Below, piece by piece: positions 1 to 64,000 of a stretch of 64,000 bases of DNA. Position 1 is the stretch's first letter. Every line of letters begins with the position of its first letter. The stretch is taken from NCBI RefSeq assembly GCF_023380265.1, contig NZ_CP093366.1:62001-126000 (forward strand), in the 5' to 3' direction. The DNA is from Bombilactobacillus folatiphilus (lineage in GTDB: Bacteria > Bacillota > Bacilli > Lactobacillales > Lactobacillaceae). The notes beneath the pieces were generated by a model. The model saw nothing but the letters and a program-made list of their open reading frames with translations, ran no database searches and had not been told where the DNA came from. The translations under genes and the position numbers were made by a program.

Positions 1-1
1 T

Positions 2-148
2 TTTATTAAAGCTGAAGCTGTTTCATTTGCGGACTTGGATGAGCATGGTAGTATGCAAGCGGTGAAAGAAGCTGGTAAATTAAGGCTTGAAGGCAAGGAT
101 TACGTTGTCCAAGATGGCGATATTATCGAATTCCGGTTTAATGTGTAG
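2..148 (+). CDS. ychF: Ribosome-binding ATPase YchF, C-terminal end (partial)
   Basis: Only the last 48 codons are in the window; the 5' part lies upstream. The frame starting at base 2 ends with QDGDIIEFRFNV, the signature end of the TGS domain of the YchF/OLA1 P-loop ATPases, which bind ribosomes and are redox-responsive. It is followed after 8 bases by a DUF1129 gene, a common arrangement in lactobacilli, where this pair often sits near parB and the replication origin. The G domains are not visible, so the call rests on the conserved C-terminus and the neighbourhood. Confidence 0.85.
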   Translation, partial: FIKAEAVSFADLDEHGSMQAVKEAGKLRLEGKDYVVQDGDIIEFRFNV

Positions 149-156
149 GAGAGAGT

Positions 157-912
157 ATGGATCCCAGAGAAAAAAATGAGCAAAAACAAGCACAAAGTCA
201 GGAAAAAACAATTAAACGTCAACAACAGTTAGCGACGGAAGAACAGATCCGCAATGCTGATGCAACAGCTTTGTGGCAAAAATTGAGCCGCAAGAATGAA
301 GATTACTTATTTAAATTGCATAAAGCATTACAAAATAACGGTAAAACGACTTCGCAGGCGCAAGAAATCATTGATAATTTGTTGCCAGAAGTGTTGGAAA
401 ACCAGGTCAAAGGGATTACAGCGCGGCAACTTTACGGTAAAGTCGCTGATAAGCTAGACGCTACCTTGCATAGAAAGGTGCCGTCCCAGACAGCTGCTAA
501 TACACCAATGTGGCAGATGGCGGTTGATAATTCCCTATTGTTTATTGCCGTGTTTGCGGTCATGTACGGTATCATGAGTCTGTTTATCAAAAATCCAAGT
601 CGCGATAATCAAAGCGGAATTCTATCCATTTTGATTATTGCCATTATTTGGGGTGTGCTCTTTGGTTGGCTCAATAAGCGTATGATGACAAAAAAAGAGG
701 AGCGTGAACCATTTTGGAAAACGATTCTCGTCATTATTGTCGGACTGTTGTTTATGATGTTGGCTTGGTTATTCACGGTCTTGCTGCCACCAGTATTGAA
801 TCCAATTTTGCCAGCTTGGGCCGAAATTCTGATCGCGGTCGTGGCCTATGGCTTACGTTGGTTGTTCCGGCGGTATTATCATATTACTTTCAGTTCATTT
901 ACCGGTAAATAA
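157..912 (+). CDS. DUF1129 family membrane protein
   Basis: 251 aa. The N-terminal half (about residues 1-120) is soluble and charged, with a helical segment resembling other DUF1129 proteins (RKNEDYLFKLHKAL, then DNLLPEVLENQ). The C-terminal half carries about four hydrophobic segments (near residues 128-146, 153-170, 190-210 and 217-232) and a short basic tail. Start ATG follows GGAGAG with good spacing, 8 bases after ychF, so the two are probably co-transcribed. The family has no established function. A long imperfect hairpin with a T run follows the stop. Confidence 0.85.
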   Translation: MDPREKNEQKQAQSQEKTIKRQQQLATEEQIRNADATALWQKLSRKNEDYLFKLHKALQNNGKTTSQAQEIIDNLLPEVLENQVKGITARQLYGKVADKLDATLHRKVPSQTAANTPMWQMAVDNSLLFIAVFAVMYGIMSLFIKNPSRDNQSGILSILIIAIIWGVLFGWLNKRMMTKKEEREPFWKTILVIIVGLLFMMLAWLFTVLLPPVLNPILPAWAEILIAVVAYGLRWLFRRYYHITFSSFTGK

Positions 913-931
913 AACTTGTTTATGTAAAATT

Positions 932-977
932 AATGCTTCATTGTAGTTAGTCGAAGCTAGCTATGATGGGGCATTTT
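932..977 (+). terminator. Rho-independent terminator after ychF-DUF1129
   Basis: A long stem beginning TGCTTCATTGTAG pairs, with several G-U pairs, with CTATGATGGGGCA and is followed by TTTTT. It closes the ychF-DUF1129 operon. Confidence 0.7.
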
Positions 978-1005
978 TGAGAAATATACGGACAATGGCT
1001 TTTTC

Positions 1006-1033
1006 TTGTCTAAGGCTCGAATTGTGTTATTAT
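1006..1033 (+). promoter_or_regulatory. Promoter of the candidate antitoxin RNA
   Basis: TTGTCT (1006-1011), 16-bp spacer, TATTAT (1028-1033). It points toward the small toxin gene on the opposite strand, with no open frame of note before the terminator at 1118-1163, so it should drive a short untranslated RNA. Confidence 0.6.
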
Positions 1034-1038
1034 ATTCA

Positions 1039-1163
1039 TATAAAGAAAAAGCCTAGTGCGCTAACACTAAGCTTTAATGCAAGCCGTTTTAAAGACGGTA
1101 GCTAAATTTTAGAATTAAAAAACCATCCTAGAACTCGCTAAAGTTTATACAGGACGGTTTTTT
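1039..1163 (+). ncRNA. Candidate antisense antitoxin RNA
   Basis: The short transcript expected from the promoter at 1006-1033 has two compact hairpins: AAAGCCTAGTG with CACTAAGCTTT (about 1046-1075) and GCCGT with ACGG (about 1083-1098). It ends at a bidirectional terminator shared with the convergent toxin mRNA. This is the layout of Fst/TxpA-like type I toxin-antitoxin loci. The two RNAs overlap only over the terminator region; I could not find a second complementary block. Expression and function are inferred. Confidence 0.5.
1118..1163. terminator. Bidirectional terminator shared by toxin and antisense RNA
   Basis: AAAAAACCATCCT pairs with AGGACGGTTTTTT across a loop of about 18 bases. 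It has a T run in both directions, so it can end the minus-strand toxin mRNA and the plus-strand RNA. Confidence 0.75.
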
Positions 1164-1165
1164 AT

Positions 1166-1255
1166 TTACTTTTTGTGATTTAAAATCATCACAATGATTT
1201 GGACAATTACATTGCCAAATGAAATAATTACCATGAATAACTGGTAAATACTCAA
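1166..1255 (-). CDS. Holin-like toxin peptide (type I toxin-antitoxin)
   Basis: 29 aa starting at TTG: MSIYQLFMVIISFGNVIVQ, then a hydrophobic stretch ending in NHKK. One membrane-spanning helix with a short lysine tail and an SxYQLxMxIISFG start is the pattern of the tiny 'putative holin-like toxin' peptides common in lactobacilli and related to type I toxins. GGAAAGGA lies about 12 bases upstream. A second overlapping reading frame on the same mRNA (start near 1299, after AAGGAGGTG) would give a 56-aa basic peptide without family resemblance, and may serve only as leader or coupling frame. The -10 TATAAT for the mRNA is at 1361-1356. Function is inferred from resemblance and layout. Confidence 0.55.
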   Translation of the reverse strand: MSIYQLFMVIISFGNVIVQIIVMILNHKK

Positions 1256-1365
1256 GTAATGCTGTTTTCCTTTCCGTCAGTTTCTTCCGTATTCTCATAC
1301 GCAAGCACCTCCTTGAGAACAAACGGCTACCGCCCATAAAACTTCTTACTTTTATATTATATCAT

Positions 1366-1411
1366 AAAAAGCAGTTAAAAGCCTATTAGATTAGGATTTT
1401 GACCGCTTTTA
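1366..1411. terminator. Inverted repeat, probable terminator
   Basis: AAAAGCAGTTAAAAGCCTA and TAGGATTTTGACCGCTTTT form a nearly perfect stem with A and T runs on either side. It lies downstream of the minus-strand fic gene and directly upstream of the toxin mRNA, and probably ends fic transcription. Confidence 0.55.
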
Positions 1412-1484
1412 TGTGGAGTCCTTGTAATTAAATGTCGTTAGAAAATTCATCAAATCTTATCTAGTATTTTATTTTGACGATTAC

Positions 1485-2363
1485 TCATCGATCAATCTCT
1501 CCGTCTTTTTGTGCTTTATATTCCCTGAAAAGTTTATCCCAATCTAGTTTGCTTTTCGCAAAATCTTTTTGAGCCTCTTTTTCGTTTTCTTCACCTAATT
1601 CTAGTGTATCTGTTCTCCTATTCAATTCACTTTTGACATAATCCGCAATTAAATTTCTAAATGGACTCATATTTTTATCGGAGCGTGACGTTTCTAAAGC
1701 TTCCATATACTTATTTCTAGCTTCTTTAGACGGGTTAACATTAATCACAGGATAACCATTTTTGGTTAATGCAAAATTCATTAATAATCTAGCCGTTCGC
1801 CCATTACCATCTCTGAAAGGGTGAATTGAGACAAACTTTTGGTGTAAATCTGTGGCATATTGCACGGGGTGTAAAGTTTCTGAAGCTTGATTACTCCATT
1901 GAATCAGATTATCCATAGCTTGCGGAATGTCATAAGGTGCCAAATATGGGTGATCTTCTAAACTATATGGATAAACATCAATTTGTCGATATTTTCCAGC
2001 TTCGTCTTTAGATTGTAAAGTTTCCAGTGTAGCTATACGGTTTAGATTACGAATATCAATTGTCTGCAAGGGCCTTTTTTCAGTTGCTAATTCTTGCATA
2101 TAACCATACGCTTCATTTAAATCAATAATTTCTAGTGTTTCCCTAATCGTCTTACCATGAATCGTTGCTCCTAGACCACTATTAATAATTGCTGCTGTTT
2201 CATATTTATTGAACGTATTTCCCTCAATGGCTGCTGAAGACCAAACGTGCTCAATGCGAATATTTTTCTCTAACTGTTTAACTTCTGTGGGAGGGAGTGG
2301 CCGATATTGATTCATTTTATCTTTTAATTGCGTTAATTCTGTTAATTTAGCTTCGTAATTCAT
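1485..2363 (-). CDS. Fic domain protein (probable AMP transferase)
   Basis: 292 aa. Fic enzymes transfer AMP, or another nucleotide part, to a hydroxyl of a target protein. The catalytic loop HPFRDGNGR is intact (about residues 181-189). An inhibitory helix motif of the form (S/T)xxxE(G/N) is present as SAAIEG (about residues 43-48), so this is a self-inhibited class II-type Fic protein. Start was set at the internal ATG because AGAGGTGATG precedes it at good spacing; the longer frame to 2411 has no such site. It stands alone with no obvious antitoxin partner. Target unknown. Confidence 0.85.
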   Translation of the reverse strand: MNYEAKLTELTQLKDKMNQYRPLPPTEVKQLEKNIRIEHVWSSAAIEGNTFNKYETAAIINSGLGATIHGKTIRETLEIIDLNEAYGYMQELATEKRPLQTIDIRNLNRIATLETLQSKDEAGKYRQIDVYPYSLEDHPYLAPYDIPQAMDNLIQWSNQASETLHPVQYATDLHQKFVSIHPFRDGNGRTARLLMNFALTKNGYPVINVNPSKEARNKYMEALETSRSDKNMSPFRNLIADYVKSELNRRTDTLELGEENEKEAQKDFAKSKLDWDKLFREYKAQKDGEIDR

Positions 2364-2441
2364 TAAATCATCACCTCTATTAATTGATAGTTTATCATTT
2401 TTAAATTTCATTATCGTTTGAGCTAAAATTGAATTAATTTT

Positions 2442-3461
2442 TTATCTTTTCCATCCAGCTAATATGACTTTGCCAACCATTCGCCCCGATTCGATATCGT
2501 GATGGGCCTGACGCAGGTTAGTTGCGTTGATTGGTGAATAACTGATTTTATTGATGGGAATCAAGAGTTTAGTTTCGTATAACTTAGCCAATTTACTTAA
2601 AATGTCATGTTGAGTCATCATGGATGGCAACTGGTAGTAAGATTTGCTGTACATCCACTCCCAGCTGAAAGTGACCCTTTTTTTGGTTAATTTTTGTAAA
2701 TCAATTAATTGGTGATTTTCTGTTGTTGCCACCACTTGACCGTCGGGTTTGATCAGTTCGGCAATTTCTGACCAGTGTGCATCAAGGTTATTTAAATTTA
2801 AAATTTTATCGACATAACGAAAACCGAGAGCTCGCATTTGTGAAACCAAATCTTGGTGATGATCAATAATAAAATCGGCGCCTAAGTCTTGAACCCAAGC
2901 AACAGATTGAGGTTTGGAAGCCGTGGCAATCACAGTTAAACCGGCCAACTTGGCTAATTGAATCGCCATTGAACCCACGCCACCGGATCCATTAATAATG
3001 AGAATTTTATCGTTTTTTTGAAGCGAAAACTTTTCAAATAACGATTCATATGCGGTTAAACCAACTAATGGGACGGCAGCTGCTTGTTCATCAGACAAAT
3101 TTTGAGGAGCGGTTCCGACAATTCGTTCATCAACTGCCTGCAATTGTGTGTTACTTCCAGAACGTTGGAAGTCACCAGCATACCAAACACGATCGCCGGG
3201 TTGAAACAAAGTAACTTCTTTGCCCACCGCCTGCACTTGACCGACAGCATCCCAACCAAGCACTTTGGGATGTTTAAGACGTTGGGCGGAGCCACCGCCA
3301 CGCACGCCCGTATCAACCGGATTCACAGAAACGGCGTTGACTTGTACTAAAAGATCATGCGCTTTCATGGTTGGGGTTGTGACCGTAATATCTTGTAAGC
3401 TGTTTGGATTAGAAATCGGTAAATGTTGGTAAAAGCCTACAGCTGCGATTTGATTATTCAT
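2442..3461 (-). CDS. Zinc-type alcohol dehydrogenase-like oxidoreductase (MDR family)
   Basis: 339 aa. NAD(P)H-dependent medium-chain reductase of the quinone oxidoreductase/ZADH group. It has the N-terminal GroES-like fold with SVNPVDTGVR and HPKVLGWDAVGQV, and a Rossmann nucleotide site (INGSGGVGSMAIQLAK) near residues 155-172. The zinc ligands of true alcohol dehydrogenases are not evident. Start ATG is preceded by AAAGGAG; the open frame runs further upstream without a site. It is divergent from an HxlR regulator, a frequent pairing in which the regulator senses electrophiles or quinones and controls the reductase. Confidence 0.88.
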   Translation of the reverse strand: MNNQIAAVGFYQHLPISNPNSLQDITVTTPTMKAHDLLVQVNAVSVNPVDTGVRGGGSAQRLKHPKVLGWDAVGQVQAVGKEVTLFQPGDRVWYAGDFQRSGSNTQLQAVDERIVGTAPQNLSDEQAAAVPLVGLTAYESLFEKFSLQKNDKILIINGSGGVGSMAIQLAKLAGLTVIATASKPQSVAWVQDLGADFIIDHHQDLVSQMRALGFRYVDKILNLNNLDAHWSEIAELIKPDGQVVATTENHQLIDLQKLTKKRVTFSWEWMYSKSYYQLPSMMTQHDILSKLAKLYETKLLIPINKISYSPINATNLRQAHHDIESGRMVGKVILAGWKR

Positions 3462-3605
3462 AATGTGCTCCTTTTTAGTTAATATATTGAATAGCTTAAC
3501 TGGGATTTTGAAAATGTTAATAGGTGAATTTAAATTCACCATAAATTTTTTCTAAAAAATGCTAAAATTAATTATGAGATAATAATGATAAGTAGGTTAA
3601 TAAAA

Positions 3606-3938
3606 ATGCGGAAAATTTATGATTGTGATCCCGGTTGTCCCGTTCAAAATACGATGATGTTTCTGGCAGGCAAATGGAAGTGTGTGATTTTGTATCATTT
3701 ATTTCAGGAAGAAGTTTTACGTTTTTCTGAATTGCAACGAAAACTGCCGTATGTCAATAAAAGAATGTTGGCCAAACAATTACTGGAATTAGAGAAGGAC
3801 GAAATCATCGCCAAAAAAGTGTATCCCGTTTATCCACTCAAAACAGAATATTCCGTGACGGATTTTGGGGCCACCTTTTATCCAATCATTCATGAGATGA
3901 TGAATTGGGGCGAAAAGTATCTGGACGCTGTTAGATAA
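3606..3938 (+). CDS. HxlR family transcriptional regulator
   Basis: 110 aa from the ATG at 3606 (an upstream in-frame ATG at 3585 would add 7 residues). Winged helix-turn-helix of the HxlR/MarR-like group: CPVQNTMMFLAGKWKCVILYHL, recognition region FSELQRKLPYVNKRMLAKQL, wing and VYPVYPLKTEYSVTDFG. Cysteines near the N-terminus (CDPGCP) are typical of members sensing reactive compounds. It is transcribed away from the oxidoreductase gene across a 144-bp shared promoter region, so it most likely controls that gene and itself. GTAGG upstream is a modest ribosome site. Confidence 0.85.
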   Translation: MRKIYDCDPGCPVQNTMMFLAGKWKCVILYHLFQEEVLRFSELQRKLPYVNKRMLAKQLLELEKDEIIAKKVYPVYPLKTEYSVTDFGATFYPIIHEMMNWGEKYLDAVR

Positions 3939-3953
3939 AAATAGATTAAACAA

Positions 3954-4003
3954 CACAAAAAAACACCAAATTATCCAATTAAAGATAGTTTGATGGCTTT
4001 TTT
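3954..4003. terminator. Bidirectional terminator between hxlR-type gene and alarmone synthetase
   Basis: ACCAAATTATC pairs with GATAGTTTGATGG, with an A run on the left and a T run on the right. It lies between convergent genes. Confidence 0.6.
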
Positions 4004-4013
4004 GGAGATGCAA

Positions 4014-4709
4014 TTATTTTGATTTATCTAAATCTTTAGCAATTTGTTGCATCCCAACTTCAATATCGTTGATTCGTTGGGAATAGTCGCCCAATTTTTG
4101 CGTATAAGAGTCAGCTTTTTGCGCACTCGTCTCATTTTTATAGTGTAATTTGTGTTCCAAACTGGCCCACATTTCCATGCCGCTGGTCCGTAGTTGGACT
4201 TCGACGGGGACATCTTTATGTGTTTTATTCGCCAAGAATACGGGCACACTAACCACCAGATGAAAACCACGATAACCGTTTGCCTTAGGGTGATTTAAGT
4301 AATCTTTGGTCTTGAGCACTTTGACGTCATCTTGATTACTAAGAACGTCTTTCACACGTAAAATATCATCTAAATAGTTGGTAATTACGCGAATGCCGGC
4401 AATATCCAGCATATTCTTGTTAATACTGGCCAGTGAAAAAGGCAGCTGCTTGCGCCGTAATTTTTCAAACAAACTGGACGGACTTTTGAGGCGTTCTTCG
4501 ATCAAATGGATCGGATTATGGTGATGGGCGATAGAATATTCGTCATCTAAATTCACGAGCTTGGTACCAATTTCGTTAATCGCGGAGCGCCGTAACATAT
4601 ATAAATGAATCAGTTGGTTCAAGTCAAGATCTTGATCTTGGAGCAAAACGGAGCTGATTTGTGTTTCAATTTGATCAATACTTAAAAAATTATTACGTTC
4701 TAAAATCAT
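4014..4709 (-). CDS. Small alarmone synthetase (GTP pyrophosphokinase, RelP/RelQ-like)
   Basis: 231 aa with only the RelA/SpoT synthetase domain: no hydrolase, TGS or ACT domains, the size of small alarmone synthetases. Visible motifs are MLDIAGIRVI (metal-binding Asp), LNHPKANGYRGFH (substrate G-loop, slightly diverged from the usual YRSLH) and VEVQLRTSGMEMWASLEHK with the catalytic Glu. It makes (p)ppGpp from ATP and GTP or GDP under envelope or other stress. Start ATG has GGAGG six bases upstream. Assignment to RelP rather than RelQ is not secure. Confidence 0.88.
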   Translation of the reverse strand: MILERNNFLSIDQIETQISSVLLQDQDLDLNQLIHLYMLRRSAINEIGTKLVNLDDEYSIAHHHNPIHLIEERLKSPSSLFEKLRRKQLPFSLASINKNMLDIAGIRVITNYLDDILRVKDVLSNQDDVKVLKTKDYLNHPKANGYRGFHLVVSVPVFLANKTHKDVPVEVQLRTSGMEMWASLEHKLHYKNETSAQKADSYTQKLGDYSQRINDIEVGMQQIAKDLDKSK

Positions 4710-4767
4710 AAAAACCTCCAGATTTTTTAATTATAAGACTTTCGGTGACTAATTCAACGACAATGAC

Positions 4768-4813
4768 TTGCCAAAAAGGGGATTTCGTATTAAAATTACA
4801 ACTTGTAATTTTA
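4768..4813 (+). promoter_or_regulatory. Promoter and 23-bp palindromic operator of the tetR-yhgE operon
   Basis: TTGCCA (4768-4773), 17-bp spacer, TAAAAT (4791-4796). The -10 box is part of a perfect 23-bp palindrome, TAAAATTACAA-C-TTGTAATTTTA (4791-4813), and a further half-site GTTACAA lies just downstream. A repressor on this palindrome would block polymerase; the TetR protein encoded next is the obvious candidate. Confidence 0.75.
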
Positions 4814-4841
4814 GAGTTACAAATAGAAAGATGGTGTGGAG

Positions 4842-5405
4842 ATGAGTAATCAAAGAGTGACCAAAGACCAAATTATTCAGACAGCTCAAGGAATAATTTT
4901 CCACGAAGGGTTAACGGCTTTGTCTTTTCCACGCTTATCTAAAATGCTGGCGATCAGATCACAGGCACTGTACAACTATTTTGATAACTTGGACGATTTG
5001 GTCAATCAAATTGGCGCCATTTTTATGGATAATCTCTATCAACAAGTCATTGAGAGCTTAGTTGGTTTGTCTGGCAAAGCTGCTTTTAAGAAGTATGCGG
5101 AAGTCGCACATGATTATTTTGAGAGCCAAGGTAAGATGGTGGAGTTGATTTATGATGTGCATAAAGTCAATCGTGAGAGCCAGTTTTATCAAAATACGGC
5201 CAAAGTGTTGGCGTTGTTGAATAAGTTAGTTGACAGTGTGCATCTGAAGCAAATGCACGCACAAAGTTATGTACAAACATTAATTAGTTCAGTTTTGGGA
5301 TTTACGGCAATTGAAATGATGGGTTTTTTGCCACCAGAAAAAAAGCAACGGCAACTCGAATTTCAAGAGCTATTGAATTTGCAACTGAGCGAAATTGATG
5401 AATAA
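4842..5405 (+). CDS. TetR/AcrR family transcriptional regulator
   Basis: 187 aa. N-terminal TetR helix-turn-helix: TKDQIIQTAQGIIFHEGLTALSF, then LSKMLAIRSQALYNYFDNLDDL with the family's YxYF-type recognition helix. The C-terminal ligand domain is all-helical and unassigned. A GTG two codons earlier is an alternative start. The gene sits 22 bases before a yhgE-type gene and behind a perfect palindromic operator, so it very probably represses itself and the YhgE/Pip protein. Confidence 0.87.
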   Translation: MSNQRVTKDQIIQTAQGIIFHEGLTALSFPRLSKMLAIRSQALYNYFDNLDDLVNQIGAIFMDNLYQQVIESLVGLSGKAAFKKYAEVAHDYFESQGKMVELIYDVHKVNRESQFYQNTAKVLALLNKLVDSVHLKQMHAQSYVQTLISSVLGFTAIEMMGFLPPEKKQRQLEFQELLNLQLSEIDE

Positions 5406-5427
5406 ATAAGGAGCAGAGCACAGTCAG

Positions 5428-7818
5428 ATGATTAAGAAAGAATTCCAGTTTATTAAGCATAATCGCTTAATCTTGATTTCGTTGATAGCCATTGCGTTCA
5501 TCCCCTTTTTGTATTCCATTTTTTTCCTAAGATCAGTTTGGGATCCTTACGGACATACGGGTGATTTGCCCGTGGCGGTGGTGAATCAGGACCAAGCCGT
5601 GAAGTATGAAGGCAAGAAGTTGGCAGTTGGCAAGCAATTAACTAAAAAATTAAAGTCCAATCATGATTTAGGTTGGCGTTTTGTTTCACCCCAAGTTGCG
5701 CAAAAAGGTCTGAAAGATCGCAAATATTATACGGTCATCACGATTCCGCGGAATTTTTCCAAAAATGCGGCGACAGCTTTAAATAAGAAGCCTAAGCAAA
5801 TGCAACTCAAGTATGAAACTAATGGTTCGCTCAATTATATTGGTCAAGTAGTCAGTAAAATGGGTGTCGATCAGTTGAATACGCAGATTCGTTCTTCAGT
5901 GACGCAGGCTTACGCGCAAGCGATGTTTGAAGCTTTGCACGTGGTCAGTCATGGGATGAAACAAGCTGGGGACGGAGCAGCGCAATTGAATACAGGAACG
6001 GTCGCGTTGAATGATGGTTTGAATCGGTATACGGCGGCGATTTCGCAAGTGGATAATGGGGTTCAAAGTTTGAATCTTAGTGTGGCACCCTTAACTAGCG
6101 GCTTGGCTCAATTACAGCAACAGGTGCAACCACTAGGCAGTGGCGTGGGTCAGTTGACCACTGGTGCTGATCAATTAAGTAACGGCTTGACGCAATTGCA
6201 AAATGCGGTGAGTGCGAGTGCTTCAGGCAGTCAACAAGCTCAATTACAACAAGTCGTGGCTGCTTTGCCACAAATTAATACTGGTTTACAGCAATTGAAT
6301 CAAAGTTTACAAGCTAGTCAAAATTTACTGGGCGGTTTGACGAATTTGCAGATGAGCTTAAGTAATGTCGGTGCACAAACCCAAACAATCGGGGCTAATT
6401 TAACACAAGCTCAACAAACATTGGCTAATTTGCAGGCAACTGGTGGTACTACCGGCGCCAACAGTTCGGATGTTGTTGGGCAAGTTAATCAAGCTTTAGC
6501 TAATCAAGGACTTACGCAATTAACACCAGAACAGCAAAGTGTGCTCGCTCAAGTGATGCAACAAACTGCCGCGCAAAATAGTACGAACGAAGACGTCACC
6601 ACGGCTTTGCAAAGTGTGGCTGGTAATTTGCAGACAGCAGGGACAGCAACGCAAGCAATTAGCGGTAACTTGCAACAAATACAGCAGGTCCAGCCACAGC
6701 TTCAACAAATTCAGGGGCAAATTGGACAATTACAGAGTAGTGTCAGTCAGTTAGCACAAGCGTCAAATGTCGCTTTACCGGGTGCTAGTCAGGCAATTAC
6801 GCAATTGAATTCGGGTGTCCAAGGTATTCAAGGTGCGTTAAACGGCACGGGCACTCAAACTGGTTTGACGAGTGGTGCCAACCAATTAGCGACAGGCTTG
6901 TCGCAATTGAATCAATCAGTGCCAACGTTAATGAATGGAATTAATCAATTAAGTGCTGGTGGCCAGCAATTAGGTAGTGGGGTCGGTCAATTAGCCAGCG
7001 CGACAGAACAACTCAATGCAACAGGACCAAGTTTAACTGCTGGTAGTCAGCAATTACTTGGCGGCACGCAACAATTAAGTCAATCGTTGCAGGATGGTGC
7101 TAAACAACTGGGGAGTATCAAACCAACGAAGCGCAATACCAAAATGATTGCGGAACCGTCCAAAGTTAAGCACAAAGAATACAGTCATGTGGCCGATTAT
7201 GGTCATGCCTTGGCGCCATATGTCTTGTCATTAGCTTTATATGTTGGTTCAATTGTCTTTAACTTTGCTTATCCCATTCGCAAAGTTGCCGAAAAGGGCA
7301 AACCAGCTTGGCAATGGTTCTTAAGTAAGGTCACCGTCGGTGGCATTGTTGCCGTAGCGATGGCGATTGTGGAAGCGGGACTGATGTTAATCGGTGGTAT
7401 CCAGCCAGATAATTTGGCTCAATATTTCACCACGGCGATTATCTTCTCGTTATCTTCAATGTACTTGATTATGCTCTTATCAATGTTGTTTGATAATCCG
7501 GGACGTTTTGTGGCGATGGTGTTATTGATGTTGCAATTAGGCGGTTCCGGCGGAACCTTCCCAATGCAATTAACCAGTCATTTTTATAATGTGATTCATC
7601 CATATTTACCGATGACTTATTCGATTGATGCCTTCCGCGAAGCAATTACTTCCGGACTAGGCAATGAAGTCTTTGGACAGGCAATGTTGATCTTATTAGC
7701 ATTGATTATTGTTTGCTTAATCTTATTGTATTTCAGCATGGATTTCTTGCAGAAAAAGCATTTAGATGGTAAATCGCAATTGGACGATAATCAAGAATTG
7801 CAAGCGGTCGAAGAATAA
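5428..7818 (+). CDS. YhgE/Pip domain membrane protein
   Basis: 796 aa. N-terminal membrane helix (about residues 12-33) followed by the YhgE/Pip extracytoplasmic start SVWDPYGHTGDLPVAVVNQD. A long extracellular region (about 170-570) is built of repeated QLNxG/QLxxG heptad-like units very rich in Gln, Ser and Thr. The C-terminus has about five or six membrane helices of the ABC-2 permease type (about 590-780). Relatives include the phage infection protein Pip of Lactococcus and the YhgE-like component of type VII secretion. AAGGAG lies 14 bases before the ATG, a long spacing. Regulated with the upstream TetR gene; substrate unknown. Confidence 0.88.
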   Translation: MIKKEFQFIKHNRLILISLIAIAFIPFLYSIFFLRSVWDPYGHTGDLPVAVVNQDQAVKYEGKKLAVGKQLTKKLKSNHDLGWRFVSPQVAQKGLKDRKYYTVITIPRNFSKNAATALNKKPKQMQLKYETNGSLNYIGQVVSKMGVDQLNTQIRSSVTQAYAQAMFEALHVVSHGMKQAGDGAAQLNTGTVALNDGLNRYTAAISQVDNGVQSLNLSVAPLTSGLAQLQQQVQPLGSGVGQLTTGADQLSNGLTQLQNAVSASASGSQQAQLQQVVAALPQINTGLQQLNQSLQASQNLLGGLTNLQMSLSNVGAQTQTIGANLTQAQQTLANLQATGGTTGANSSDVVGQVNQALANQGLTQLTPEQQSVLAQVMQQTAAQNSTNEDVTTALQSVAGNLQTAGTATQAISGNLQQIQQVQPQLQQIQGQIGQLQSSVSQLAQASNVALPGASQAITQLNSGVQGIQGALNGTGTQTGLTSGANQLATGLSQLNQSVPTLMNGINQLSAGGQQLGSGVGQLASATEQLNATGPSLTAGSQQLLGGTQQLSQSLQDGAKQLGSIKPTKRNTKMIAEPSKVKHKEYSHVADYGHALAPYVLSLALYVGSIVFNFAYPIRKVAEKGKPAWQWFLSKVTVGGIVAVAMAIVEAGLMLIGGIQPDNLAQYFTTAIIFSLSSMYLIMLLSMLFDNPGRFVAMVLLMLQLGGSGGTFPMQLTSHFYNVIHPYLPMTYSIDAFREAITSGLGNEVFGQAMLILLALIIVCLILLYFSMDFLQKKHLDGKSQLDDNQELQAVEE

Positions 7819-7831
7819 AGATTGTAAGCAT

Positions 7832-7883
7832 TAAAAAAGAAAGCTGAAATTTGAGTGATCAAATTGTCGGCTTTCTTTTTTTG
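7832..7883 (+). terminator. Rho-independent terminator after yhgE-type gene
   Basis: AAAGAAAGCTGAAATTTG pairs with AAATTGTCGGCTTTCTTT and is followed by a T run. Confidence 0.8.
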
Positions 7884-8057
7884 TGGTGATCAAGTTAAAA
7901 AATAAACAAAAAGTATATTGTCAAAGCGAATAGATAATGCTAAATTGAAATGGTTGTATAGTTTTTTACATAATAATGATTATATTTGTATAAAAGCGTC
8001 AATAAATTGTTTAAATTATAAAATAAAATCAAAAATCAAAGGAATTGTTATCAAATC

Positions 8058-9857
8058 ATGGTTCAAAAACTGAGAGCAATCATTTTAGCGTTGCTACTAT
8101 TATTACCAATCAATTCTTTACCAAAAGTATCAGCTGCTACGACCAGAGCCACGCCCGTGAATGTGCAAAAGACAGCTAAACAATCAACGACGAGCGATTT
8201 ATTAACCGGTGATAACATCTGATCACAAATAACAGCCAAGCAGGTTGGACCTACGACCAAGGCTACTCTACTAACGGTGCCTTACCCTTAGCAACGCCAA
8301 TTACGGGGCAATTTGGTAGTTGTGATTGGACTATTGGAACTAACGGAATCTTAACAATTAATCCAGGAACTTTGGGAACTGCAATTGGTCAAACTTTTCA
8401 AGATCAGTATGGTAATACACGAAGTCCCAGTGGTGGTAATTGGTTACCATATTTCTTTTATATTACTAAGGTTGATAATTTCGCCAGGGGTTAAAGTTCC
8501 CACAAGTATGAACCGTTTATTCAGTAGTTTTGATACAGGAAATTTAGTGAAATCTTATTCGCAAGGATCCAGTAGTATTTTTGCTCATTCAGAACTTTGG
8601 CAGTTAACTTTAGGACCTAAAACAGCTTTTTTTAGATGATTATAACTATTCTAGTCAGTTACCACATATTGATAAGCATACCGATTCGTCTACTTTTAAA
8701 GACGGTGGCAAGACTTACCAAGTGCTCAGCAAAGATTGGCAGGCGGTTGGTGATGGGACGGTTCACCATCCGACAGGTAAAACTTATGATGGTGGAGCTG
8801 GGACATATACCAAGGATGGTTTTGAAACATGTTTAATGACAGGCCGTCCCCAAACGCAAACTTATGTTTGACAACACGAACTCCAAAATCATGCGCCGGC
8901 TATCAAGATTGATAGTGTTAATGATGTTACGACGAGTTTAGCATAAGTCCATGACTATCATGATGCGAATTTGCCAGCTATCACTTTTAAGGGGCAGATT
9001 ACCGATGAGGATAGCCCCAGTTATCAAATTTATTATGTAATTGATCCGATGACTGATCAAATGTCGGTGAAGGATGCTAAACAAATGACACCAGATCAAG
9101 GCTTTTATCCATTGGTGTCGTCGATCCCCAAAGAAAGTCCTGATAATAACCAAACTAATTATACTGTGGCTTTGACGGATAATGACGCGCTAGCACAGAT
9201 CGCAAAGCCACAAGCTGGAGGCCACAAAATTGGTCTGTATGTTGTGGATAATGGCTCACAAGGTAGTACCGAAAATCCTAAAATATCTCCGATAGCAACT
9301 TTTGCGGTACAACAAAACGGACTTGCGAAGTTCCATTATGTTGATAATGCAGGCAATCTCTTGCCAGAAATTAATTCTGAGGTCCCTGATCAAACGATTG
9401 TTGGCTTAGCAGGACAACCGATAGATTCCAAATATTTTCCTAAGGATGTTTGGACCAAACATTGTCATTACCAATTGAATTACAGTCAGTTACCGTCATC
9501 TGTAACTTTTGACAAAGATGGTGATCCTGATGTCAAGGCGGTTAATGTGCCTTATAATTTAGGAACGTTAACTTTGTCAGCTATGAAGAAACTGGATTTT
9601 GGGCAGGAAACCTAAAGTATGATTCTACGCCAATTACGACGGAGCCAACTGTGATCCGCAAGTTCAATGAAGCTGCAGATTCCAAAGGAGCTGCTTTGGG
9701 GGAGTCGGTGACAACGGATATTTCCAAAGACTGGTGGAACAGTCAAGATCAACAAGTAAATGGACCGATGCTGGATTTGCGGACGCTGACTACGACACCA
9801 GAAAAGAGAGCGTACAATGCAACTATTAATTGGAGCCTCACCAACAGTTTATTGTGA
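8058..9857 (+). pseudogene. Decayed WxL-domain surface protein gene
   Basis: The remains read as a secreted protein of about 600 aa. A signal peptide (MVQKLRAIILALLLLLP, cleavage near VSAA) comes first, then a BspA-like header (CDWTIGTNGILTINPGTL), a middle domain, a C-terminal LDFG and a WxL-type end (ATINWSLTNSLL). At least seven lesions separate these parts: TGA at 8220 with a frame change, a frameshift near 8490, a frameshift at the T7 run near 8630, TGA at 8869, TAA at 8944, and a frameshift near 9607 between LDFGQ and NLKYDS. The number of lesions rules out sequencing error as the only cause. Intact relatives lie at 39.3, 43.3 and 59.5 kb. Confidence 0.82.
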
Positions 9858-9897
9858 TAAAATTGTTATCTGTTGAGCTTGCCGGTAACGACTGAAA

Positions 9898-9913
9898 CGT
9901 TTCACGTGAAACA
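9898..9913. promoter_or_regulatory. parS centromere-like site (ParB binding)
   Basis: CGTTTCACGTGAAACA matches the conserved bacterial parS consensus TGTTTCACGTGAAACA at 15 of 16 positions; the central 14 bp (9899-9912) are a perfect palindrome. It lies in the intergenic space between the dead surface gene and the convergent SMR gene. parS sites cluster near oriC, which agrees with ychF at the window start. ParB itself is not in the window. Confidence 0.8.
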
Positions 9914-9919
9914 ATTTGA

Positions 9920-10240
9920 CTAATGATTACTAAAAAGATTGACGAGAACGATACCTAATAAAATCAAAACTAAGCCAATGATGGTCATGAAATTGAGATT
10001 TTCTTTCCAGATAAAGTAACTAATCGCGGTGGTGGCCACAATGCCAATGCCGGACCACAAGGCGTAGGCGACACTTAAGTTGATCGTCTTCAAGGATAGT
10101 GACAAGAAGTAAAAGCAAATACCATATGAAAGTAACGCGCCAAGTGTGGCGAATAATTGGGTGAAACCATTTGAAGCTTTCAACAAGGAAGTACCCAAAA
10201 TTTCGCCGATCACGGCCACAACTAAATAAAGATAACTCAA
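9920..10240 (-). CDS. SMR family multidrug efflux protein
   Basis: 106 aa from a TTG start, MSYLYLVVAVIGEILGTSLLK, placed 10 bases after AGGAGG; the longer frame to 10315 has no ribosome site and gives an atypical N-terminus. Four membrane helices, the usual SMR size (105-110 aa), with the essential membrane Glu in helix 1 (E13, GEILGTS) and the helix 3 motif YALWSGIGIVAT. SMR proteins work as dimers exchanging protons for cationic, hydrophobic compounds such as quaternary amines. Only one SMR gene is seen here, so a homodimer is likely. Confidence 0.9.
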   Translation of the reverse strand: MSYLYLVVAVIGEILGTSLLKASNGFTQLFATLGALLSYGICFYFLSLSLKTINLSVAYALWSGIGIVATTAISYFIWKENLNFMTIIGLVLILLGIVLVNLFSNH

Positions 10241-10340
10241 AATAAGATTTCCTCCTGAATGAAGTCTGCAGTAAATTTTAGATAATACCTTATTACAAAT
10301 AAATTGGGGACGCAATGAAGATCATTTGTTAACTACTAGA

Positions 10341-10365
10341 TTAAGAATTGCTAAATAATTCTTAA
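10341..10365. promoter_or_regulatory. Inverted repeat upstream of the leader promoter (possible operator)
   Basis: TTAAGAATT and AATTCTTAA form a perfect 9-bp inverted repeat with a 7-base spacer, seven bases before the -35 box at 10373. There is no T run behind it, so an activator or repressor site is more likely than a terminator. Confidence 0.45.
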
Positions 10366-10372
10366 AAAGACT

Positions 10373-10401
10373 TTGCTTTTTATTAGAAAATCAGTTATGA
10401 T
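10373..10401 (+). promoter_or_regulatory. Promoter of the leader peptide / IIC-like transcript
   Basis: TTGCTT (10373-10378), exactly 17 bp, TATGAT (10396-10401). A strong sigma-A-type promoter giving a leader of more than 200 bases before the IIC-like gene. Confidence 0.75.
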
Positions 10402-10428
10402 AATTTTTACAAGAAGGGAGAATTTCAA

Positions 10429-10500
10429 ATGATGAAGACTAAGTATAATCAATATCTTGCAAAGAAGATTGCCTATTATTATTTATACTTTAATTCATGA
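10429..10500 (+). CDS. Tyrosine-rich 23-aa leader peptide
   Basis: MMKTKYNQYLAKKIAYYYL then YFNS. AAGGGAG sits eight bases before the ATG pair, as good as any site in this window. Six of 23 residues are Tyr, and codons 16-21 read Tyr-Tyr-Tyr-Leu-Tyr-Phe. It lies on a transcript that meets an intrinsic terminator (10594-10621) before the next gene, with a competing antiterminator pairing available. This is the arrangement of ribosome-mediated attenuation, here presumably sensing charged tRNA-Tyr or ribosome stalling. I know of no described peptide of this sequence; a decayed gene start is the alternative. Confidence 0.5.
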   Translation: MMKTKYNQYLAKKIAYYYLYFNS

Positions 10501-10561
10501 TCTTAAGTTCTCAAATTTTCTAGATTGGGACTGTGCAGATCTTTTAATGGTGATTAAAAAT

Positions 10562-10621
10562 TGTGCAGGACCAGTATTGATGAGTTGTTTGTTAGCCTGC
10601 ATATTGGATGCAGGCTTTTTT
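10562..10621 (+). terminator. Attenuator: antiterminator arm plus intrinsic terminator
   Basis: Terminator: AGCCTGCAT (10594-10602), five-base loop, ATGCAGGCT (10608-10616), then T to 10621; a perfect 9-bp stem. Alternative: TGTGCAGG (10562-10569) can pair with CCTGCATA (10596-10603), 8 bp with one G-U, which destroys the terminator's 5' arm. It lies 22 bases before the IIC-like start codon. Confidence 0.65.
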
Positions 10622-10642
10622 AGTTGGTGCGAGGTGGAACAA

Positions 10643-11686
10643 ATGAAAATTGGTCAAATAATAAAAAAAGTTGCGTGGGATACCTTGAACGGCGTGTCCG
10701 TGGGCGTGGTAGTGGCTTTGATTCCCGCGGTATTAATGAATTTAGTAATTAAAGCGCTCATGCCGCTGTGGCCCGATGTAGGGAATACGATCACGTTTTT
10801 AACAAATATTGCGACGGCTTTGTTGCCTGTGGCGTGTGCTGTTTGTGTGGGAATGACAGCCAAATTGACTTCGATTCAAACAGCTTCAATCACTTTGGCA
10901 GCTATGGGTGCCGCTGGAAATATCACTGTGAAAAATCAACAGTTGGTGCTCAAAGGAAGTGGCGACGTGATTAATGTAGCGTTGACGATTATGATTGCAT
11001 ATCTGTTGGTTTTAGTTTTGGGTAAAAAACTCAAAGCTTATACAATTTTATTGGTGCCATTGCTTGTCACTTTAGTTGCTGGCGGCATAGGGTTGTTCTT
11101 GTTGCCATATGTCGGTCAAATCACGACGGAGATTGGGATTGGCGTGGAACATCTGATGACTTTGCAGCCGATTGTCATGGGGGCAGTCATTGGCATTGTG
11201 TTTGCGTTATTGATTGTCTCACCGATTTCGTCGGTCGGAATTGCGACTGCAATCGGAATCCATGGTGTGGCCGCAGGTAGCGCTAATTTGGGTATTACCG
11301 CAGCTGCCTTTGCGTTAGCAATTTACGGTTGGCGAGTTAATTCGATTGGCACCTCCTTAGCGCACTTTTTGGGTTCACCAAAAATGCAGATGCCCAATTT
11401 AGTGGCACATCCCAAAATTTTATTGCCGGTTATTGTGAATTCAGGATTGATGGGCGGCTTGGGAGCAATTTTAAAAATTCAAGGTACCACAACTAGTGCC
11501 GGCTTTGGTTTTTCAGGATTAGTTGGTCCCAGCGTGGTCTTAGAGCAGCTATCCGTGACTCCCTTAAATTGTTTGTTGGTAATTTTTTTGTATATTATTT
11601 TGCCCGTCGGTTTGGGTTTATTAAGCAATTGGCTGTGTCAAAAACGCTTATTTGAAGCCCAAGATTTAGCTTTACATTTTGATTAA
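10643..11686 (+). CDS. PTS IIC-like membrane protein (PTS_EIIC_2 type)
   Basis: 347 aa, about ten membrane helices. It resembles the orphan 'PTS sugar transporter subunit IIC' proteins of the PTS_EIIC_2 family: repeated PVACAVCVGMTAKL, VSPISSVGIATAIGIHGVAAG and the Gly-rich GFGFSGLVGP. No IIA or IIB domain is fused or adjacent, so a classical PTS role is not assured. Start ATG follows GAGGTGG closely; the longer frame to 10457 would run through the terminator and is rejected. Expression is probably controlled by the upstream leader and attenuator. A hairpin terminator follows. Confidence 0.72.
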   Translation: MKIGQIIKKVAWDTLNGVSVGVVVALIPAVLMNLVIKALMPLWPDVGNTITFLTNIATALLPVACAVCVGMTAKLTSIQTASITLAAMGAAGNITVKNQQLVLKGSGDVINVALTIMIAYLLVLVLGKKLKAYTILLVPLLVTLVAGGIGLFLLPYVGQITTEIGIGVEHLMTLQPIVMGAVIGIVFALLIVSPISSVGIATAIGIHGVAAGSANLGITAAAFALAIYGWRVNSIGTSLAHFLGSPKMQMPNLVAHPKILLPVIVNSGLMGGLGAILKIQGTTTSAGFGFSGLVGPSVVLEQLSVTPLNCLLVIFLYIILPVGLGLLSNWLCQKRLFEAQDLALHFD

Positions 11687-11689
11687 ATT

Positions 11690-11726
11690 AATAATCGTTG
11701 CTTAAGAAGCAGCGATTATTTTTTTG
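11690..11726 (+). terminator. Rho-independent terminator after IIC-like gene
   Basis: AATAATCGTTGCTT pairs with AAGCAGCGATTATT, followed by TTTTT. Confidence 0.85.
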
Positions 11727-11767
11727 ACAGTGTACAATTAAAGAAAAAGTGACGAAGGAGATTGAGC

Positions 11768-12895
11768 ATGCGATTTTTACACACGTCTGATTGGCATTTG
11801 GGTCGGCGGTTGCATGGTTTTGACTTGCAGGCCGAACAAGCTGACGCATTTTCCCAAATTGAACAAATTGCTTTGGCGCAACAAGTTGACGGTGTGATTG
11901 TGGCCGGCGATTTGTACGATCGTTCTTTGCCTGCTGAACAATCTGTGCGGATGTTGAATCAACAATTTAAGCAGTTAAATTTGGTAGATCACTTGCCGTT
12001 ATACGTGATTGCCGGCAATCATGATAGTGCGACGCGCTTGGCGACAGGAGCGTCTTGGTATCAGCAAACCCACTTATATGTAGCGACACAATTGGCACAG
12101 GCATTTACGCCCGTGGAATTGACGGACACACAAATATTTTTGTTGCCATATTTTGAACCTTTTGCGGCTCGACAATATTTTCATGATGAGCAGCTCCAAA
12201 CGCTACAACAGGCGATTGTACCAGTTTTCCAAAAAATGAAACAGGTCTTTGATCCGGCCAAAAAGCATGTATTAGTGGCCCATTTTTTTGTGGCAGGCAG
12301 TAGTCAGACGACGTCAGAAACGCCGTTGACGGTGGGTGGTTTGGCAGCGATCCCCAGCGATTTATTAGCTGATTTTGATTATGTTGCCTTAGGCCATTTA
12401 CATGGTAAAGATGCGCTGCAGTTACCCAATGCTCGTTACAGTGGTTCGCCGATTAAGTTTTCGTTGTCAGAAACGACTCAGCAAAAAGGGGTGTGGATTG
12501 TAGATACGGAGCCCTTTTGGCTACAATTTTATCCGCTGAAGCTGTTGCACGACGTAATTCATTTGACACAAAGCTTTCAGACTTTAACCGATGAAAGCTA
12601 TTATCAAAAGCAAGATTTGAATAATTATTTTGGGATTACGTTAACAGACCGGCAAATTATTCCGAATTTGTTATCACGTTTGCGGACGATTTATCCTAAA
12701 TTACTCACCGTAGAACGCCAAACTAAATTGCAGTTGCCCGATAGTGCGAAGTCTGATGTACGGCAATTGCAGCAACAGGATCCGATGGATTTATTAACAG
12801 ACTTTTATGAGCAAGTGGCACAAGTTCCGTTAACGAAGCAGCAACAACAATGGGCAACGCAAGCTTTGCAATTAGCACAAAAAGAGGTGCAGTAA
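11768..12895 (+). CDS. sbcD: Exonuclease SbcCD, nuclease subunit SbcD
   Basis: 375 aa. Mre11-type metallophosphoesterase: MRFLHTSDWHLGRRLHG (metal ligands Asp and His), VAGDLYDRSLP, IAGNHDSATRL, VAHFFVAG and ALGHLHGKD, in the family order. With SbcC it cleaves hairpins and processes DNA ends, removing protein-blocked ends and palindromes at stalled forks. Start ATG at 11768 follows GAAGGAG at eight bases; a TTG two codons earlier is less likely. Its stop TAA overlaps the sbcC ATG (TAATG), so translation is coupled. Confidence 0.95.
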   Translation: MRFLHTSDWHLGRRLHGFDLQAEQADAFSQIEQIALAQQVDGVIVAGDLYDRSLPAEQSVRMLNQQFKQLNLVDHLPLYVIAGNHDSATRLATGASWYQQTHLYVATQLAQAFTPVELTDTQIFLLPYFEPFAARQYFHDEQLQTLQQAIVPVFQKMKQVFDPAKKHVLVAHFFVAGSSQTTSETPLTVGGLAAIPSDLLADFDYVALGHLHGKDALQLPNARYSGSPIKFSLSETTQQKGVWIVDTEPFWLQFYPLKLLHDVIHLTQSFQTLTDESYYQKQDLNNYFGITLTDRQIIPNLLSRLRTIYPKLLTVERQTKLQLPDSAKSDVRQLQQQDPMDLLTDFYEQVAQVPLTKQQQQWATQALQLAQKEVQ

Positions 12896-15800
12896 TGCGA
12901 CCAATGAAACTGATTTTGCAAAATTTTGGTCCATATGTGAATGAAACGGTGGATTTTGAGCGTTTGCAGCAAAACGGCTTATTTTTAATTACGGGCAAAA
13001 CGGGCAGTGGCAAAACCACGATTTTTGAAGCGTTGACTTTTGCCTTATACGGGTCCACGACCAGTGATGATCGACCGCCGGAAAGTTTGCGTTCAGATTT
13101 TGCGTCATCGCAAGCAGCAACTTCGGTCCAATTAACCTTTGAGCATCGTGGGAAAATTTATCAGGTGATACGTTTGCCGAAGCAAATATTAGCCAAAAAG
13201 CGGGGAGTTGGTGATAAGGAATATGAAAGTCGCGGGCGCTTAAAGATTTTTAAAGATGCACAGCAAGTTGATGAATTGACCAAACTCAAGGATATTAATT
13301 TAAAATTATTAGATGTGTTGCAGTTGTCCAGGCAACAATTTATTCAAATCGTTTTATTGCCGCAAGGTGCCTTTCGCCGCTTTTTGATGGCGTCAAGCGT
13401 GGATAAAGAACAAGTGCTTCGCAAAATTTTTCGAACGCAATTATATCAAAAGTGGACGCAAATATTGAATGATCAACTCAAAGATCAACAGCGACAGAGC
13501 AAACAGCTTCATCAAACTTTAACAACTGATTTGACCAAAATTCATTGGGTCACGACCCCTGTATCCAAGGCCTTGTCTGCCGTTCAACAAATTGCCGACT
13601 TAGAACAGCAGCAACAGCAACAGCATGCTAAATTAACGCATCGCCAAGCGCAACAACGTGACCGCCAAGCACAGCTCCAGCAACGGCAACAAGCACTGTC
13701 AGAACATCAAAAAATTAATAACCAAATTGAGCAATTAGCACAACTTCACCAAACACAACAGTCTCTTCAGCAACAACAGGACAATTTTGAACAAGTAAAG
13801 CACCAAATTCAGCAGTTAACTTGGGTGAAAGATCGACAAGCTGCCGTTCAACAAATCCAGACTTTACAGCAGCAGCAACAAGCCGTGACGACCCAACAGA
13901 CTACTTTTGTGCACCGCCAAGCGCAACTCCAGCAACAATTGGCGTCAGCAAAGGCGACCCAGCAAGATTTAATTCAAAAAACACCGCAAGATCGTCACCG
14001 CCAAGCGCAACTTGCGACTTTGAACGCGCAGCGTAAATCTTATGTTCAATATCAGCAATTACAGGATCAATTAACTGAGGCACACCAACAAGTCGAACAG
14101 GCGTACCAAAATTTACAACAAACCAAAGCACAGGTCGAGCAAGTCCAAACGACATATCAACAAGCTTTGAATGCAGTGCAAACGTTACCTGATTTGTTGC
14201 AGCAACAACAATGGACCCAAAATTTAGTCCAACAGTTGCACGAATGGCAACATCACCAGCAAATTGAACAAGAATTAGAGCACCAGCAGCAACATTTGCA
14301 AGACCAATTCGTGTATCAACAACAAGTTGTAGCTCAATGTCAAAACCACCAGCGCGCGTTAAAAGATCAATGGCTGCAAAATCAAATTGCGACTTTGGCG
14401 GCCCAATTGAGTCCCGACCAGCCTTGTCCCGTGTGTGGCAGTTTAGACCATCCAGTTCCTAATACGAATGCGCCCAAAGCTGTCACGGCTTCCGCTGTCA
14501 AATTGGCGGATAAACAATTAACGACCAGCCAAGAAGCGTTGGTTCGTTTGCAAACGCAAATACAAGCCCAACAATCACAGCTGGAAGTGCAGCAACAAGC
14601 AATTGTTCAAATTCAAGTCACTTGTCAAGAATTATGTCAGCAATTAGCAATATCAATTGATGCTGATGATTTAGCCGAGCCAGTGGCGCCCATTTTGGCG
14701 CAACAGCAAGATCATTTACAACAATTGACAGTACGAGTGCAAAAAGTGCAACATCAACAGCAAACCGTGGCACAGACAAAAAGACGTCTGCAAAATTTGA
14801 ATGAAACGCTGACACAATGGCAAACTAAACATCAAAGTGCACAACGCGTTTATCAACAATTGTCAGGACAACAGACGATGTTAGCCCAACAATTACCCGG
14901 GAAATATTCAGACTTAGCCGCAGTGGATCAAGCCATTACACAATTAGCGCAACAAGTTCAAGATTTTTCTGAGCAACTAACCAAAAATCAACAGCAATTA
15001 CAACGAGATCACCAACAACAAGCTGCTTTGAATGCACAAGCGGAATTAGTTCAGCAACAATTAGCCCAAATTAGTCAAACTTTGCAAGCGAACACGCAGC
15101 AATTGACAGCACAAGTGCAAGCTTATTTTGGAGAAAATTCGCAACAGCGTTTTGACCAATTGACAGCACAATTGCCGCAATTAACCCATCTTCAGCAAGC
15201 CGTCAGTGATTATGAGCAGCGATGTCAGACGGTAGCGACGCAAATTCAAGTTTATCAACAATTGATTGGATCTCAGCGCCAATTTGATGTAACCGCGGAG
15301 CACCAACAATTAGTAGAATTGCAGTTGCAGTGGGATGCAGATGCGGCTGCCACAGAACAATTTTATCATCAGGTGCTCAATAATGATGCACTATTGCAGC
15401 AGTTGCGACAAACTCAACAGGAATTAACCGATCGGCAGGATCAAGAAGATCAATTACAGATTTTGGCAGAAACGATGGCTGGCAAAAGTGCTGCCAAGTT
15501 GAGTTTGGAACGGTTTGTCTTGCGGGCACAATTAGTTGATATTTTAGAAGTGGCAAACCAACATCTCCAACAGTTCAGCTCAGGGCGGTATTACATGCTG
15601 TTGCATCAAGCTCAAGGTACTTATCAAAAAGACACAGGCTTAGAAATTGATGTTTATGATGATAATGTGGGTGAGGTACGCAGTGTGCACACTTTGTCTG
15701 GCGGCGAAAGCTTTTTGGCAGCGTTGAGCTTGGCTTTGGCGTTGGGCGAAGTGATTCAGGAACAGGCTGGCGGTGTGCAAATTGAGGCTTTGTTCATTGA

Positions 15801-15993
15801 TGAAGGTTTTGGTTCATTAGATCAGGAGTCACTTTTGATAGCCTTGCGCGCTCTGGAACAAATCCAAACGGGTCACCAGGTAATTGGCATTATTAGTCAT
15901 GTGGCTTTGTTGAAGGAGCAAATTCCGAATCAATTAGTGGTGCACGCAAATGATCAAGGTCAAAGTACGGTGCAGTTAAAAATTAGTGATTGA
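12895..15993 (+). CDS. sbcC: Exonuclease SbcCD, ATPase subunit SbcC
   Basis: 1032 aa, Rad50-type SMC-like ATPase. Walker A GKTGSGKTT near residues 35-43. Two very long coiled-coil arms flank the zinc hook CPVCG (Cys511, Cys514). The signature LSGGESFLAALSLALALG and Walker B LFIDEGFGSLD are near the C-terminus. Start ATG at 12895 overlaps the sbcD stop; AAAGAGGTG precedes. The coils are unusually rich in Gln, often in runs encoded by CAA and CAG, far beyond what most SbcC proteins show, yet all ATPase motifs are intact. Confidence 0.95.
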   Translation: MRPMKLILQNFGPYVNETVDFERLQQNGLFLITGKTGSGKTTIFEALTFALYGSTTSDDRPPESLRSDFASSQAATSVQLTFEHRGKIYQVIRLPKQILAKKRGVGDKEYESRGRLKIFKDAQQVDELTKLKDINLKLLDVLQLSRQQFIQIVLLPQGAFRRFLMASSVDKEQVLRKIFRTQLYQKWTQILNDQLKDQQRQSKQLHQTLTTDLTKIHWVTTPVSKALSAVQQIADLEQQQQQQHAKLTHRQAQQRDRQAQLQQRQQALSEHQKINNQIEQLAQLHQTQQSLQQQQDNFEQVKHQIQQLTWVKDRQAAVQQIQTLQQQQQAVTTQQTTFVHRQAQLQQQLASAKATQQDLIQKTPQDRHRQAQLATLNAQRKSYVQYQQLQDQLTEAHQQVEQAYQNLQQTKAQVEQVQTTYQQALNAVQTLPDLLQQQQWTQNLVQQLHEWQHHQQIEQELEHQQQHLQDQFVYQQQVVAQCQNHQRALKDQWLQNQIATLAAQLSPDQPCPVCGSLDHPVPNTNAPKAVTASAVKLADKQLTTSQEALVRLQTQIQAQQSQLEVQQQAIVQIQVTCQELCQQLAISIDADDLAEPVAPILAQQQDHLQQLTVRVQKVQHQQQTVAQTKRRLQNLNETLTQWQTKHQSAQRVYQQLSGQQTMLAQQLPGKYSDLAAVDQAITQLAQQVQDFSEQLTKNQQQLQRDHQQQAALNAQAELVQQQLAQISQTLQANTQQLTAQVQAYFGENSQQRFDQLTAQLPQLTHLQQAVSDYEQRCQTVATQIQVYQQLIGSQRQFDVTAEHQQLVELQLQWDADAAATEQFYHQVLNNDALLQQLRQTQQELTDRQDQEDQLQILAETMAGKSAAKLSLERFVLRAQLVDILEVANQHLQQFSSGRYYMLLHQAQGTYQKDTGLEIDVYDDNVGEVRSVHTLSGGESFLAALSLALALGEVIQEQAGGVQIEALFIDEGFGSLDQESLLIALRALEQIQTGHQVIGIISHVALLKEQIPNQLVVHANDQGQSTVQLKISD

Positions 15994-16006
15994 TAAAATT
16001 AATATC

Positions 16007-16048
16007 AAAAAAGAAACTCTATTTTAATTAAAATAGAGTTTCTTTTTT
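16007..16048. terminator. Bidirectional terminator between sbcC and the permease gene
   Basis: A perfect stem, AAAGAAACTCTATTTT and AAAATAGAGTTTCTTT, around AATT, with A and T runs on both sides. The last codons and stop of the minus-strand permease gene lie within the hairpin. Confidence 0.9.
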
Positions 16049-17680
16049 GATTTTACGGTTAATTTGATAACCTTGATTGAGAAAGCGTGACTGCCAGTAA
16101 CTGTGCGTGCCCCAATAATAGAAGCCACCTGAACACAAGATAATGATGAGAAAATCATAGGGATAGTGGAGCCAATTTTGACCATTAAATTGCCGACTAC
16201 CAATAAAGGACATGATCGCCATAAAAATCAAATAACAAATCAGCCACGCGGCTCCTTGCAGTTCTTGCTTGGTCGTTTGCCAGCCGGCTTTGGCTTCATA
16301 ATAAAAATAAATGGGTAAACCCAAGGTAATAATAAAAATAACTTGAATCGTAGTTGGCCACATGCCCCAATAAATTGCTAAAGACGTGAGAATAAAGGCT
16401 AACGGAGCCATTAATTTCAGATGCTTCAGGACAATTGGTCGTTTAAAGTGTGGTGCTAATTTACGTAAAGCAACAACAGTGGTCGGACCCGTCAGATAAG
16501 CAATTAAAGTGGACGTACAAATTACGGTCGCCAGTGATGCCCATGATCGAAACAAGCCCACCATGACCATGCTTAACAAGGCATCGATCACCATGGCGGT
16601 CCTGGGCGTATGGTATTTTTGATTCAACTTGCCCAAAAATTTGGGTAAATGTTCATTATCTACCATGGCGGCCAAGGCTCTGGATGTCGAAGCAGTGAAG
16701 GAGACACCGGTGCCAAATGGCGATACAAACGCATCTAAGTATAAGAGGATTGCGAGCCAATAAATATTTAATAAAATAGCCAAATCGGCAAAGGGAGAAT
16801 TAAAGTTGATCCCTTGCCATCCATGACACAACATGTGTGGCGTCATGGATGTAATAAAAGTGCTTTGTAACAAAATATAAATGACGGCACTAATACTTAG
16901 CGAAATTGTGATAGCGCGACCAATATTTTTTTGCGGATTACGCACTTCGTTGCCCATGTTAATTACGGTTTGGAAAGCATCGAATGAAAAAATGATTCCG
17001 GACACGGACGTTGCTGCAAAAATCGGCGCACTACCGTAAGGCATGAAGGAATGCCAAGTGTGCCCATAATTGGCCGGATGAAAGCTACTGATTGTCAATA
17101 AAATCACCGTTAACAAAGGAATCGCAATTTTAAAGAGCGAAATAGCACTCGTAAAATGGGTCAGTAAGGCGACCGACCAATAGTTCAACAATGTAAAGAT
17201 AATAATAAAAATGAAGACCATAATCAAACCGCGATTAGTTACCGTGTTATTGTGCATGAATTGATTCGTAAAATGCGCCCATTTGAATGGCCAAGCGCTC
17301 ATATATTGTACGGCCGCGACCGCTTCAATCGGCAATAGGGTAATCAACGAAATCCAATTGGCCCACGCGGCAATGAAGCCTAAGAGCGAACCATGACTGT
17401 ATTGGGCAAATTTGCTCATACCACCGGATTCCGGAAACATAGTGCCTAATTCAATATAGTTGTAAGCGATGGCGCCGATAATAATGGCACCCAAAATCCA
17501 AGAGATGATGGCTGCAGGTCCTGCGACGGCAGATGCTTCCCAAGCGCCAAATAACCAGCCGGAACCAATTAAAGATCCCAAGGCTAACATGACCAAATGA
17601 AATAAATTGATTTTGGTAGATGAGGAACTTGTTCGCTGAATTCTTTGATACATTGATGAATGATTTTTAATTTTCTTCAT
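16028..17680 (-). CDS. APC superfamily amino acid permease
   Basis: 550 aa, about 14 membrane helices. The first helix has the APC unwound-loop signature LGSLIGSGWLFGAW, followed by ELGTMFPESGGMSKFAQY in helix 2-3. It imports or exchanges an amino acid or amine; the substrate cannot be told from sequence. The N-terminus is 20 residues rich in Ser and basic residues. No strong ribosome site precedes the ATG, and Met10 is an alternative start. The 3' end runs into a hairpin shared with sbcC. Confidence 0.85.
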   Translation of the reverse strand: MKKIKNHSSMYQRIQRTSSSSTKINLFHLVMLALGSLIGSGWLFGAWEASAVAGPAAIISWILGAIIIGAIAYNYIELGTMFPESGGMSKFAQYSHGSLLGFIAAWANWISLITLLPIEAVAAVQYMSAWPFKWAHFTNQFMHNNTVTNRGLIMVFIFIIIFTLLNYWSVALLTHFTSAISLFKIAIPLLTVILLTISSFHPANYGHTWHSFMPYGSAPIFAATSVSGIIFSFDAFQTVINMGNEVRNPQKNIGRAITISLSISAVIYILLQSTFITSMTPHMLCHGWQGINFNSPFADLAILLNIYWLAILLYLDAFVSPFGTGVSFTASTSRALAAMVDNEHLPKFLGKLNQKYHTPRTAMVIDALLSMVMVGLFRSWASLATVICTSTLIAYLTGPTTVVALRKLAPHFKRPIVLKHLKLMAPLAFILTSLAIYWGMWPTTIQVIFIITLGLPIYFYYEAKAGWQTTKQELQGAAWLICYLIFMAIMSFIGSRQFNGQNWLHYPYDFLIIILCSGGFYYWGTHSYWQSRFLNQGYQINRKIKKETLF

Positions 17681-17693
17681 AGGGTTAGTGTAA

Positions 17694-19313
<1,620 letters not shown>

Positions 19314-19328
19314 AAAGGGGAGAGGAAA

Positions 19329-20627
19329 ATGGCACAGGAAAAGTCAAAAAATAGTTTTTTGACCACTAAATTAATTCCGTTTTTCCAAAAGATTTCAGCT
19401 GAACGACATATGGTTGCCTTGCGTGATGGGATGGCTGCCGCGATTCCCATGATCATCATCGGCTCCATGTTTATGATTATTGCGCAATTTCCTGTTAAAG
19501 GTTATTTAGCCTTCATGGCTCAGACCTTTGGTCCGCATTGGGCGGATATCTTGCAGTACATTACCAATGCGTCATTTCATATTATGGGCTTGGTTGCCGT
19601 TGCTGGTATTTCATATAATTTGGCGAAAAGTTATAAAGTCGATTCTTTTTCAGCGATGATTGTCGCCGTTGGAGCCTTTATCTTAACGATTCCGTTAAAA
19701 ACCGATAAAGCCGGTAATATGTGGGTCCCATTGAAGGAATTGGATTCGTCTGGTTTATTCATTGCGATCTTGGTAGGATTATTCATTACTGATTTTTATG
19801 TCTGGATTGTCCACAAGAATTGGACCATTAAAATGCCCGCTAGTGTTCCACCCGCAATTATTAATTCATTCGCGTCTTTAATTCCCGGCGCATTGTCATT
19901 ATTTTTGGTTTGGTTAATTCGTTTAGGTGTAGAAGCCACGCCAATGCATAGTATTCCTAATGTAATTACTTTCTTCTTACAAGATCCATTGAGTAAGTTG
20001 AGTAATACTTTACCCGGCGCGTTAGTTGCTGAAGGTTTAGTCTGTGTTTTGTGGATCTTTGGGATTCATGGTTCCAATACAGTGGCGGGGGTCATGCAGC
20101 CGATTTGGTTAAGTGCCATGGCGCAAAATGCGGCTGCCTTGAAAGCTGGTCACGCTTTACCAAATATTGTAACGCAGCAGTTCTTTGATAACTTTGTGCA
20201 TATGGGCGGTTCTGGTGCAACTTTGGGATTGGCCTTGATGATTGCCTTTCTGTCCAAGAGCAAAGAGTATAAAACTTTGGGTGAATTAGTCATTGGTCCA
20301 GCAATTTTTAATGTCAATGAACCAATTATTTTTGGTTTGCCCATTGTGATGAATTATAAAATGGTCATTCCGTTTATTGCTGCACCTTTGACGAATGTGA
20401 CGACGACTTATCTAGCTATGAAATGGGGTTGGGTCGCCAAAACCATGGGCGTGGCTGTTCCGTGGACGACACCACCAATTATGTCGGGTATTTTAGCAAC
20501 GGGTCATATTTCTGGTGGAGTTATGCAGATTATCAATATTATTTTGGATACTTTGATTTACTACTTCTTCTTTAAGAGTATGGATAATGAAAAGGTCAAA
20601 GCCGAACAAGCTTTGGCAACTGAATAA
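19329..20627 (+). CDS. celB: PTS lactose/cellobiose-type IIC component
   Basis: 432 aa, about ten membrane helices. Cellobiose-type IIC with GMAAAIPMIIIGSMFMII in helix 1, the substrate-site signatures WIFGIHGSNTVAGVMQP and GPAIFNVNEPIIFGLPIV, and PWTTPPIMSG. It carries the sugar across the membrane while IIB phosphorylates it. It is the only lactose/cellobiose-type IIC in the window and may therefore also serve the IIB-IIA pair at 35.2 kb. AGGGGAGAGG precedes the ATG. Confidence 0.93.
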   Translation: MAQEKSKNSFLTTKLIPFFQKISAERHMVALRDGMAAAIPMIIIGSMFMIIAQFPVKGYLAFMAQTFGPHWADILQYITNASFHIMGLVAVAGISYNLAKSYKVDSFSAMIVAVGAFILTIPLKTDKAGNMWVPLKELDSSGLFIAILVGLFITDFYVWIVHKNWTIKMPASVPPAIINSFASLIPGALSLFLVWLIRLGVEATPMHSIPNVITFFLQDPLSKLSNTLPGALVAEGLVCVLWIFGIHGSNTVAGVMQPIWLSAMAQNAAALKAGHALPNIVTQQFFDNFVHMGGSGATLGLALMIAFLSKSKEYKTLGELVIGPAIFNVNEPIIFGLPIVMNYKMVIPFIAAPLTNVTTTYLAMKWGWVAKTMGVAVPWTTPPIMSGILATGHISGGVMQIINIILDTLIYYFFFKSMDNEKVKAEQALATE

Positions 20628-20638
20628 GGAGTTCCATT

Positions 20639-20947
20639 ATGAGTGAAAAAACCATTATGTTGGTGTGTGCCGCAGGCATGTCGACCAGTTTATTAGTCAG
20701 CAAAATGCAAAAAGCCGCCGAAGAAAAGGGCATTGAGGCCAAAATTTTTGCGACAGCGGCCGCAGATGCTGATGCTAAAATTGAGACTGAGCAACCTGAT
20801 GTTTTAATGTTAGGACCGCAAGTTAGTTATATGTTGGATGATTTCAAAGGTCGGGTTAATATTCCGGTGGAAGTCATCAATATGCAAGATTACGGCATGA
20901 TGAACGGTCCCAAAGTGTTAGATGAAGCTTTGAGTTTGCTCAATTAA
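20639..20947 (+). CDS. PTS lactose/cellobiose-type IIB component (copy 1)
   Basis: 102 aa. Small cytosolic phosphocarrier with the phosphocysteine Cys10 in MLVCAAGMSTS. It passes phosphate from IIA to the sugar in IIC. It is 11 bases behind the IIC gene, with no IIA gene in this operon. The protein is identical to the IIB at 35178-35486 in 100 of 102 residues, differing only in the last two. The DNA is identical over the first 120 or so bases and then carries scattered silent changes, which points to recent gene conversion. Confidence 0.93.
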   Translation: MSEKTIMLVCAAGMSTSLLVSKMQKAAEEKGIEAKIFATAAADADAKIETEQPDVLMLGPQVSYMLDDFKGRVNIPVEVINMQDYGMMNGPKVLDEALSLLN

Positions 20948-20960
20948 AAGATATATAAAA

Positions 20961-21013
20961 TAAACAAGCGATTCTGTCAGGAGATTTTTCCTAAAGAATC
21001 GCTTGTTTTATTG
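20961..21013 (+). terminator. Rho-independent terminator after the beta-glucoside operon
   Basis: AAACAAGCGATTCT pairs with AGAATCGCTTGTTT and is followed by TATT. TATAAT (21014-21019) behind it may be the -10 of the regulator gene. Confidence 0.8.
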
Positions 21014-21042
21014 TATAATCAGAACGTTGAGGTGATAAAAGA

Positions 21043-21747
21043 GTGCCGATTAATGATTTAACTAAAATGCAACAAAAAATTTATCAGTATATTTTGGACC
21101 ATAAAGAAACCGTAAAGGATTTTAGTTTGCGGCATTTGGCCGAAGAATTAGATGTCGCACCAGCTTCAGTTTTACGCACGATTAATCGCTTGGGATATCA
21201 ACATTATTATGAATTTTGCCAGCAATTAAACCAAGAAGTTGCTGAAGATCGTTTAGACGATGTGACTTATCAAGCTCAAAGTTATTTTGCTCAGGCGCCG
21301 GAATATGAGACACAAATGCAACAGTTTTTGAATTTGGTGTTTGCGGATACAATTTTTATTTTTTTTGGTGTGGGAACTTCAGGCGATTTGGCCAGTTATG
21401 GTGCTCGCCAATTTGTTAATCACGGTCGGGAGGCTTTTGTGATTTCAGATCCATTTTATCCGGTGCAGTTGGGGAAGAATTCATTAAAAAACCATTTACT
21501 GATTGTTCTATCTGCCAGTGGTGAGACCGCCCAAACTTTGGATCAAGTGGTTAATTTTTATGATCATAATGCCAAAATCGTCAGCATCACAAATAATCCG
21601 ACTAATTCGTTGGCGGAATTGTCGGATTTGAATTTTTCGTATGAAATTCCGGAGCGCATCGTGGGTCAAGGCGTCAATTTAACAAGCCAGGTACCGGTCG
21701 TTTATTTGCTTGAGCGGTTAGCGCAAGTTGTGCATCAATGTCAGTAA
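21043..21747 (+). CDS. MurR/RpiR family transcriptional regulator
   Basis: 234 aa from a GTG start placed eight bases after GAGGTG. N-terminal HTH_6 domain (about 1-75: SLRHLAEELDVAPASVLRTINRLGY) and a C-terminal SIS sugar-phosphate isomerase fold (about 95-225) with the Ser-rich loops FGVGTSGDLA and VLSASGETAQT. RpiR proteins sense sugar phosphates. Its position right after the GH1-IIC-IIB operon, separated by a terminator, makes it the likely specific regulator of that operon. Confidence 0.88.
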   Translation: MPINDLTKMQQKIYQYILDHKETVKDFSLRHLAEELDVAPASVLRTINRLGYQHYYEFCQQLNQEVAEDRLDDVTYQAQSYFAQAPEYETQMQQFLNLVFADTIFIFFGVGTSGDLASYGARQFVNHGREAFVISDPFYPVQLGKNSLKNHLLIVLSASGETAQTLDQVVNFYDHNAKIVSITNNPTNSLAELSDLNFSYEIPERIVGQGVNLTSQVPVVYLLERLAQVVHQCQ

Positions 21748-21753
21748 TAGATT

Positions 21754-22839
21754 TTATTGGTCGTCAGTGTTGGACTGGCGGCTTGATTTTTTTATGGGAA
21801 TGACGATTTGTTCGGGAGCGACCATCTGTTGTTCAAAATCATCCAAGAGTTGACGGGCTTCGTCGGTGCTATTACTATCCATTAGGGCCACACGGAGGTC
21901 AGAAGCATTATCAAAATGCCGCACGTAAATTTTGAAAAAGCGGCGTAATTTGCGAAAATTCAGCGGACCGTGTTCGGCATTAAATTGATCATGCAGATCT
22001 AATTGCATACGTAACAGATGTAAATTTTCAGCTAAAGTGTGTTCTTTGGGGGTGTCTTCAAAGGCAAAGGGGTTTTCAAAAATGCCACGTCCAATCATAA
22101 TGCCATCGACACCGGGATGTTGGCGTACTAACGCTAAGCCCGCTGCGCGATCCTTGATATCACCATTGATTTGCAGCAGAGTGTTGGGCGCATATTGATC
22201 ACGGAGCGCCACCAATTCGTCAATTAGTTCATAATGAGCGGGAACTTTGGACATTTCCTTGCGTGAACGGACATGCACGGTTAATAGGGGAATATCTTGT
22301 TTTAGTAAAAAGGGAATCCAAGTTTTGTAGGTGTCAAGTTCATTAAAACCCAATCTAGTTTTGACTGAAACGGGTAAGCCCGCCGTTTTCGCGCCCGCAA
22401 TGACAGCTGCCGCATCATCCAAATGGCGGATCAAATCAGAACCGCCACCATTTTTAATAATCGTCGCGGAAGGACAACCCATATTAAGATCAATTGCTTG
22501 GTAACCATGAGCTTTCAAATCTTGACTGGCTGTCTCAAAATCAATTTGCCGATTACCCCAAATTTGTGCGATGGGCATTTGTTCACCAGGCGCGACATTC
22601 AAACGAACTTGCGCGGTGAATTTGGCCTTAGGATGTGTGATACTGCGGGCATTGGTGAATTCTGTAAAATAAACATCGGGTCCACCGGCTTGTGCCACGA
22701 CACGCCGGAAAACAGAATCGGTGACGCCTTCCATCGGTGCCATAGAAAAAAAGGGAATTTGAGTTAAGCCCGCGACTGCAGGATGTTGTTGGGCACGCTC
22801 GACAACGTTTTGCCAGTAGGCAGATTTAATTTGAACCAT
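21754..22839 (-). CDS. tRNA-dihydrouridine synthase
   Basis: 361 aa. FMN-dependent TIM-barrel enzyme that reduces specific uridines in the tRNA D-arm or loop. Conserved features are SMAPMEGVTDSVFRRV at the N-terminus, the FEGP-equivalent AQIWGN, catalytic Cys in DLNMGCPSATI, VKTRLGF, LTVHVRSR, INGDIKD and MIGRGIFENPFAF. It is a somewhat diverged Dus (VHVRSR in place of the common VHGRT); the exact tRNA position is not assignable. Convergent with the RpiR gene with only six bases between stops. Confidence 0.9.
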   Translation of the reverse strand: MVQIKSAYWQNVVERAQQHPAVAGLTQIPFFSMAPMEGVTDSVFRRVVAQAGGPDVYFTEFTNARSITHPKAKFTAQVRLNVAPGEQMPIAQIWGNRQIDFETASQDLKAHGYQAIDLNMGCPSATIIKNGGGSDLIRHLDDAAAVIAGAKTAGLPVSVKTRLGFNELDTYKTWIPFLLKQDIPLLTVHVRSRKEMSKVPAHYELIDELVALRDQYAPNTLLQINGDIKDRAAGLALVRQHPGVDGIMIGRGIFENPFAFEDTPKEHTLAENLHLLRMQLDLHDQFNAEHGPLNFRKLRRFFKIYVRHFDNASDLRVALMDSNSTDEARQLLDDFEQQMVAPEQIVIPIKKSSRQSNTDDQ

Positions 22840-22930
22840 GAATGACTTTCCTCACTGATCTATAATGCGAAACTCTATCTATCTTAGCGATATTTAGGCG
22901 AGCTTTCAAGCTAGGACTTGGGAATGTAAT

Positions 22931-22964
22931 AAAAAACTTCAGAAGAATCAACCCCTGAAGTTTT
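22931..22964 (-). terminator. Rho-independent terminator after the opuC operon
   Basis: On the minus strand AAAACTTCAG pairs with CTGAAGTTTT, ending in TTTTTT. It sits just past the last opu gene. Confidence 0.8.
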
Positions 22965-22967
22965 CAT

Positions 22968-23627
22968 TTAATCATCTAAGCCCGCCGGTTTGAGCCATTT
23001 TTCTAATAAATTCAATAATGAATCCGAAATGATGGACATCAAGGCTGTTGGTAATGCGCCGGCCAAAATTAAAGCACCGCCATTGGTGGCATTGGTGCCG
23101 CGGATAATAATATCACCTAAACCACCAGCGCCAACGAAGGCTCCGATAGCCGTAATTCCGATTGCTAAAACTAATGCGTTCCGAATGCCTGCCATGATAA
23201 TGGATAATGACAGGGGCAGACGAACCATGTATAAAATTTGAAAATTCGTCATCCCCATGCCCTTACCAGAATCAATAATATTTTCGTCAACATTGCGCAT
23301 ACCCGTATAAGTGTTTTTGATAATCGGCAGCAGCGAGTATAAGAAGACAGTCACAATCACGGTATTAACACCTAGCCCCATCACAATCATGATGATGGAT
23401 AAAAGCGCTAGTGAGGGAATCGTTTGAATGACGTTGGCAATACTGATGACAAAATTGCCTAATTTATGATTGCGAGCGATGAAAATCCCGATCGGAATCC
23501 CAACAATGGCCGCGAATAAGACGCCATAGATCGAAATCAGAAAGTGGCGCATAAATTGCTGGAGGATGTACATCCCGTTGTGACTGTAATAATAAAGCAA
23601 TTGTTGCCAAATATTTAAATGAGACAT
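22968..23627 (-). CDS. opuCD: Glycine betaine/carnitine/choline ABC transporter permease OpuCD
   Basis: 219 aa, about six membrane helices. BPD-type permease with the conserved GIPIGIFIARN, IQTIPSLALLSIIM and the EAA-like GMGMTNFQILYMVRLPLSL, followed by IGAFVGAGGLGDIIIRG. Second permease of the osmolyte importer; its ATG directly follows the TAG of the binding-protein gene. It pairs with the permease at 24577-25209 to form the channel. Confidence 0.9.
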   Translation of the reverse strand: MSHLNIWQQLLYYYSHNGMYILQQFMRHFLISIYGVLFAAIVGIPIGIFIARNHKLGNFVISIANVIQTIPSLALLSIIMIVMGLGVNTVIVTVFLYSLLPIIKNTYTGMRNVDENIIDSGKGMGMTNFQILYMVRLPLSLSIIMAGIRNALVLAIGITAIGAFVGAGGLGDIIIRGTNATNGGALILAGALPTALMSIISDSLLNLLEKWLKPAGLDD

Positions 23628-24563
23628 CTACTTATCACCTCGGAAATAATGATTTTCCTGTAAAAATTTTTGCGCGACAACTTGAGGTTCCAGTAACTGA
23701 TCATCAACTTGATAATTTAATTTGCGCATGGTGTGGACATCAATTTTGTTATCCAAACGATGTAAGATAGGTTTTAACTGTGGATCTTTTTTTAATAAAG
23801 AATTATTAACTAACATGGAACATTTGTATGGTGGGAAGAATTTTTTATCATCTTGTAATTGTTTAAGATGGTAGCTATCCACGCGTCCGTCAGTCGAATA
23901 TCCCAAAACCACGTCCATTTTCTTGGAAGCTAACGCGGAGTAGACTAAACCAATCTGCATGGGATAAGCTTTCACAAATTCAAATCCATAATATTTAGTG
24001 AAATCTTTGTAGCCATCACCTTTGCGATTGAGCCAGTTGGCGTCTACTCCGATTGTGGAGCTGTCGGCGATCTTGTTGAGATCAGAAACTTTTTGGAGAT
24101 GGTCTTTTTGAGCCGTTTGTTGCGTCACCATGAAGGCAAATTTGTTTTCAAAACCATAGGTCGGAAATAAAGTTTGGTTATAACGCTTTTTGACAGTTTT
24201 GGCCACCGTTTTAGTCGCTTTATCAGCATTTTTGGTTGGCGGCAAGTTCAAAGTAGTGGTCAATTCGGTACCGCTGTAAGATACTGCTTGAATATCGGCA
24301 TCTCCTCTGATTAAGGCTTGATGCATTAGCGGAGCCGAACCTAAATTGTTGACGATTGATGTTTGGTAATTAGTTTCATGATCAATTAATTCACTAATAA
24401 TGTTAGCGATAATCTGTGATTCGGTAGTGTTCAATGAGGCGATCCGTACGGTGTTGCCACTACCTTGCGCTGACGATAATCCCGGTAAGCTGCAACCACT
24501 AGTAGTCAGTGTGGTTAAGAGTAAGGTCAGAGCTAAAAAACCGCGTAATAATTTTTTCTTCAT
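23628..24563 (-). CDS. opuCC: Osmoprotectant ABC transporter substrate-binding lipoprotein OpuCC
   Basis: 311 aa. Lipoprotein signal ending in the lipobox TTSGC (Cys24), then an OpuAC/ProX-type binding fold: VRIASLNTTESQIIANII, HETNYQTSIVNNLGSAPLMHQAL, ADIQAVSYSGT, YPMQIGLVYSALASKKMDVVLGYSTDGR. It captures glycine betaine, carnitine or choline outside the membrane and delivers it to the permeases. GGGAGG precedes the ATG. Third gene of the four-gene operon. Confidence 0.92.
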   Translation of the reverse strand: MKKKLLRGFLALTLLLTTLTTSGCSLPGLSSAQGSGNTVRIASLNTTESQIIANIISELIDHETNYQTSIVNNLGSAPLMHQALIRGDADIQAVSYSGTELTTTLNLPPTKNADKATKTVAKTVKKRYNQTLFPTYGFENKFAFMVTQQTAQKDHLQKVSDLNKIADSSTIGVDANWLNRKGDGYKDFTKYYGFEFVKAYPMQIGLVYSALASKKMDVVLGYSTDGRVDSYHLKQLQDDKKFFPPYKCSMLVNNSLLKKDPQLKPILHRLDNKIDVHTMRKLNYQVDDQLLEPQVVAQKFLQENHYFRGDK

Positions 24564-24576
24564 ACGACTTCCTCCC

Positions 24577-25209
24577 TTATTTAGTCTTGCTGGAAATTGG
24601 CGTCAGTTTGGCTTCCAATTTTCCTAATAGATAATCAGTCAAAATAGCAAGAATAATGACAGGAATTGTCCCGCCGAAAATCAAATCCGGCTGGAATAAG
24701 TTTAAGCCGTTGAAAATAAAATCGCCTAAACCACCGGCACCAATATAAGAGGCTAAAGTTGACCAAGCAATGACGTAAATGGCAGATAACCGAATACCAG
24801 ACATAATGACAGGCATCGCTAGGGGCACTTCAACTTTGATGATGGACTGCCAATTAGTCATGCCGATCCCCTTAGCGGAATCGATGATATCAGGATTCAC
24901 GCCTTTCATCCCAATATAAGTATTGCGCAAAATTGGCATTAAACTGTAAATAAAGAGCGCAATAATGGCCGGCAGCTGGCCGATCCCAAAGACAGGAATC
25001 ATGAGCGCTAATAAAGCTAATGCAGGAATTGTCTGTAACATACTGGCAATATTCATTACCACATTAGCAGTTTTGGGAAATCGTGATAAGACAACGCCTA
25101 ACGGCACCGCCACGATAATCCCCAAGCCTAAAGCAATTAAGGAAATATAGATTTGTTCCCACGTTTTAACTAAGAGCTCTGAACCGTGCTGGGCTAAAAA
25201 ACTACTCAT
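24577..25209 (-). CDS. opuCB: Glycine betaine/carnitine/choline ABC transporter permease OpuCB
   Basis: 210 aa. First permease of the operon: [27 protein letters not shown], the coupling loop [20 protein letters not shown] and [16 protein letters not shown]. It is closely related to the other permease in this operon. Start is placed at MSSFLAQHG, overlapping the end of the ATPase gene by 8 bases; a further upstream in-frame start at 25257 would overlap by 56 bases and is less likely. Confidence 0.9.
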
Positions 25210-26404
25210 TTTCGCTGTCAGCTCCCTTATTGCTGGAATTAGTTTTGGTTTCAGCAAGCGGATCGTTATCGCCCCAAATGGTGTTGTAAACTAAGTTAAC
25301 TAAGGCCGAACGAGTGACGATTCCCACTAAAATATGATTATCGTCAACAACTGGCACGTAACTGACACCCCGCTTGAGAATTCGATCAACGGTATCACGC
25401 AAATAAGCATCAGGTTTCACCGTGTAAAGTTGCTTTTCTAGAATGTCACTGACGCCAGATGCTTTATGATATTTTTGTTCCAAACGATCCACACTAATCA
25501 TGCCCTTGAGATGATCGGTATCATCAGTGACTAATAGGGTATCGACGTGGCGTTCTTTCATTAATACCAAGGCTTCCTTTAACGAAGCGCCTAAATTAAT
25601 TTTGACAGGAGTTTTCAGCATGACTTCTTGGACTTGCACGGTATCATGCTTAGCTTCAGCCAGCCGTTCTTCACCAATTAAGTTTTCAACAAATTCGTTC
25701 GCAGGTTTCTGCAAAATATTCGTGGGTGTATCATTTTGAACGACTTGACCATCATGCATGATGACGATATGCGTGGCTAACTTCAAAGCTTCGTCCATAT
25801 CGTGGGTTACGAAGACAAAAGTTTTGCCAGTGTCTTGTTGTAATTTTTGGACTAAATCTTGTAAATTTTCACGGGTAATCGGATCTAAAGCACCAAACGG
25901 TTCGTCCATCAAGATTAAGTCTTGATCCGCCGCCAAAGCCCGCACGACGCCGATTCTTTGTTGTTGACCGCCAGATAGTTCAGATGGATAACGGTCTAAA
26001 TAAGATTCCGGCAATTCAGCTAATTGAATCAATTCTTTAGCACGTTGCTCTAGCTTTTCTTTGGGCCATTTGAGCAATTTGGGTACCAAAATAATGTTAT
26101 CTTTAATTGTCATATGGGGCATTAAGCCGTTGTTTTGAATTACGTAACCGATTTTGCGCCGCAGGTCCACAGCATTAAAACTATTCACATCTTCACCGTT
26201 AATTAACACTTGACCAGAAGTGATGCTATTCATGCGGTTAATCATGCGCATTAAGGTGGTTTTACCAGAGCCGGAGGTTCCGATAAAACAACAAAATTCA
26301 CCTTTTTCAATTTTGATGTTAGCATTGCTAACAGCGGGCGTTTTACCTTTATAAATTTTTGTAACGTTTTTAAACTCGACCATTGGTGTATTATTATCTG
26401 CCAT
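25202..26404 (-). CDS. opuCA: Osmoprotectant ABC transporter ATP-binding protein OpuCA
   Basis: 400 aa. ABC ATPase: Walker [11 protein letters not shown]-loop, signature [15 protein letters not shown], Walker [15 protein letters not shown]-loop [10 protein letters not shown]. The C-terminus carries a tandem CBS domain pair (about 255-370). In OpuA/OpuC transporters the CBS pair senses ionic strength or c-di-AMP and gates uptake. First gene of the operon. AAAGGAG precedes the ATG, and a clear promoter lies at 26496-26468. Confidence 0.93.
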
Positions 26405-26467
26405 GCAGAAAAATACTCCTTTCTGAGATTCTAACTAAGAGTCCAAAGTTGGAAGACCTTAATTACT

Positions 26468-26496
26468 ATAATAACGAAGCTTTCCGTTTAAATCAA
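26468..26496 (-). promoter_or_regulatory. Promoter of the opuC operon
   Basis: On the minus strand TTGATT (26496-26491), 17-bp spacer, TATTAT (26473-26468). It overlaps the terminator region of the upstream terC gene. Confidence 0.72.
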
Positions 26497-26519
26497 AAAA
26501 CAGCCTAATTTTTCGGCTG
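26494..26519 (-). terminator. Rho-independent terminator of the TerC gene
   Basis: CAGCC and GGCTG enclose a 9-base loop and are followed by TTTTTT on the minus strand. The gene's stop codon lies in the hairpin. Confidence 0.65.
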
Positions 26520-27242
26520 CTTCTTGCGAATAATATGAACAATAAAGGTGGCAATAAAGGCAATCGCCATCACGATCGTGAACACAGTGTTGGGAATTTC
26601 AATATCAATTGCAGGAATGGTCAAAAATAATTTCACTGCGATAAATAAAATGAGGACATAGGCCATCGGCTCTAATTCGGGAATTTTGTTCATCAGACTC
26701 ATGATCACTTCGGCTACCCCGCGCATTGCAATGATGCCGATGACACTACCAATCAGAATGATGACGGGATTATTAGACACCGCAATTAAGGTGAGGACAG
26801 AGTCTAAAGAAAACATGATATCCGTAAATTCAATTGAGATGATGACTTGCCATAACGGTGATAAACCTTTAATTTTAAACATTTTCACTTTTTTGTGTTG
26901 ACCAGACATTTTTTCCCAGAAAAAGTGAATTGCCATGTACACTAAATACAAAGCACCAAGAATCTTGATCCACCAAAGATCAATCAAATAAGTGCCGATG
27001 CCAATGACTAAAAAGCGGAAAATAAACGCGCCCCAGATACCATAAAAGAGGGCATCTGCTTGTTCTTTTTTGGTCTTTAAAGTGTGAGCTTGGGCCGCTA
27101 AAACGATTGAATTATCCACGGATAATAGACATTCCATAATAATCAATGAAATGATCAACAACCAATCGTTGGGTGAAGAAATCACCTTTTCCCAATTTTG
27201 TAGATCGAAAAAGGGCTTATATAAATTGATAATGAAATTCAC
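26505..27242 (-). CDS. TerC family integral membrane protein
   Basis: 245 aa, about seven membrane helices. TerC family signature ECLLSVDNSIVLAAQ in helix 1 and the mirrored SIEFTDIMFSLDSVLTLIAVS in helix 4; the membrane Asp and Glu residues are the likely metal path. Members such as YkoY and YceF export Mn2+, in part to supply secreted metalloenzymes. Start is a GTG six bases after GAAGGAG; the open frame starting at an upstream TTG is not supported. No yybP-ykoY manganese riboswitch was found upstream. Confidence 0.9.
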   Translation of the reverse strand: MNFIINLYKPFFDLQNWEKVISSPNDWLLIISLIIMECLLSVDNSIVLAAQAHTLKTKKEQADALFYGIWGAFIFRFLVIGIGTYLIDLWWIKILGALYLVYMAIHFFWEKMSGQHKKVKMFKIKGLSPLWQVIISIEFTDIMFSLDSVLTLIAVSNNPVIILIGSVIGIIAMRGVAEVIMSLMNKIPELEPMAYVLILFIAVKLFLTIPAIDIEIPNTVFTIVMAIAFIATFIVHIIRKKQPKN

Positions 27243-27305
27243 GCAGTACTCCTTCTGCTCCAAAATAAATACTATTTAATAGTAAAAAGTGACATTCAGT
27301 CCGTT

Positions 27306-27746
27306 TTAAGGCTCTTGCACCGTAAAATGAATTTTTCCTTGCTGCTCAATGCCGTACACATGGCGTTTTTCATCTTCCGCTAGGGGGCCAAAATCAAAGA
27401 TCACTTGATCATTGTCAACGGTAATATTTTGCATACTATCTAATAACATTGTTTGTAACGAACGGGCCAAAGAAATTTTGTCTTGAGCCTTTTTGACTGC
27501 AGCATGTAGGGTGAATCCGTCGTCAAGAAATTTTTTAATCATGCGCGCATGGATAATTTGCTTATACGGTAATTTAACAGCACCATTTTCGGCTTTCACC
27601 GTTTTTAGGTAACCATTTTTGATCCAATAACGAACTTGAGTATCCGTAATTTGACAGGCACGAGCCGTATCGCGAATACTCAAATAGAGATTATCTGGTC
27701 GAATAATATCATGAAGCCACTGCATGTAATTGTTGATTTGAGTCAT
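27306..27746 (-). CDS. MerR-type helix-turn-helix regulator
   Basis: 146 aa. A MerR-like winged helix near residues 22-70 (YLSIRDTARACQITDTQVRYWIKNGYL), with wing KLPYKQIIHARMIKKFLDDGFTL and a short helical segment behind it. The C-terminal 50 residues are unassigned. It is divergent from an MFS drug exporter, with 238 bp between, and most likely controls that exporter. Confidence 0.75.
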   Translation of the reverse strand: MTQINNYMQWLHDIIRPDNLYLSIRDTARACQITDTQVRYWIKNGYLKTVKAENGAVKLPYKQIIHARMIKKFLDDGFTLHAAVKKAQDKISLARSLQTMLLDSMQNITVDNDQVIFDFGPLAEDEKRHVYGIEQQGKIHFTVQEP

Positions 27747-27873
27747 TTTTCACCTAGTAGTATCACACAAATTTTTGCTTACTGTATAAAATAGGAAAAT
27801 TAAACTAGCCTCATTATATGATGCTGACGAGAAAATGTAAAATTGTTAATTTGTTAACATTAATATTGAATAG

Positions 27874-27902
27874 TTGACAAGATTATAAAGATAGTCTATA
27901 TT
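27874..27902 (+). promoter_or_regulatory. Promoter of the MFS-DUF4811 operon
   Basis: TTGACA (27874-27879), 17-bp spacer, TATATT (27897-27902), nearly consensus. Just upstream TTGTTAATTTGTTAAC (27843-27858) contains repeated GTTAA units that could bind the divergent regulator. Confidence 0.75.
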
Positions 27903-27984
27903 ATACCGTATTGTTTTTTTATCAAAATTATTCATTGTAACTATTGAAAATTAGTTAATCAAGAATATGAAAGAAGGATTTTAC

Positions 27985-29460
27985 TTGGCAAAAAGCGATA
28001 CAGATAATAAATTTAGCAAAATCATGCTGATTATTGTCTTATTAGTTGGAACATTTTGTACAGTTTTAAATCAGACTTTATTGTCGACGGCATTACCAAA
28101 ATTAATGTCCACTTTTAATGTTTCTACAGCAACAGTTCAGTGGTTGACCACTGGATTTTTGATGGTGAATGGGATTATGATTCCTTTGTCAGCTTACCTA
28201 GCGACAACCATTAATACGAAGTGGCTCTACGTTTCAGCAATGGTTATCTTTTTAATTGGAACCATTGTGGCTTTTCTAGCTCCAAGTTTTGGTGTCTTAT
28301 TAGCAGCACGTTTGATTCAAGCGGTGGGTGTCGGAATTACGATGCCGTTGTTGCAGACCATTATGTTATCACTGTTTCCTGCCGAATCACGGGGGGCAGC
28401 TTTAGGCTTAGTTGGAATCGTCGTAGGATTTGCGCCAGCAATTGGACCGACTTTATCAGGTTGGATTGTTGATAATATGTCTTGGCGTGATTTGTTTGGT
28501 TTATTGATTCCAATTGTGTTGATTGTGGTTATTTTGGCGTTAATTTTTATGAAGCCTGTCATTGAAACACATAAACAAAAATTAGATTGGGTATCTTTAG
28601 TCTTTTCAACAGTTGGTTTCGGTGCGTTATTGTACGGCTTCTCTGACGCTGGTAATGACGGTTGGGATTCTGCCGGGGTAATTGCTAGCTTAGTTGTAGG
28701 TGTCATTGTGGTGATTTTGTTTGTTTGGCGTCAATTAGTTATCGACAAACCATTCTTGGAATTACGTGTCTTTAAGACGCGTGACTTTACGATTGCCGCA
28801 ATTTTATCTTCAATTGTAACGATTGCTATGTTAGGTGTTTCGACCGTTTTACCTTTATATTTACAAATTGTGCACGGGATGAGCGCCTTAAAATCAGGTT
28901 TAATCTTGTTGCCAGCTGCGTTAGTCATGGCCTTTATGAGTCCAATTACCGGTCGAACCTTTGATGCTGTCGGTGGCAAACGCTTGGCTGTCACAGGTTT
29001 AGTTATTTTGACTTTGTCAACATTACCATTTCTGTGGTTGACAGTTGATACACCAACAAGTTATATCGTGATTTTGCAGGTTGTGCGGACCTTTGGAATT
29101 TCAATGGTTTTGATGCCGGTGACGACGTCTGGAATGAACGCTTTACCAGATCACTTGATTGCAGATGGCACGGCTGCTAATAATACAGCTCGGCAGATTG
29201 CTTCGTCCATTGGTTCAGCTATTATGATGACATTGTTGACGAATGTCACAACGAATCATCAGCCCGCTAAGCATTTATTGCATGCGGCACCTTTCCAATA
29301 TAAACATGATTATCTCAATGCTACTTTATCTGGTTACCATGCATCCTTTATGTTTTCCTTAGTTTTTGCGGTAATTGGGGTAGCTTTAGCTTTCTTCTTA
29401 AAAGATAAATCACGTTCTGACGATGTGGATTTAGAGCAAATGCAAAAGGACGGTGAGTAA
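27985..29460 (+). CDS. MFS multidrug efflux transporter (DHA2 family, 14 TM)
   Basis: 491 aa with 14 membrane helices. Proton-driven drug exporter of the EmrB/LmrB kind: motif C-like GLVGIVVGFAPAIGPTLSGWIVD in helix 5, LLAARLIQAVGVGITMPLLQTIM, and GRTFDAVGGKRLAVTG. Start is a TTG preceded by GAAGGA; the ATG at 27967 lacks a ribosome site. It is followed two bases later by a DUF4811 gene, a conserved lactobacillal pairing. Confidence 0.9.
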   Translation: MAKSDTDNKFSKIMLIIVLLVGTFCTVLNQTLLSTALPKLMSTFNVSTATVQWLTTGFLMVNGIMIPLSAYLATTINTKWLYVSAMVIFLIGTIVAFLAPSFGVLLAARLIQAVGVGITMPLLQTIMLSLFPAESRGAALGLVGIVVGFAPAIGPTLSGWIVDNMSWRDLFGLLIPIVLIVVILALIFMKPVIETHKQKLDWVSLVFSTVGFGALLYGFSDAGNDGWDSAGVIASLVVGVIVVILFVWRQLVIDKPFLELRVFKTRDFTIAAILSSIVTIAMLGVSTVLPLYLQIVHGMSALKSGLILLPAALVMAFMSPITGRTFDAVGGKRLAVTGLVILTLSTLPFLWLTVDTPTSYIVILQVVRTFGISMVLMPVTTSGMNALPDHLIADGTAANNTARQIASSIGSAIMMTLLTNVTTNHQPAKHLLHAAPFQYKHDYLNATLSGYHASFMFSLVFAVIGVALAFFLKDKSRSDDVDLEQMQKDGE

Positions 29461-29462
29461 GT

Positions 29463-30200
29463 ATGATTTTAGTAATTTTAATTCTCGGCGCACTTGCCAC
29501 CTTTATTAGTTTTGTTTATTTGCGCAAACCAATTATTCGCGCTACTGCGACGATTTTGTCGTTATTGATTCTCGGGTTATCCTTACTCTTTTTAGTTTTG
29601 AATGATTATAATCATTACGGCATGCATCAAGTTAGTGAAAGTAAAACAACGCGGATTTATCCTGCTAAGTCGGCTAATGGCATGAACTTGATGTTGTACA
29701 AAACGGTTGGCAGCAACGGTAAAGAAACAGTGCAAGTTTATAAAACTGATCCTAATCAGAAAAAGCCTGTGCATTCGCAAGTTAATGAAGAAACGATTTC
29801 CAATAATCATATTAAAGCTACAACGAAGAAGCATGGTTCGTTGAAAGCAACGACTACACGTTGGCGCTTTGATTCGAATGCGGCCAAGATTTGGTTTGGT
29901 GTTTCCGGCATGGATGGTAAGCTCGTTAAACGGGTGAATACGTTCTATGTGCCAAATAATTGGTTGCACTTGTCCATGAGTCAAGTTAAGCAATTATCCA
30001 AAAAAATGAAGCAAATGAAGACGCCTGCTGGGCAAGCGCAAGTTAAGGCGCAAGCTCAAGATTATGTGAAACAAAAATTAGCTGCGGATATGAAAAAAGA
30101 TCCAAGTTTAGCTACTAATAAGGTTAAATTAACAGCTTTGACAAAGCAGTATGGTCAAGAATTTCAATTACAATTAATTAAAAAAGCAGTTGCAAAATAA
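29463..30200 (+). CDS. DUF4811 domain-containing membrane protein
   Basis: 245 aa. Two membrane helices at the N-terminus (about 1-20 and 26-48) followed by an extracytoplasmic region (YPAKSANGMNLMLYKTVG, then RWRFDSNAAKIWFG) and a long lysine-rich helical C-terminus. The gene begins two bases after the MFS gene and surely shares its transcript. DUF4811 proteins are found next to such exporters, and an accessory role in export is a reasonable inference, though none is proven. A terminator follows. Confidence 0.88.
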   Translation: MILVILILGALATFISFVYLRKPIIRATATILSLLILGLSLLFLVLNDYNHYGMHQVSESKTTRIYPAKSANGMNLMLYKTVGSNGKETVQVYKTDPNQKKPVHSQVNEETISNNHIKATTKKHGSLKATTTRWRFDSNAAKIWFGVSGMDGKLVKRVNTFYVPNNWLHLSMSQVKQLSKKMKQMKTPAGQAQVKAQAQDYVKQKLAADMKKDPSLATNKVKLTALTKQYGQEFQLQLIKKAVAK

Positions 30201-30216
30201 TTAATGGAATAAAATA

Positions 30217-30259
30217 AAAGACTTGTAAACTTTTGGATGAAAGTTTGCAGGTCTTTTTT
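30217..30259 (+). terminator. Rho-independent terminator after DUF4811 gene
   Basis: AAAGACTTGTAAACTTT pairs with AAAGTTTGCAGGTCTTT and is followed by T. Confidence 0.82.
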
Positions 30260-30364
30260 GATGCTTAAAATTGTAGTTTAATTAAAAATTGGTTCAGACG
30301 GATTATCCCAAAAGACTTGTATAAAGGACTCTTTTAAATTACACTGAAACTAATTAAATAATTG

Positions 30365-30452
30365 TCATCGCAAAGGGGAGCTATTAGCTGAGAGTGATTG
30401 AGTTCAGACCCTTGGAACCTGTTTGTTAGTGCAAGCGTAGGGATTGTGATGA
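30365..30452 (+). promoter_or_regulatory. TPP (thiamine pyrophosphate) riboswitch aptamer
   Basis: Contains all THI-box blocks in order: AGGGGAGC-like GGGGAGC, GCTGAGAG, ACCCTTGGAACCTG, then GTTAGTGCAAGCGTAGGGA. The P1 stem closes with TCATCGCAA (30365-30373) and TTGTGATGA (30444-30452). It lies just upstream of thiT and turns it off when TPP is plentiful. Confidence 0.95.
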
Positions 30453-30460
30453 GTGCAGAT

Positions 30461-30505
30461 AAAGCACTCTCTTTGCGTGGCAGAAAGCAAAGGAGTGCTT
30501 TTTTG
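30461..30505 (+). terminator. Riboswitch expression platform: hairpin combining terminator and RBS sequestration
   Basis: AAAGCACTC-T-CTTTGC (30461-30476) pairs with GCAAAGGAGTGCTTT (30487-30501), followed by T to 30504. The thiT ribosome site AAGGAG (30490-30495) is inside the 3' arm. The hairpin can stop transcription and hide the ribosome site at once. Confidence 0.82.
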
Positions 30506-31078
30506 ATGAAGAAAAATAGTTTGCAGTCGATTACTGAAGGTGCAATCATTGTTGCTTTAGCGATGGTTTTGTCCTATATTCCGCATAGTGTGGGGATTTC
30601 ATCCATTGAAGTTTTGTATGGAGTGGTGCCGCTATTTTTATATTCATGGCGCCGTGGTTTCAAAGCTGGCGTTATTGCGGGTATTGCATGGGGTTTATTG
30701 GATTTGATTTTGCGGGGACTCAGCAGCGGTTCGGTGTTAAACGCGTGGCAGGGAATTTTGGAATATCCGGTAGCGTTTGGTTTGTTGGGTTTGGCCGGTA
30801 TTTGGTCCAAAGCGATCAAAACGAAACTGGACGAGCATTTGTCGATTGGCAGTTTGGTGATCATTAGTAGTTTGGTCGCTTTATTTGGCAAATATTTGAT
30901 TCATTTTTTTGCAGGGGTATTGGTCTGGGGTTCCTACGCGCCCAAGGCGTTTAATCCGTGGACTTGGTCATTATTGGTGAATGGCGGCAGTGCGATTGTC
31001 ACCTTGGTTTTTGTCATAATTATTATGCTACTTTTGAAACGCGTACTACCCAAAATTATTAATTGGCGCTTAAAATGA
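30506..31078 (+). CDS. thiT: Thiamine-specific ECF transporter S component ThiT
   Basis: 190 aa, six membrane helices, the standard ThiT size. Features are LQSITEGAIIVALAMVLS at the N-terminus, GVVPLFLYSWRRGFKAGVIAGIAWGLLDL, LEYPVAFGLLGLAG and HFFAGVLVWGSYAP, containing the aromatic and Glu residues that line the thiamine pocket. It works with the shared EcfA-EcfA'-EcfT module encoded elsewhere. Start ATG at 30506 follows AAGGAG; longer frames run into the riboswitch. Regulation by TPP is evident from the leader. Confidence 0.95.
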   Translation: MKKNSLQSITEGAIIVALAMVLSYIPHSVGISSIEVLYGVVPLFLYSWRRGFKAGVIAGIAWGLLDLILRGLSSGSVLNAWQGILEYPVAFGLLGLAGIWSKAIKTKLDEHLSIGSLVIISSLVALFGKYLIHFFAGVLVWGSYAPKAFNPWTWSLLVNGGSAIVTLVFVIIIMLLLKRVLPKIINWRLK

Positions 31079-31101
31079 TGGTGGTTAAATTCACCATTTT
31101 T
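31077..31101 (+). terminator. Weak terminator after thiT
   Basis: ATGGTG and CACCAT around nine bases, followed by TTTTTT. The stem is short. Confidence 0.5.
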
Positions 31102-31104
31102 TAT

Positions 31105-31130
31105 TATAATATTTTTGGAAACGTTTCAAA
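31105..31130 (+). promoter_or_regulatory. -10 box and palindromic site upstream of lplA copy 1
   Basis: TATAAT (31105-31110) is followed by TTGGAAACGTTTCAA (31115-31129) with a perfect GAAACGTTTC core. The core is cre-like (CcpA or another LacI-type repressor), although the outer bases fit the cre consensus imperfectly. The -35 is weak. Confidence 0.5.
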
Positions 31131-31150
31131 ATAGAAAGGTGGCTTTTAAT

Positions 31151-32164
31151 GTGTACTATGTTGTAATGCAATCGCATGATATCCGTGATAATTTGGCGAC
31201 AGAACAGTATCTAATGAATAATAAAAACTTTGATGAACCGCTGGTTCTCTTTTATATTGAAGGACCGTGCATTATTGTCGGACGCAATCAAAATACGTTG
31301 GAAGAATTAAATAATGATTATGTGCGCGAACATCAAATTACTGTGACGCGACGATTATCCGGGGGTGGTGCCGTCTATCAAGATTTGGGTAATCTTTGTT
31401 TTAGCTTTGTGGTGGATGCCCAAGATGAAGAGTTTGGCAATTTCAAAAAGATCACCCAACCGATTGTAGATGCATTACATCGTTTAGGAGCTACGGGCGC
31501 TGAGGTTTCAGGGCGCAATGATATTTTGATTGATGGTAAGAAGTTTTCGGGCAATGCAATGTACACCAAGAATGGCAAGACATTCTCGCATGGTACTTTG
31601 TCTTATAATGTGGATTTAGATGTTTTGACTAAAGCCTTGCATGTGCAAAAAGATAAAATTGCGTCGAAGGGGATTAAATCAATTCGCAGTCGCGTCACGA
31701 ATATTCGACCTTATTTGGATCAACAATATCAGCAATTAACGACCGAACAGTTTCGGGACGTTTTGTTGTTGAGTTTATTTCAAGCTAATGATTTATCCCA
31801 GATTAAAGATCATGAATACCACATCACTGCTGAAGATCAAAAAGCGATTGAGCAGTTAAAACAAGATATTTATTACAATTGGGATTGGGTTTATGGTAAA
31901 TCGCCCGAATTCACGGTGAAAAATCGCAAACATTTTGATATGGGAACGATTGACGCCCGCTTTTTAATTGAACATGGCAAAATTGCTCAAGCCAAATTTT
32001 ATGGTGATTTCTTTGGGACGCAAAATGTTGGAGAATTAGAGCAGCAATTACAAGGTACGATTTATGATTACGATCACTTAGCACAAAAACTGCAGGCTAT
32101 GGATTTGAATCAGTATTTTACAGGTGTACGGGCAGAGGATTTGATTGAATTGGTGACACCATAG
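31151..32164 (+). CDS. lplA: Lipoate-protein ligase (copy 1)
   Basis: 337 aa. Uses ATP to attach scavenged lipoate to lysines of 2-oxoacid dehydrogenase or glycine cleavage lipoyl domains. LplA core: RRLSGGGAVYQDLGNLCFSF, then GRNDILIDGKKFSGNA with the catalytic lysine, and the C-terminal accessory domain (about 245-337). Start is a GTG eight bases after AAAGGTGG, giving MYYVVM; this matches the length and N-terminus of the paralogue behind it. First of a tandem pair. Confidence 0.92.
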   Translation: MYYVVMQSHDIRDNLATEQYLMNNKNFDEPLVLFYIEGPCIIVGRNQNTLEELNNDYVREHQITVTRRLSGGGAVYQDLGNLCFSFVVDAQDEEFGNFKKITQPIVDALHRLGATGAEVSGRNDILIDGKKFSGNAMYTKNGKTFSHGTLSYNVDLDVLTKALHVQKDKIASKGIKSIRSRVTNIRPYLDQQYQQLTTEQFRDVLLLSLFQANDLSQIKDHEYHITAEDQKAIEQLKQDIYYNWDWVYGKSPEFTVKNRKHFDMGTIDARFLIEHGKIAQAKFYGDFFGTQNVGELEQQLQGTIYDYDHLAQKLQAMDLNQYFTGVRAEDLIELVTP

Positions 32165-32192
32165 AAAAAAATGTTGAAAGGGAGTGGGTTGT

Positions 32193-33206
32193 TTGTATTA
32201 TTTTTGTATGCCTGAACGTGATATTCGGATTAATTTGGCGACAGAACAGTATTTAATGAACAACAAAGATTTTGATGAGCCGCTGGTTTTGTTTTATATT
32301 CAAAAACCTTGCATCATCGTCGGACGTAATCAGAATACTTTGGAAGAGCTGAATTTGGATTATGTCAAGAAACATCAGATTACTGTGACGCGACGCGTTT
32401 CTGGTGGCGGTGCCGTTTATGATGATTTAGGTAATGTGTCGTTTAGTTTTGTGATCAACGCCCAAGATGAGCGCTTTGGCGATTTTAAGAAAATGACGCA
32501 GCCGATTGTGGAAGCACTACACCGAATGGGGGCCACAGGGGCGGCAGTTTCAGGGCGCAATGATATTTTAATTGACGGTAAAAAGTTCTCGGGCAACGCG
32601 ATGTATACCAAAAATGGTAAAACTTTTTCTCATGGAACTTTGACCTATGATGTGAATTTGGACGTTTTGAGCCAAGCTTTAAAAGTTGCGCCAGATAAAA
32701 TTGCGTCGAAAGGGATTAAATCAATTCGCAGTCGGGTGACCAATCTTAAACCATATTTAGCGCCGCAATATCAAAATTTAACGATTGATGAATTTCGTGA
32801 TGCGCTGCTGTTGAGTCTATTTGAAGCTCAGGATTTGGCAGAGATCAAAGATAAGGAATATCACCTGACCCCAGATGATCAACAAGGCATTGCACAACTG
32901 AATCAGGAGTTGTATTCGAATTGGGATTGGGTGTATGGTCGTTCGCCAGAATTTACGGTCAAAAAGCGGCAGCATTTTGATATGGGAACAATTGATGCGC
33001 GCCTGTCCATCGAACATGGCAAAATTGCCCAAATTAAATTTTATGGTGATTTCTTCGGTACCAAAGATGTTGAAAGGCTGGAACGGCAGTTGCAAGGGAC
33101 CATTTATGATGCTGAACATTTGACGCAAAAGTTGCAAGATATTGACTTAGATCAATATTTTACTGGGATCAAAGTCTCAGATTTGAGCCAATTGATTGCA
33201 CCGTGA
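32193..33206 (+). CDS. lplA: Lipoate-protein ligase (copy 2)
   Basis: 337 aa, same length as copy 1 and very similar along its whole length, with the same motifs (RRVSGGGAVYDDLGNVSFSF; GRNDILIDGKKFSGNA with catalytic Lys). Start is a TTG eight bases after AAAGGGAG, giving MYYFCM, aligned with copy 1's start. It begins 28 bases after copy 1, so both are on one transcript. Both copies look functional; different acceptor proteins or lipoate versus octanoate substrates are possible. A hairpin terminator follows. Confidence 0.92.
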   Translation: MYYFCMPERDIRINLATEQYLMNNKDFDEPLVLFYIQKPCIIVGRNQNTLEELNLDYVKKHQITVTRRVSGGGAVYDDLGNVSFSFVINAQDERFGDFKKMTQPIVEALHRMGATGAAVSGRNDILIDGKKFSGNAMYTKNGKTFSHGTLTYDVNLDVLSQALKVAPDKIASKGIKSIRSRVTNLKPYLAPQYQNLTIDEFRDALLLSLFEAQDLAEIKDKEYHLTPDDQQGIAQLNQELYSNWDWVYGRSPEFTVKKRQHFDMGTIDARLSIEHGKIAQIKFYGDFFGTKDVERLERQLQGTIYDAEHLTQKLQDIDLDQYFTGIKVSDLSQLIAP

Positions 33207-33230
33207 ACGTCAGTAAAAAAAATGCCAACC

Positions 33231-33272
33231 GGATTGATTGTCGATATTCTATCGGCGTCAATCTTTTATTTT
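33231..33272 (+). repeat. 33-bp hairpin repeat (copy A), acting as terminator of lplA copy 2
   Basis: 33231-33263 reads GGATTGATTGTCGATA then TTC then TATCGGCGTCAATC. It forms a long imperfect hairpin followed by a T-rich run. The identical 33 bp occurs in opposite orientation at 52651-52683, also as a terminator. Confidence 0.82.
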
Positions 33273-33737
33273 TTAGTTATTTCCTTTTTCAACATGACCA
33301 TATCTTTTAGGTAGAGATACCATTCGATAAAATCTTTTTTTGATAATGCGCAAAAAAAAAATTTTTATTTTATCAAATCTAAATCCATTTCTTAAATAAA
33401 AAAGGATATTTTGAATATCTGCATCTCCAGTACCAACAACAAATTCAGTCGTTTCTTTAATCGCAAAATTTTCTATAAATGAAATCATTTTACGACCTAT
33501 TCCTAATTTTTGGTATTCCGGTAGTACGGCAATATTTTTCAGCTCTAAAGTGTGTTGATTTAGCTTCATAACTAACGCAATCGCGACCACTCTAGACTCT
33601 ATTTCTGCGGCAAACAATTGTCCATTATTTATATATTTATTAACCTCAAGACTATCTTCATCTCCCAGTAAAAGTAAGTCTCTGAAATTTTCTCTGTTTG
33701 TTTCCCGTACTTCGTAGAAATTAATTTTTTTGTTCAT
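33273..33737 (-). CDS. GNAT family N-acetyltransferase
   Basis: 154 aa. Acetyl-CoA-dependent transferase fold with the pyrophosphate-binding loop LPEYQKLGIGRKMISFIE (motif A, about residues 74-91) and the beta-4 segment ELKNIAVL before it. The C-terminus is basic (FFLRIIKKRFYRM). Substrate unknown. Its ATG directly abuts the TAA of a 22-codon frame (33806-33738), so translation may be coupled. AGGA is ten bases upstream. Confidence 0.8.
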   Translation of the reverse strand: MNKKINFYEVRETNRENFRDLLLLGDEDSLEVNKYINNGQLFAAEIESRVVAIALVMKLNQHTLELKNIAVLPEYQKLGIGRKMISFIENFAIKETTEFVVGTGDADIQNILFYLRNGFRFDKIKIFFLRIIKKRFYRMVSLPKRYGHVEKGNN

Positions 33738-33806
33738 TTATTTTGTTCCTACTTTTGTAGTGATGTTGATTTTCGCGGTATTGACGTAGTCGATTAATTT
33801 GGCCAT
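33738..33806 (-). CDS. Possible 22-aa upstream peptide of the GNAT gene
   Basis: MAKLIDYVNTAKINITTKVG then TK, stop TAA touching the GNAT ATG. GGAGGTG lies eight bases before its ATG but inside the 3' arm of the terminator hairpin at 33809-33853. An amphipathic leader or a remnant of a lost gene is possible. No family recognised. Confidence 0.35.
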   Translation of the reverse strand: MAKLIDYVNTAKINITTKVGTK

Positions 33807-33808
33807 AA

Positions 33809-33853
33809 AAAATGCACCTCCAAAATTGGCTTCATTTTGAGGTGCACTTCACA
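33809..33853 (-). terminator. Rho-independent terminator after mupG, with embedded RBS
   Basis: On the minus strand GTGCACCTC pairs with GGAGGTGCA around a 17-base loop, then TTTTTT. The GGAGGTG in the 3' arm is also the ribosome site of the 22-codon frame behind it. Confidence 0.72.
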
Positions 33854-33872
33854 GGCGATTGGTCTTTTTAGG

Positions 33873-34961
33873 TTAATGATTTAATTTGAATTTTGTCCAA
33901 GGTTTAATAAAATCTAACAAGAATAATTCTTCGGGTTTGATGCGACCAACTTTATTTTTACGTTGATCTTGATGCGGCTCTAGCACAATTTGTAATTCAT
34001 TCTTATAGATACCAAAATCGTCATTACCAATTAAGACATCACCACGTTGGAAAGTTTCGTGGTTGTCATGCGGTTGATTGGCCACAGCTTTGTAAGTCAC
34101 GCGCGGCATCGTAGACCGTACGACCAAGCGATTCACGTCACCGCGGCGGAAATGTTGCGGTTTAAAGAGAATGTCTTGTTCTACCTCGTTGAGTTGGTCA
34201 TTTAAATCTAAGGTAAACTCTAATTGATATCGATTGGTGTTTGCCAAATCTGCTAGTTCGGCTTCACTGGCGTAAGCATTGCCGATAATGACGTCATCAA
34301 TTAAATTAGAAGCAAATAAATGTTTAGCTTGAACTGCAATTGGTAACCGCCGGTCTTCTTCAAGCGTCGGCAAGCCGTCATTGACATTCCATGGACCTTG
34401 ATTGCCTACTTGGCTAGCCACGAACGCGGCAGTATGAATGCCTGCTTGCTTGAAGCGCTGACTGCATTTTACGAAAAAGTCATACGGTAAGCCGGTCCCA
34501 ACTTGCGGATAAAAATTATGACAGCCGTAAATGAAAGGTTCATTGGCTTGATAACTCAAAATATTGTTTAAATAATCGACATTGTTACTCATGTTTAATT
34601 CCACGATTAAGCCATCCGGATTATATGACAGCATCGCTTCGGTGGCTCCGTCAAATGCTTGATCTAAACGGATCCCAGCTGCATGTAATTCATGGAAAAA
34701 TGATAAATCGTTATAAGAAATATGCAGATCATCAAAAATTTTGGGTGCGACATCAATGATGGTTTGATAACCTAGATCGTTACCAACATCAATAATTTTT
34801 CGAAACTTGGCTTTGGTTTGTTCAGGTGAACCAGAGACTTCCAGCATACTCATAAAAATCCGCGAGTAGCCGTATTTGTGACCTAATTCCAAATATTTGC
34901 GATCAGCTTCGAAATTACTATGATCGGGATAAATTGAGAGGCCTAATTGCCTTTTAGTCAT
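33873..34961 (-). CDS. mupG: MupG-family 6-phospho-N-acetylmuramidase (DUF871)
   Basis: 362 aa. DUF871 fold: a TIM barrel starting LGLSIYPDHS, with RIFMSMLEVSG, DVAPKIFDDL, GIRLDQAFDGATEAMLSYNPDGLIVELNMSNN and CHNFYPQVGTGL, then a C-terminal cyclophilin-like domain (about 250-362). MupG of Staphylococcus cleaves 6-phospho-MurNAc-GlcNAc in peptidoglycan recycling; many lactobacillal DUF871 proteins sit with cellobiose-type PTS genes and may act on related phospho-disaccharides. It is divergent from a IIB-IIA pair. GGAG precedes the ATG. Confidence 0.85.
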   Translation of the reverse strand: MTKRQLGLSIYPDHSNFEADRKYLELGHKYGYSRIFMSMLEVSGSPEQTKAKFRKIIDVGNDLGYQTIIDVAPKIFDDLHISYNDLSFFHELHAAGIRLDQAFDGATEAMLSYNPDGLIVELNMSNNVDYLNNILSYQANEPFIYGCHNFYPQVGTGLPYDFFVKCSQRFKQAGIHTAAFVASQVGNQGPWNVNDGLPTLEEDRRLPIAVQAKHLFASNLIDDVIIGNAYASEAELADLANTNRYQLEFTLDLNDQLNEVEQDILFKPQHFRRGDVNRLVVRSTMPRVTYKAVANQPHDNHETFQRGDVLIGNDDFGIYKNELQIVLEPHQDQRKNKVGRIKPEELFLLDFIKPWTKFKLNH

Positions 34962-35031
34962 GTAAAAACTCCTTTTCTGTGGATAAAAATTGAGATTGAC
35001 GCTAGCTTTAGTTTAGCCTAATGCCAAACTT

Positions 35032-35047
35032 TTGCAACCGCTTAAAA
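35032..35047. promoter_or_regulatory. Weak cre-like site between mupG and the IIB-IIA pair
   Basis: TTGCAACCGCTTAAAA fits the CcpA cre consensus only partly (two or three deviations). Its position between the divergent operons is suitable for catabolite control. Confidence 0.35.
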
Positions 35048-35177
35048 GTAAATAAATTAGAATGCTCCTGTCAAATTAAAAAGTTATTCATTCAATGTAA
35101 AAAATAGCGCATCCGACGAGAATTAGTGGTTTAATATAGTTATGTGATTTTTGAATAAAATTTTAAGGAGTTCAATT

Positions 35178-35486
35178 ATGAGTGAAAAAACCATTATGTT
35201 GGTGTGTGCCGCAGGCATGTCGACCAGTTTATTAGTCAGCAAAATGCAAAAAGCCGCCGAAGAAAAGGGCATTGAGGCCAAAATTTTTGCGACAGCAGCA
35301 GCAGATGCGGATGCCAAAATTGAAACGGAGCAACCTGATGTTTTAATGTTAGGACCGCAAGTTAGTTATATGTTGGATGATTTTAAAGGCCGGGTGAACA
35401 TTCCGGTAGAAGTCATCAATATGCAAGACTACGGTATGATGAACGGTCCCAAAGTATTAGACGAAGCGTTGAGCTTAATTCAATAG
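35178..35486 (+). CDS. PTS lactose/cellobiose-type IIB component (copy 2)
   Basis: 102 aa, phosphocysteine Cys10 in MLVCAAGMSTS. Identical to the IIB at 20639-20947 except the last two residues (IQ instead of LN). The DNA is the same for about the first 120 bases, then has synonymous changes interrupted by identical blocks. Start ATG follows AAGGAG. It is followed 14 bases later by a IIA gene; no IIC gene is nearby. Confidence 0.93.
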   Translation: MSEKTIMLVCAAGMSTSLLVSKMQKAAEEKGIEAKIFATAAADADAKIETEQPDVLMLGPQVSYMLDDFKGRVNIPVEVINMQDYGMMNGPKVLDEALSLIQ

Positions 35487-35500
35487 TAAAGGATAAATTG

Positions 35501-35821
35501 ATGGACGAAGAAGAAAATTTACAAACAGTCATGGGACTGATTATGAATGGTGGCAATGCCAAGGGTGCAGCTGTGGAAGCCATTAAAGCTGCTAAAACTG
35601 GCGATTTTGAGCAAGCTGCTGCCAAATTGAAGCAGTCTGATGAATTTTTGAGTGAAGCACACAATGCCCAAACCGGTATGTTGACGCAAGAAGCTAGTGG
35701 TGAACATACACCTGTCACTTTGTTGATGGTGCATGGGCAAGACCATATTATGAATGCGATCACTTTTCGGGATATGGCAGGAGAAATTGTTGACTTGTAT
35801 AAGCAATTAGCCGAAAAGTAA
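35501..35821 (+). CDS. PTS lactose/cellobiose-type IIA component
   Basis: 106 aa. LacF/CelC-type trimeric IIA: GGNAKGAAVEAIKAAKTGDF, LSEAHNAQTGML, and the phosphohistidine His78 in LLMVHGQDHIMNA. It takes phosphate from HPr and gives it to IIB. It is the only IIA of this class in the window, so it may also supply the IIA-less operon at 17.9-20.9 kb, whose IIB is almost identical to the one encoded just upstream here. A bidirectional terminator follows. Confidence 0.93.
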   Translation: MDEEENLQTVMGLIMNGGNAKGAAVEAIKAAKTGDFEQAAAKLKQSDEFLSEAHNAQTGMLTQEASGEHTPVTLLMVHGQDHIMNAITFRDMAGEIVDLYKQLAEK

Positions 35822-35836
35822 TTAAGCTTAAGTATT

Positions 35837-35870
35837 AAAAAAGGAATGACCTTTGTAGTCATTCCTTTTT
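35837..35870. terminator. Bidirectional terminator between PTS IIA and mntH
   Basis: AAAAGGAATGAC pairs with GTCATTCCTTTT around seven bases, with A and T runs. Confidence 0.88.
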
Positions 35871-35883
35871 GTGTGGCAAAATT

Positions 35884-37455
35884 TTATTCTTCAGGATTGT
35901 TCAACTGAGCTTCTTCATAACGTTTATTACCTTTGTAAAGCTCAATGATTGTCCAGAATAATAAGGCTAGCACTAAGATAATCAAAACCCAAGCAATAAT
36001 GTTAGCTTGCGTGGTTTGCGCCGCCGTGATGTTAGATCCGTAAAAGGCGGCAATAGAATCTGGCAAGCCTTTTAAGTTCAAGAAAGTCAAACCAATTACT
36101 GAGATCCAACCGAGGATTTTGACCCACCAAGAGTTCTTGAAACGTTCGCCCATTTCAACTTTGCTGTCGGTAAACATCAATAATGGCAGCATAGAGAATG
36201 GTAAAGCGAAAGCTAGGAAAACTTGAGAATTGTTCATTAAATCGTTCAAAGCAGCATGCTGTTGAATTTTGTTTTGACCGCTAGTCATTAATACACAAAC
36301 CAAAACCGGGATGACAGAGATAACACGCGTAACCAAGCGCCGTAACCATAGCGGCATCTTCATATGCACGAAACCTTCCATGATAACCTGACCAGTTAAA
36401 GTCCCGGTAATCGTGGAGTTTTGACCAGAAGCTAATAAAGCGACAGCGAATAACGTTGACAAAACGCCTGTCTTGGCAACGGAAATTAAAATACCGTTAC
36501 TCAATTTAGAAGTATCGGATAAAGCTTGATATAAACCGAAGAATGAAGGATCTTTCACAGCGCCTGTCTTAAAGACTGCAACACCAGTGATGAGTAACAA
36601 TGCATTCACAAAGAAAGCAAATGTTAACTGAATGTTGGAGTCCCAAGCAGAGAACTTAACTGCGTTAGCAACTTCATCTTGACTATCGTGATTGATTTTC
36701 CGCGTTTGGGAAACTGACGAATGCAAGTATAAGTTATGCGGCATAACCGTGGCCCCGATAATCCCCAAAGCTCCTTGTAATGGACTCATCCCATTAACCA
36801 CAGGGTGACTGGAGAAAGCTTGCGCTGTTGGGACTAACCCCTTTAAGACACCGCCCCAGTCAGGATCAGATAAAGCCACTTGATAAACGAAAATTACCAA
36901 GATAACCAAGATTAAAGCGACCACAATTGCTTCAATCTTCCGGAAACCAATTTTGGTTAACAATAACAAGACTAAAACATCAAGGACGGTAATAAAGACC
37001 GCGATGACTAAAGGAATGTTGAACAAGAGATACAATGCAATAGCGGCTCCGATAACTTCAGCAATATCGGTAGCCATGATCGCCAACTCGGTAAGAATCC
37101 ATAAAATGACACCTAAAGATTTACTCGTCCGCGCTCGAATCGCCTGTGCCAAGTCCATTTGTGTCACAATGCCAAGTTTAGCTGCCATGTATTGGAGCAA
37201 CATGGCAATTAAACTTGAAATTAAGATAATGGACATTAATAAGTACTGGAAGTTCTGTCCACCAGTAATTGATGTTGACCAATTGCCCGGATCCATATAA
37301 CCAACGGCTACTAACGCGCCAGGTCCTGAATAAGCAAATAATGTGCGCCAGAAGCCTTTACCTTTGGGAACTTCAACCGTACTGTTGATTTCCTCCAAAG
37401 AAGGACCATTGGCATACTCAATTAAATGGTGTTTTTTCTTTGTATTTTCAACCAC
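35884..37455 (-). CDS. mntH: Nramp family divalent metal transporter (MntH)
   Basis: 523 aa, about eleven or twelve membrane helices. Proton-coupled Mn2+/Fe2+ importer with the metal-binding motif [10 protein letters not shown] in helix 1 and [11 protein letters not shown] in helix 6. Start is a GTG seven bases after AGGAGG, giving a 40-residue cytosolic N-terminus; the frame extending to 37509 lacks a site. Upstream AATTAGGCTGACTTAA (37523-37538) might be an MntR-type operator, not verified. Confidence 0.92.
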
Positions 37456-37618
37456 TATAATTCCTCCTAAGTGTTTTCCAAAAGACAATAATACTCCTAC
37501 TTTTGCCAAAATTAAACCTTAAATTAGGCTGACTTAAAAAACTTATTGTTTGCTATTTTCTGCAAGTCACTGAATAATAGGCGTAAAAGATGGATGGGAG
37601 TAACTGGAGGTCAACAAA

Positions 37619-39004
37619 TTGTCAAAACAATTATCCAAAAAAAGGCTGCGTTGGGCATTTGTAATTACTTTGTTAGCGGGAACATTTACGATGTCGATTA
37701 GTCAATCAGCACTCTCCACGGCGTATCCCACTTTGATGCGTTATTTTGGATTGCCAATGTCGTCCATTCAATGGCTGACAACAGGGTTCATGTTAGTGAT
37801 GACAGTGATGATTCCGGTCAGTCCGTGGCTATTGGCTAATATTTCGTTCAAATCATTATTCTTAAGTCTGTTGGCGATTTTTGACGTAGGGACTTTGCTC
37901 ATTATTGTAGCGCCCAACTTTGCTCTAATGATGTTCGGGCGCGTACTGGAAGCTATCGCGGTCGGCGTGTTGTTTCCGTCCTATCAAACAGTGCTGCTCA
38001 AAATCACTGCCGATAAAGAACGGGGTACAATGATGGGCTTGGCTGGCCTAGTGATGGGGTCAGCGCTCGCTGTGGGACCAATTATTTCCGGCATTGTCTT
38101 GCGTTTTTTCAGTTGGCAGGGAGTGTTCATTCTCTTCTTATTAATCATTACAGTGGTATTGTTGGTGGCAATGCGCACGATTACCAGTCCGCTATCCTTG
38201 ACGCCGATCAAATTAGATTGGCTTTCAGCTCTATCATCGGTTAGTTTCATTGGTTTGTTGTACGTCTTAACGCAATGGGGGAAAACATTGGTATTCACAC
38301 CGTTTTTAGGACAACTGTTAGCTGTCAGCTGCTTGGGCTTAGGAGTCTTTATTTGGCGGCAATTAACGGTTCAACAGCCGATGTTACAATTACGGGTGAT
38401 GCAAACTTTCAATTTCGATTTAGCCATTTTATTAACGGGAATTTCGTATATTTCCCTCATTGTGGTCACGATTATCTTCCCATTGTATTATCAAAATATC
38501 TTGCATTTATCGGCTTTTTGGTCCGGCTTAGCGCTTGTGCCGGGGGCAGTGGTCTTGAGTGTCTTGAATCCGTTAACGGGCAAATTGGCAGATCACTTCG
38601 GTTTTAAAACGATTTTGTTCGTGGGTATGTTGATGATTAGCGGTGGTTGGTTATTGTTATGGTTATTGCATCATCAACTTAATTTATGGTGGCTCTTGTT
38701 GTTGGCGGCATTGATCGAAGGTGGCAACGCATTTGTAATGATGCCCGCGGTGACAATGGGGGCCAATGTATTGCCCGGGAAATATTTAGCCCACGGAACG
38801 GCGGTCATCACGACTTTTCGTCAAACTTTGGGCTCGTTTGGCGTCACTTTAGCTACTTTGTTGTTGGCTTTGCCTGCACGTGGTTCAACTTCTAGTTTTC
38901 GGAAACAAAATCAGTTTCATCTAGTTTTTCTAGTATTTTTGGGTATTTCCTTGCTCGGATTATTAGCCGCGGTGGTAATTCGAGATAAAAAAAGAACTAA
39001 TTGA
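37619..39004 (+). CDS. MFS drug efflux transporter (DHA2-like)
   Basis: 461 aa, 14 membrane helices predicted from the hydrophobic pattern. It resembles the MFS protein at 27985: MSISQSALSTAYPTLMRYFGLPMSSIQWLTTGFML in the first two helices (in segments), GLAGLVMGSALAVGPIISGIV as motif C and GKLADHFGFKTILFVG. Starts at TTG, eight bases after GGAGG. No DUF4811 partner and no adjacent regulator; it stands alone divergent from mntH. Substrate unknown. Confidence 0.87.
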   Translation: MSKQLSKKRLRWAFVITLLAGTFTMSISQSALSTAYPTLMRYFGLPMSSIQWLTTGFMLVMTVMIPVSPWLLANISFKSLFLSLLAIFDVGTLLIIVAPNFALMMFGRVLEAIAVGVLFPSYQTVLLKITADKERGTMMGLAGLVMGSALAVGPIISGIVLRFFSWQGVFILFLLIITVVLLVAMRTITSPLSLTPIKLDWLSALSSVSFIGLLYVLTQWGKTLVFTPFLGQLLAVSCLGLGVFIWRQLTVQQPMLQLRVMQTFNFDLAILLTGISYISLIVVTIIFPLYYQNILHLSAFWSGLALVPGAVVLSVLNPLTGKLADHFGFKTILFVGMLMISGGWLLLWLLHHQLNLWWLLLLAALIEGGNAFVMMPAVTMGANVLPGKYLAHGTAVITTFRQTLGSFGVTLATLLLALPARGSTSSFRKQNQFHLVFLVFLGISLLGLLAAVVIRDKKRTN

Positions 39005-39007
39005 TCG

Positions 39008-39048
39008 AAGCTTTAAAAAAATATAAATATTTTTTGAGGCTTTTTTTA
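39008..39048 (+). terminator. Rho-independent terminator after MFS gene
   Basis: AAGCTTTAAAAAAATAT pairs with ATTTTTTGAGGCTT, followed by T. Confidence 0.7.
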
Positions 39049-39256
39049 GTGCAAAAAATTATTGATTTTAGTTAAAATATATTTATGTGAAAACTTTGTT
39101 AAATATATCATTCTAAAAATCCCAAGTGAGCTAAAAATAATTTGCATTATTTAATCAGATTGCTAGACAACCATTTGCAAACGTCGCATCAGTCGATTAA
39201 ACTGAAATTAATTTTACAAGTGTCAATACCAACAAAAACAGGAGCAGTATGTTAAA

Positions 39257-41679
39257 ATGTTTTGTCATTTATCACGATTAGCTAGAACTAATAGGAACCA
39301 TAAGAAAATCCTAGGGGGGGGGGTTCACTCCTATTAATTTTGGCTAGTTTATTTTTTTTAGTTTCGATACATAATGTGCAAGCCAAGAAAACAACTTCTT
39401 TGACCATCACTCCAACACTCATTGACGATGGTTTTAATACACCTGAATATACTCAACAGGAGCAAGCTGTTCCCACGGGTTTTACTGATATAGTTGCTAA
39501 ATTACAACTAGCAAATGGGTTTTCTTGTGGTGTCAAAATGAATGAAAAGCAAACACTGGATACTAATAATGAATATTATTATGATAATTTATTTCGTTTG
39601 CTTCATACGCAAACAAGTGGTCAAGAATTTGATCTGGAATTAAACTATGATTTGTTAGCTGTAGATGATAATTTAAGTAATCATTCTTCAATGCTAGAGG
39701 GTAAACATTATGTTGGGGAGTCTTCGTTGCATGATGCCACTCATGATGCCGCTATGGGAAAATATTATGTAATTAAAGATAAAGTTGGTCAAATTAAGGC
39801 TATTAAATGGGTGAATTATTCGACGACGAATAATTATACTGGTGGTAATATTCCGAATAACGCGTTTGTTGTGGAAAAATTAATTACACCATCAAAAAGT
39901 TCAACTTCAGGGGTTGATGTTCAATTATTTGTTAAGAATATTTCAAAAGCAACTTATGGTTATGGTGTAGATTTCGATACAGATGATCATTACTACGGTG
40001 TGGATAGCTCATCTGCAGCCAAGGCATTGGGTGATAACCAAGGTTTTACCACATTATTAGGTGATAACAATAACTTGAATCTGACCGTTAGAACTAAAGT
40101 TTCTGATGGACCCAATCGCTATTTTGCAGGACATTTAGGCAAGATAAACGATTTGTTTCAGGGTTCGACTTTTAGTAATTGTGTTGGTCAGGAAGCGGAA
40201 AATTATTCTGTAGGTACTGTTTTAGATTCAGGTAATGTAATGAAAAGTTTTTACTTGTTATGGCCATGGAAGAGTATTGCCCCACAGGAAACGCAGCATT
40301 ATAATACTGAAATTGAGTTGGAGACGGCTGGACAAGCCAAACCTGTCTTGACTCAAAATTACAGTAATTCCCGTTCTTCACGTTTTAATTATCAGGGAGA
40401 TAAGCTTAATCTGCAGGTTAAGCTGGTTAATAATAATGATAGTCGAGGCAGTTTAACACCCACAACCTTTTATGTGAATTTACCACAAGGTTTATCTGTG
40501 ACGAAGGCAGATCTGGAGCAAATATATAGTGAGGGAACAGTTGCAGAATCTGCTGAATATGACGCTAATACTGGACAAGTAAAAATCATTTCAAATGGAT
40601 CATATTTATCTAATCCTAATGACTCAATTTCAATCAATATTCCAGTGACAGTTAGCAATGATGCACCGATGGGTGATGCTACAATCAAAACTAATTTTTC
40701 AGGTGAAAATAAAGATGCCACTGGTGCTCATCAGACAGTTACAGCTGATTCCGCCGACTTGAAAGTACCAATTACGCCATCATATGATGCCAAACTCACT
40801 TCTGAGGTTAAAAATACGAGATATTCAAGTGTTTATGCCAGTTCGGCGCAATATGTGCCGGGCGATACTTTGACGTATCATGCGCAGTATCAGTTGAATA
40901 GTGACAATGAATATGCTTTAAAGGCGCCCGTAACTTTTGGCAACAGTAATTCGGGATTGGATTTTTCAGATAGCGCGCCAAGTGTAACGGTCAACGGTGA
41001 TAGTTCGGTGGCGTCGGCGTCAGTCGATCCTGTGACCGGCAGGATTACAGTAACTAAGACCAGTGGTAACTTCAGTCCGGGTGATTTGCTTGATTTGACG
41101 TATAATGTCAAAGCTAAAGCAGATCCCGTAGCCGGTGAACCGGGCGCTAACCACGAAAGTACGATCACCGCACCATATAATACGGTGAGTGTCAGTGGGA
41201 CGCGCAGTGATGGACAGGCGATTCCGAGCGCGTCTAGTGGTACAACGTTGCAACGTAAGGATTTAGATTATTTTGTGCGTGTGCCTGAGGTGATTGATTT
41301 TGGGCACAATCCATGCGTCTTTGACAGTCCGTTTTATAGTACGACTAGTGGTCGGTTGAAGTTCAGTCATTATTCGGCTTCGGGCAGTGGTCAATATTAT
41401 ATTCAAATGAAGTATAATCAGGATTTGCGCACCAGTGCGTATGCTTACTTGCGGCCGGATTCGGGGAACGCGCTGATTGAATATCGACCTAACGATTATG
41501 GTTCATATCAATCAATTGATGGCATCGCCGGTAATTTGTCGACGAGTGGTTTCACCACGCAAGGTATTAGTGATTTGACGAGTTATGTGTCGGATAAGCA
41601 TTTTCGCTTGAATTCCAATGATAAACCGCTAGGCAATTACAGCGGCACGATGACGTGGACGTATAGTAATTCGCTTTAA
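39257..41679 (+). CDS. WxL-type surface protein, probably phase-variable (frame broken at a poly-G tract)
   Basis: About 807 aa if the frame is restored. The ATG at 39257 begins a basic stretch (LARTNRNHKKIL) that runs into ten consecutive G (39314-39323). As given, the frame ends after 26 codons. With 11 or 8 G it continues as GGGGSLLLILASLFFLVS to a cleavage site at NVQA-KK, a complete signal peptide, and joins the long frame seen from 39340. The mature part has a domain with an LDL/WxL-like middle, two repeats of surface-protein beta domains (about residues 370-640), a VIDFGHNP start and a GTMTWTYSNSL end typical of WxL peptidoglycan-binding domains. AGGAG is 12 bases before the ATG. Whether the window shows an OFF state or a base-calling error cannot be decided here. 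Confidence 0.75.
39314..39323 (+). repeat. Homopolymer tract G10 in a signal-peptide region
   Basis: Ten consecutive G, between CTA and TTCACTCC. It is the longest G run I noticed in this AT-rich window, and it lies exactly where a one-base insertion restores the reading frame of the surface protein. This is the classical substrate of slipped-strand phase variation. Confidence 0.85.
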
Positions 41680-41714
41680 GATTATTGATGTAATAATAAT
41701 CTAAAACTATCTAC

Positions 41715-41754
41715 AAAAAAGAACCTTTCAAGAAGTCTTGAGGGGTTCTTTTTT
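41715..41754. terminator. Bidirectional terminator after WxL gene
   Basis: AAAAAAGAACCTTTCAAGA pairs with TCTTGAGGGGTTCTTTTTT. Confidence 0.85.
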
Positions 41755-41825
41755 CGGTGCCATACAACTATAATTCATTTTTACGAGCTCAATAGAATAT
41801 ATTTTCTACTTCGCTTGCTGATTCC

Positions 41826-42662
41826 CTAAAATTCTTCGTATTCAGCCGGATCTTGATTCTGCAGGCGACCATCTGCACGATCCAAGTTGGTAATAGTTTG
41901 CATTTGCGCATCACTTAAGCTGAAATCAAAGACAGCGAGATTTTCTTGTTGGCGCTTGAGATGGGCTGCTTTTGGAATTGGTAACACGCCTAACTGCACT
42001 TCCCAACGTAAAATCACTTGCCCTACGCTGCGATGGACTTGTTGCGCGATGCCTTGTAAAATTGGATCTTGCAAGACAGAACTAGCGCGTCCCAGTGGAC
42101 TCCAAGCCGAAGTAATAATGTCATTTTTAGCATCGTATTGACGTAATTCAGGCTGGGAGAAGTAAGGGTGTAATTCAATTTGATTGACGGCCGGTTTGAC
42201 TCCTGTTTCCTGAACTAAGCGGTCAATATGTTCAGGCAAAAAGTTGGACACGCCGATCGTTTTAATTAATCCCATTTGTTGGGCGGTAATCAGTGCTTGC
42301 CAAGCTTCCACGTACAGATTTTCCTTGGGATTTGGCCAATGAATCAGATAAATGTCATAATAATCCAATCCCGCGCGGTACAGAGATTCTTGGATCGTAT
42401 CCAGCGCTTCTTGATAGCGGTGATGTCGTCCCGGCAGCTTGGATGAAATAATAATTTGTGAACGTTCAACTTCACTGCGTTTGACACTTTGACCAACTGC
42501 GCCTTCATTTTCATAGTTGAATGCGGTATCGAGCAGGCGATAACCGGTGCTTAAAGCGCTTTGCAGCACATTAACCCCTTTTGCTCCATTTAAACTGTAA
42601 GTTCCGAACCCGATTTGTGGTAAAATTAATCCATCGTAGGTTGTTAGTGTAGGAATTTGCAA
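41826..42662 (-). CDS. Aldo/keto reductase
   Basis: 278 aa, NADPH-dependent (beta/alpha)8 reductase. The catalytic tetrad is visible: Asp in RLLDTAFNYENE, Tyr in the same segment, Lys in IISSKLPGRHH and His in IYLIHWPNPK. Cofactor loop PIPKAAHLKRQQENL lies near the C-terminus, with NQIELHPYFSQPEL in the middle. It resembles the 2,5-diketogluconate reductase/YtbE-type group; natural substrate unknown. AGGAGG-type site precedes the ATG. Confidence 0.92.
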   Translation of the reverse strand: MQIPTLTTYDGLILPQIGFGTYSLNGAKGVNVLQSALSTGYRLLDTAFNYENEGAVGQSVKRSEVERSQIIISSKLPGRHHRYQEALDTIQESLYRAGLDYYDIYLIHWPNPKENLYVEAWQALITAQQMGLIKTIGVSNFLPEHIDRLVQETGVKPAVNQIELHPYFSQPELRQYDAKNDIITSAWSPLGRASSVLQDPILQGIAQQVHRSVGQVILRWEVQLGVLPIPKAAHLKRQQENLAVFDFSLSDAQMQTITNLDRADGRLQNQDPAEYEEF

Positions 42663-42732
42663 AGTAAAACCTCCTTTAAAATATTAACGCTACTTTCATT
42701 ATATAAAATTTATATTAATTAGGGGTAATTTG

Positions 42733-43203
42733 ATGGCTGATTGGATCTTTATTTTGATTGATTTGTTCTTTATAGTAGCTTTTTTATTCAACTTATTTTG
42801 GCAAGCACAGATTGTAGTGCCTGCTAAATACAAAATTTCGAGTTTAGTCTTAACCGTCTTTTTAGCAATCTGGATTTTATCGCTACCTAGTGACTCTTGG
42901 TGGTACGTGCTGATGGTTGCGGCCTTTTTGACGACGACTCTAATGCAAGGCACGGGTGGTTTAGGTAAAAAGCGGTTGATTACGAATAGTTTTTTTGCGG
43001 GCGTGTTGGGTTATCAAAAGGTAGAACATGTGACCCTAGTGCCGATTGAATTACCAGATACACCAGCGCAGGTCGTTGCAATTTTTACCACAATTAATCG
43101 GCAAAATATTCAAATGACTTTCAAAAAATCAATCACTGATTTTCAAAAAGATTTACAGGATGTTTTACCGAATAATATCAAAATTGATATTTCACGTTTA
43201 TAA
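42733..43203 (+). CDS. Hypothetical membrane protein
   Basis: 156 aa. Two or three N-terminal membrane helices (about 3-22, 34-52, 57-75) and a soluble C-terminal half (VEHVTLVPIELPDTPAQVVAIF, then FQKDLQDVLPNNIKIDI) with alternating beta and helix character. The start is the ATG seven bases after AGGGG. It is divergent from the aldo/keto reductase and convergent with a giant surface-protein gene. I do not recognise the family. Confidence 0.75.
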   Translation: MADWIFILIDLFFIVAFLFNLFWQAQIVVPAKYKISSLVLTVFLAIWILSLPSDSWWYVLMVAAFLTTTLMQGTGGLGKKRLITNSFFAGVLGYQKVEHVTLVPIELPDTPAQVVAIFTTINRQNIQMTFKKSITDFQKDLQDVLPNNIKIDISRL

Positions 43204-43254
43204 AAAAGCTATGAACTCCGAATTTATTAAGATTCGGAAATCATAGCTTTTTTT
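43202..43254. terminator. Bidirectional terminator
   Basis: AAAAAAGCTATGA and TCATAGCTTTTTT, with an inner CCGAAT/ATTCGG pair, between convergent genes. Confidence 0.9.
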
Positions 43255-43265
43255 GTACATAAAAT

Positions 43266-46200
43266 TTAATTCAAACTGTTCACTGCACTCCAAGTAATCG
43301 TACCATCATATTTGCCTTCAGGTAAACCATCATCTTTGAGATCTAAGAATAAGCCGTTAGGGTCGCTGGACGTAGGATGAGTATTAAGATTTTTACTACT
43401 CTTTTTGGCAAGGGCGCCTTGGAAAATTAAAGCAGGATTATTGAGATTGACTTGATCGGCGGCGTTAACCTGGTAATATAAGCGACTGGCAATCTTTGGA
43501 TCACCCTGATATTGAGCATAAACGTTGATATCATTCATATCATAGTCAGCGTTATTCAATAATTGGACATACTGGTCTACTGCATCAGGATAGAGCAAAC
43601 TCTTTTTATCATTAGGTCGTTTCGAAAAGTTCAATGCTTTGGGCACCTTCAATTGCAAATCGGGTTCGGTAATGAGATATTTAACTGCTGGGGTTGCGGC
43701 CAGTTGTTTGGTAGTACCATCTGGTAAAACGGCTGATAATACATCACTATCAGTTTGGAAATAATCTTGATTGGACAGACCTTTCACATCAACACTTTGC
43801 TGGATTTTAAAAGTGGTATCCGCCGGAATCTTGTCGTCAGGAAAGGCGAAATTTTTGCCCGATAAATCATAGAGATTATCGTCATTGGTGATTAAAGTGA
43901 TTGTTTTGGACAACGTTTTGTCAGTGCTCATGGTATCAGGATTAGGATAACTGGCCGTGATTTTGATATTTGGATCGTTCAGTTGCCCACCGTCAGTAAT
44001 AGCCCCCAGTTGCAACTGGACTTGACTCATATTATGGTGCCCCACGGGCGTAAATTTAGTGACCAGCGTCTGTGGACCAGCTCCAATTGTTGCAGCTTGC
44101 TGGGCAGAACTTTGAAAATTCTTGGTTCCGATGTATTTCGGATACGGCAAAACTTGATATTCATAAGTTAGATCTGGATTGCCCAATAATGGATAACGAT
44201 TGCTGGGCGTGAGATCGTCTTGACCGGAAAAACTGATTTTATGGGTGGTGTCATCCGTATCCGTACTATTGGTAATATCGCTGATAGACCAGTCGGTGTG
44301 ACTGTCACTTTGGTCGGAATTATGCTGCATTGCCAGTTTGGGACTAGTTAGTGTCTTATCTTGACCGGCGTCTTTGACGGTACCGTTGAGTGTGAGCTCT
44401 TGGGCGCTGGGATTACCATCAAAATAACTGATCGGAATTTTGACATCGTCACCAGTCAAATATTGGGTGACTTTTTTATCAGTTTTGAGCACCAGATTCA
44501 CAATATCAATCGGCTGTTCAGGTGTTTGCTGAAAATTAGCGACCGCACTGACGGCTAATTTGTCTTTCGAAGAAAGGTCCCCGATGGGATTATCTTTGGG
44601 CAAATCATCTAAAACTTTCTGTAAATTAATATCGTACGTATAAGTCGGATATTTTTTATCAGTGTCATTCTGTGGCGTTATTTGAACTTCTTTTTTGTCG
44701 GGAGATAGATATTGGGGGGCAGATTCGACGACGTTGCCGTCACCACCTGTGGCTAGTAAACCGTTTTGTTGTTGATTGTCGCCTACACCTAAAACATCCG
44801 GGGTAACAGGGAGTTCTTTGGCGGTTGTTTTTTGAGTCCCATAGGCTTGCGAAGGATTAGTGGTACTACCCAAATCGTACGACTTGTCACCGCGTTTGAG
44901 AGTTAGCCGAATCATTGGTGGATCTGGATCAAAACTCGTATCGTCATCGTAGTGCGTCACGGTCCCCGTTAAGTGAATATCTTTATTTTTGTGGGGCACA
45001 ATGGCAGTGGTTTGATTATCAATCACCGGACTATCCACCTTACCAAATTGCAGAGTATGGAATTCTTTACTATTCATAGCATTTAAACCAGTTGTTAATT
45101 CTTTGCGCGGTTCTTTTTTGGCATACATCGCAGCAGTGCCATCGGTGACTAAATTGTTAGGCGTACTCCAATAAGAAAACGGAATTTGCATTTTTTGAAT
45201 AGGGATATTACTTAATTGCACATTCTTGCTATTGTCCGAACCGATAGAACCATTAGGTCCACTAACAGTGCTAGCATCACCATTAGCGCTGACGGTACTG
45301 TTATCAACGTTGATGTAACCACCGGGATTATTTTTGTCACCGCCTTCAATATAAACTAAGTTGGATTGCGGATTATTATTAGTGCCTAGATCAAAATCAA
45401 CTTCTTTCGGGTTAGAAATATTAAACTGTAATCCCTTTGCCGCTTGGAGCAAATTCATGCCGTTGTTGATTTGTTTATCACCGGTGTTTCGTAAACGAAA
45501 AATTCCATCTTTTTTAACGTAAACGTTCATACCCCCACCGATGTACATTATATAACCATTGGAGGGCGTCCAAGTGCTGTTAGGTGAGCCGGTCCCAAAA
45601 TCATGTAAGTTGTTGGCTTGGACATCAAAAGTCCCGTTATCAATGGTAGCGGTACTTTGATTACTGCTACTATTACCTAGATAAATTAGGGGGTTACTAT
45701 TTAAAGTTGCCCCCGTTGTTGTTGTGGAGCCATCCGTCCCGGTACCACCATTACTGGTAGATAAACATGAAACATATTTGCCATAATCGTCCGTTGAAAA
45801 ATCATAGTCGTCACCATAGGCTTGATAATTGACATTCTTATCACCCGTTGCTGTATTATTCGTCGCTGGAATATTTAAATTACCATTTTGATCCATCACA
45901 TTATTTTCGGGGTGCACATAATCCATCGTGCTTTGATCATTACTTTGCACCCGGATAGTCGGCGAACCGGTGTTGTCTTTGTGATAGTTCAAATCAAACT
46001 GACCAGAAACGTATAATCCGCCAGCTAATTCTAAGTTATGGCGCAATTTGTTGGTGCCATTATAATATTGCCCTTTAGCTGGCGCATCGTTGGAAATAAT
46101 ATTTAATTCTGCATCACCATATAAATCCATCTTAGATTTGTCACCTAAAGAGGTGATCGCGTAGGGCATGCCTTTGGAATTACCAGCATTTTCGGCGGAA

Positions 46201-47378
46201 CCATCCCCGTGTGGGAAGAGATAAACTTTGGCGCCATCCTCCAGTTTGATACTATTACTTTTATGGACATCATTGATTCCTGCGTTATTGAGGGCAATGC
46301 CAATTCCGTCATAGGTATAACCTGTAAAGACACTGTTTTGATCAAAAATAATTTTAGAGGCTTCAAAAATTTGTTGATCACCGTTGTCATCACATTGATA
46401 TTCGATTCCTTTATATTTATAACGGTCGACTGAAGACATATCAACGCGATTTTTGATAATAATTTCTGTGTTGGCTGACCCACTACCAGAGTTATGGACT
46501 TGCGAGCCTAAATAGCTAAAATTATCATACGTGAGGCGAGTAAAGCCGCCGTTGGTTTCAATCGTGGCATCACCGGTACCATTGTCAGCTGCTTCGGCAT
46601 TATCGGCGACGCCATTGTTTCCAGCGACAGGTCCCCAATAAGTGGTTCCATAAGTGTGCAGATTTTTAAAACTCCAATCTTCCTTGTATAAACCGCCGGG
46701 CGAAGACAAAGCAATACAATGAGAACTAAAATTAATCGTGTGACCTTGACCGTCAATAGTGAATTTAAAGTGGCGTGCATAATTATAGCTATACGTGGAA
46801 CCATTGGCAAAGCCGAAACTGCCATCAATATTAGAAGTGTCGTAAAAGTCTAAGTCTTGCTTAATTACAACCTTGCTAATATGAGAAACACGATTGCCAT
46901 AATCAGGATTTTGCAAATCATAAACAGCTTCTAAAAAAGCCAAAGGGGTACTGACATAAGCAGTGTAAGTATTTGTAGATTGAAGATTTTTACCATTTGA
47001 ATCAATTAAATACTGAAAATCGGTTTTATTGCCGTTAGTTTGACCTTCCGTATTAACAGTAAAATAATTTTTACCATCGTTAGCATTCGCTTGAGCTTCA
47101 CTATCTGTCCATTGAAAATCAGGATACATATATAATCCTGGATGACTATTACCATCTGTGGCAGCATCTCGTAACATAGGTGAAGGCTGCGTTAAAAAAC
47201 TAAAATTAGCTGGGGCTTGTGGTGCATGCGCATTTGGATAAAGAATATTGTCTAAAGTTGGGTTATTAGTAGTCAATGTGGTGTTGGATGCTTGGGTAGT
47301 GTTAGTGCTTGATGTGCAAAGAAGATAAAATATACTGATAATTATAAAAGTTATTCCTAATTTAAATTTGCTATTCAT
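43266..47378 (-). CDS. Giant WxL-domain surface protein with pectate-lyase-like region
   Basis: 1370 aa. Signal peptide (about 1-30, cleavage near TQAS). Residues about 145-480 have a parallel-beta-helix look: SKVVIKQDLDFYDTSNIDG, FTIDGQGHTINF, and repeated short beta and Asn turns, as in pectate-lyase-like adhesin domains. The middle (about 560-760) continues this pattern and is followed by several beta-sandwich segments (about 790-1240). The C-terminus has LNFSKRPN and GKYDGTITWSAVNSLN, the WxL wall-binding end. Likely a non-covalently bound adhesin; no LPXTG motif. Asn, Asp and Thr are very frequent. No homopolymer tract was seen in its signal-peptide region. Confidence 0.85.
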   Translation of the reverse strand: MNSKFKLGITFIIISIFYLLCTSSTNTTQASNTTLTTNNPTLDNILYPNAHAPQAPANFSFLTQPSPMLRDAATDGNSHPGLYMYPDFQWTDSEAQANANDGKNYFTVNTEGQTNGNKTDFQYLIDSNGKNLQSTNTYTAYVSTPLAFLEAVYDLQNPDYGNRVSHISKVVIKQDLDFYDTSNIDGSFGFANGSTYSYNYARHFKFTIDGQGHTINFSSHCIALSSPGGLYKEDWSFKNLHTYGTTYWGPVAGNNGVADNAEAADNGTGDATIETNGGFTRLTYDNFSYLGSQVHNSGSGSANTEIIIKNRVDMSSVDRYKYKGIEYQCDDNGDQQIFEASKIIFDQNSVFTGYTYDGIGIALNNAGINDVHKSNSIKLEDGAKVYLFPHGDGSAENAGNSKGMPYAITSLGDKSKMDLYGDAELNIISNDAPAKGQYYNGTNKLRHNLELAGGLYVSGQFDLNYHKDNTGSPTIRVQSNDQSTMDYVHPENNVMDQNGNLNIPATNNTATGDKNVNYQAYGDDYDFSTDDYGKYVSCLSTSNGGTGTDGSTTTTGATLNSNPLIYLGNSSSNQSTATIDNGTFDVQANNLHDFGTGSPNSTWTPSNGYIMYIGGGMNVYVKKDGIFRLRNTGDKQINNGMNLLQAAKGLQFNISNPKEVDFDLGTNNNPQSNLVYIEGGDKNNPGGYINVDNSTVSANGDASTVSGPNGSIGSDNSKNVQLSNIPIQKMQIPFSYWSTPNNLVTDGTAAMYAKKEPRKELTTGLNAMNSKEFHTLQFGKVDSPVIDNQTTAIVPHKNKDIHLTGTVTHYDDDTSFDPDPPMIRLTLKRGDKSYDLGSTTNPSQAYGTQKTTAKELPVTPDVLGVGDNQQQNGLLATGGDGNVVESAPQYLSPDKKEVQITPQNDTDKKYPTYTYDINLQKVLDDLPKDNPIGDLSSKDKLAVSAVANFQQTPEQPIDIVNLVLKTDKKVTQYLTGDDVKIPISYFDGNPSAQELTLNGTVKDAGQDKTLTSPKLAMQHNSDQSDSHTDWSISDITNSTDTDDTTHKISFSGQDDLTPSNRYPLLGNPDLTYEYQVLPYPKYIGTKNFQSSAQQAATIGAGPQTLVTKFTPVGHHNMSQVQLQLGAITDGGQLNDPNIKITASYPNPDTMSTDKTLSKTITLITNDDNLYDLSGKNFAFPDDKIPADTTFKIQQSVDVKGLSNQDYFQTDSDVLSAVLPDGTTKQLAATPAVKYLITEPDLQLKVPKALNFSKRPNDKKSLLYPDAVDQYVQLLNNADYDMNDINVYAQYQGDPKIASRLYYQVNAADQVNLNNPALIFQGALAKKSSKNLNTHPTSSDPNGLFLDLKDDGLPEGKYDGTITWSAVNSLN

Positions 47379-47724
47379 TTTATTTAAGGCCCTTAATAGA
47401 AAAAATCATAATTAATGATATCATTTTCGAATAAAATGAGCAAAAATCAGTTCAAGCTATAAAAATATTTATTAGAATGAGTTTTAAAGACATTTTTATT
47501 AAAAAAATAGTATAGAAAATAAGAAACGCCGTTTTGTCAGTCAATTAGCTTTTTGTTTTTAATTCTGGAAGCGTCTCAATGAACCCCAGATTTCAACGTC
47601 GACATCTGTCAGAATTTATTTCATAAAAATTAATTTTAATTCTCATAAATTGATGCTTTTAGCAAATCTAATTACCATAAAAAAGCCAACGCTTAAATGC
47701 GCTGACTAATGGTATGATTAAATT
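47379..47724. other. AT-rich intergenic region, 346 bp
   Basis: Upstream region of the giant surface gene. It should hold that gene's promoter, but I see no convincing -35/-10 pair. Its far end holds the terminator of the cardiolipin synthase gene. No open frame or RNA gene recognised. Confidence 0.6.
47678..47707 (-). terminator. Rho-independent terminator after cls
   Basis: On the minus strand GTCAGCGC pairs with GCGTTGGC (with G-U pairs), followed by TTTTTT. Confidence 0.7.
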
Positions 47725-49185
47725 TTATAAAATGGGTGACAGCAATCGGGAAAATAGTTGTTTGAAATGTAACCATCTGGATTGCTGGTTTATGATCTCC
47801 ATGGTTAATAAAGTGCAGTGTTTAATATCTTCTTCAAAAATTTTGGTTAACTGCTGACTCACCTTGGTGTCGTATAAAAAAGCATCCGCTTCAAAATTCA
47901 AACTATAACTGCGATAGTCCTGATTCATTGAACCGATGGCGCTGATTTGATGATCAAAAACCGCTGTTTTGGCATGCATAAAGCCATTATTATAAATGTA
48001 AACCTCAATATTTTTTTCACTCAACAAATTGGCGTAAAATTGCGTTGCGCGGTAAATAAAGGGATGATCTGGTTTGTCAGGAATCATAATTTTGACTTTG
48101 GTACCTGAACGGGCGGTCACTAATAAAGCGTCTAGCATGGAATCATCAGGAATTAAATAAGGCGTTTGGATCAAAACACTCTTTTGAGCATTCATAACAA
48201 AGCTCATTAAACCGCCCTTCAGAGTGTCGAAATTATTGTCCGGACCGTCAGAAACAATTTGAATCGGCGTGATGTCTTCCGGAACTTCCCAGTTAATTGG
48301 GAAATACTTCTCTTGAAATAAAATCTTTTCATGATGGCGGTTAACCGAAGCGTTCCAATCTAGGACAAATCGTTCCTGTAAAGATAAAGCGGCATACCCA
48401 ACAATCCGAACATGAGTATCACGCCAATAGCCGAATTTAGGCTTCAGTCCCAGGTATTGATCACCAATATTAAAGCCACCTGTCCAACCAATTTTACCGT
48501 CAATAACGACAATTTTACGGTGTAAATGATAATTTAAACGATACTTAGTAATAGCATTTTGTGAAGTGATAAATGGCATTACTTGCCCGCCAGCTTCCAT
48601 TAACGGCTTGAAAAATTTTTTATTGGCACCCGGCGACCCCCAGCGATCATAAATGACGCGCACTTCTAGACCCTCTTGAGCCTTTTGGGTCAGTAATTGC
48701 AAGATTTGGCGCCCCAAATCATCATCAAAAAAGGAGTAATATTCTAAATGAATGGTTTCTTTAGCGGCTTTGATATCTTGTTCTAGCGCGGCAAATTTAG
48801 CTTTGCCATCCGTAAAAATTTTCGGCTGATTATGAACGGTCACCGGAGCATCTTCACTTTGGTTAAAATAATCAATTTGGCGTTGCGCTTTTTTTGTGGT
48901 TTCGTTGGCCGCGGAGGGTCTTTTTTTGGCTAAATCTTTGGATACCATTTGCTTTAAGCGCTCTAATCCCACGTGTTCAGCGTTACTAATGGCAAAAAGA
49001 TTTTCTTGGGCAATGCCGCGACCGAAGAATGCGAAGATAATGAATCCGATAATTGGCAATAAAATCAGCACAATCAGCCAAGCTAGGGTGGTGCTGATAC
49101 TGCGCCGTCGGTGAAAAACGGTGATGATTGCGGCAATGGTATTTAATAGAAAAATTAGAATAACAATATTAATAAAAATTTGCAT
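47725..49185 (-). CDS. cls: Cardiolipin synthase
   Basis: 486 aa. Two N-terminal membrane helices (about 2-20 and 31-53) and two phospholipase D domains with intact HKD motifs: HLHRKIVVIDGKIGWTGG and FMHAKTAVFDHQISAIGS. It condenses two phosphatidylglycerol molecules to cardiolipin and glycerol at the membrane. Length and order match Firmicutes Cls. It sits just downstream of a hydrolase-acetyltransferase pair on the same strand, 11 bases from the latter, and may share its transcript. Confidence 0.94.
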   Translation of the reverse strand: MQIFINIVILIFLLNTIAAIITVFHRRRSISTTLAWLIVLILLPIIGFIIFAFFGRGIAQENLFAISNAEHVGLERLKQMVSKDLAKKRPSAANETTKKAQRQIDYFNQSEDAPVTVHNQPKIFTDGKAKFAALEQDIKAAKETIHLEYYSFFDDDLGRQILQLLTQKAQEGLEVRVIYDRWGSPGANKKFFKPLMEAGGQVMPFITSQNAITKYRLNYHLHRKIVVIDGKIGWTGGFNIGDQYLGLKPKFGYWRDTHVRIVGYAALSLQERFVLDWNASVNRHHEKILFQEKYFPINWEVPEDITPIQIVSDGPDNNFDTLKGGLMSFVMNAQKSVLIQTPYLIPDDSMLDALLVTARSGTKVKIMIPDKPDHPFIYRATQFYANLLSEKNIEVYIYNNGFMHAKTAVFDHQISAIGSMNQDYRSYSLNFEADAFLYDTKVSQQLTKIFEEDIKHCTLLTMEIINQQSRWLHFKQLFSRLLSPIL

Positions 49186-49196
49186 GAAAAAATTCC

Positions 49197-49601
49197 TTAA
49201 GTAAGATTTTTGTTGAAAAATTTTTGTGATAAAGCTGCTTGTGTAGATTCGGCAGTGACTAGAACAGCTTGATGATGGAATTGATCATTGATTAACTGTT
49301 GCAGACGTGTCAAAATCTCGGCAGGGACCTCTGTCTTGAAGTTTAACGTTAAAGATAGTTGAGGACTATCAAAATGCTTGATCGTGATCAGACCGATTAA
49401 TTGCCGTGACTTTTTGGCTAAAACACCCCAAGTGATAGCTTGATTACGCATGATTTGTTGCATAGCCCGATTAATAAAAGCAGACGTTTGCGCTATATCG
49501 GTCTGCAAAAAGGTTTGAATAATTTGACCGGGCAGATAACTTAAAAAGTTTAACTCAAAATGAGCGGTAATAATAGGGTGGAAAATTTGTAAATTAGGCA
49601 T
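49197..49601 (-). CDS. Small GNAT-like protein
   Basis: 134 aa from the ATG at 49601, which overlaps the preceding hydrolase stop by 8 bases (ATGCCTAA). Segments WGVLAKKSRQLIGLITIKHF and LSLTLNF look like the central strands of RimJ/GNAT acetyltransferases, but the acetyl-CoA loop RxxGxG/A is not evident. Its N-terminal segment begins MPNLQIFHPIITAHFELNF. It may be a degenerate or highly divergent acetyltransferase. Translation is coupled to the hydrolase gene. Confidence 0.6.
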   Translation of the reverse strand: MPNLQIFHPIITAHFELNFLSYLPGQIIQTFLQTDIAQTSAFINRAMQQIMRNQAITWGVLAKKSRQLIGLITIKHFDSPQLSLTLNFKTEVPAEILTRLQQLINDQFHHQAVLVTAESTQAALSQKFFNKNLT

Positions 49602-50451
49602 AATCTGACCTGCTAACTGTAAATTCGGGATAAATGAACGTATTAATTTTGTGCAACACATGCTTATCATCATGCATTTTTGAATGTTCACCACTATTGC
49701 CTAGCGCGTTATATTCTTGGAATTCTCGAACCTGGTCTTGCAAAATATATTTGATGGAACGTGCGGAACTGACGGAAACGTATTTGTCCGTGTTAGAGTG
49801 GTCATTAATATTACCATAAATATTCAAAACCAAGGCATTAGCTGGAATTTTGTGGCGGTTCAAGTACATCCACAAATACTTGGGTGTCATAAAAGCAGGT
49901 TTACCAGAAGCATCCAACGGATTAATATTGGGTAAATCACCAAAAGCAACCAAACCGTCAAACGGTCCCGCAATTAAAGCTAATCGATTAATCTGCGGCA
50001 ATGGTTGATTGTACGTATGAATTAACTGCGAAATGACAGCCACTGCCCCTAAAGAATGAGCAATCGCGTTATAATTTTGAAAATGGTAACGTTGGCTGAG
50101 ATCATTCAGAATTTGATTGAACCAACGCTCCATAAGCGCTGACGGAATCCAGCGATCTTGAAAAATGAGTTGTACTATGGGATAACGGGCAGTAGACCAG
50201 TAACCAGAATAATTGATTTTGCTATGCCAATCCACGGTGGCACGCAAAAAAACGGGTGATCCTGTCACTTTTTGGGCAGAACCAACCATTTTCTCAGTGG
50301 TGTAATTACCACCACGAAATCCGTGAATGTAAAAGGTTGGAATTTGTTCTTGACTAGAAGTTACGGAAATAGTCTGGTCTAATTTACAAATCGGAATTGT
50401 GGCTGTTTGTTTATTATCTAGTTGCTGATGCAGATATCGCCAAGCGCTCAT
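49594..50451 (-). CDS. Alpha/beta hydrolase (DUF915)
   Basis: 285 aa. Alpha/beta hydrolase with IPTFYIHGFRGG (oxyanion region), nucleophile Ser in AHSLGAV (about residue 128), and probable Asp and His in NINDHSNTDKYVSV and SKMHDDKHV. DUF915 members in lactobacilli are often predicted to be exported, yet no signal peptide or membrane helix is seen here, which suggests a cytosolic protein. Substrate unknown, possibly esters or lipids. It is the first gene of a run with the GNAT-like gene and cls. Confidence 0.85.
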   Translation of the reverse strand: MSAWRYLHQQLDNKQTATIPICKLDQTISVTSSQEQIPTFYIHGFRGGNYTTEKMVGSAQKVTGSPVFLRATVDWHSKINYSGYWSTARYPIVQLIFQDRWIPSALMERWFNQILNDLSQRYHFQNYNAIAHSLGAVAVISQLIHTYNQPLPQINRLALIAGPFDGLVAFGDLPNINPLDASGKPAFMTPKYLWMYLNRHKIPANALVLNIYGNINDHSNTDKYVSVSSARSIKYILQDQVREFQEYNALGNSGEHSKMHDDKHVLHKINTFIYPEFTVSRSDYA

Positions 50452-50536
50452 GCTTTAAGTGTCCTCTAATTGAGTAAAATCGCTATTCAATATCATACAG
50501 GTTCTGAAAGGGTAATTCTAGTTACAGGAGAAAAAT

Positions 50537-51199
50537 ATGAAAAAATATTATGCTGTGAAATCTGGTCGTCAGCCGGGAATTTATCAAACTTGGGCGGATT
50601 GCCAGCGACAAGTCACGGGCTTTTCTGGTGCCCAGTTTAAAAGTTTTGTGACTTTAGCCCAAGCGCAAGCGTTTTTGGAATCAGACGGTACTAAATCCAC
50701 GGCCTCAACTTCCGCGCCGACACCAATAATTCAGTTATACACTGATGGTGGGACGCGCAATACGGGTAATGTCCATGGTGGTCACGTCAACGCGACGGAT
50801 AAAGCTGCTTGGGCGTATCTGATTGTGACGCCGGCTCAGCGTTATTCAGATAGTCAAGGTTGTTTGGGTGCAACCAATAATCAAATGGAATTGCTGGCTT
50901 TATTGCAAGGGTTGAAGCAATTAATTAACCTCAATTTGCAGTATGAAGCAATTTTGGTTACTATGGATTCACGTTATGTGTTGAATGCGATTAACAAGCA
51001 TTGGCTCCAAAATTGGCAACGTCGAGGCTGGAAAAAAGCTGACGGACAACCAGTTTTGAATGTACAGTTGTGGCAAGCGTTCGTCAAGCTTTTACCGACT
51101 TTTCCACGGATTCAATTTGTTTGGACGAAGGGGCACGCAGATAATGCCGGGAATGTGTTTGTGGATCGGTTGTTGAATAAAACGATGGATGATATGTAA
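50537..51199 (+). CDS. rnhA: Ribonuclease HI with viroplasmin-type N-terminal domain
   Basis: 220 aa. The N-terminal 45 residues (YYAVKSGRQPGIYQTWADCQ) are the viroplasmin/hybrid-binding domain that grips RNA-DNA duplex. A linker rich in Ser, Thr and Pro follows, then RNase H (about 68-218) with the four acidic residues in YTDGGTRN, NQMELLAL, TMDSRYV and KGHADNAGN. It removes RNA from RNA-DNA hybrids. Good AGGAG before the ATG. Divergent from the hydrolase gene. Confidence 0.94.
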   Translation: MKKYYAVKSGRQPGIYQTWADCQRQVTGFSGAQFKSFVTLAQAQAFLESDGTKSTASTSAPTPIIQLYTDGGTRNTGNVHGGHVNATDKAAWAYLIVTPAQRYSDSQGCLGATNNQMELLALLQGLKQLINLNLQYEAILVTMDSRYVLNAINKHWLQNWQRRGWKKADGQPVLNVQLWQAFVKLLPTFPRIQFVWTKGHADNAGNVFVDRLLNKTMDDM

Positions 51200-51253
51200 A
51201 TAAAATAGAAGGTTACTTGTTAAATTTATATTAACGGCGATCCTATTATTTGA

Positions 51254-51292
51254 TAAAAAAACTCTACCAAAATTGATTGGTGGAGCTTTTTT
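51254..51292. terminator. Bidirectional terminator after rnhA
   Basis: AAAAAACTCTACCAA pairs with TTGGTGGAGCTTTTTT (one G-U pair), between convergent genes. Confidence 0.82.
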
Positions 51293-51293
51293 A

Positions 51294-51998
51294 TCATGCT
51301 TTATTGCCACTACTGTCTTTTTTCTTTGGAAAAAGTAAGAAAGAAAAGATAGATATTGCTACAAAAATAATGGAACTGGAATATAACTTGATGAAAGCTT
51401 TATTGTGCTGACTAAGTGCGTAATTTTTGATTTTTTGAATCACATGATTGATTTGGGCATTCAGTTTGGTGACACGTTGCAATACTTTTTTTCGAACTTG
51501 TTGTTTAATGACTGCAGCTTGTTGTGGTGGTAAATTCGGTTGTTGCTGGATAACTTTATGATAATTGTGTTCAACGAGTTCTTTTTTATCTTCTTTCGTG
51601 AAATGTTTGGTATTGGTATTAGTCTTGTTACTGCTTAGGGCAGCAACCGATTTCTTAATAATTACTTTTTGCTTTGCTTGAGGTACATCTAGTGTGGCAA
51701 CTTTTTGATGAATATAGTTAACAGAATGATCATGTGCTGTATTTAAGTTGCTATATAAGCTAGTTACATAAATAGCAACTGCTAAAATCGTTCCGACTTG
51801 GCGCAAAACGCCAGCGATACTTTGCGAAGCTGTCAGGAGTTTACCTTCAAAATCTGAAGCTGCTAGCAAAGTTATAGGTCCAGCAATAATGCCATAACCC
51901 GTTCCCAAAATCAAACAAGTTCCGACAACGACGGGGTTATTAGTCATATCTATATGTGCTAACAACACGTAAGCAATGAGCAAAAGATTTTTTTTCAT
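51294..51998 (-). pseudogene. N-terminally truncated MFS efflux transporter
   Basis: 234 aa and open, but only the last part of a 14-helix DHA2 exporter: three consecutive membrane segments (LLLIAYVLLAHI, VGTCLILGTGYGIIAGPITLL, then QSIAGVLRQVGTILAVAIYVT). A long charged loop (about 85-205) and a final helix follow. The missing N-terminal half carries the drug pathway, so function as an exporter is unlikely. A ribosome site (AAGGGATC) still precedes the ATG, and a PadR regulator is divergent, so the promoter may have fused to the 3' remnant by deletion. It could alternatively be a partner fragment. Confidence 0.65.
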
Positions 51999-52128
51999 AA
52001 TAAGATCCCTTTATTCATATTATTAATATTAATAAAGTTAATATAATCAATCTATCTTGGGATGTCAATAATCTAGTTAATTTTGTGGTACGATTGACTT
52101 TAATAAAATTATTCGGTGATGGTGGCAT

Positions 52129-52644
52129 ATGAAGGGCAAAGATATTATTTTAGGTATTTTGAGTACGTCTGATAAAACAGGTTATGAAATTAATGATATT
52201 TTGCAAAATCAGTTATCTTATTTCTGTGATGGTACGTATGGCATGATCTATCCCACGCTCAAGAAACTAGAACAAGCTGGCTCTATTTCGAAGCAAGAAA
52301 TTATTCAATCCGGTAAGCCTAATAAGAATATTTATTCGATTACCGATAAAGGGCAAAGAGAATTTGCCGAATATTTATCTGCTGATGTGGCACCATCAAC
52401 TTTTAAATCTGATTTCTTGCTCCATTTATTTTTCGGAGCCGATTTACCAAAAGAACAAGTAGAGAAACTTATTAAAGAAGAATTAGCTAGAAAAAAAGGG
52501 CAGTTACAACAATTGCTAGATAACTATCAAATGTGGCAGCAACAAGGAATCTCACAAACGCAATTAATTACGGTAAATTATGGAATTGTTCAATATAAAG
52601 CAGTGATTGAATTTTTGCAGTCACAGCTGGATGAATTAAACTGA
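52129..52644 (+). CDS. PadR family transcriptional regulator
   Basis: 171 aa. PadR winged helix: KDIILGILSTSDKTGYEINDIL, then FCDGTYGMIYPTLKKLEQAGSI and IYSITDKGQREFAEYL, followed by the C-terminal helical dimerisation region (about 95-170). PadR proteins repress drug-efflux or phenolic-acid genes until a ligand binds. It is divergent from the truncated exporter; the AT-rich gap contains ATTAATATTAAT (about 52023-52034), a plausible operator. Confidence 0.87.
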   Translation: MKGKDIILGILSTSDKTGYEINDILQNQLSYFCDGTYGMIYPTLKKLEQAGSISKQEIIQSGKPNKNIYSITDKGQREFAEYLSADVAPSTFKSDFLLHLFFGADLPKEQVEKLIKEELARKKGQLQQLLDNYQMWQQQGISQTQLITVNYGIVQYKAVIEFLQSQLDELN

Positions 52645-52650
52645 AAAAAG

Positions 52651-52683
52651 GATTGACGCCGATAGAATATCGACAATCAATCC
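52651..52683 (-). repeat. 33-bp hairpin repeat (copy B), acting as terminator of the DUF1002 gene
   Basis: Exact reverse complement of 33231-33263. On the minus strand the hairpin is followed by TTTTTT and lies 44 bases past the DUF1002 stop, so it terminates that gene. Confidence 0.82.
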
Positions 52684-52727
52684 TAAATTAAGTTATTCAA
52701 TCTTTCTTTAATTTGTAGGTTGCTTTA

Positions 52728-53699
52728 TTATTGTGGTTGATTCTGATTACCACCAAATAAATGGCTAAAGAAATTAGTAATGCTGGTCCAAATTTGCTGG
52801 AGCAGGTTCTGATTTTGCGGTGTATTCACTTTGTTAATAATGGCTTGAGCATGACTTTTGATATCAGAACTTAGTTTGTTGGCTTGTTGTTTGAAATTGC
52901 CATTTTTTAAAGCTCCCGAATCGCGGACTTGCACGAGCAAATTAATGATTTGCTGTTTTTGATTAGCAGTGATAATGTTTTGCAGATTGTTACTTTGAAT
53001 CGTGTTATTAACGATATTGGTAATTTGGTTCACCGTGATGTTGGGACCAATCTTCGCCATTTGACTTTTGGCTTGCGCGACAGCATTGTTGAGTTGCGTA
53101 TCACTATAGCCATTTTGGCTTTTATTTTGTTGATTAATTTGACTGAGTGTGTTCATTTCATTTTGAGCTGCGGCAACTTGATTTTCATTTAAGTGGTCAC
53201 CATTTTGTGCAAAAGCAGCATAAACTCCGGCTAAAGCACCCGAACCATCAATCGGGGTGGCGGAGGTGACGTAAATATTAGCGTCACTGATCCCGGCGGT
53301 TAAGGCAGCGTTACGATACTGATTTTCTGTAATTGTAGTGATGTTATTTTTACCATTATATTTCAAAATTTGGACGTTAATTCCGGATCCCTTGGCAGTT
53401 TTCTCAATTAAGGCTGAGGACCAAACTCCAGAATTATTTGTAAAATTATCACCAGCAGGATTGAGATACTGCACTAAAGTAGCGCCAGTAACGGTGAGCT
53501 TTTGAAAGTTCTTGTTGGCAATCTGATTCGATAAAACATCGATGGTACCTTGACGTTGACTGGTGGATAATGAAGTTCCTAACGTCATGACCGGTGTATT
53601 CCAATTTTGATTATCATCCGCGCGCACAGGATTAATCCATATTGAAAAACTGCTAATGGCCAAAGTCAGGATGGTGAGTAATGAAACTTTTTTGTGCAT
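52728..53699 (-). CDS. DUF1002 family secreted protein
   Basis: 323 aa. Signal peptide (about 1-27, cleavage near VRADD), then the DUF1002 core: VMTLGTSLSTSQRQGTIDVL, VQYLNPAGDNFTNNSGVWSSALIEK and ISDANIYVTSATPIDGSGALAGVYAAF. The C-terminal half is a long helical Asn- and Gln-rich region. DUF1002 proteins are secreted by lactobacilli and other Firmicutes; their function is not established. No wall anchor is seen. AGGAGG lies just upstream. Confidence 0.88.
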   Translation of the reverse strand: MHKKVSLLTILTLAISSFSIWINPVRADDNQNWNTPVMTLGTSLSTSQRQGTIDVLSNQIANKNFQKLTVTGATLVQYLNPAGDNFTNNSGVWSSALIEKTAKGSGINVQILKYNGKNNITTITENQYRNAALTAGISDANIYVTSATPIDGSGALAGVYAAFAQNGDHLNENQVAAAQNEMNTLSQINQQNKSQNGYSDTQLNNAVAQAKSQMAKIGPNITVNQITNIVNNTIQSNNLQNIITANQKQQIINLLVQVRDSGALKNGNFKQQANKLSSDIKSHAQAIINKVNTPQNQNLLQQIWTSITNFFSHLFGGNQNQPQ

Positions 53700-53898
53700 A
53701 GTTTGATCCCTCCTAATTAGGAAACTAGGTTAATTATAGCAAGATTATAATAAGGAAACCACTTACAGAATTCAAAAGTCGTGTAATCTTCATTATTAAG
53801 ATATTTGGTTAAATAATCTGTTAACGTTTTAAATATGTTATACTTTAGGTTCTGGAATTGTTCTTAAATAATCCTAAATTCAATTTAAGGAGAAAAAA

Positions 53899-54954
53899 AT
53901 GAAAATTGTAGTTTTATCTGGCGGTCGCAGTACCGAGCGCAATGTCTCACTATCTTCAGGTGTCAAGATTACGAATGCTTTACGTGGTAAAGGTTACGAA
54001 GTGGCGTTGGTTGATTCATTCTTGGGGCAAGCCTTAGATCCGTCGCAATCAGTGGAGGATTTGTTCTCCACGCAATTGGCTGACGAAAGTAATTTGGTAA
54101 TTGCTGACGAGGTCTTGACTGATGACAAGATTAACGCTTTGCGGACCGATGGCACACGTGGCTTATTGGGTCCTAACGTATTAAAAATTTGCCAAGCAGC
54201 TGATTTGGTTTACCTTGGTTTACACGGTGAAGATGGCGAAAATGGTAAAATTCAAGCAACATTGGATGTCTTTGATATTCGCTACACTGGCAGTGGTCCA
54301 CTGGCTTCAGGTTTAGCAATGAATAAGAAGTTTTCCAAAGAAGTCTTCATGCAAAATCAGATTCCGACAGCCCCTTATATTACGACCAAAACTGCCGACG
54401 TGGACGAATCCGCGATTACGTTTGGCTTCCCAGTCGTCGTCAAACCAGCTAATGGTGGTTCTAGCGTGGGGACACATATTGTGCAAAAGCATGCGGATTT
54501 AAAAGAAAGTCTGCTTGATGCCTTTAAGTTTGATGATGACGTTTTGATTGAAAAGTATATTAAGGGTCGTGAATTTTCGGTTGCCATTGTGGATGGAGAA
54601 GTTTTGCCACCAGTTGAAATCGTCGTGACACAGGGTTGGTACGATTTTCAACATAAATTTCAAGATAATAATCAAACACAATTTATCACACCGCCAGAAT
54701 TGGATCACGAAACGTTGGAAGCTTTGAATAAGTGGACGAAGGCGACCTTTAAAGCTTTGAATATGGAAAATTATGGTCGCATTGACTTCTTGGTTAATGA
54801 CGAAGGCGTGTATGTCATGGAAGCCAATTCTTTGCCGGGGATGACGCCGCGGTCGTTGATTCCTCAAGAAGCTGCTGTGGTCGGTATTAATTACGCGGAT
54901 TTGTGTGAGAAAATCATTCAAAGCAAATGGCGTTTTTATGAAGATCAAGCTTAA
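53899..54954 (+). CDS. ddl: D-alanine--D-alanine/D-lactate ligase, Phe type
   Basis: 351 aa, ATP-grasp enzyme. N-terminal SGGRSTERNVSLSSG, GLHGEDGENGKIQ, VKPANGGSSVG, RIDFLVNDEGVYVMEANSLPGMTP. At the position equivalent to Tyr216 of E. coli DdlB (YDYEAKY) this protein has Phe254 (YDFQHKF). In this family Phe at that site goes with D-Ala-D-Lac synthesis and intrinsic vancomycin resistance, whereas Tyr gives D-Ala-D-Ala. AAGGAG precedes the ATG. A clear terminator follows. Confidence 0.9.
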   Translation: MKIVVLSGGRSTERNVSLSSGVKITNALRGKGYEVALVDSFLGQALDPSQSVEDLFSTQLADESNLVIADEVLTDDKINALRTDGTRGLLGPNVLKICQAADLVYLGLHGEDGENGKIQATLDVFDIRYTGSGPLASGLAMNKKFSKEVFMQNQIPTAPYITTKTADVDESAITFGFPVVVKPANGGSSVGTHIVQKHADLKESLLDAFKFDDDVLIEKYIKGREFSVAIVDGEVLPPVEIVVTQGWYDFQHKFQDNNQTQFITPPELDHETLEALNKWTKATFKALNMENYGRIDFLVNDEGVYVMEANSLPGMTPRSLIPQEAAVVGINYADLCEKIIQSKWRFYEDQA

Positions 54955-54966
54955 TTTGTTTTTAAG

Positions 54967-55003
54967 AGTGTAATCAACTGTATCGGGTTGGTTACACTTT
55001 TTT
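54967..55003 (+). terminator. Rho-independent terminator after ddl
   Basis: AGTGTAATCAAC pairs with GTTGGTTACACT, followed by T. Confidence 0.88.
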
Positions 55004-55078
55004 GTTGGCCAAATGGGAATGTTCGTTTACTTTCTTAAAAGAGATGAGTAAAATTAGAATAAAACGGGGGAAATAGTG

Positions 55079-56233
55079 ATGAAATATATTCATGCAGCAA
55101 AGTTCTTTTTAAAGAATACGACTGAAAATGGTGGTTATTTGGAAATTACGAATGACGGGAATTTTGGTCAGTATTTGCCCGAAAGTCACCGTCCAACGAG
55201 TGAAATTTTGGATTATCAAGATCAGTGGATTGCGCCGGGGTTGATTGATACGCATATTCATGGGATTGCGGGTCATGATGTTATGGATAATGATTCTGAA
55301 GGTCTCAATGAAATGTCTGAAGCTCTGTTGCGCTGTGGGGTCACATCTTGGATGCCAACGACAATTACTGGTTCTAAGCAACAACTGCAGGATATTTGTG
55401 CGACTATTGCCGCTAGTCAAGAGCAACTAACAGGCGCAAAAGTGGCTGGAATTAATTTTGAAGGACCATTTTTCACGCCTGAACATAAAGGGGCGCAGAA
55501 TCCAAAGTATTTTATGGATCCTGATCCTGAAATTTTTTATGATTGGCAAGACGCTGCCCAAGGATTATTACGTCAAATTACGATTGCGCCGGAGCGTCAT
55601 GGTGCGGTGGAATTCACCGAAGCTATCAGTAAAACGGGTGTGGTTGTGGCTTTGGGGCATAGCTCGGCTACTTTTGAACAAGCCAAAGCTTGCGTGGAAG
55701 CTGGCGCAACCACTTTTACACATACTTATAACGGCATGAGTGGCTTGAGTCACCGTGAACCTGGTATGGTCGGGGCGGCGATGAGTTTGTCTGAAGTCAA
55801 TGATGAACTGATTTGTGATGGTCATCATGTGTATCCTAATGCTGTCAAAATTTTGTTAAATCAAAAAGGCTCCGAACATATTATCCTGGTCACTGATTGT
55901 ATGTCCGCAGGGTTAATGCCTGATGGCAACTATATGCTAGGTGAATTGCCCGTGGTGGTGGCTGATGGGACAGCGCGACTCCAAGATGGGGATCACAATT
56001 TAGCGGGGAGTATCTTAAAATTGAACGATGCGATCAAGAATTTAGTTGATTGGAATTTGGTTACGCCTCAAGATGCGATTGAGATGGCGACGGATACGCC
56101 TGCTCGAAGCATTGGCATTGATGATAAGGCCGGTGCCATTTTACCTGAACATCCCGCCGATTTTATTGTGTTGAATCCAAAGATGGAATTACAGGCCACT
56201 TACTTAAATGGTCAGCAACGTTATCATATCTAA
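55079..56233 (+). CDS. nagA: N-acetylglucosamine-6-phosphate deacetylase
   Basis: 384 aa. Amidohydrolase-fold enzyme converting GlcNAc-6-P to GlcN-6-P and acetate, a step in amino-sugar use and wall recycling. Metal and active-site motifs: DTHIHG, NFEGPFF (Glu), LGHSSAT (His), THTYNGMSG (His), VTDCMSAG (catalytic Asp). Start ATG is eight bases after GGGGGA. Single gene between terminators; nagB is not in the window. It would connect to products of MupG-type recycling. Confidence 0.93.
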   Translation: MKYIHAAKFFLKNTTENGGYLEITNDGNFGQYLPESHRPTSEILDYQDQWIAPGLIDTHIHGIAGHDVMDNDSEGLNEMSEALLRCGVTSWMPTTITGSKQQLQDICATIAASQEQLTGAKVAGINFEGPFFTPEHKGAQNPKYFMDPDPEIFYDWQDAAQGLLRQITIAPERHGAVEFTEAISKTGVVVALGHSSATFEQAKACVEAGATTFTHTYNGMSGLSHREPGMVGAAMSLSEVNDELICDGHHVYPNAVKILLNQKGSEHIILVTDCMSAGLMPDGNYMLGELPVVVADGTARLQDGDHNLAGSILKLNDAIKNLVDWNLVTPQDAIEMATDTPARSIGIDDKAGAILPEHPADFIVLNPKMELQATYLNGQQRYHI

Positions 56234-56248
56234 TTTAAAATAATTATC

Positions 56249-56282
56249 ATCCGTCCATATCTCATTATGGGCGGATTTTTTA
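56249..56282 (+). terminator. Rho-independent terminator after nagA
   Basis: ATCCGTCCATA pairs with TATGGGCGGAT, followed by TTTTT. Confidence 0.85.
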
Positions 56283-56404
56283 GTTTAAATGAGGCAAGTT
56301 ATATGAGTTAATAAAATCACAAGTCTAAATCTTTGCTTTTGACCCATTTAGTAAGCTAGATTGAACATGTGTCATTATGCAGATTTTTAAAGGGGGAAAA
56401 TACA

Positions 56405-59383
56405 GTGAAGCAAAAGTTACATTATATTGTTACTTTATTGACCTTAGTAACGGTATTTGGTTTTATCGAAGGTCTTGGGGGGGAAAATGTGTCTGCAAAG
56501 ACGACCATTCCTGATCCGCCGTATAGTAGTCAAGTCACAACATTAGGGGATAATTTTACTGTTAATAGTAATAGTGCTAACAACGGTAATATTATGTTGG
56601 CTGGACATACTGAAGTGCAGGTGATGAGTCAGGGCGAAAATGCCATGGCTAAGTCGATGTGGAACAAAACACCAATTGATATTAAAAAGCCGTTTACCAT
56701 CAACTTTCAATATTATTTAAATGGTGCTGGTCCCACTAAAAGTGGTGATGGTTTAACTTTTACTATGCAAAATGAAAATCCTTATTTGCTCGGACATGCA
56801 GGTGAAGCGATTGGTGTTTATGGGGCTTTGCGTAATAGCAGCACTTATCAACCGGCATATAAGCAAGGATTGACGGTGGAATTTGATCCTAAATATAACG
56901 ATGATGCAAGTGATAGTGACTTAAAGATGGATTCTAATGCACCTAAGAATCATAATCATGTCGCCATTACGGATGGATCGGTGACCAATGTTGGTGACCA
57001 TTTTGCAATTAAGCATTTGGCGGTTTTGTATGATCCAAGTATGGTATCGAATGTTTGGAAGCAAGTTGAAGTACACTGGGAGCCTAATTTGGCTGATAAT
57101 ACTGGTACTTTGACCGTTTCGCATACAGATACTTCTCATTTTGCGGAATCGGGGTCGTTAATGCCAAGTACGCAGACGATTGCTTACACCAAATCGTTGA
57201 GTGATTTTAATTCGAGTAAGCCGATGTATTGGGGCTTCACCGCTGGTACTGGTGATAAGACGATGACCAGCGCCATTGCATTGGATAAGGTTGATGTCAA
57301 ACCTGTGGTTAATAAAACCGATCCATTAGTGACGAAGAAGATTCGCAATGTTACGCAGGGGACTGATTTTAGTTCTTCTGAAGTAACAGCCAATCCGGGT
57401 GATACTTTAGAATATCAAGTGTCCGTTGATAATAGTCAGGCTCATGGTCTCAAAGAAACTTGGAACGGTGTTAATTTGACAGAAAAGTTGCCTACCGGCT
57501 TAACTTCACCTTTAGACGGGGGTCAAAACATCAGTTTACCAGCATTTGATGTACCATTTGGCAACAGTCTGGTAACCAAAACTTATCGTGTGAAGGTTAG
57601 TTCTAATGCGACGTCGGGTCAAACTTTAAAGAGTGAGACAGACTTATTCGGACAGAATTGGCCAGCAAAGGGGAGTGTGGTTTCTGCAAGCAATAATCCA
57701 GAGATTAAGATTCAAACGAAAGTACAACCTTCTAATCCCTTGATTAAAGAAGAGGTTCGTGATGTAACCGCCAAGGGAGCGTATACGACCGATCAAATTT
57801 CTGTAGTTCCTGGCGATGAGTTGCAATATCGCATTACGGTCGATAATAGTGATGGTCACGGGATTCAAGAGACGTGGAATAATGTTAATTTTAGAAATAA
57901 TTTACCTGACGGTGGCTGGTTGACATGGAATAACCAAAATGGGAATCCTAAGTTAACGGCTAAAGGAGACTTAGGTGCGGTACCATTTGGGCAAACGAAG
58001 TCTACAACTTATAAAGTAAATGTTGCAAAAGATGCTGCCGTTGGGTCATCTTTTGCCAGCAGATTACGTGTTGGCGGTGACAATTGGCCAACTAATGGAA
58101 AAAGGTTGAAATCAACTAATAGTCCAATTGTCAAAGTTAAGGCTCCGATTTCTAATCCGAAAGTTGTTGAATCTGTGCGTAATGAAACGACAGGTGATGG
58201 CACTTTTTCGCAAGAAGGAGTGAAAGCTAAACCAGGTGACGTATTAGAATACCAAGTTTCAATTGACAATAATCAAGAAACGGGGATTCAAGATACTTGG
58301 AAAATGGTGCAGTTAACGGATCAATTACCTAATTGGTTAGAAAATATGGGCGATGGTAGCCATGTAGCCCAAGCCTATGTTGGTGATGTGCCATTTGGTA
58401 ATACACCAGTAACTAAAATTTATCGTGTCAAAGTCTTAGAAAATGCCTCCGATGGTCAATCTTTTACTAGTAAAGCAGTGGTCAGTGGTATCAATTGGCC
58501 AAAAACTGGTACAGTTGCATCGACTACTAGTCCAAAGGTGACAGTAGATACAACAACCCCTTGGTGGGATATTACCAAGGGCGTTTTGACAATTCATAAA
58601 CATGCAATTGCCGACGATGAATTGAAGGATAATGCCGGGCAAGTTACAAGAGAAAGTTGGCCTTGGGATCAAGAACGTTCTACCATTCGGAGCGTCCAAA
58701 TTGAACCTGATGTGACCGCCCAAACTTCATTAAAAAATATGTTTTCAGATATGCCTAATTTAATAGATGTTTATGGTTTAGGAAACTTACAGACTAGCTC
58801 AGTGCAAAATATGTCTCAGATGTTTAAAGGAGACACTAAGTTGAATAAGCTAGATTATCAAACTGACAAATTGATTAATCATTTTGATAGTAGCAAGGTG
58901 ACAGATTATAGTAGTATGTTTGAAGGATGTCAGAAGTTAACTAATTTTGATGCCACCAAGTTGAATGTTTCTGGAAATGTGGACATTTCCAGAATGTTCT
59001 ATGATTGTGCTAATTTGTTGCAATTAGATTTAACTGATTGGAATTTGGTTTCTGCGAAAGAAACGAATATGTTGACTAGCACAGTCGATGCGGATCAACC
59101 CCTTACAGGGCATGATCCTATTAAGTCTCATTTGTGGAAAATCACTTTAGGTTCTAATGCGCGTTTGAATAGTGATTGTGGTTTGGCGCCAGCGCCAGAT
59201 GATCAGAATCCATTACCTGAAAATTCTCAATTTTATAGTAAAGATGGGACTTGGACGCTAGTTACGACGAGTGATGATTATCGTCCAGGTACAAGAATTT
59301 ATACATTTAGTCAGATAATAACTCTATCTTCCCAGTATCATTTCAATCCTTATGTCTTTGTTTGGACCCCGATACTACGTTAA
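56405..59383 (+). CDS. Secreted L-type lectin / DUF285-repeat surface protein
   Basis: 992 aa from a GTG start after AGGGGG. Signal peptide about 1-35 (cleavage near VSAK) with a G7 run inside its coding region. Residues about 40-275 are a bacterial L-type lectin domain: IDIKKPFTINFQYYLNG, SGDGLTFTMQNENPYLLG, YKQGLTVEFDPKYND. Three related beta domains of about 130 aa follow, each with a PGDxLxY..VDN core (about 285-415, 425-560, 565-695). BspA/DUF285 repeats come next (about 715-870; NMSQMF, DYSSMF, DISRMF). The C-terminus ends without WxL, LPXTG or membrane segment, so it is either released or has lost its anchor. Confidence 0.82.
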   Translation: MKQKLHYIVTLLTLVTVFGFIEGLGGENVSAKTTIPDPPYSSQVTTLGDNFTVNSNSANNGNIMLAGHTEVQVMSQGENAMAKSMWNKTPIDIKKPFTINFQYYLNGAGPTKSGDGLTFTMQNENPYLLGHAGEAIGVYGALRNSSTYQPAYKQGLTVEFDPKYNDDASDSDLKMDSNAPKNHNHVAITDGSVTNVGDHFAIKHLAVLYDPSMVSNVWKQVEVHWEPNLADNTGTLTVSHTDTSHFAESGSLMPSTQTIAYTKSLSDFNSSKPMYWGFTAGTGDKTMTSAIALDKVDVKPVVNKTDPLVTKKIRNVTQGTDFSSSEVTANPGDTLEYQVSVDNSQAHGLKETWNGVNLTEKLPTGLTSPLDGGQNISLPAFDVPFGNSLVTKTYRVKVSSNATSGQTLKSETDLFGQNWPAKGSVVSASNNPEIKIQTKVQPSNPLIKEEVRDVTAKGAYTTDQISVVPGDELQYRITVDNSDGHGIQETWNNVNFRNNLPDGGWLTWNNQNGNPKLTAKGDLGAVPFGQTKSTTYKVNVAKDAAVGSSFASRLRVGGDNWPTNGKRLKSTNSPIVKVKAPISNPKVVESVRNETTGDGTFSQEGVKAKPGDVLEYQVSIDNNQETGIQDTWKMVQLTDQLPNWLENMGDGSHVAQAYVGDVPFGNTPVTKIYRVKVLENASDGQSFTSKAVVSGINWPKTGTVASTTSPKVTVDTTTPWWDITKGVLTIHKHAIADDELKDNAGQVTRESWPWDQERSTIRSVQIEPDVTAQTSLKNMFSDMPNLIDVYGLGNLQTSSVQNMSQMFKGDTKLNKLDYQTDKLINHFDSSKVTDYSSMFEGCQKLTNFDATKLNVSGNVDISRMFYDCANLLQLDLTDWNLVSAKETNMLTSTVDADQPLTGHDPIKSHLWKITLGSNARLNSDCGLAPAPDDQNPLPENSQFYSKDGTWTLVTTSDDYRPGTRIYTFSQIITLSSQYHFNPYVFVWTPILR

Positions 59384-59480
59384 ACAAAATTAGATCGTCT
59401 TTTTATACAAGTAAATATCCACAAAATGAATTATCAATTTTATTTGATTTCCATACAAGAGATGTCATATAAAAGTATAC

Positions 59481-59518
59481 AAAACAGCCACCAGCTATGA
59501 ACTGGTGGCTGTTTTATT
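59481..59518. terminator. Bidirectional terminator between two surface-protein genes
   Basis: AAAACAGCCACCAG pairs with CTGGTGGCTGTTTT around seven bases. Confidence 0.92.
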
Positions 59519-61892
59519 AAATATTCGTGGTTGGATTAGTAACTGAGTTTGTTAAGGTATATACCATGGTGGCGGTGTAAGAACCACTGTGGGGAACATT
59601 GCTGGCATCTAATTTAAATGGAATGGAGGTCCAACTGTGAGAATATGTGGAGGCATCGCTGGTTGGTGGTTCCTTAACGCTATTTTCATACATAATCCCG
59701 GAATTATTATTTGATAGTCGATCATTGAATAATAATTGTGGTGTAAAGGAAATGGTCTGATTTGTATCAAGTACAAAAGGTGAAAGACTGTAATTAATCG
59801 TAAAACCACCTCGGACACGGGGATCTCTTGTATCATTAACGCTAATGGCAAACGGTTTTTCCTTGTCTGTCGATTTGGGAGTTAAATTGTCTAGAGGTTC
59901 ATTCATGTAATGACTTTGAAAGTCTAAATCACCTGGATATTGTGTCAAAGAGATAGTTCCCTTAGTTTGTCGCCAGACGTAAGTTTTGGAACCAGCTAAC
60001 CGATCGTCGTCTAACACGGCAACTCCACTCTCAAATGAAGTACCATTAGGTTCGTGATCACTACCCCCAGCTTTATCCTGCCAACCACCGTTAGAAGTAT
60101 AGGTTGTAGGAAATTCAGCAGAAGTATTTAATGAATCAGCACCCAACATTTTACCAGCCGGTCCATCGTTTAATTTGGCCACAGAATTACTATCTCTAAA
60201 ATTAGTTTGAGATCCTAAAACTATTTTCCAGAGATTACTGTCACCTTGAAACATCTTGTTGTATGAAATATTGCCACTGGAGTTAGACGACGTTAAGTTC
60301 ATGGGACTAATGTCTAGGGTATGCAGGTTAGAGCAACCACTAAACATGGAGTTAGCATTGTTTAAACTAGTTTGGTTAGTCATAGGATCGTTGAATTGCC
60401 AATTAGTTAAATTCAAATGAATTAAATCAGAACAATAGCTAAACATACTATCCATATTTTGAACTTGAGAGACGTTCCAGCTATTAACATCTAGATATTG
60501 TAAACCGGTAGATGAAAACATAGATTGCATATTCGTTACCTTAGCAGTATCCCAGTTTGCCAAATTAGAAATATCACGTAAACTAGAACAATTTTCGAAA
60601 ACAGCCCCCATATTCGTTATTCCACCAGTGGACCAGTCTTCAAGTCCATTAACTTTTGTCAAATTAGTGCAATTATAGAACATGTCAGAGATATCAATAA
60701 CGTTATCAACCTTAAATCCTGTTAAATTAATTGTTAAAAAACTAGTTCCCGCAAACATATAAGAAGTGCTTGTGACCTGGTTAGTTTGTAGGAGTGCAAA
60801 ATTGTAGTCATCATTAGGTGGTTCTGTCAAGGCAGCATCATACTGGAATAAACTTTGAAAAGAGGTAACGTGAGAAGTATTAAAACCTAAAAAATTGTGA
60901 GCATGATCAAAAAATTTAACTGTCGAAATTTGACTTTCAGCAAACATACTATACATGTCTGTTAAAGAATCAGTTTGCCATTGACTCAAGTCTAAACTGA
61001 CAGGTGCGGATGCTTGCTGAAAATATTGGTAAAACATAAGGCTCATATTTTTTACATGTGTGACGTTTAATTTATATAAATTGATTAATTTAATACTATT
61101 ATTGGCAAACATATCTTGCATGTTAGTGACCTTAGCAGTATCCCATACATTATCCTGTGGCTGAAAAGTGATTGTTGGACTGGTGGTATCATTTAAAGCA
61201 CTATTACTAAACATATAACTCATATCAGTCACAGAATTAGTCACAAAATTTTCAATTCCGTTTATGCTGGATAACGCATAATCACCATAAAACATTGCTT
61301 TCATACTGGTCGCACCCGTCGTGTCCAAATTATTTAAACCGGAGATGGTGGTGACTGAGTTTAAACCGCCAAACAAGTATTCTAAAGATGCATTCTGATT
61401 TTTAACAGTTAAAGGTGTATTTATTTGAATAGAATTTATTGTGAGACCAGCTTCCTGTTGCCAAGGCCATATTCTAGACGAGGAATAACTGGATGTATCA
61501 TTACTGTTACCACTATTAGTTTTTTCCGTAGTATCCTCATCATAACTTAAGCCTTCACCATCAGGACCATTTTGGTTGATTATCAAGGTTTCACCACTAA
61601 TATACCACCAACTGCCATCTCTTAAATTTAGTTGCTGTTGGAAATTACTGACAGGATTAACGGAAGGATTTGATGGTGGATCATTGGTTATGGAATCTTG
61701 GGTTTCATGAGTTGATGAAAGGGGCTCAACAGGCTGAATTTGCATTTTTGTCAAAGAAGTTTGAAAATTTTGACGAGATTGATCAGAAACTGGCGCTGCT
61801 TGTACTTTGGATAAGGGCAGCAAACTGACGATCAAAATCAAAATTAAAGCTAAATTGAAACTATTTACTAATAATTGACGCTTATTATGCAA
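59517..61892 (-). CDS. BspA/DUF285-repeat surface protein with WxL-type C-terminus
   Basis: 791 aa from a TTG start seven bases after GGGGGA. Signal peptide (about 1-32, cleavage near VQAAP). Residues about 90-560 contain at least ten DUF285 units of about 25 aa (VTDMSYMF, VTNMQDMF, VKNMSLMF, LTDMYSMF and so on), as in BspA-like leucine-rich surface proteins. A GSWWYISGETLIIN header precedes them, and an LDFQSH to SGSYTATMVYTLTNSV wall-binding WxL-type domain forms the last 140 residues. Likely an adhesin bound non-covalently to the wall. Convergent with the lectin gene, whose DUF285 part is related. Confidence 0.85.
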   Translation of the reverse strand: MHNKRQLLVNSFNLALILILIVSLLPLSKVQAAPVSDQSRQNFQTSLTKMQIQPVEPLSSTHETQDSITNDPPSNPSVNPVSNFQQQLNLRDGSWWYISGETLIINQNGPDGEGLSYDEDTTEKTNSGNSNDTSSYSSSRIWPWQQEAGLTINSIQINTPLTVKNQNASLEYLFGGLNSVTTISGLNNLDTTGATSMKAMFYGDYALSSINGIENFVTNSVTDMSYMFSNSALNDTTSPTITFQPQDNVWDTAKVTNMQDMFANNSIKLINLYKLNVTHVKNMSLMFYQYFQQASAPVSLDLSQWQTDSLTDMYSMFAESQISTVKFFDHAHNFLGFNTSHVTSFQSLFQYDAALTEPPNDDYNFALLQTNQVTSTSYMFAGTSFLTINLTGFKVDNVIDISDMFYNCTNLTKVNGLEDWSTGGITNMGAVFENCSSLRDISNLANWDTAKVTNMQSMFSSTGLQYLDVNSWNVSQVQNMDSMFSYCSDLIHLNLTNWQFNDPMTNQTSLNNANSMFSGCSNLHTLDISPMNLTSSNSSGNISYNKMFQGDSNLWKIVLGSQTNFRDSNSVAKLNDGPAGKMLGADSLNTSAEFPTTYTSNGGWQDKAGGSDHEPNGTSFESGVAVLDDDRLAGSKTYVWRQTKGTISLTQYPGDLDFQSHYMNEPLDNLTPKSTDKEKPFAISVNDTRDPRVRGGFTINYSLSPFVLDTNQTISFTPQLLFNDRLSNNNSGIMYENSVKEPPTSDASTYSHSWTSIPFKLDASNVPHSGSYTATMVYTLTNSVTNPTTNI

Positions 61893-61907
61893 AATAAATC
61901 CCCCATC

Positions 61908-61980
61908 AGAATTAATAGTTGTGACTAATAATCACTATTAGTTAATTCTAACAAGGTGGTAGATGAGCATCTTGCCACTT
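61908..61980. promoter_or_regulatory. Stacked inverted repeats upstream of the BspA/WxL gene
   Basis: Nested repeats: AGAATTAA (61908-61915) with TTAATTCT (61942-61949), enclosing ACTAATA-ATCAC-TATTAGT (61924-61942). Next to it GGTGGTAGAT with ATCTTGCCAC (61955-61978). Neither is followed by a T run in the direction of transcription, so operator or 5' UTR structure is more likely than termination. Confidence 0.45.
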
Positions 61981-62020
61981 TTTGTATAAAAATATAATTA
62001 TTTGACAACTTATTTAAAAC

Positions 62021-63454
62021 TTAAGCTAATTTGTGAATCAAACGCTTAACCTCACTTAAATCATAAGCTGAATTGACTTCGGTGATTTGATAAATTGGTG
62101 CGTCTAACTGTAATTGCGTGTTAGTGATAACCAGATCATATTGATGTTTGGCGTTAAAAGTTTCTACTTGCACACCGTTGAGATTCTTTAATTGGAGCGC
62201 CAAGATTTGTGCGGCCTCTTCTTGAAAGGCACCTTCTAGATTCAACGCAACACCGAGGCGAATCGTATGGCGAATTGCCAAATCAACTATCATGATAATG
62301 CTGGCGTAGCGCACGAGTGTCATTTTTTGTACACTAGAACTCGTTTGCAGTTGTAATTCAGATTGCATTATGGCTGACAAATATTGCGCATGCTGTTTAA
62401 TGCCATTGAGATAGAGATTGTGGTCCAGTTGGTCGACAATTTTTAAATTATAAATTTCAAAATCACCTTGAAAAAAATAGAGTTTCATATGCATTTGAGT
62501 TAAGTAATAAAGACATTTGGTTTGTAAGTCTGGTTCAATATGCGGCTGGTCATAAAATTGTGCAATTTGGTGAAATAAACGTTCGTTGCAATGATCAACC
62601 AGTGTTTTTGCACCGGTAGTCGCTTGATGTTGAACAAAATCAGTTTGCTCCAAAATCCCCATACTCTGGAAAAAAGCAAAGTGAAGCATAGTTTCTTCAG
62701 GGCGCAATTCCAACGCATAAAAACTGTTAATTCGTTGCATGAGCGGGCGCAATTTTTGGTATAAAGGTTCTTTTTGAAAAGGTTGAAATTGCTGAGCAAA
62801 GGCGCCAAAGTTGATTTGAGGATTATTGATGCGTTTTTTGGTAATCCGCAACCAAAGTAATAATTTTCGGCGGGTTGTTTCGGTCAAAGTGAGTTGTAAT
62901 CCTCGGGTTAAATCTTGGATAATATGCTGTTCTGAAGGTGTTATCTGGTCGAATCCTTGTTCTAAGCCCCAAAATAAATTGAAGTAAAAATAACGAATTT
63001 GACTTTCATCGCCGCATAATTTGCCTTGCCAAATCCGCAAACTAAATTCTTGCAGTGACACATTTAACTCTTTGATTTTGCGAGAGATTGAAGACTCACT
63101 CATGGACAAATCTTGCGCTAAAACAATCAAATTCAGTTCTTGCTTTTTAAATAGTGTCAGGAGAATTTGATATTTACTAGAGCTTAGATAAATTTTTTGT
63201 TCTAATGCTTTTAACGACAATTCGGGCGGCTTTTGAAAAGTTAAGGTCACGCCGTTATAAGTCAGTTGGCAAGCAGGTGCAAAATCCTGCAAAGTTTGCG
63301 CCGTTTCTTCAATATAGTTTTCCAAAGATTTTTTGGATAAATGTAATTGTTGATACATAGCCTTAGCGTCCATCGTGCCCCCAGCATTAATAAGCAATTT
63401 GACGAGTGTCACTTCTTTGGCTTCTTTAGTTTTAAGCAAATCCTCATAACGCAT
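62021..63454 (-). CDS. Mga-type helix-turn-helix regulator
   Basis: 477 aa. N-terminal double helix-turn-helix: TLVKLLINAGGTMDAKAMYQQLHLSKKSLENYI and LIVLAQDLSMSESSISRKIKELN (second HTH near residues 105-130), the Mga/AtxA-like layout. A helical middle (PRD-like, about 160-390) and a C-terminal part resembling a PTS EIIB fold (DLVITNTQLQLDAPIYQ) follow. Mga family proteins control surface adhesins and carbohydrate genes. The ATG at 63454 has AGGAAG ten bases upstream; a GTG at 63466 is an alternative. The start overlaps the preceding oxidoreductase gene. Its neighbour is the BspA/WxL gene, a possible target. Confidence 0.8.
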   Translation of the reverse strand: MRYEDLLKTKEAKEVTLVKLLINAGGTMDAKAMYQQLHLSKKSLENYIEETAQTLQDFAPACQLTYNGVTLTFQKPPELSLKALEQKIYLSSSKYQILLTLFKKQELNLIVLAQDLSMSESSISRKIKELNVSLQEFSLRIWQGKLCGDESQIRYFYFNLFWGLEQGFDQITPSEQHIIQDLTRGLQLTLTETTRRKLLLWLRITKKRINNPQINFGAFAQQFQPFQKEPLYQKLRPLMQRINSFYALELRPEETMLHFAFFQSMGILEQTDFVQHQATTGAKTLVDHCNERLFHQIAQFYDQPHIEPDLQTKCLYYLTQMHMKLYFFQGDFEIYNLKIVDQLDHNLYLNGIKQHAQYLSAIMQSELQLQTSSSVQKMTLVRYASIIMIVDLAIRHTIRLGVALNLEGAFQEEAAQILALQLKNLNGVQVETFNAKHQYDLVITNTQLQLDAPIYQITEVNSAYDLSEVKRLIHKLA

Positions 63455-64000
63455 CGCTACGGTCACTTCCTAACGATAATCTATTTAGTGGTTCGCTGAG
63501 ATTCGTGAATTCTGGTTGAAAAAAATAGTCGCTTTGCATTAATGCTTCTAAAGTCAACCCTTGTTGAATCGCTAAAGCGGCAGGATTAATTTTGGCGAGG
63601 CAATTGACTTTGGACATGATTTGCAAGCCTAATAATTGATGGGTATCTTTGGTATAAATCGCTTTGTAATACATTGGTTGAGGATTCAACAAGGAATAAT
63701 TTTGGCAGAAAATGTGACTGTCAATGTCTGATTGAACACTAAAAGCATTCGCTTCCAACAGACCGCTACTAGCCAAATACCAATCAAACATTTGCGTGCC
63801 CACAGTTTTAACGCCACTGTTGCACGGAATTTTTGCCTGTTGCAAATTATAGGCCGCCACTTGTCCTGATCTGAGTGCATGAGTCACTTGGGCCAAGTAT
63901 GGTCCCAGCTCGTTTGGTTGTTGTGCAGGTGCGTGAATCAAGTCACCGATCGCAAAAATATCGGGAATGGAAGTTTCTAGATATTGATTGGTTTGTAAAG
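63444..64000 (-). CDS. FAD-dependent pyridine nucleotide-disulfide oxidoreductase, C-terminal part (partial)
   Basis: The gene continues past the window edge. Visible are the second FAD motif IPDIFAIGDLI and the C-terminal dimerisation domain (GVKTVGTQMFDWYLASSG, then YYKAIYTKDTHQLLGLQIMSK). These fit the NADH oxidase / NADH peroxidase / CoA-disulfide reductase family, which in lactobacilli deals with oxygen and peroxide. The catalytic Cys near the N-terminus is outside the window. The gene overlaps the Mga-like regulator start, so the two are co-transcribed. Confidence 0.75.
   Translation of the reverse strand, partial: LQTNQYLETSIPDIFAIGDLIHAPAQQPNELGPYLAQVTHALRSGQVAAYNLQQAKIPCNSGVKTVGTQMFDWYLASSGLLEANAFSVQSDIDSHIFCQNYSLLNPQPMYYKAIYTKDTHQLLGLQIMSKVNCLAKINPAALAIQQGLTLEALMQSDYFFQPEFTNLSEPLNRLSLGSDRSDAL

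Follow-up and report, generated by a model that had tools for sequence, protein, structure and literature searches.

Where the start codon and basic region of a signal peptide lie in one frame, and the protein that should follow them lies in another behind a run of ten G, the question is whether the gene is broken, miscounted or switched. Such a gene (hereafter the window gene) occurs in the 64,000-nt stretch of Bombilactobacillus folatiphilus DNA analysed here (the window; C1:62001-126000 of a 1.64-Mb genome in two contigs). Its leader frame starts at ATG 39257 and ends at TAA 39335-39337 (39257..39337, plus strand, like all features of this gene). As sequenced it has 26 codons, translated as MFCHLSRLARTNRNHKKILGGGVHSY, and contains the basic n-region of a signal peptide. 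From leader codon 20, behind the in-frame codons ATC CTA, it enters a run of exactly ten G (39314..39323), the proposed slippage switch and the sole G or C homopolymer of eight or more within the window. The body frame (39304..41679) is open for 791 codons, counted stop to stop. Its earliest listed start is TTG 39340 and it has no basic start of a signal peptide; start codon and basic region both come from the leader. A repeat of at least eight units is thereby placed in the 5′ coding region, at the point where the leader and body frames meet. Right behind the run the body frame reads SLLLILASLFFLVSIHNVQA and then KK (39325..39384), by eye a plausible hydrophobic core with its cleavage site, and reading on in frame from the ATG of paralog L047 gives nearly the same peptide. 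The sequence-only reading of this DNA had described ten G splitting a leader from a long body frame without decay over more than 2300 bases, and had calculated that adding one G or removing two would join them; run, leader, body and the shift between the two frames are all as it claimed. Another homopolymer, T8 at 39352-39359, was considered as the site of a frameshift and rejected, the frame there being unchanged relative to the paralogs.

A promoter-like pair, TTTGCA (39174-39179) and TAAACT (39198-39203) with 18 nt spacing (39174..39203), was picked out by eye from its resemblance to the consensus and is conserved across the alignment of nine leader copies. A Shine-Dalgarno-like AGGAG (39240..39244), similar in the paralogs, lies 12 nt upstream of ATG 39257 and 4 nt upstream of an out-of-frame ATG at 39249. 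Downstream of the body, an inverted repeat followed by a T run looks by eye like a terminator (41720..41754). The G run is only mildly unusual within the window: 5 of 100 dinucleotide shuffles reached an equal count of such 8-mers, and it is therefore not remarkable from the window alone. What goes beyond chance is the placing of G runs at this leader site across the genome.

With the body of the window gene as query we obtained 15 matches in the genome, and its 251-nt leader region gave ten matches at E <1e-16, nine of them non-self at 72-89% identity. Nine leaders, dispersed but all on one contig, carry a G run at one and the same site, and in six of them it has at least eight G. The run counts ten G in the window gene, twelve in L043, L047 and L048, eleven in L045, nine in L046 and six in L051, whereas in L049 and L050 it counts seven, six of which follow CTG, since the first G replaces the A of CTA. 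The tenth leader match, at C1:404907, is a remnant whose similarity stops before the run site, and no G run of six occurs within the following 500 nt. Only eight distinct runs of at least eight G exist in the whole 1.64 Mb; six are in these paralogous leaders, one is in the body of L046, and one is in ftsA, where nine G form GlyGlyGly codons in frame. The run within L046 (G8, C1:1483313-1483320, minus strand) lies in the variable part of the body, at its frame break, and might be a second switch. The leader precedes two kinds of body: the type of the window gene, represented by seven copies including the window gene itself and with pieces 32-82% identical to it, and the type of L043 and L045, which contains an SdrD_B domain. 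The earlier description of a single-gene contingency locus consequently understated the case, which is a dispersed multigene family; as to contingency, it gains from leader runs of 6-12 G, near-identical copies, constrained bodies and a parallel in another genus.

As assembled, only the leader of L047 is in frame with its signal core. A shift of +1 would be required in the window gene, L043 and L048, one of -1 in L045, L046, L049, L050 and L051. Shifts that differ in sign, and are zero in L047, are what a random phase predicts, and they speak against a fixed recoding signal. One in-frame leader in nine is fewer than the one third expected of a random phase, although the deficit is not significant (probability of one or fewer in nine about 0.14, by our own arithmetic). 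The bodies are intact in six of the nine copies (the window gene, L043, L045, L048, L050 and L051), with 790-845 codons, and the remaining three have a single break each, at the internal G8 in L046, at a 1-nt insertion in L047 and at a 1-nt deletion in L049. Six leaders have an ATG in the leader frame, and the other three have no ATG, GTG or TTG there: L043 and L045 (ACG instead) and L048 (ATA instead). In the assembly none of the copies is fully ON, the sole in-frame leader heading the broken body of L047. The leader family is thus partly decayed, with three leaders without a usual start, three frameshifted bodies and three runs of just six or seven G (L049, L050 and L051). Since each of the other copies is without a usual start, broken or short in run, the window gene is the only one that combines a usual start, a run of at least eight G and an intact body. 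The sequence-only reading had counted against itself either a fixed run length or a run of ten together with other inactivating changes. Neither was found in the window gene, although other inactivation is present in three of the nine bodies and three of the nine leaders have no usual start codon in frame.

Between the paralogs of this one genome, the length of the run changes much faster than its flanks. L043 (C1:171 kb) and L045 (C1:1498 kb) are identical over 2730 bp bar one G (12 vs 11). The leaders of L046 and L047 differ by one substitution in the 150 nt before runs of nine and twelve G, those of L046 and L051 (nine and six G) by four substitutions plus four gap columns, and those of L049 and L050 by three substitutions, with the same run. 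Slippage predicts such run differences between near-identical copies. An error in the assembly consensus could mimic the single-G difference, but not easily nine versus twelve versus six.

The bodies are constrained on average. In all 21 pairs of the seven W-type copies (those of the type of the window gene), dN/dS was 0.188-0.467 over the full length and 0.049-0.376 in the C-terminal third, with synonymous sites saturated in many pairs and three rows pieced across a break. Being below 0.5 throughout, these values agree with the earlier suggestion that selection acts on the body, in the sense of average constraint. The C-terminal third of L046 and L051 differs by 8.5 synonymous versus 1.5 non-synonymous changes (dN/dS 0.05). 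Such values describe an average over past time and need not reflect expression today. Comparison of the paralogs also divides the body of the window gene into a variable N-terminal part and a conserved C-terminal third, the residues shared with its five closer paralogs (L048 is more distant) rising from 45-50% in the N-terminal third to 78-82% in the C-terminal one. L046 and L051 are 96% identical over 303 bp at the leader and 98% over 1436 bp near the end, with 64% of residues shared in the N-terminal third, while L049 and L050 have a nearly identical leader ahead of different bodies. Blocks of identity that begin and end inside genes form the pattern that segment exchange would give.

As to the nature of the protein, its earlier designation as a WxL protein failed: Pfam gave no WxL match (PF13731) at E ≤1, and hhalign against the three PF13731 proteins of this genome returned a probability of 1.1. 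There is some W-x-L-type likeness by eye at the C-terminus, SGTMTWTYSNSL in the window protein and SGTVTWTLNNSL in L048, and a weak profile match (probability 31) between the C-terminus of the window protein and a family from Xylocopilactobacillus. At E ≤1 the only Pfam match was Big_8, a sub-threshold Ig-like domain; no Opa homology appeared among the matches at this level. An AlphaFold model based on seven paralog rows is a chain of beta-strands with a mean pLDDT of 64. Among the best 50 of 1161 Foldseek matches in the PDB, all with TM <0.4, integrins came first, and PrgB, antigen I/II and SdrE/ClfB-type adhesin domains were present. At such pLDDT and TM values we take from the model only a string of Ig-like beta-sandwiches, so that, at low confidence, the protein may be a string of beta-sandwich domains, possibly acting as an adhesin. 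The canonical WxL proteins (L160-L162, PF13731, C1:1292-1305 kb) stand beside genes that by eye resemble DUF916-like partners; a relationship between them and the leader family was considered and dismissed, hhalign giving no alignment, and they are separate.

Other surface genes lie in the same window. A dead relative had been reported at 8-9.9 kb, a relationship that did not hold up, the region giving no tblastn match to the window protein or to four other surface proteins at E ≤1e-3; the readable end of the broken gene there (7819-9920), NATINWSLTNSLL, resembles the C-terminal ending of the surface proteins of the leader family. A 1370-aa surface protein encoded on the minus strand (43266-47378), with a pectate-lyase-like adhesive domain (PF20585), has a similar C-terminal ending, GTITWSAVNSLN, and no G run of seven or more in its gene. 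A third gene, also on the minus strand (59520-61892), encodes a BspA-like DUF285 surface protein (PF03382, E 2e-47), the domain type of the poly-G family of Xylocopilactobacillus described below.

FtsA places the genome in Bombilactobacillus, its best named hits being those of B. thymidiniphilus (64%) and B. bombi (63%). The window protein is without a homolog in six sibling species of the genus. Two of their genomes contain five runs of at least eight G, in or near other genes and, by eye, none in a signal-peptide leader. Outside this genome, relatives of the window protein were absent from two scans of genome contigs and from plasmids, and a protein search gave four matches, all on a contig as long as that of this genome. 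The body of L043 is distributed more widely, with matches at E ≤1e-10 in 9 of 397 Lactobacillaceae genomes (4 of 40 genera), and it is homologous to proteins of Xylocopilactobacillus (40% over 483 aa). Two (L196 and L197) of the ten homologous loci besides L043 and L045 have a run of at least six G near the start; the other eight, among them three sibling-species loci and two Xylocopilactobacillus loci (L187 and L188), have none. The homologs P0008, P0009 and P0023, from other sources, begin by eye with ordinary signal peptides.

In a survey of runs of at least nine G in the 397 genomes, 133 contained at least one (seven in G000, eleven in each of two genomes and six in each of five, by eye), and Xylocopilactobacillus apicola (G108, eleven runs) and X. 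apis (G014, six runs) stood out. The analysis went into four of the seven genomes with eleven or six runs. With at most two mismatches allowed, the leader motif was found 15, 12, 0 and 1 times in four Xylocopilactobacillus genomes (1, 1, 0 and 1 times with the reversed pattern as control). From X. apicola and X. apis we sampled 23 stretches (L163-L185; 12 and 11, respectively). In 22 of them a run of G8-G10 stands behind the leader and is followed by an uninterrupted body of 851-1303 codons; behind the G10 of the remaining one, L174, the frame has just 62 codons. The leaders mostly end in (K/R)AADFP, although L176 has no clear hydrophobic core and L163 shows no ATG in the leader frame. Both states are present: seven of the 22 genes are in frame (six G8 and one G9 variant) and 15 are out of frame (G9 or G10), with five in frame (all G8) and six out (all G9) in X. 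apis, and two in and nine out in X. apicola. Directly before the run, 19 of the 22 stretches scored (a set without L173) have an ATG (ATGGTAGCG) in a frame different from that of the leader, which might start the body without a signal peptide. Two out-of-frame members, P0011 and P0012, are publicly annotated from this ATG, in the body frame and without signal peptide; in the two cases compared, annotation would hence hide a putative switch gene. The eight members examined are BspA-like (DUF285) and L-type-lectin surface proteins. Like that of the window gene, this is a multigene family of the Lactobacillaceae with a G run at the 5′ end, a signal peptide and a large body, but here the run directly follows the cleavage region of the signal peptide and the leader is unrelated, which suggests that the switch was probably gained separately in the two genera.

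Among 30 loci with at least nine G from the survey, three show a frame of at least 399 codons after a short leader: the window gene (L075), L078 (G009) and L079 (G105). In L078 the run is G9 and the frame behind it 399 codons long, in L079 G11 and at least 499 codons, in both cases in a frame other than that of the short leader. The same survey brought up some further loci. L102 (G385), in which a leader resembling a signal peptide (YTRWSLRKLSIGVASVAIASGFFVYTG, by eye YSIRK-like) precedes G9 and a body of at least 499 codons follows in another frame, is a candidate for another switched surface protein. In L128 (G235, another genus), a frame that by eye resembles a glycosyltransferase (LTIDADLQHNPKYIADFVEKAEQGSDFINASRYIF ahead of the run) seems to be divided by a G12 at mid-locus; it is possibly a phase-variable sugar-transfer gene. 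L103, L107, L111 and L126, also of G235, are a repeated element with G9, G10, G10 and G12, similar flanks and no long ORF behind.

Taken with these observations, the G run is in our judgement quite probably a slipped-strand contingency switch of a mosaic surface-protein family, a reading to which the paralogs and the second genus give more strength than it had when first put forward. DNA replication would gain or lose G in the run, and only every third run length would let a ribosome beginning at ATG 39257 read on into the body frame. Leader and body joined in this way would encode an Ig-like surface protein that has a full signal peptide and is exported; out-of-frame lengths would yield a peptide of 26 residues. 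One cassette of putative promoter, ribosome site, n-region and G run heads the differing bodies of the dispersed family, and, as members appear to swap segments, reversible phase variation might be combined with variation of the antigenic type. Against this count the partial decay of the family with no fully ON copy, the long Shine-Dalgarno distance to ATG 39257 with its nearer rival, the data of a single assembly in which homopolymer lengths are the least reliable part, the alternative ATGs of Xylocopilactobacillus and the runless homologs L187 and L188.

Four other accounts bear on the same facts. We regard it as unlikely, yet worth keeping in view, that most copies are unexpressed donors, a silent reservoir in which leader and C-terminal region serve as arms for gene conversion and the run is a by-product or an aid to recombination. 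The mosaic identity of L046 and L051, the shared leader of L049 and L050 and the start codons missing from three copies would fit such a reservoir, which by itself accounts neither for long pure G runs of unequal length nor for the poly-G family of Xylocopilactobacillus, while the window gene has a start and promoter-like region of its own. It is also compatible with a slipped-strand switch, and the two can coexist. Ordinary pseudogene decay, with the family being lost and the out-of-frame run as one more inactivating indel, seems improbable: the three bodies damaged beyond the leader by a single indel or a break, the remnants L053 and L054 and the absence of the window protein from sibling species are set against six bodies free of stops and frameshifts, the low dN/dS in the C-terminal third of L046 and L051, and the recent duplication of L043 and L045 as whole genes.

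The assembly itself might be wrong, the true run having one fixed in-frame length and the window gene being an ordinary, constitutive surface gene. Runs of 9-12 G are easy to miscount, and eight out-of-frame leaders in nine exceed the two thirds expected at random, although, as said, not significantly. However, the copies with six or seven G are out of frame as well, although such runs are easier to sequence, the nine-G run of ftsA is in frame, most large ORFs of the window are by eye continuous except the broken gene at 7.8-9.9 kb, and six copies have kept pure runs of at least nine G where synonymous glycine codons could have interrupted them; we hold miscounting to be a poor explanation. 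Long G runs can cause both RNA polymerase and ribosomes to slip, and bodies that stay intact while out of frame would agree with programmed ribosomal or transcriptional slippage giving a fixed in-frame fraction without change of the DNA. Such slippage is nevertheless very improbable given that the required shift differs in sign among copies and vanishes in L047, and that near-identical copies vary in a run length which a recoding site would not need to vary. A slipped-strand switch thus remains the reading that we prefer.

Mucosal pathogens provide the classic examples of poly-G contingency loci. Bombilactobacillus is associated with bees. Among the open-access papers listed on phase variation and slipped-strand mispairing we found no report of such loci in Lactobacillaceae; two lactobacillus papers among them had ‘contingency loci’ in their reference lists only. 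If the proposed switch is true, a commensal owns a phasome comparable to those of mucosal pathogens. We lean towards the view that at least two genera of lactobacilli, probably insect symbionts, have separately built Opa-like repertoires, in which poly-G runs in or directly behind the signal-peptide leader set the expression of some thirty mosaic surface proteins, cell by cell, across three genomes. The source of Xylocopilactobacillus is carpenter bees (PMC10433979). Should the switch be real, and should this strain live in an insect as related species do, the symbionts would diversify their surface without facing adaptive immunity, and phage pressure, tissue tropism and strain competition become directly testable drivers.

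The mechanism itself is already known, and homopolymers at 5′ ends have been described as a general means of switching (PMC2831843). A close arrangement is that of the pilus loci bbr_0113 and bbr_1889 of Bifidobacterium breve UCC2003, where a G run separates a short ORF with a Sec signal from a long surface-protein ORF whose start has neither ribosome site nor signal, and where replication slippage joins the two; with the ORFs set in frame, pili are formed (PMC9187656). Those are sortase-dependent pilin operons of an actinobacterium, studied at two loci (PMC9187656), whereas the present family consists of Ig-like and other surface proteins of the Lactobacillaceae, with nine dispersed leaders of one origin, and is known from sequence alone. 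Gardnerella, likewise Gram-positive and host-associated, has runs of at least eight near surface-protein genes, with 9 versus 10 bp between colonies at one tract, although about 70% of its G/C runs are upstream of ORFs, the functions are many and the tracts do not belong to a single leader cassette (PMC11287997). In Neisseria gonorrhoeae, about 11 dispersed opa genes have a repeat in the coding sequence of the leader peptide, the number of repeats sets the frame and the products are variable adhesins (PMC3745409). Dispersed copies, each with its own leader repeat, are common to both systems; the repeats of opa are CTCTT pentamers and its products outer-membrane proteins of a Gram-negative organism (PMC3745409), in contrast to the G homopolymer and unrelated proteins found here. 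The family of the window gene works like the Opa family without being a member of it.
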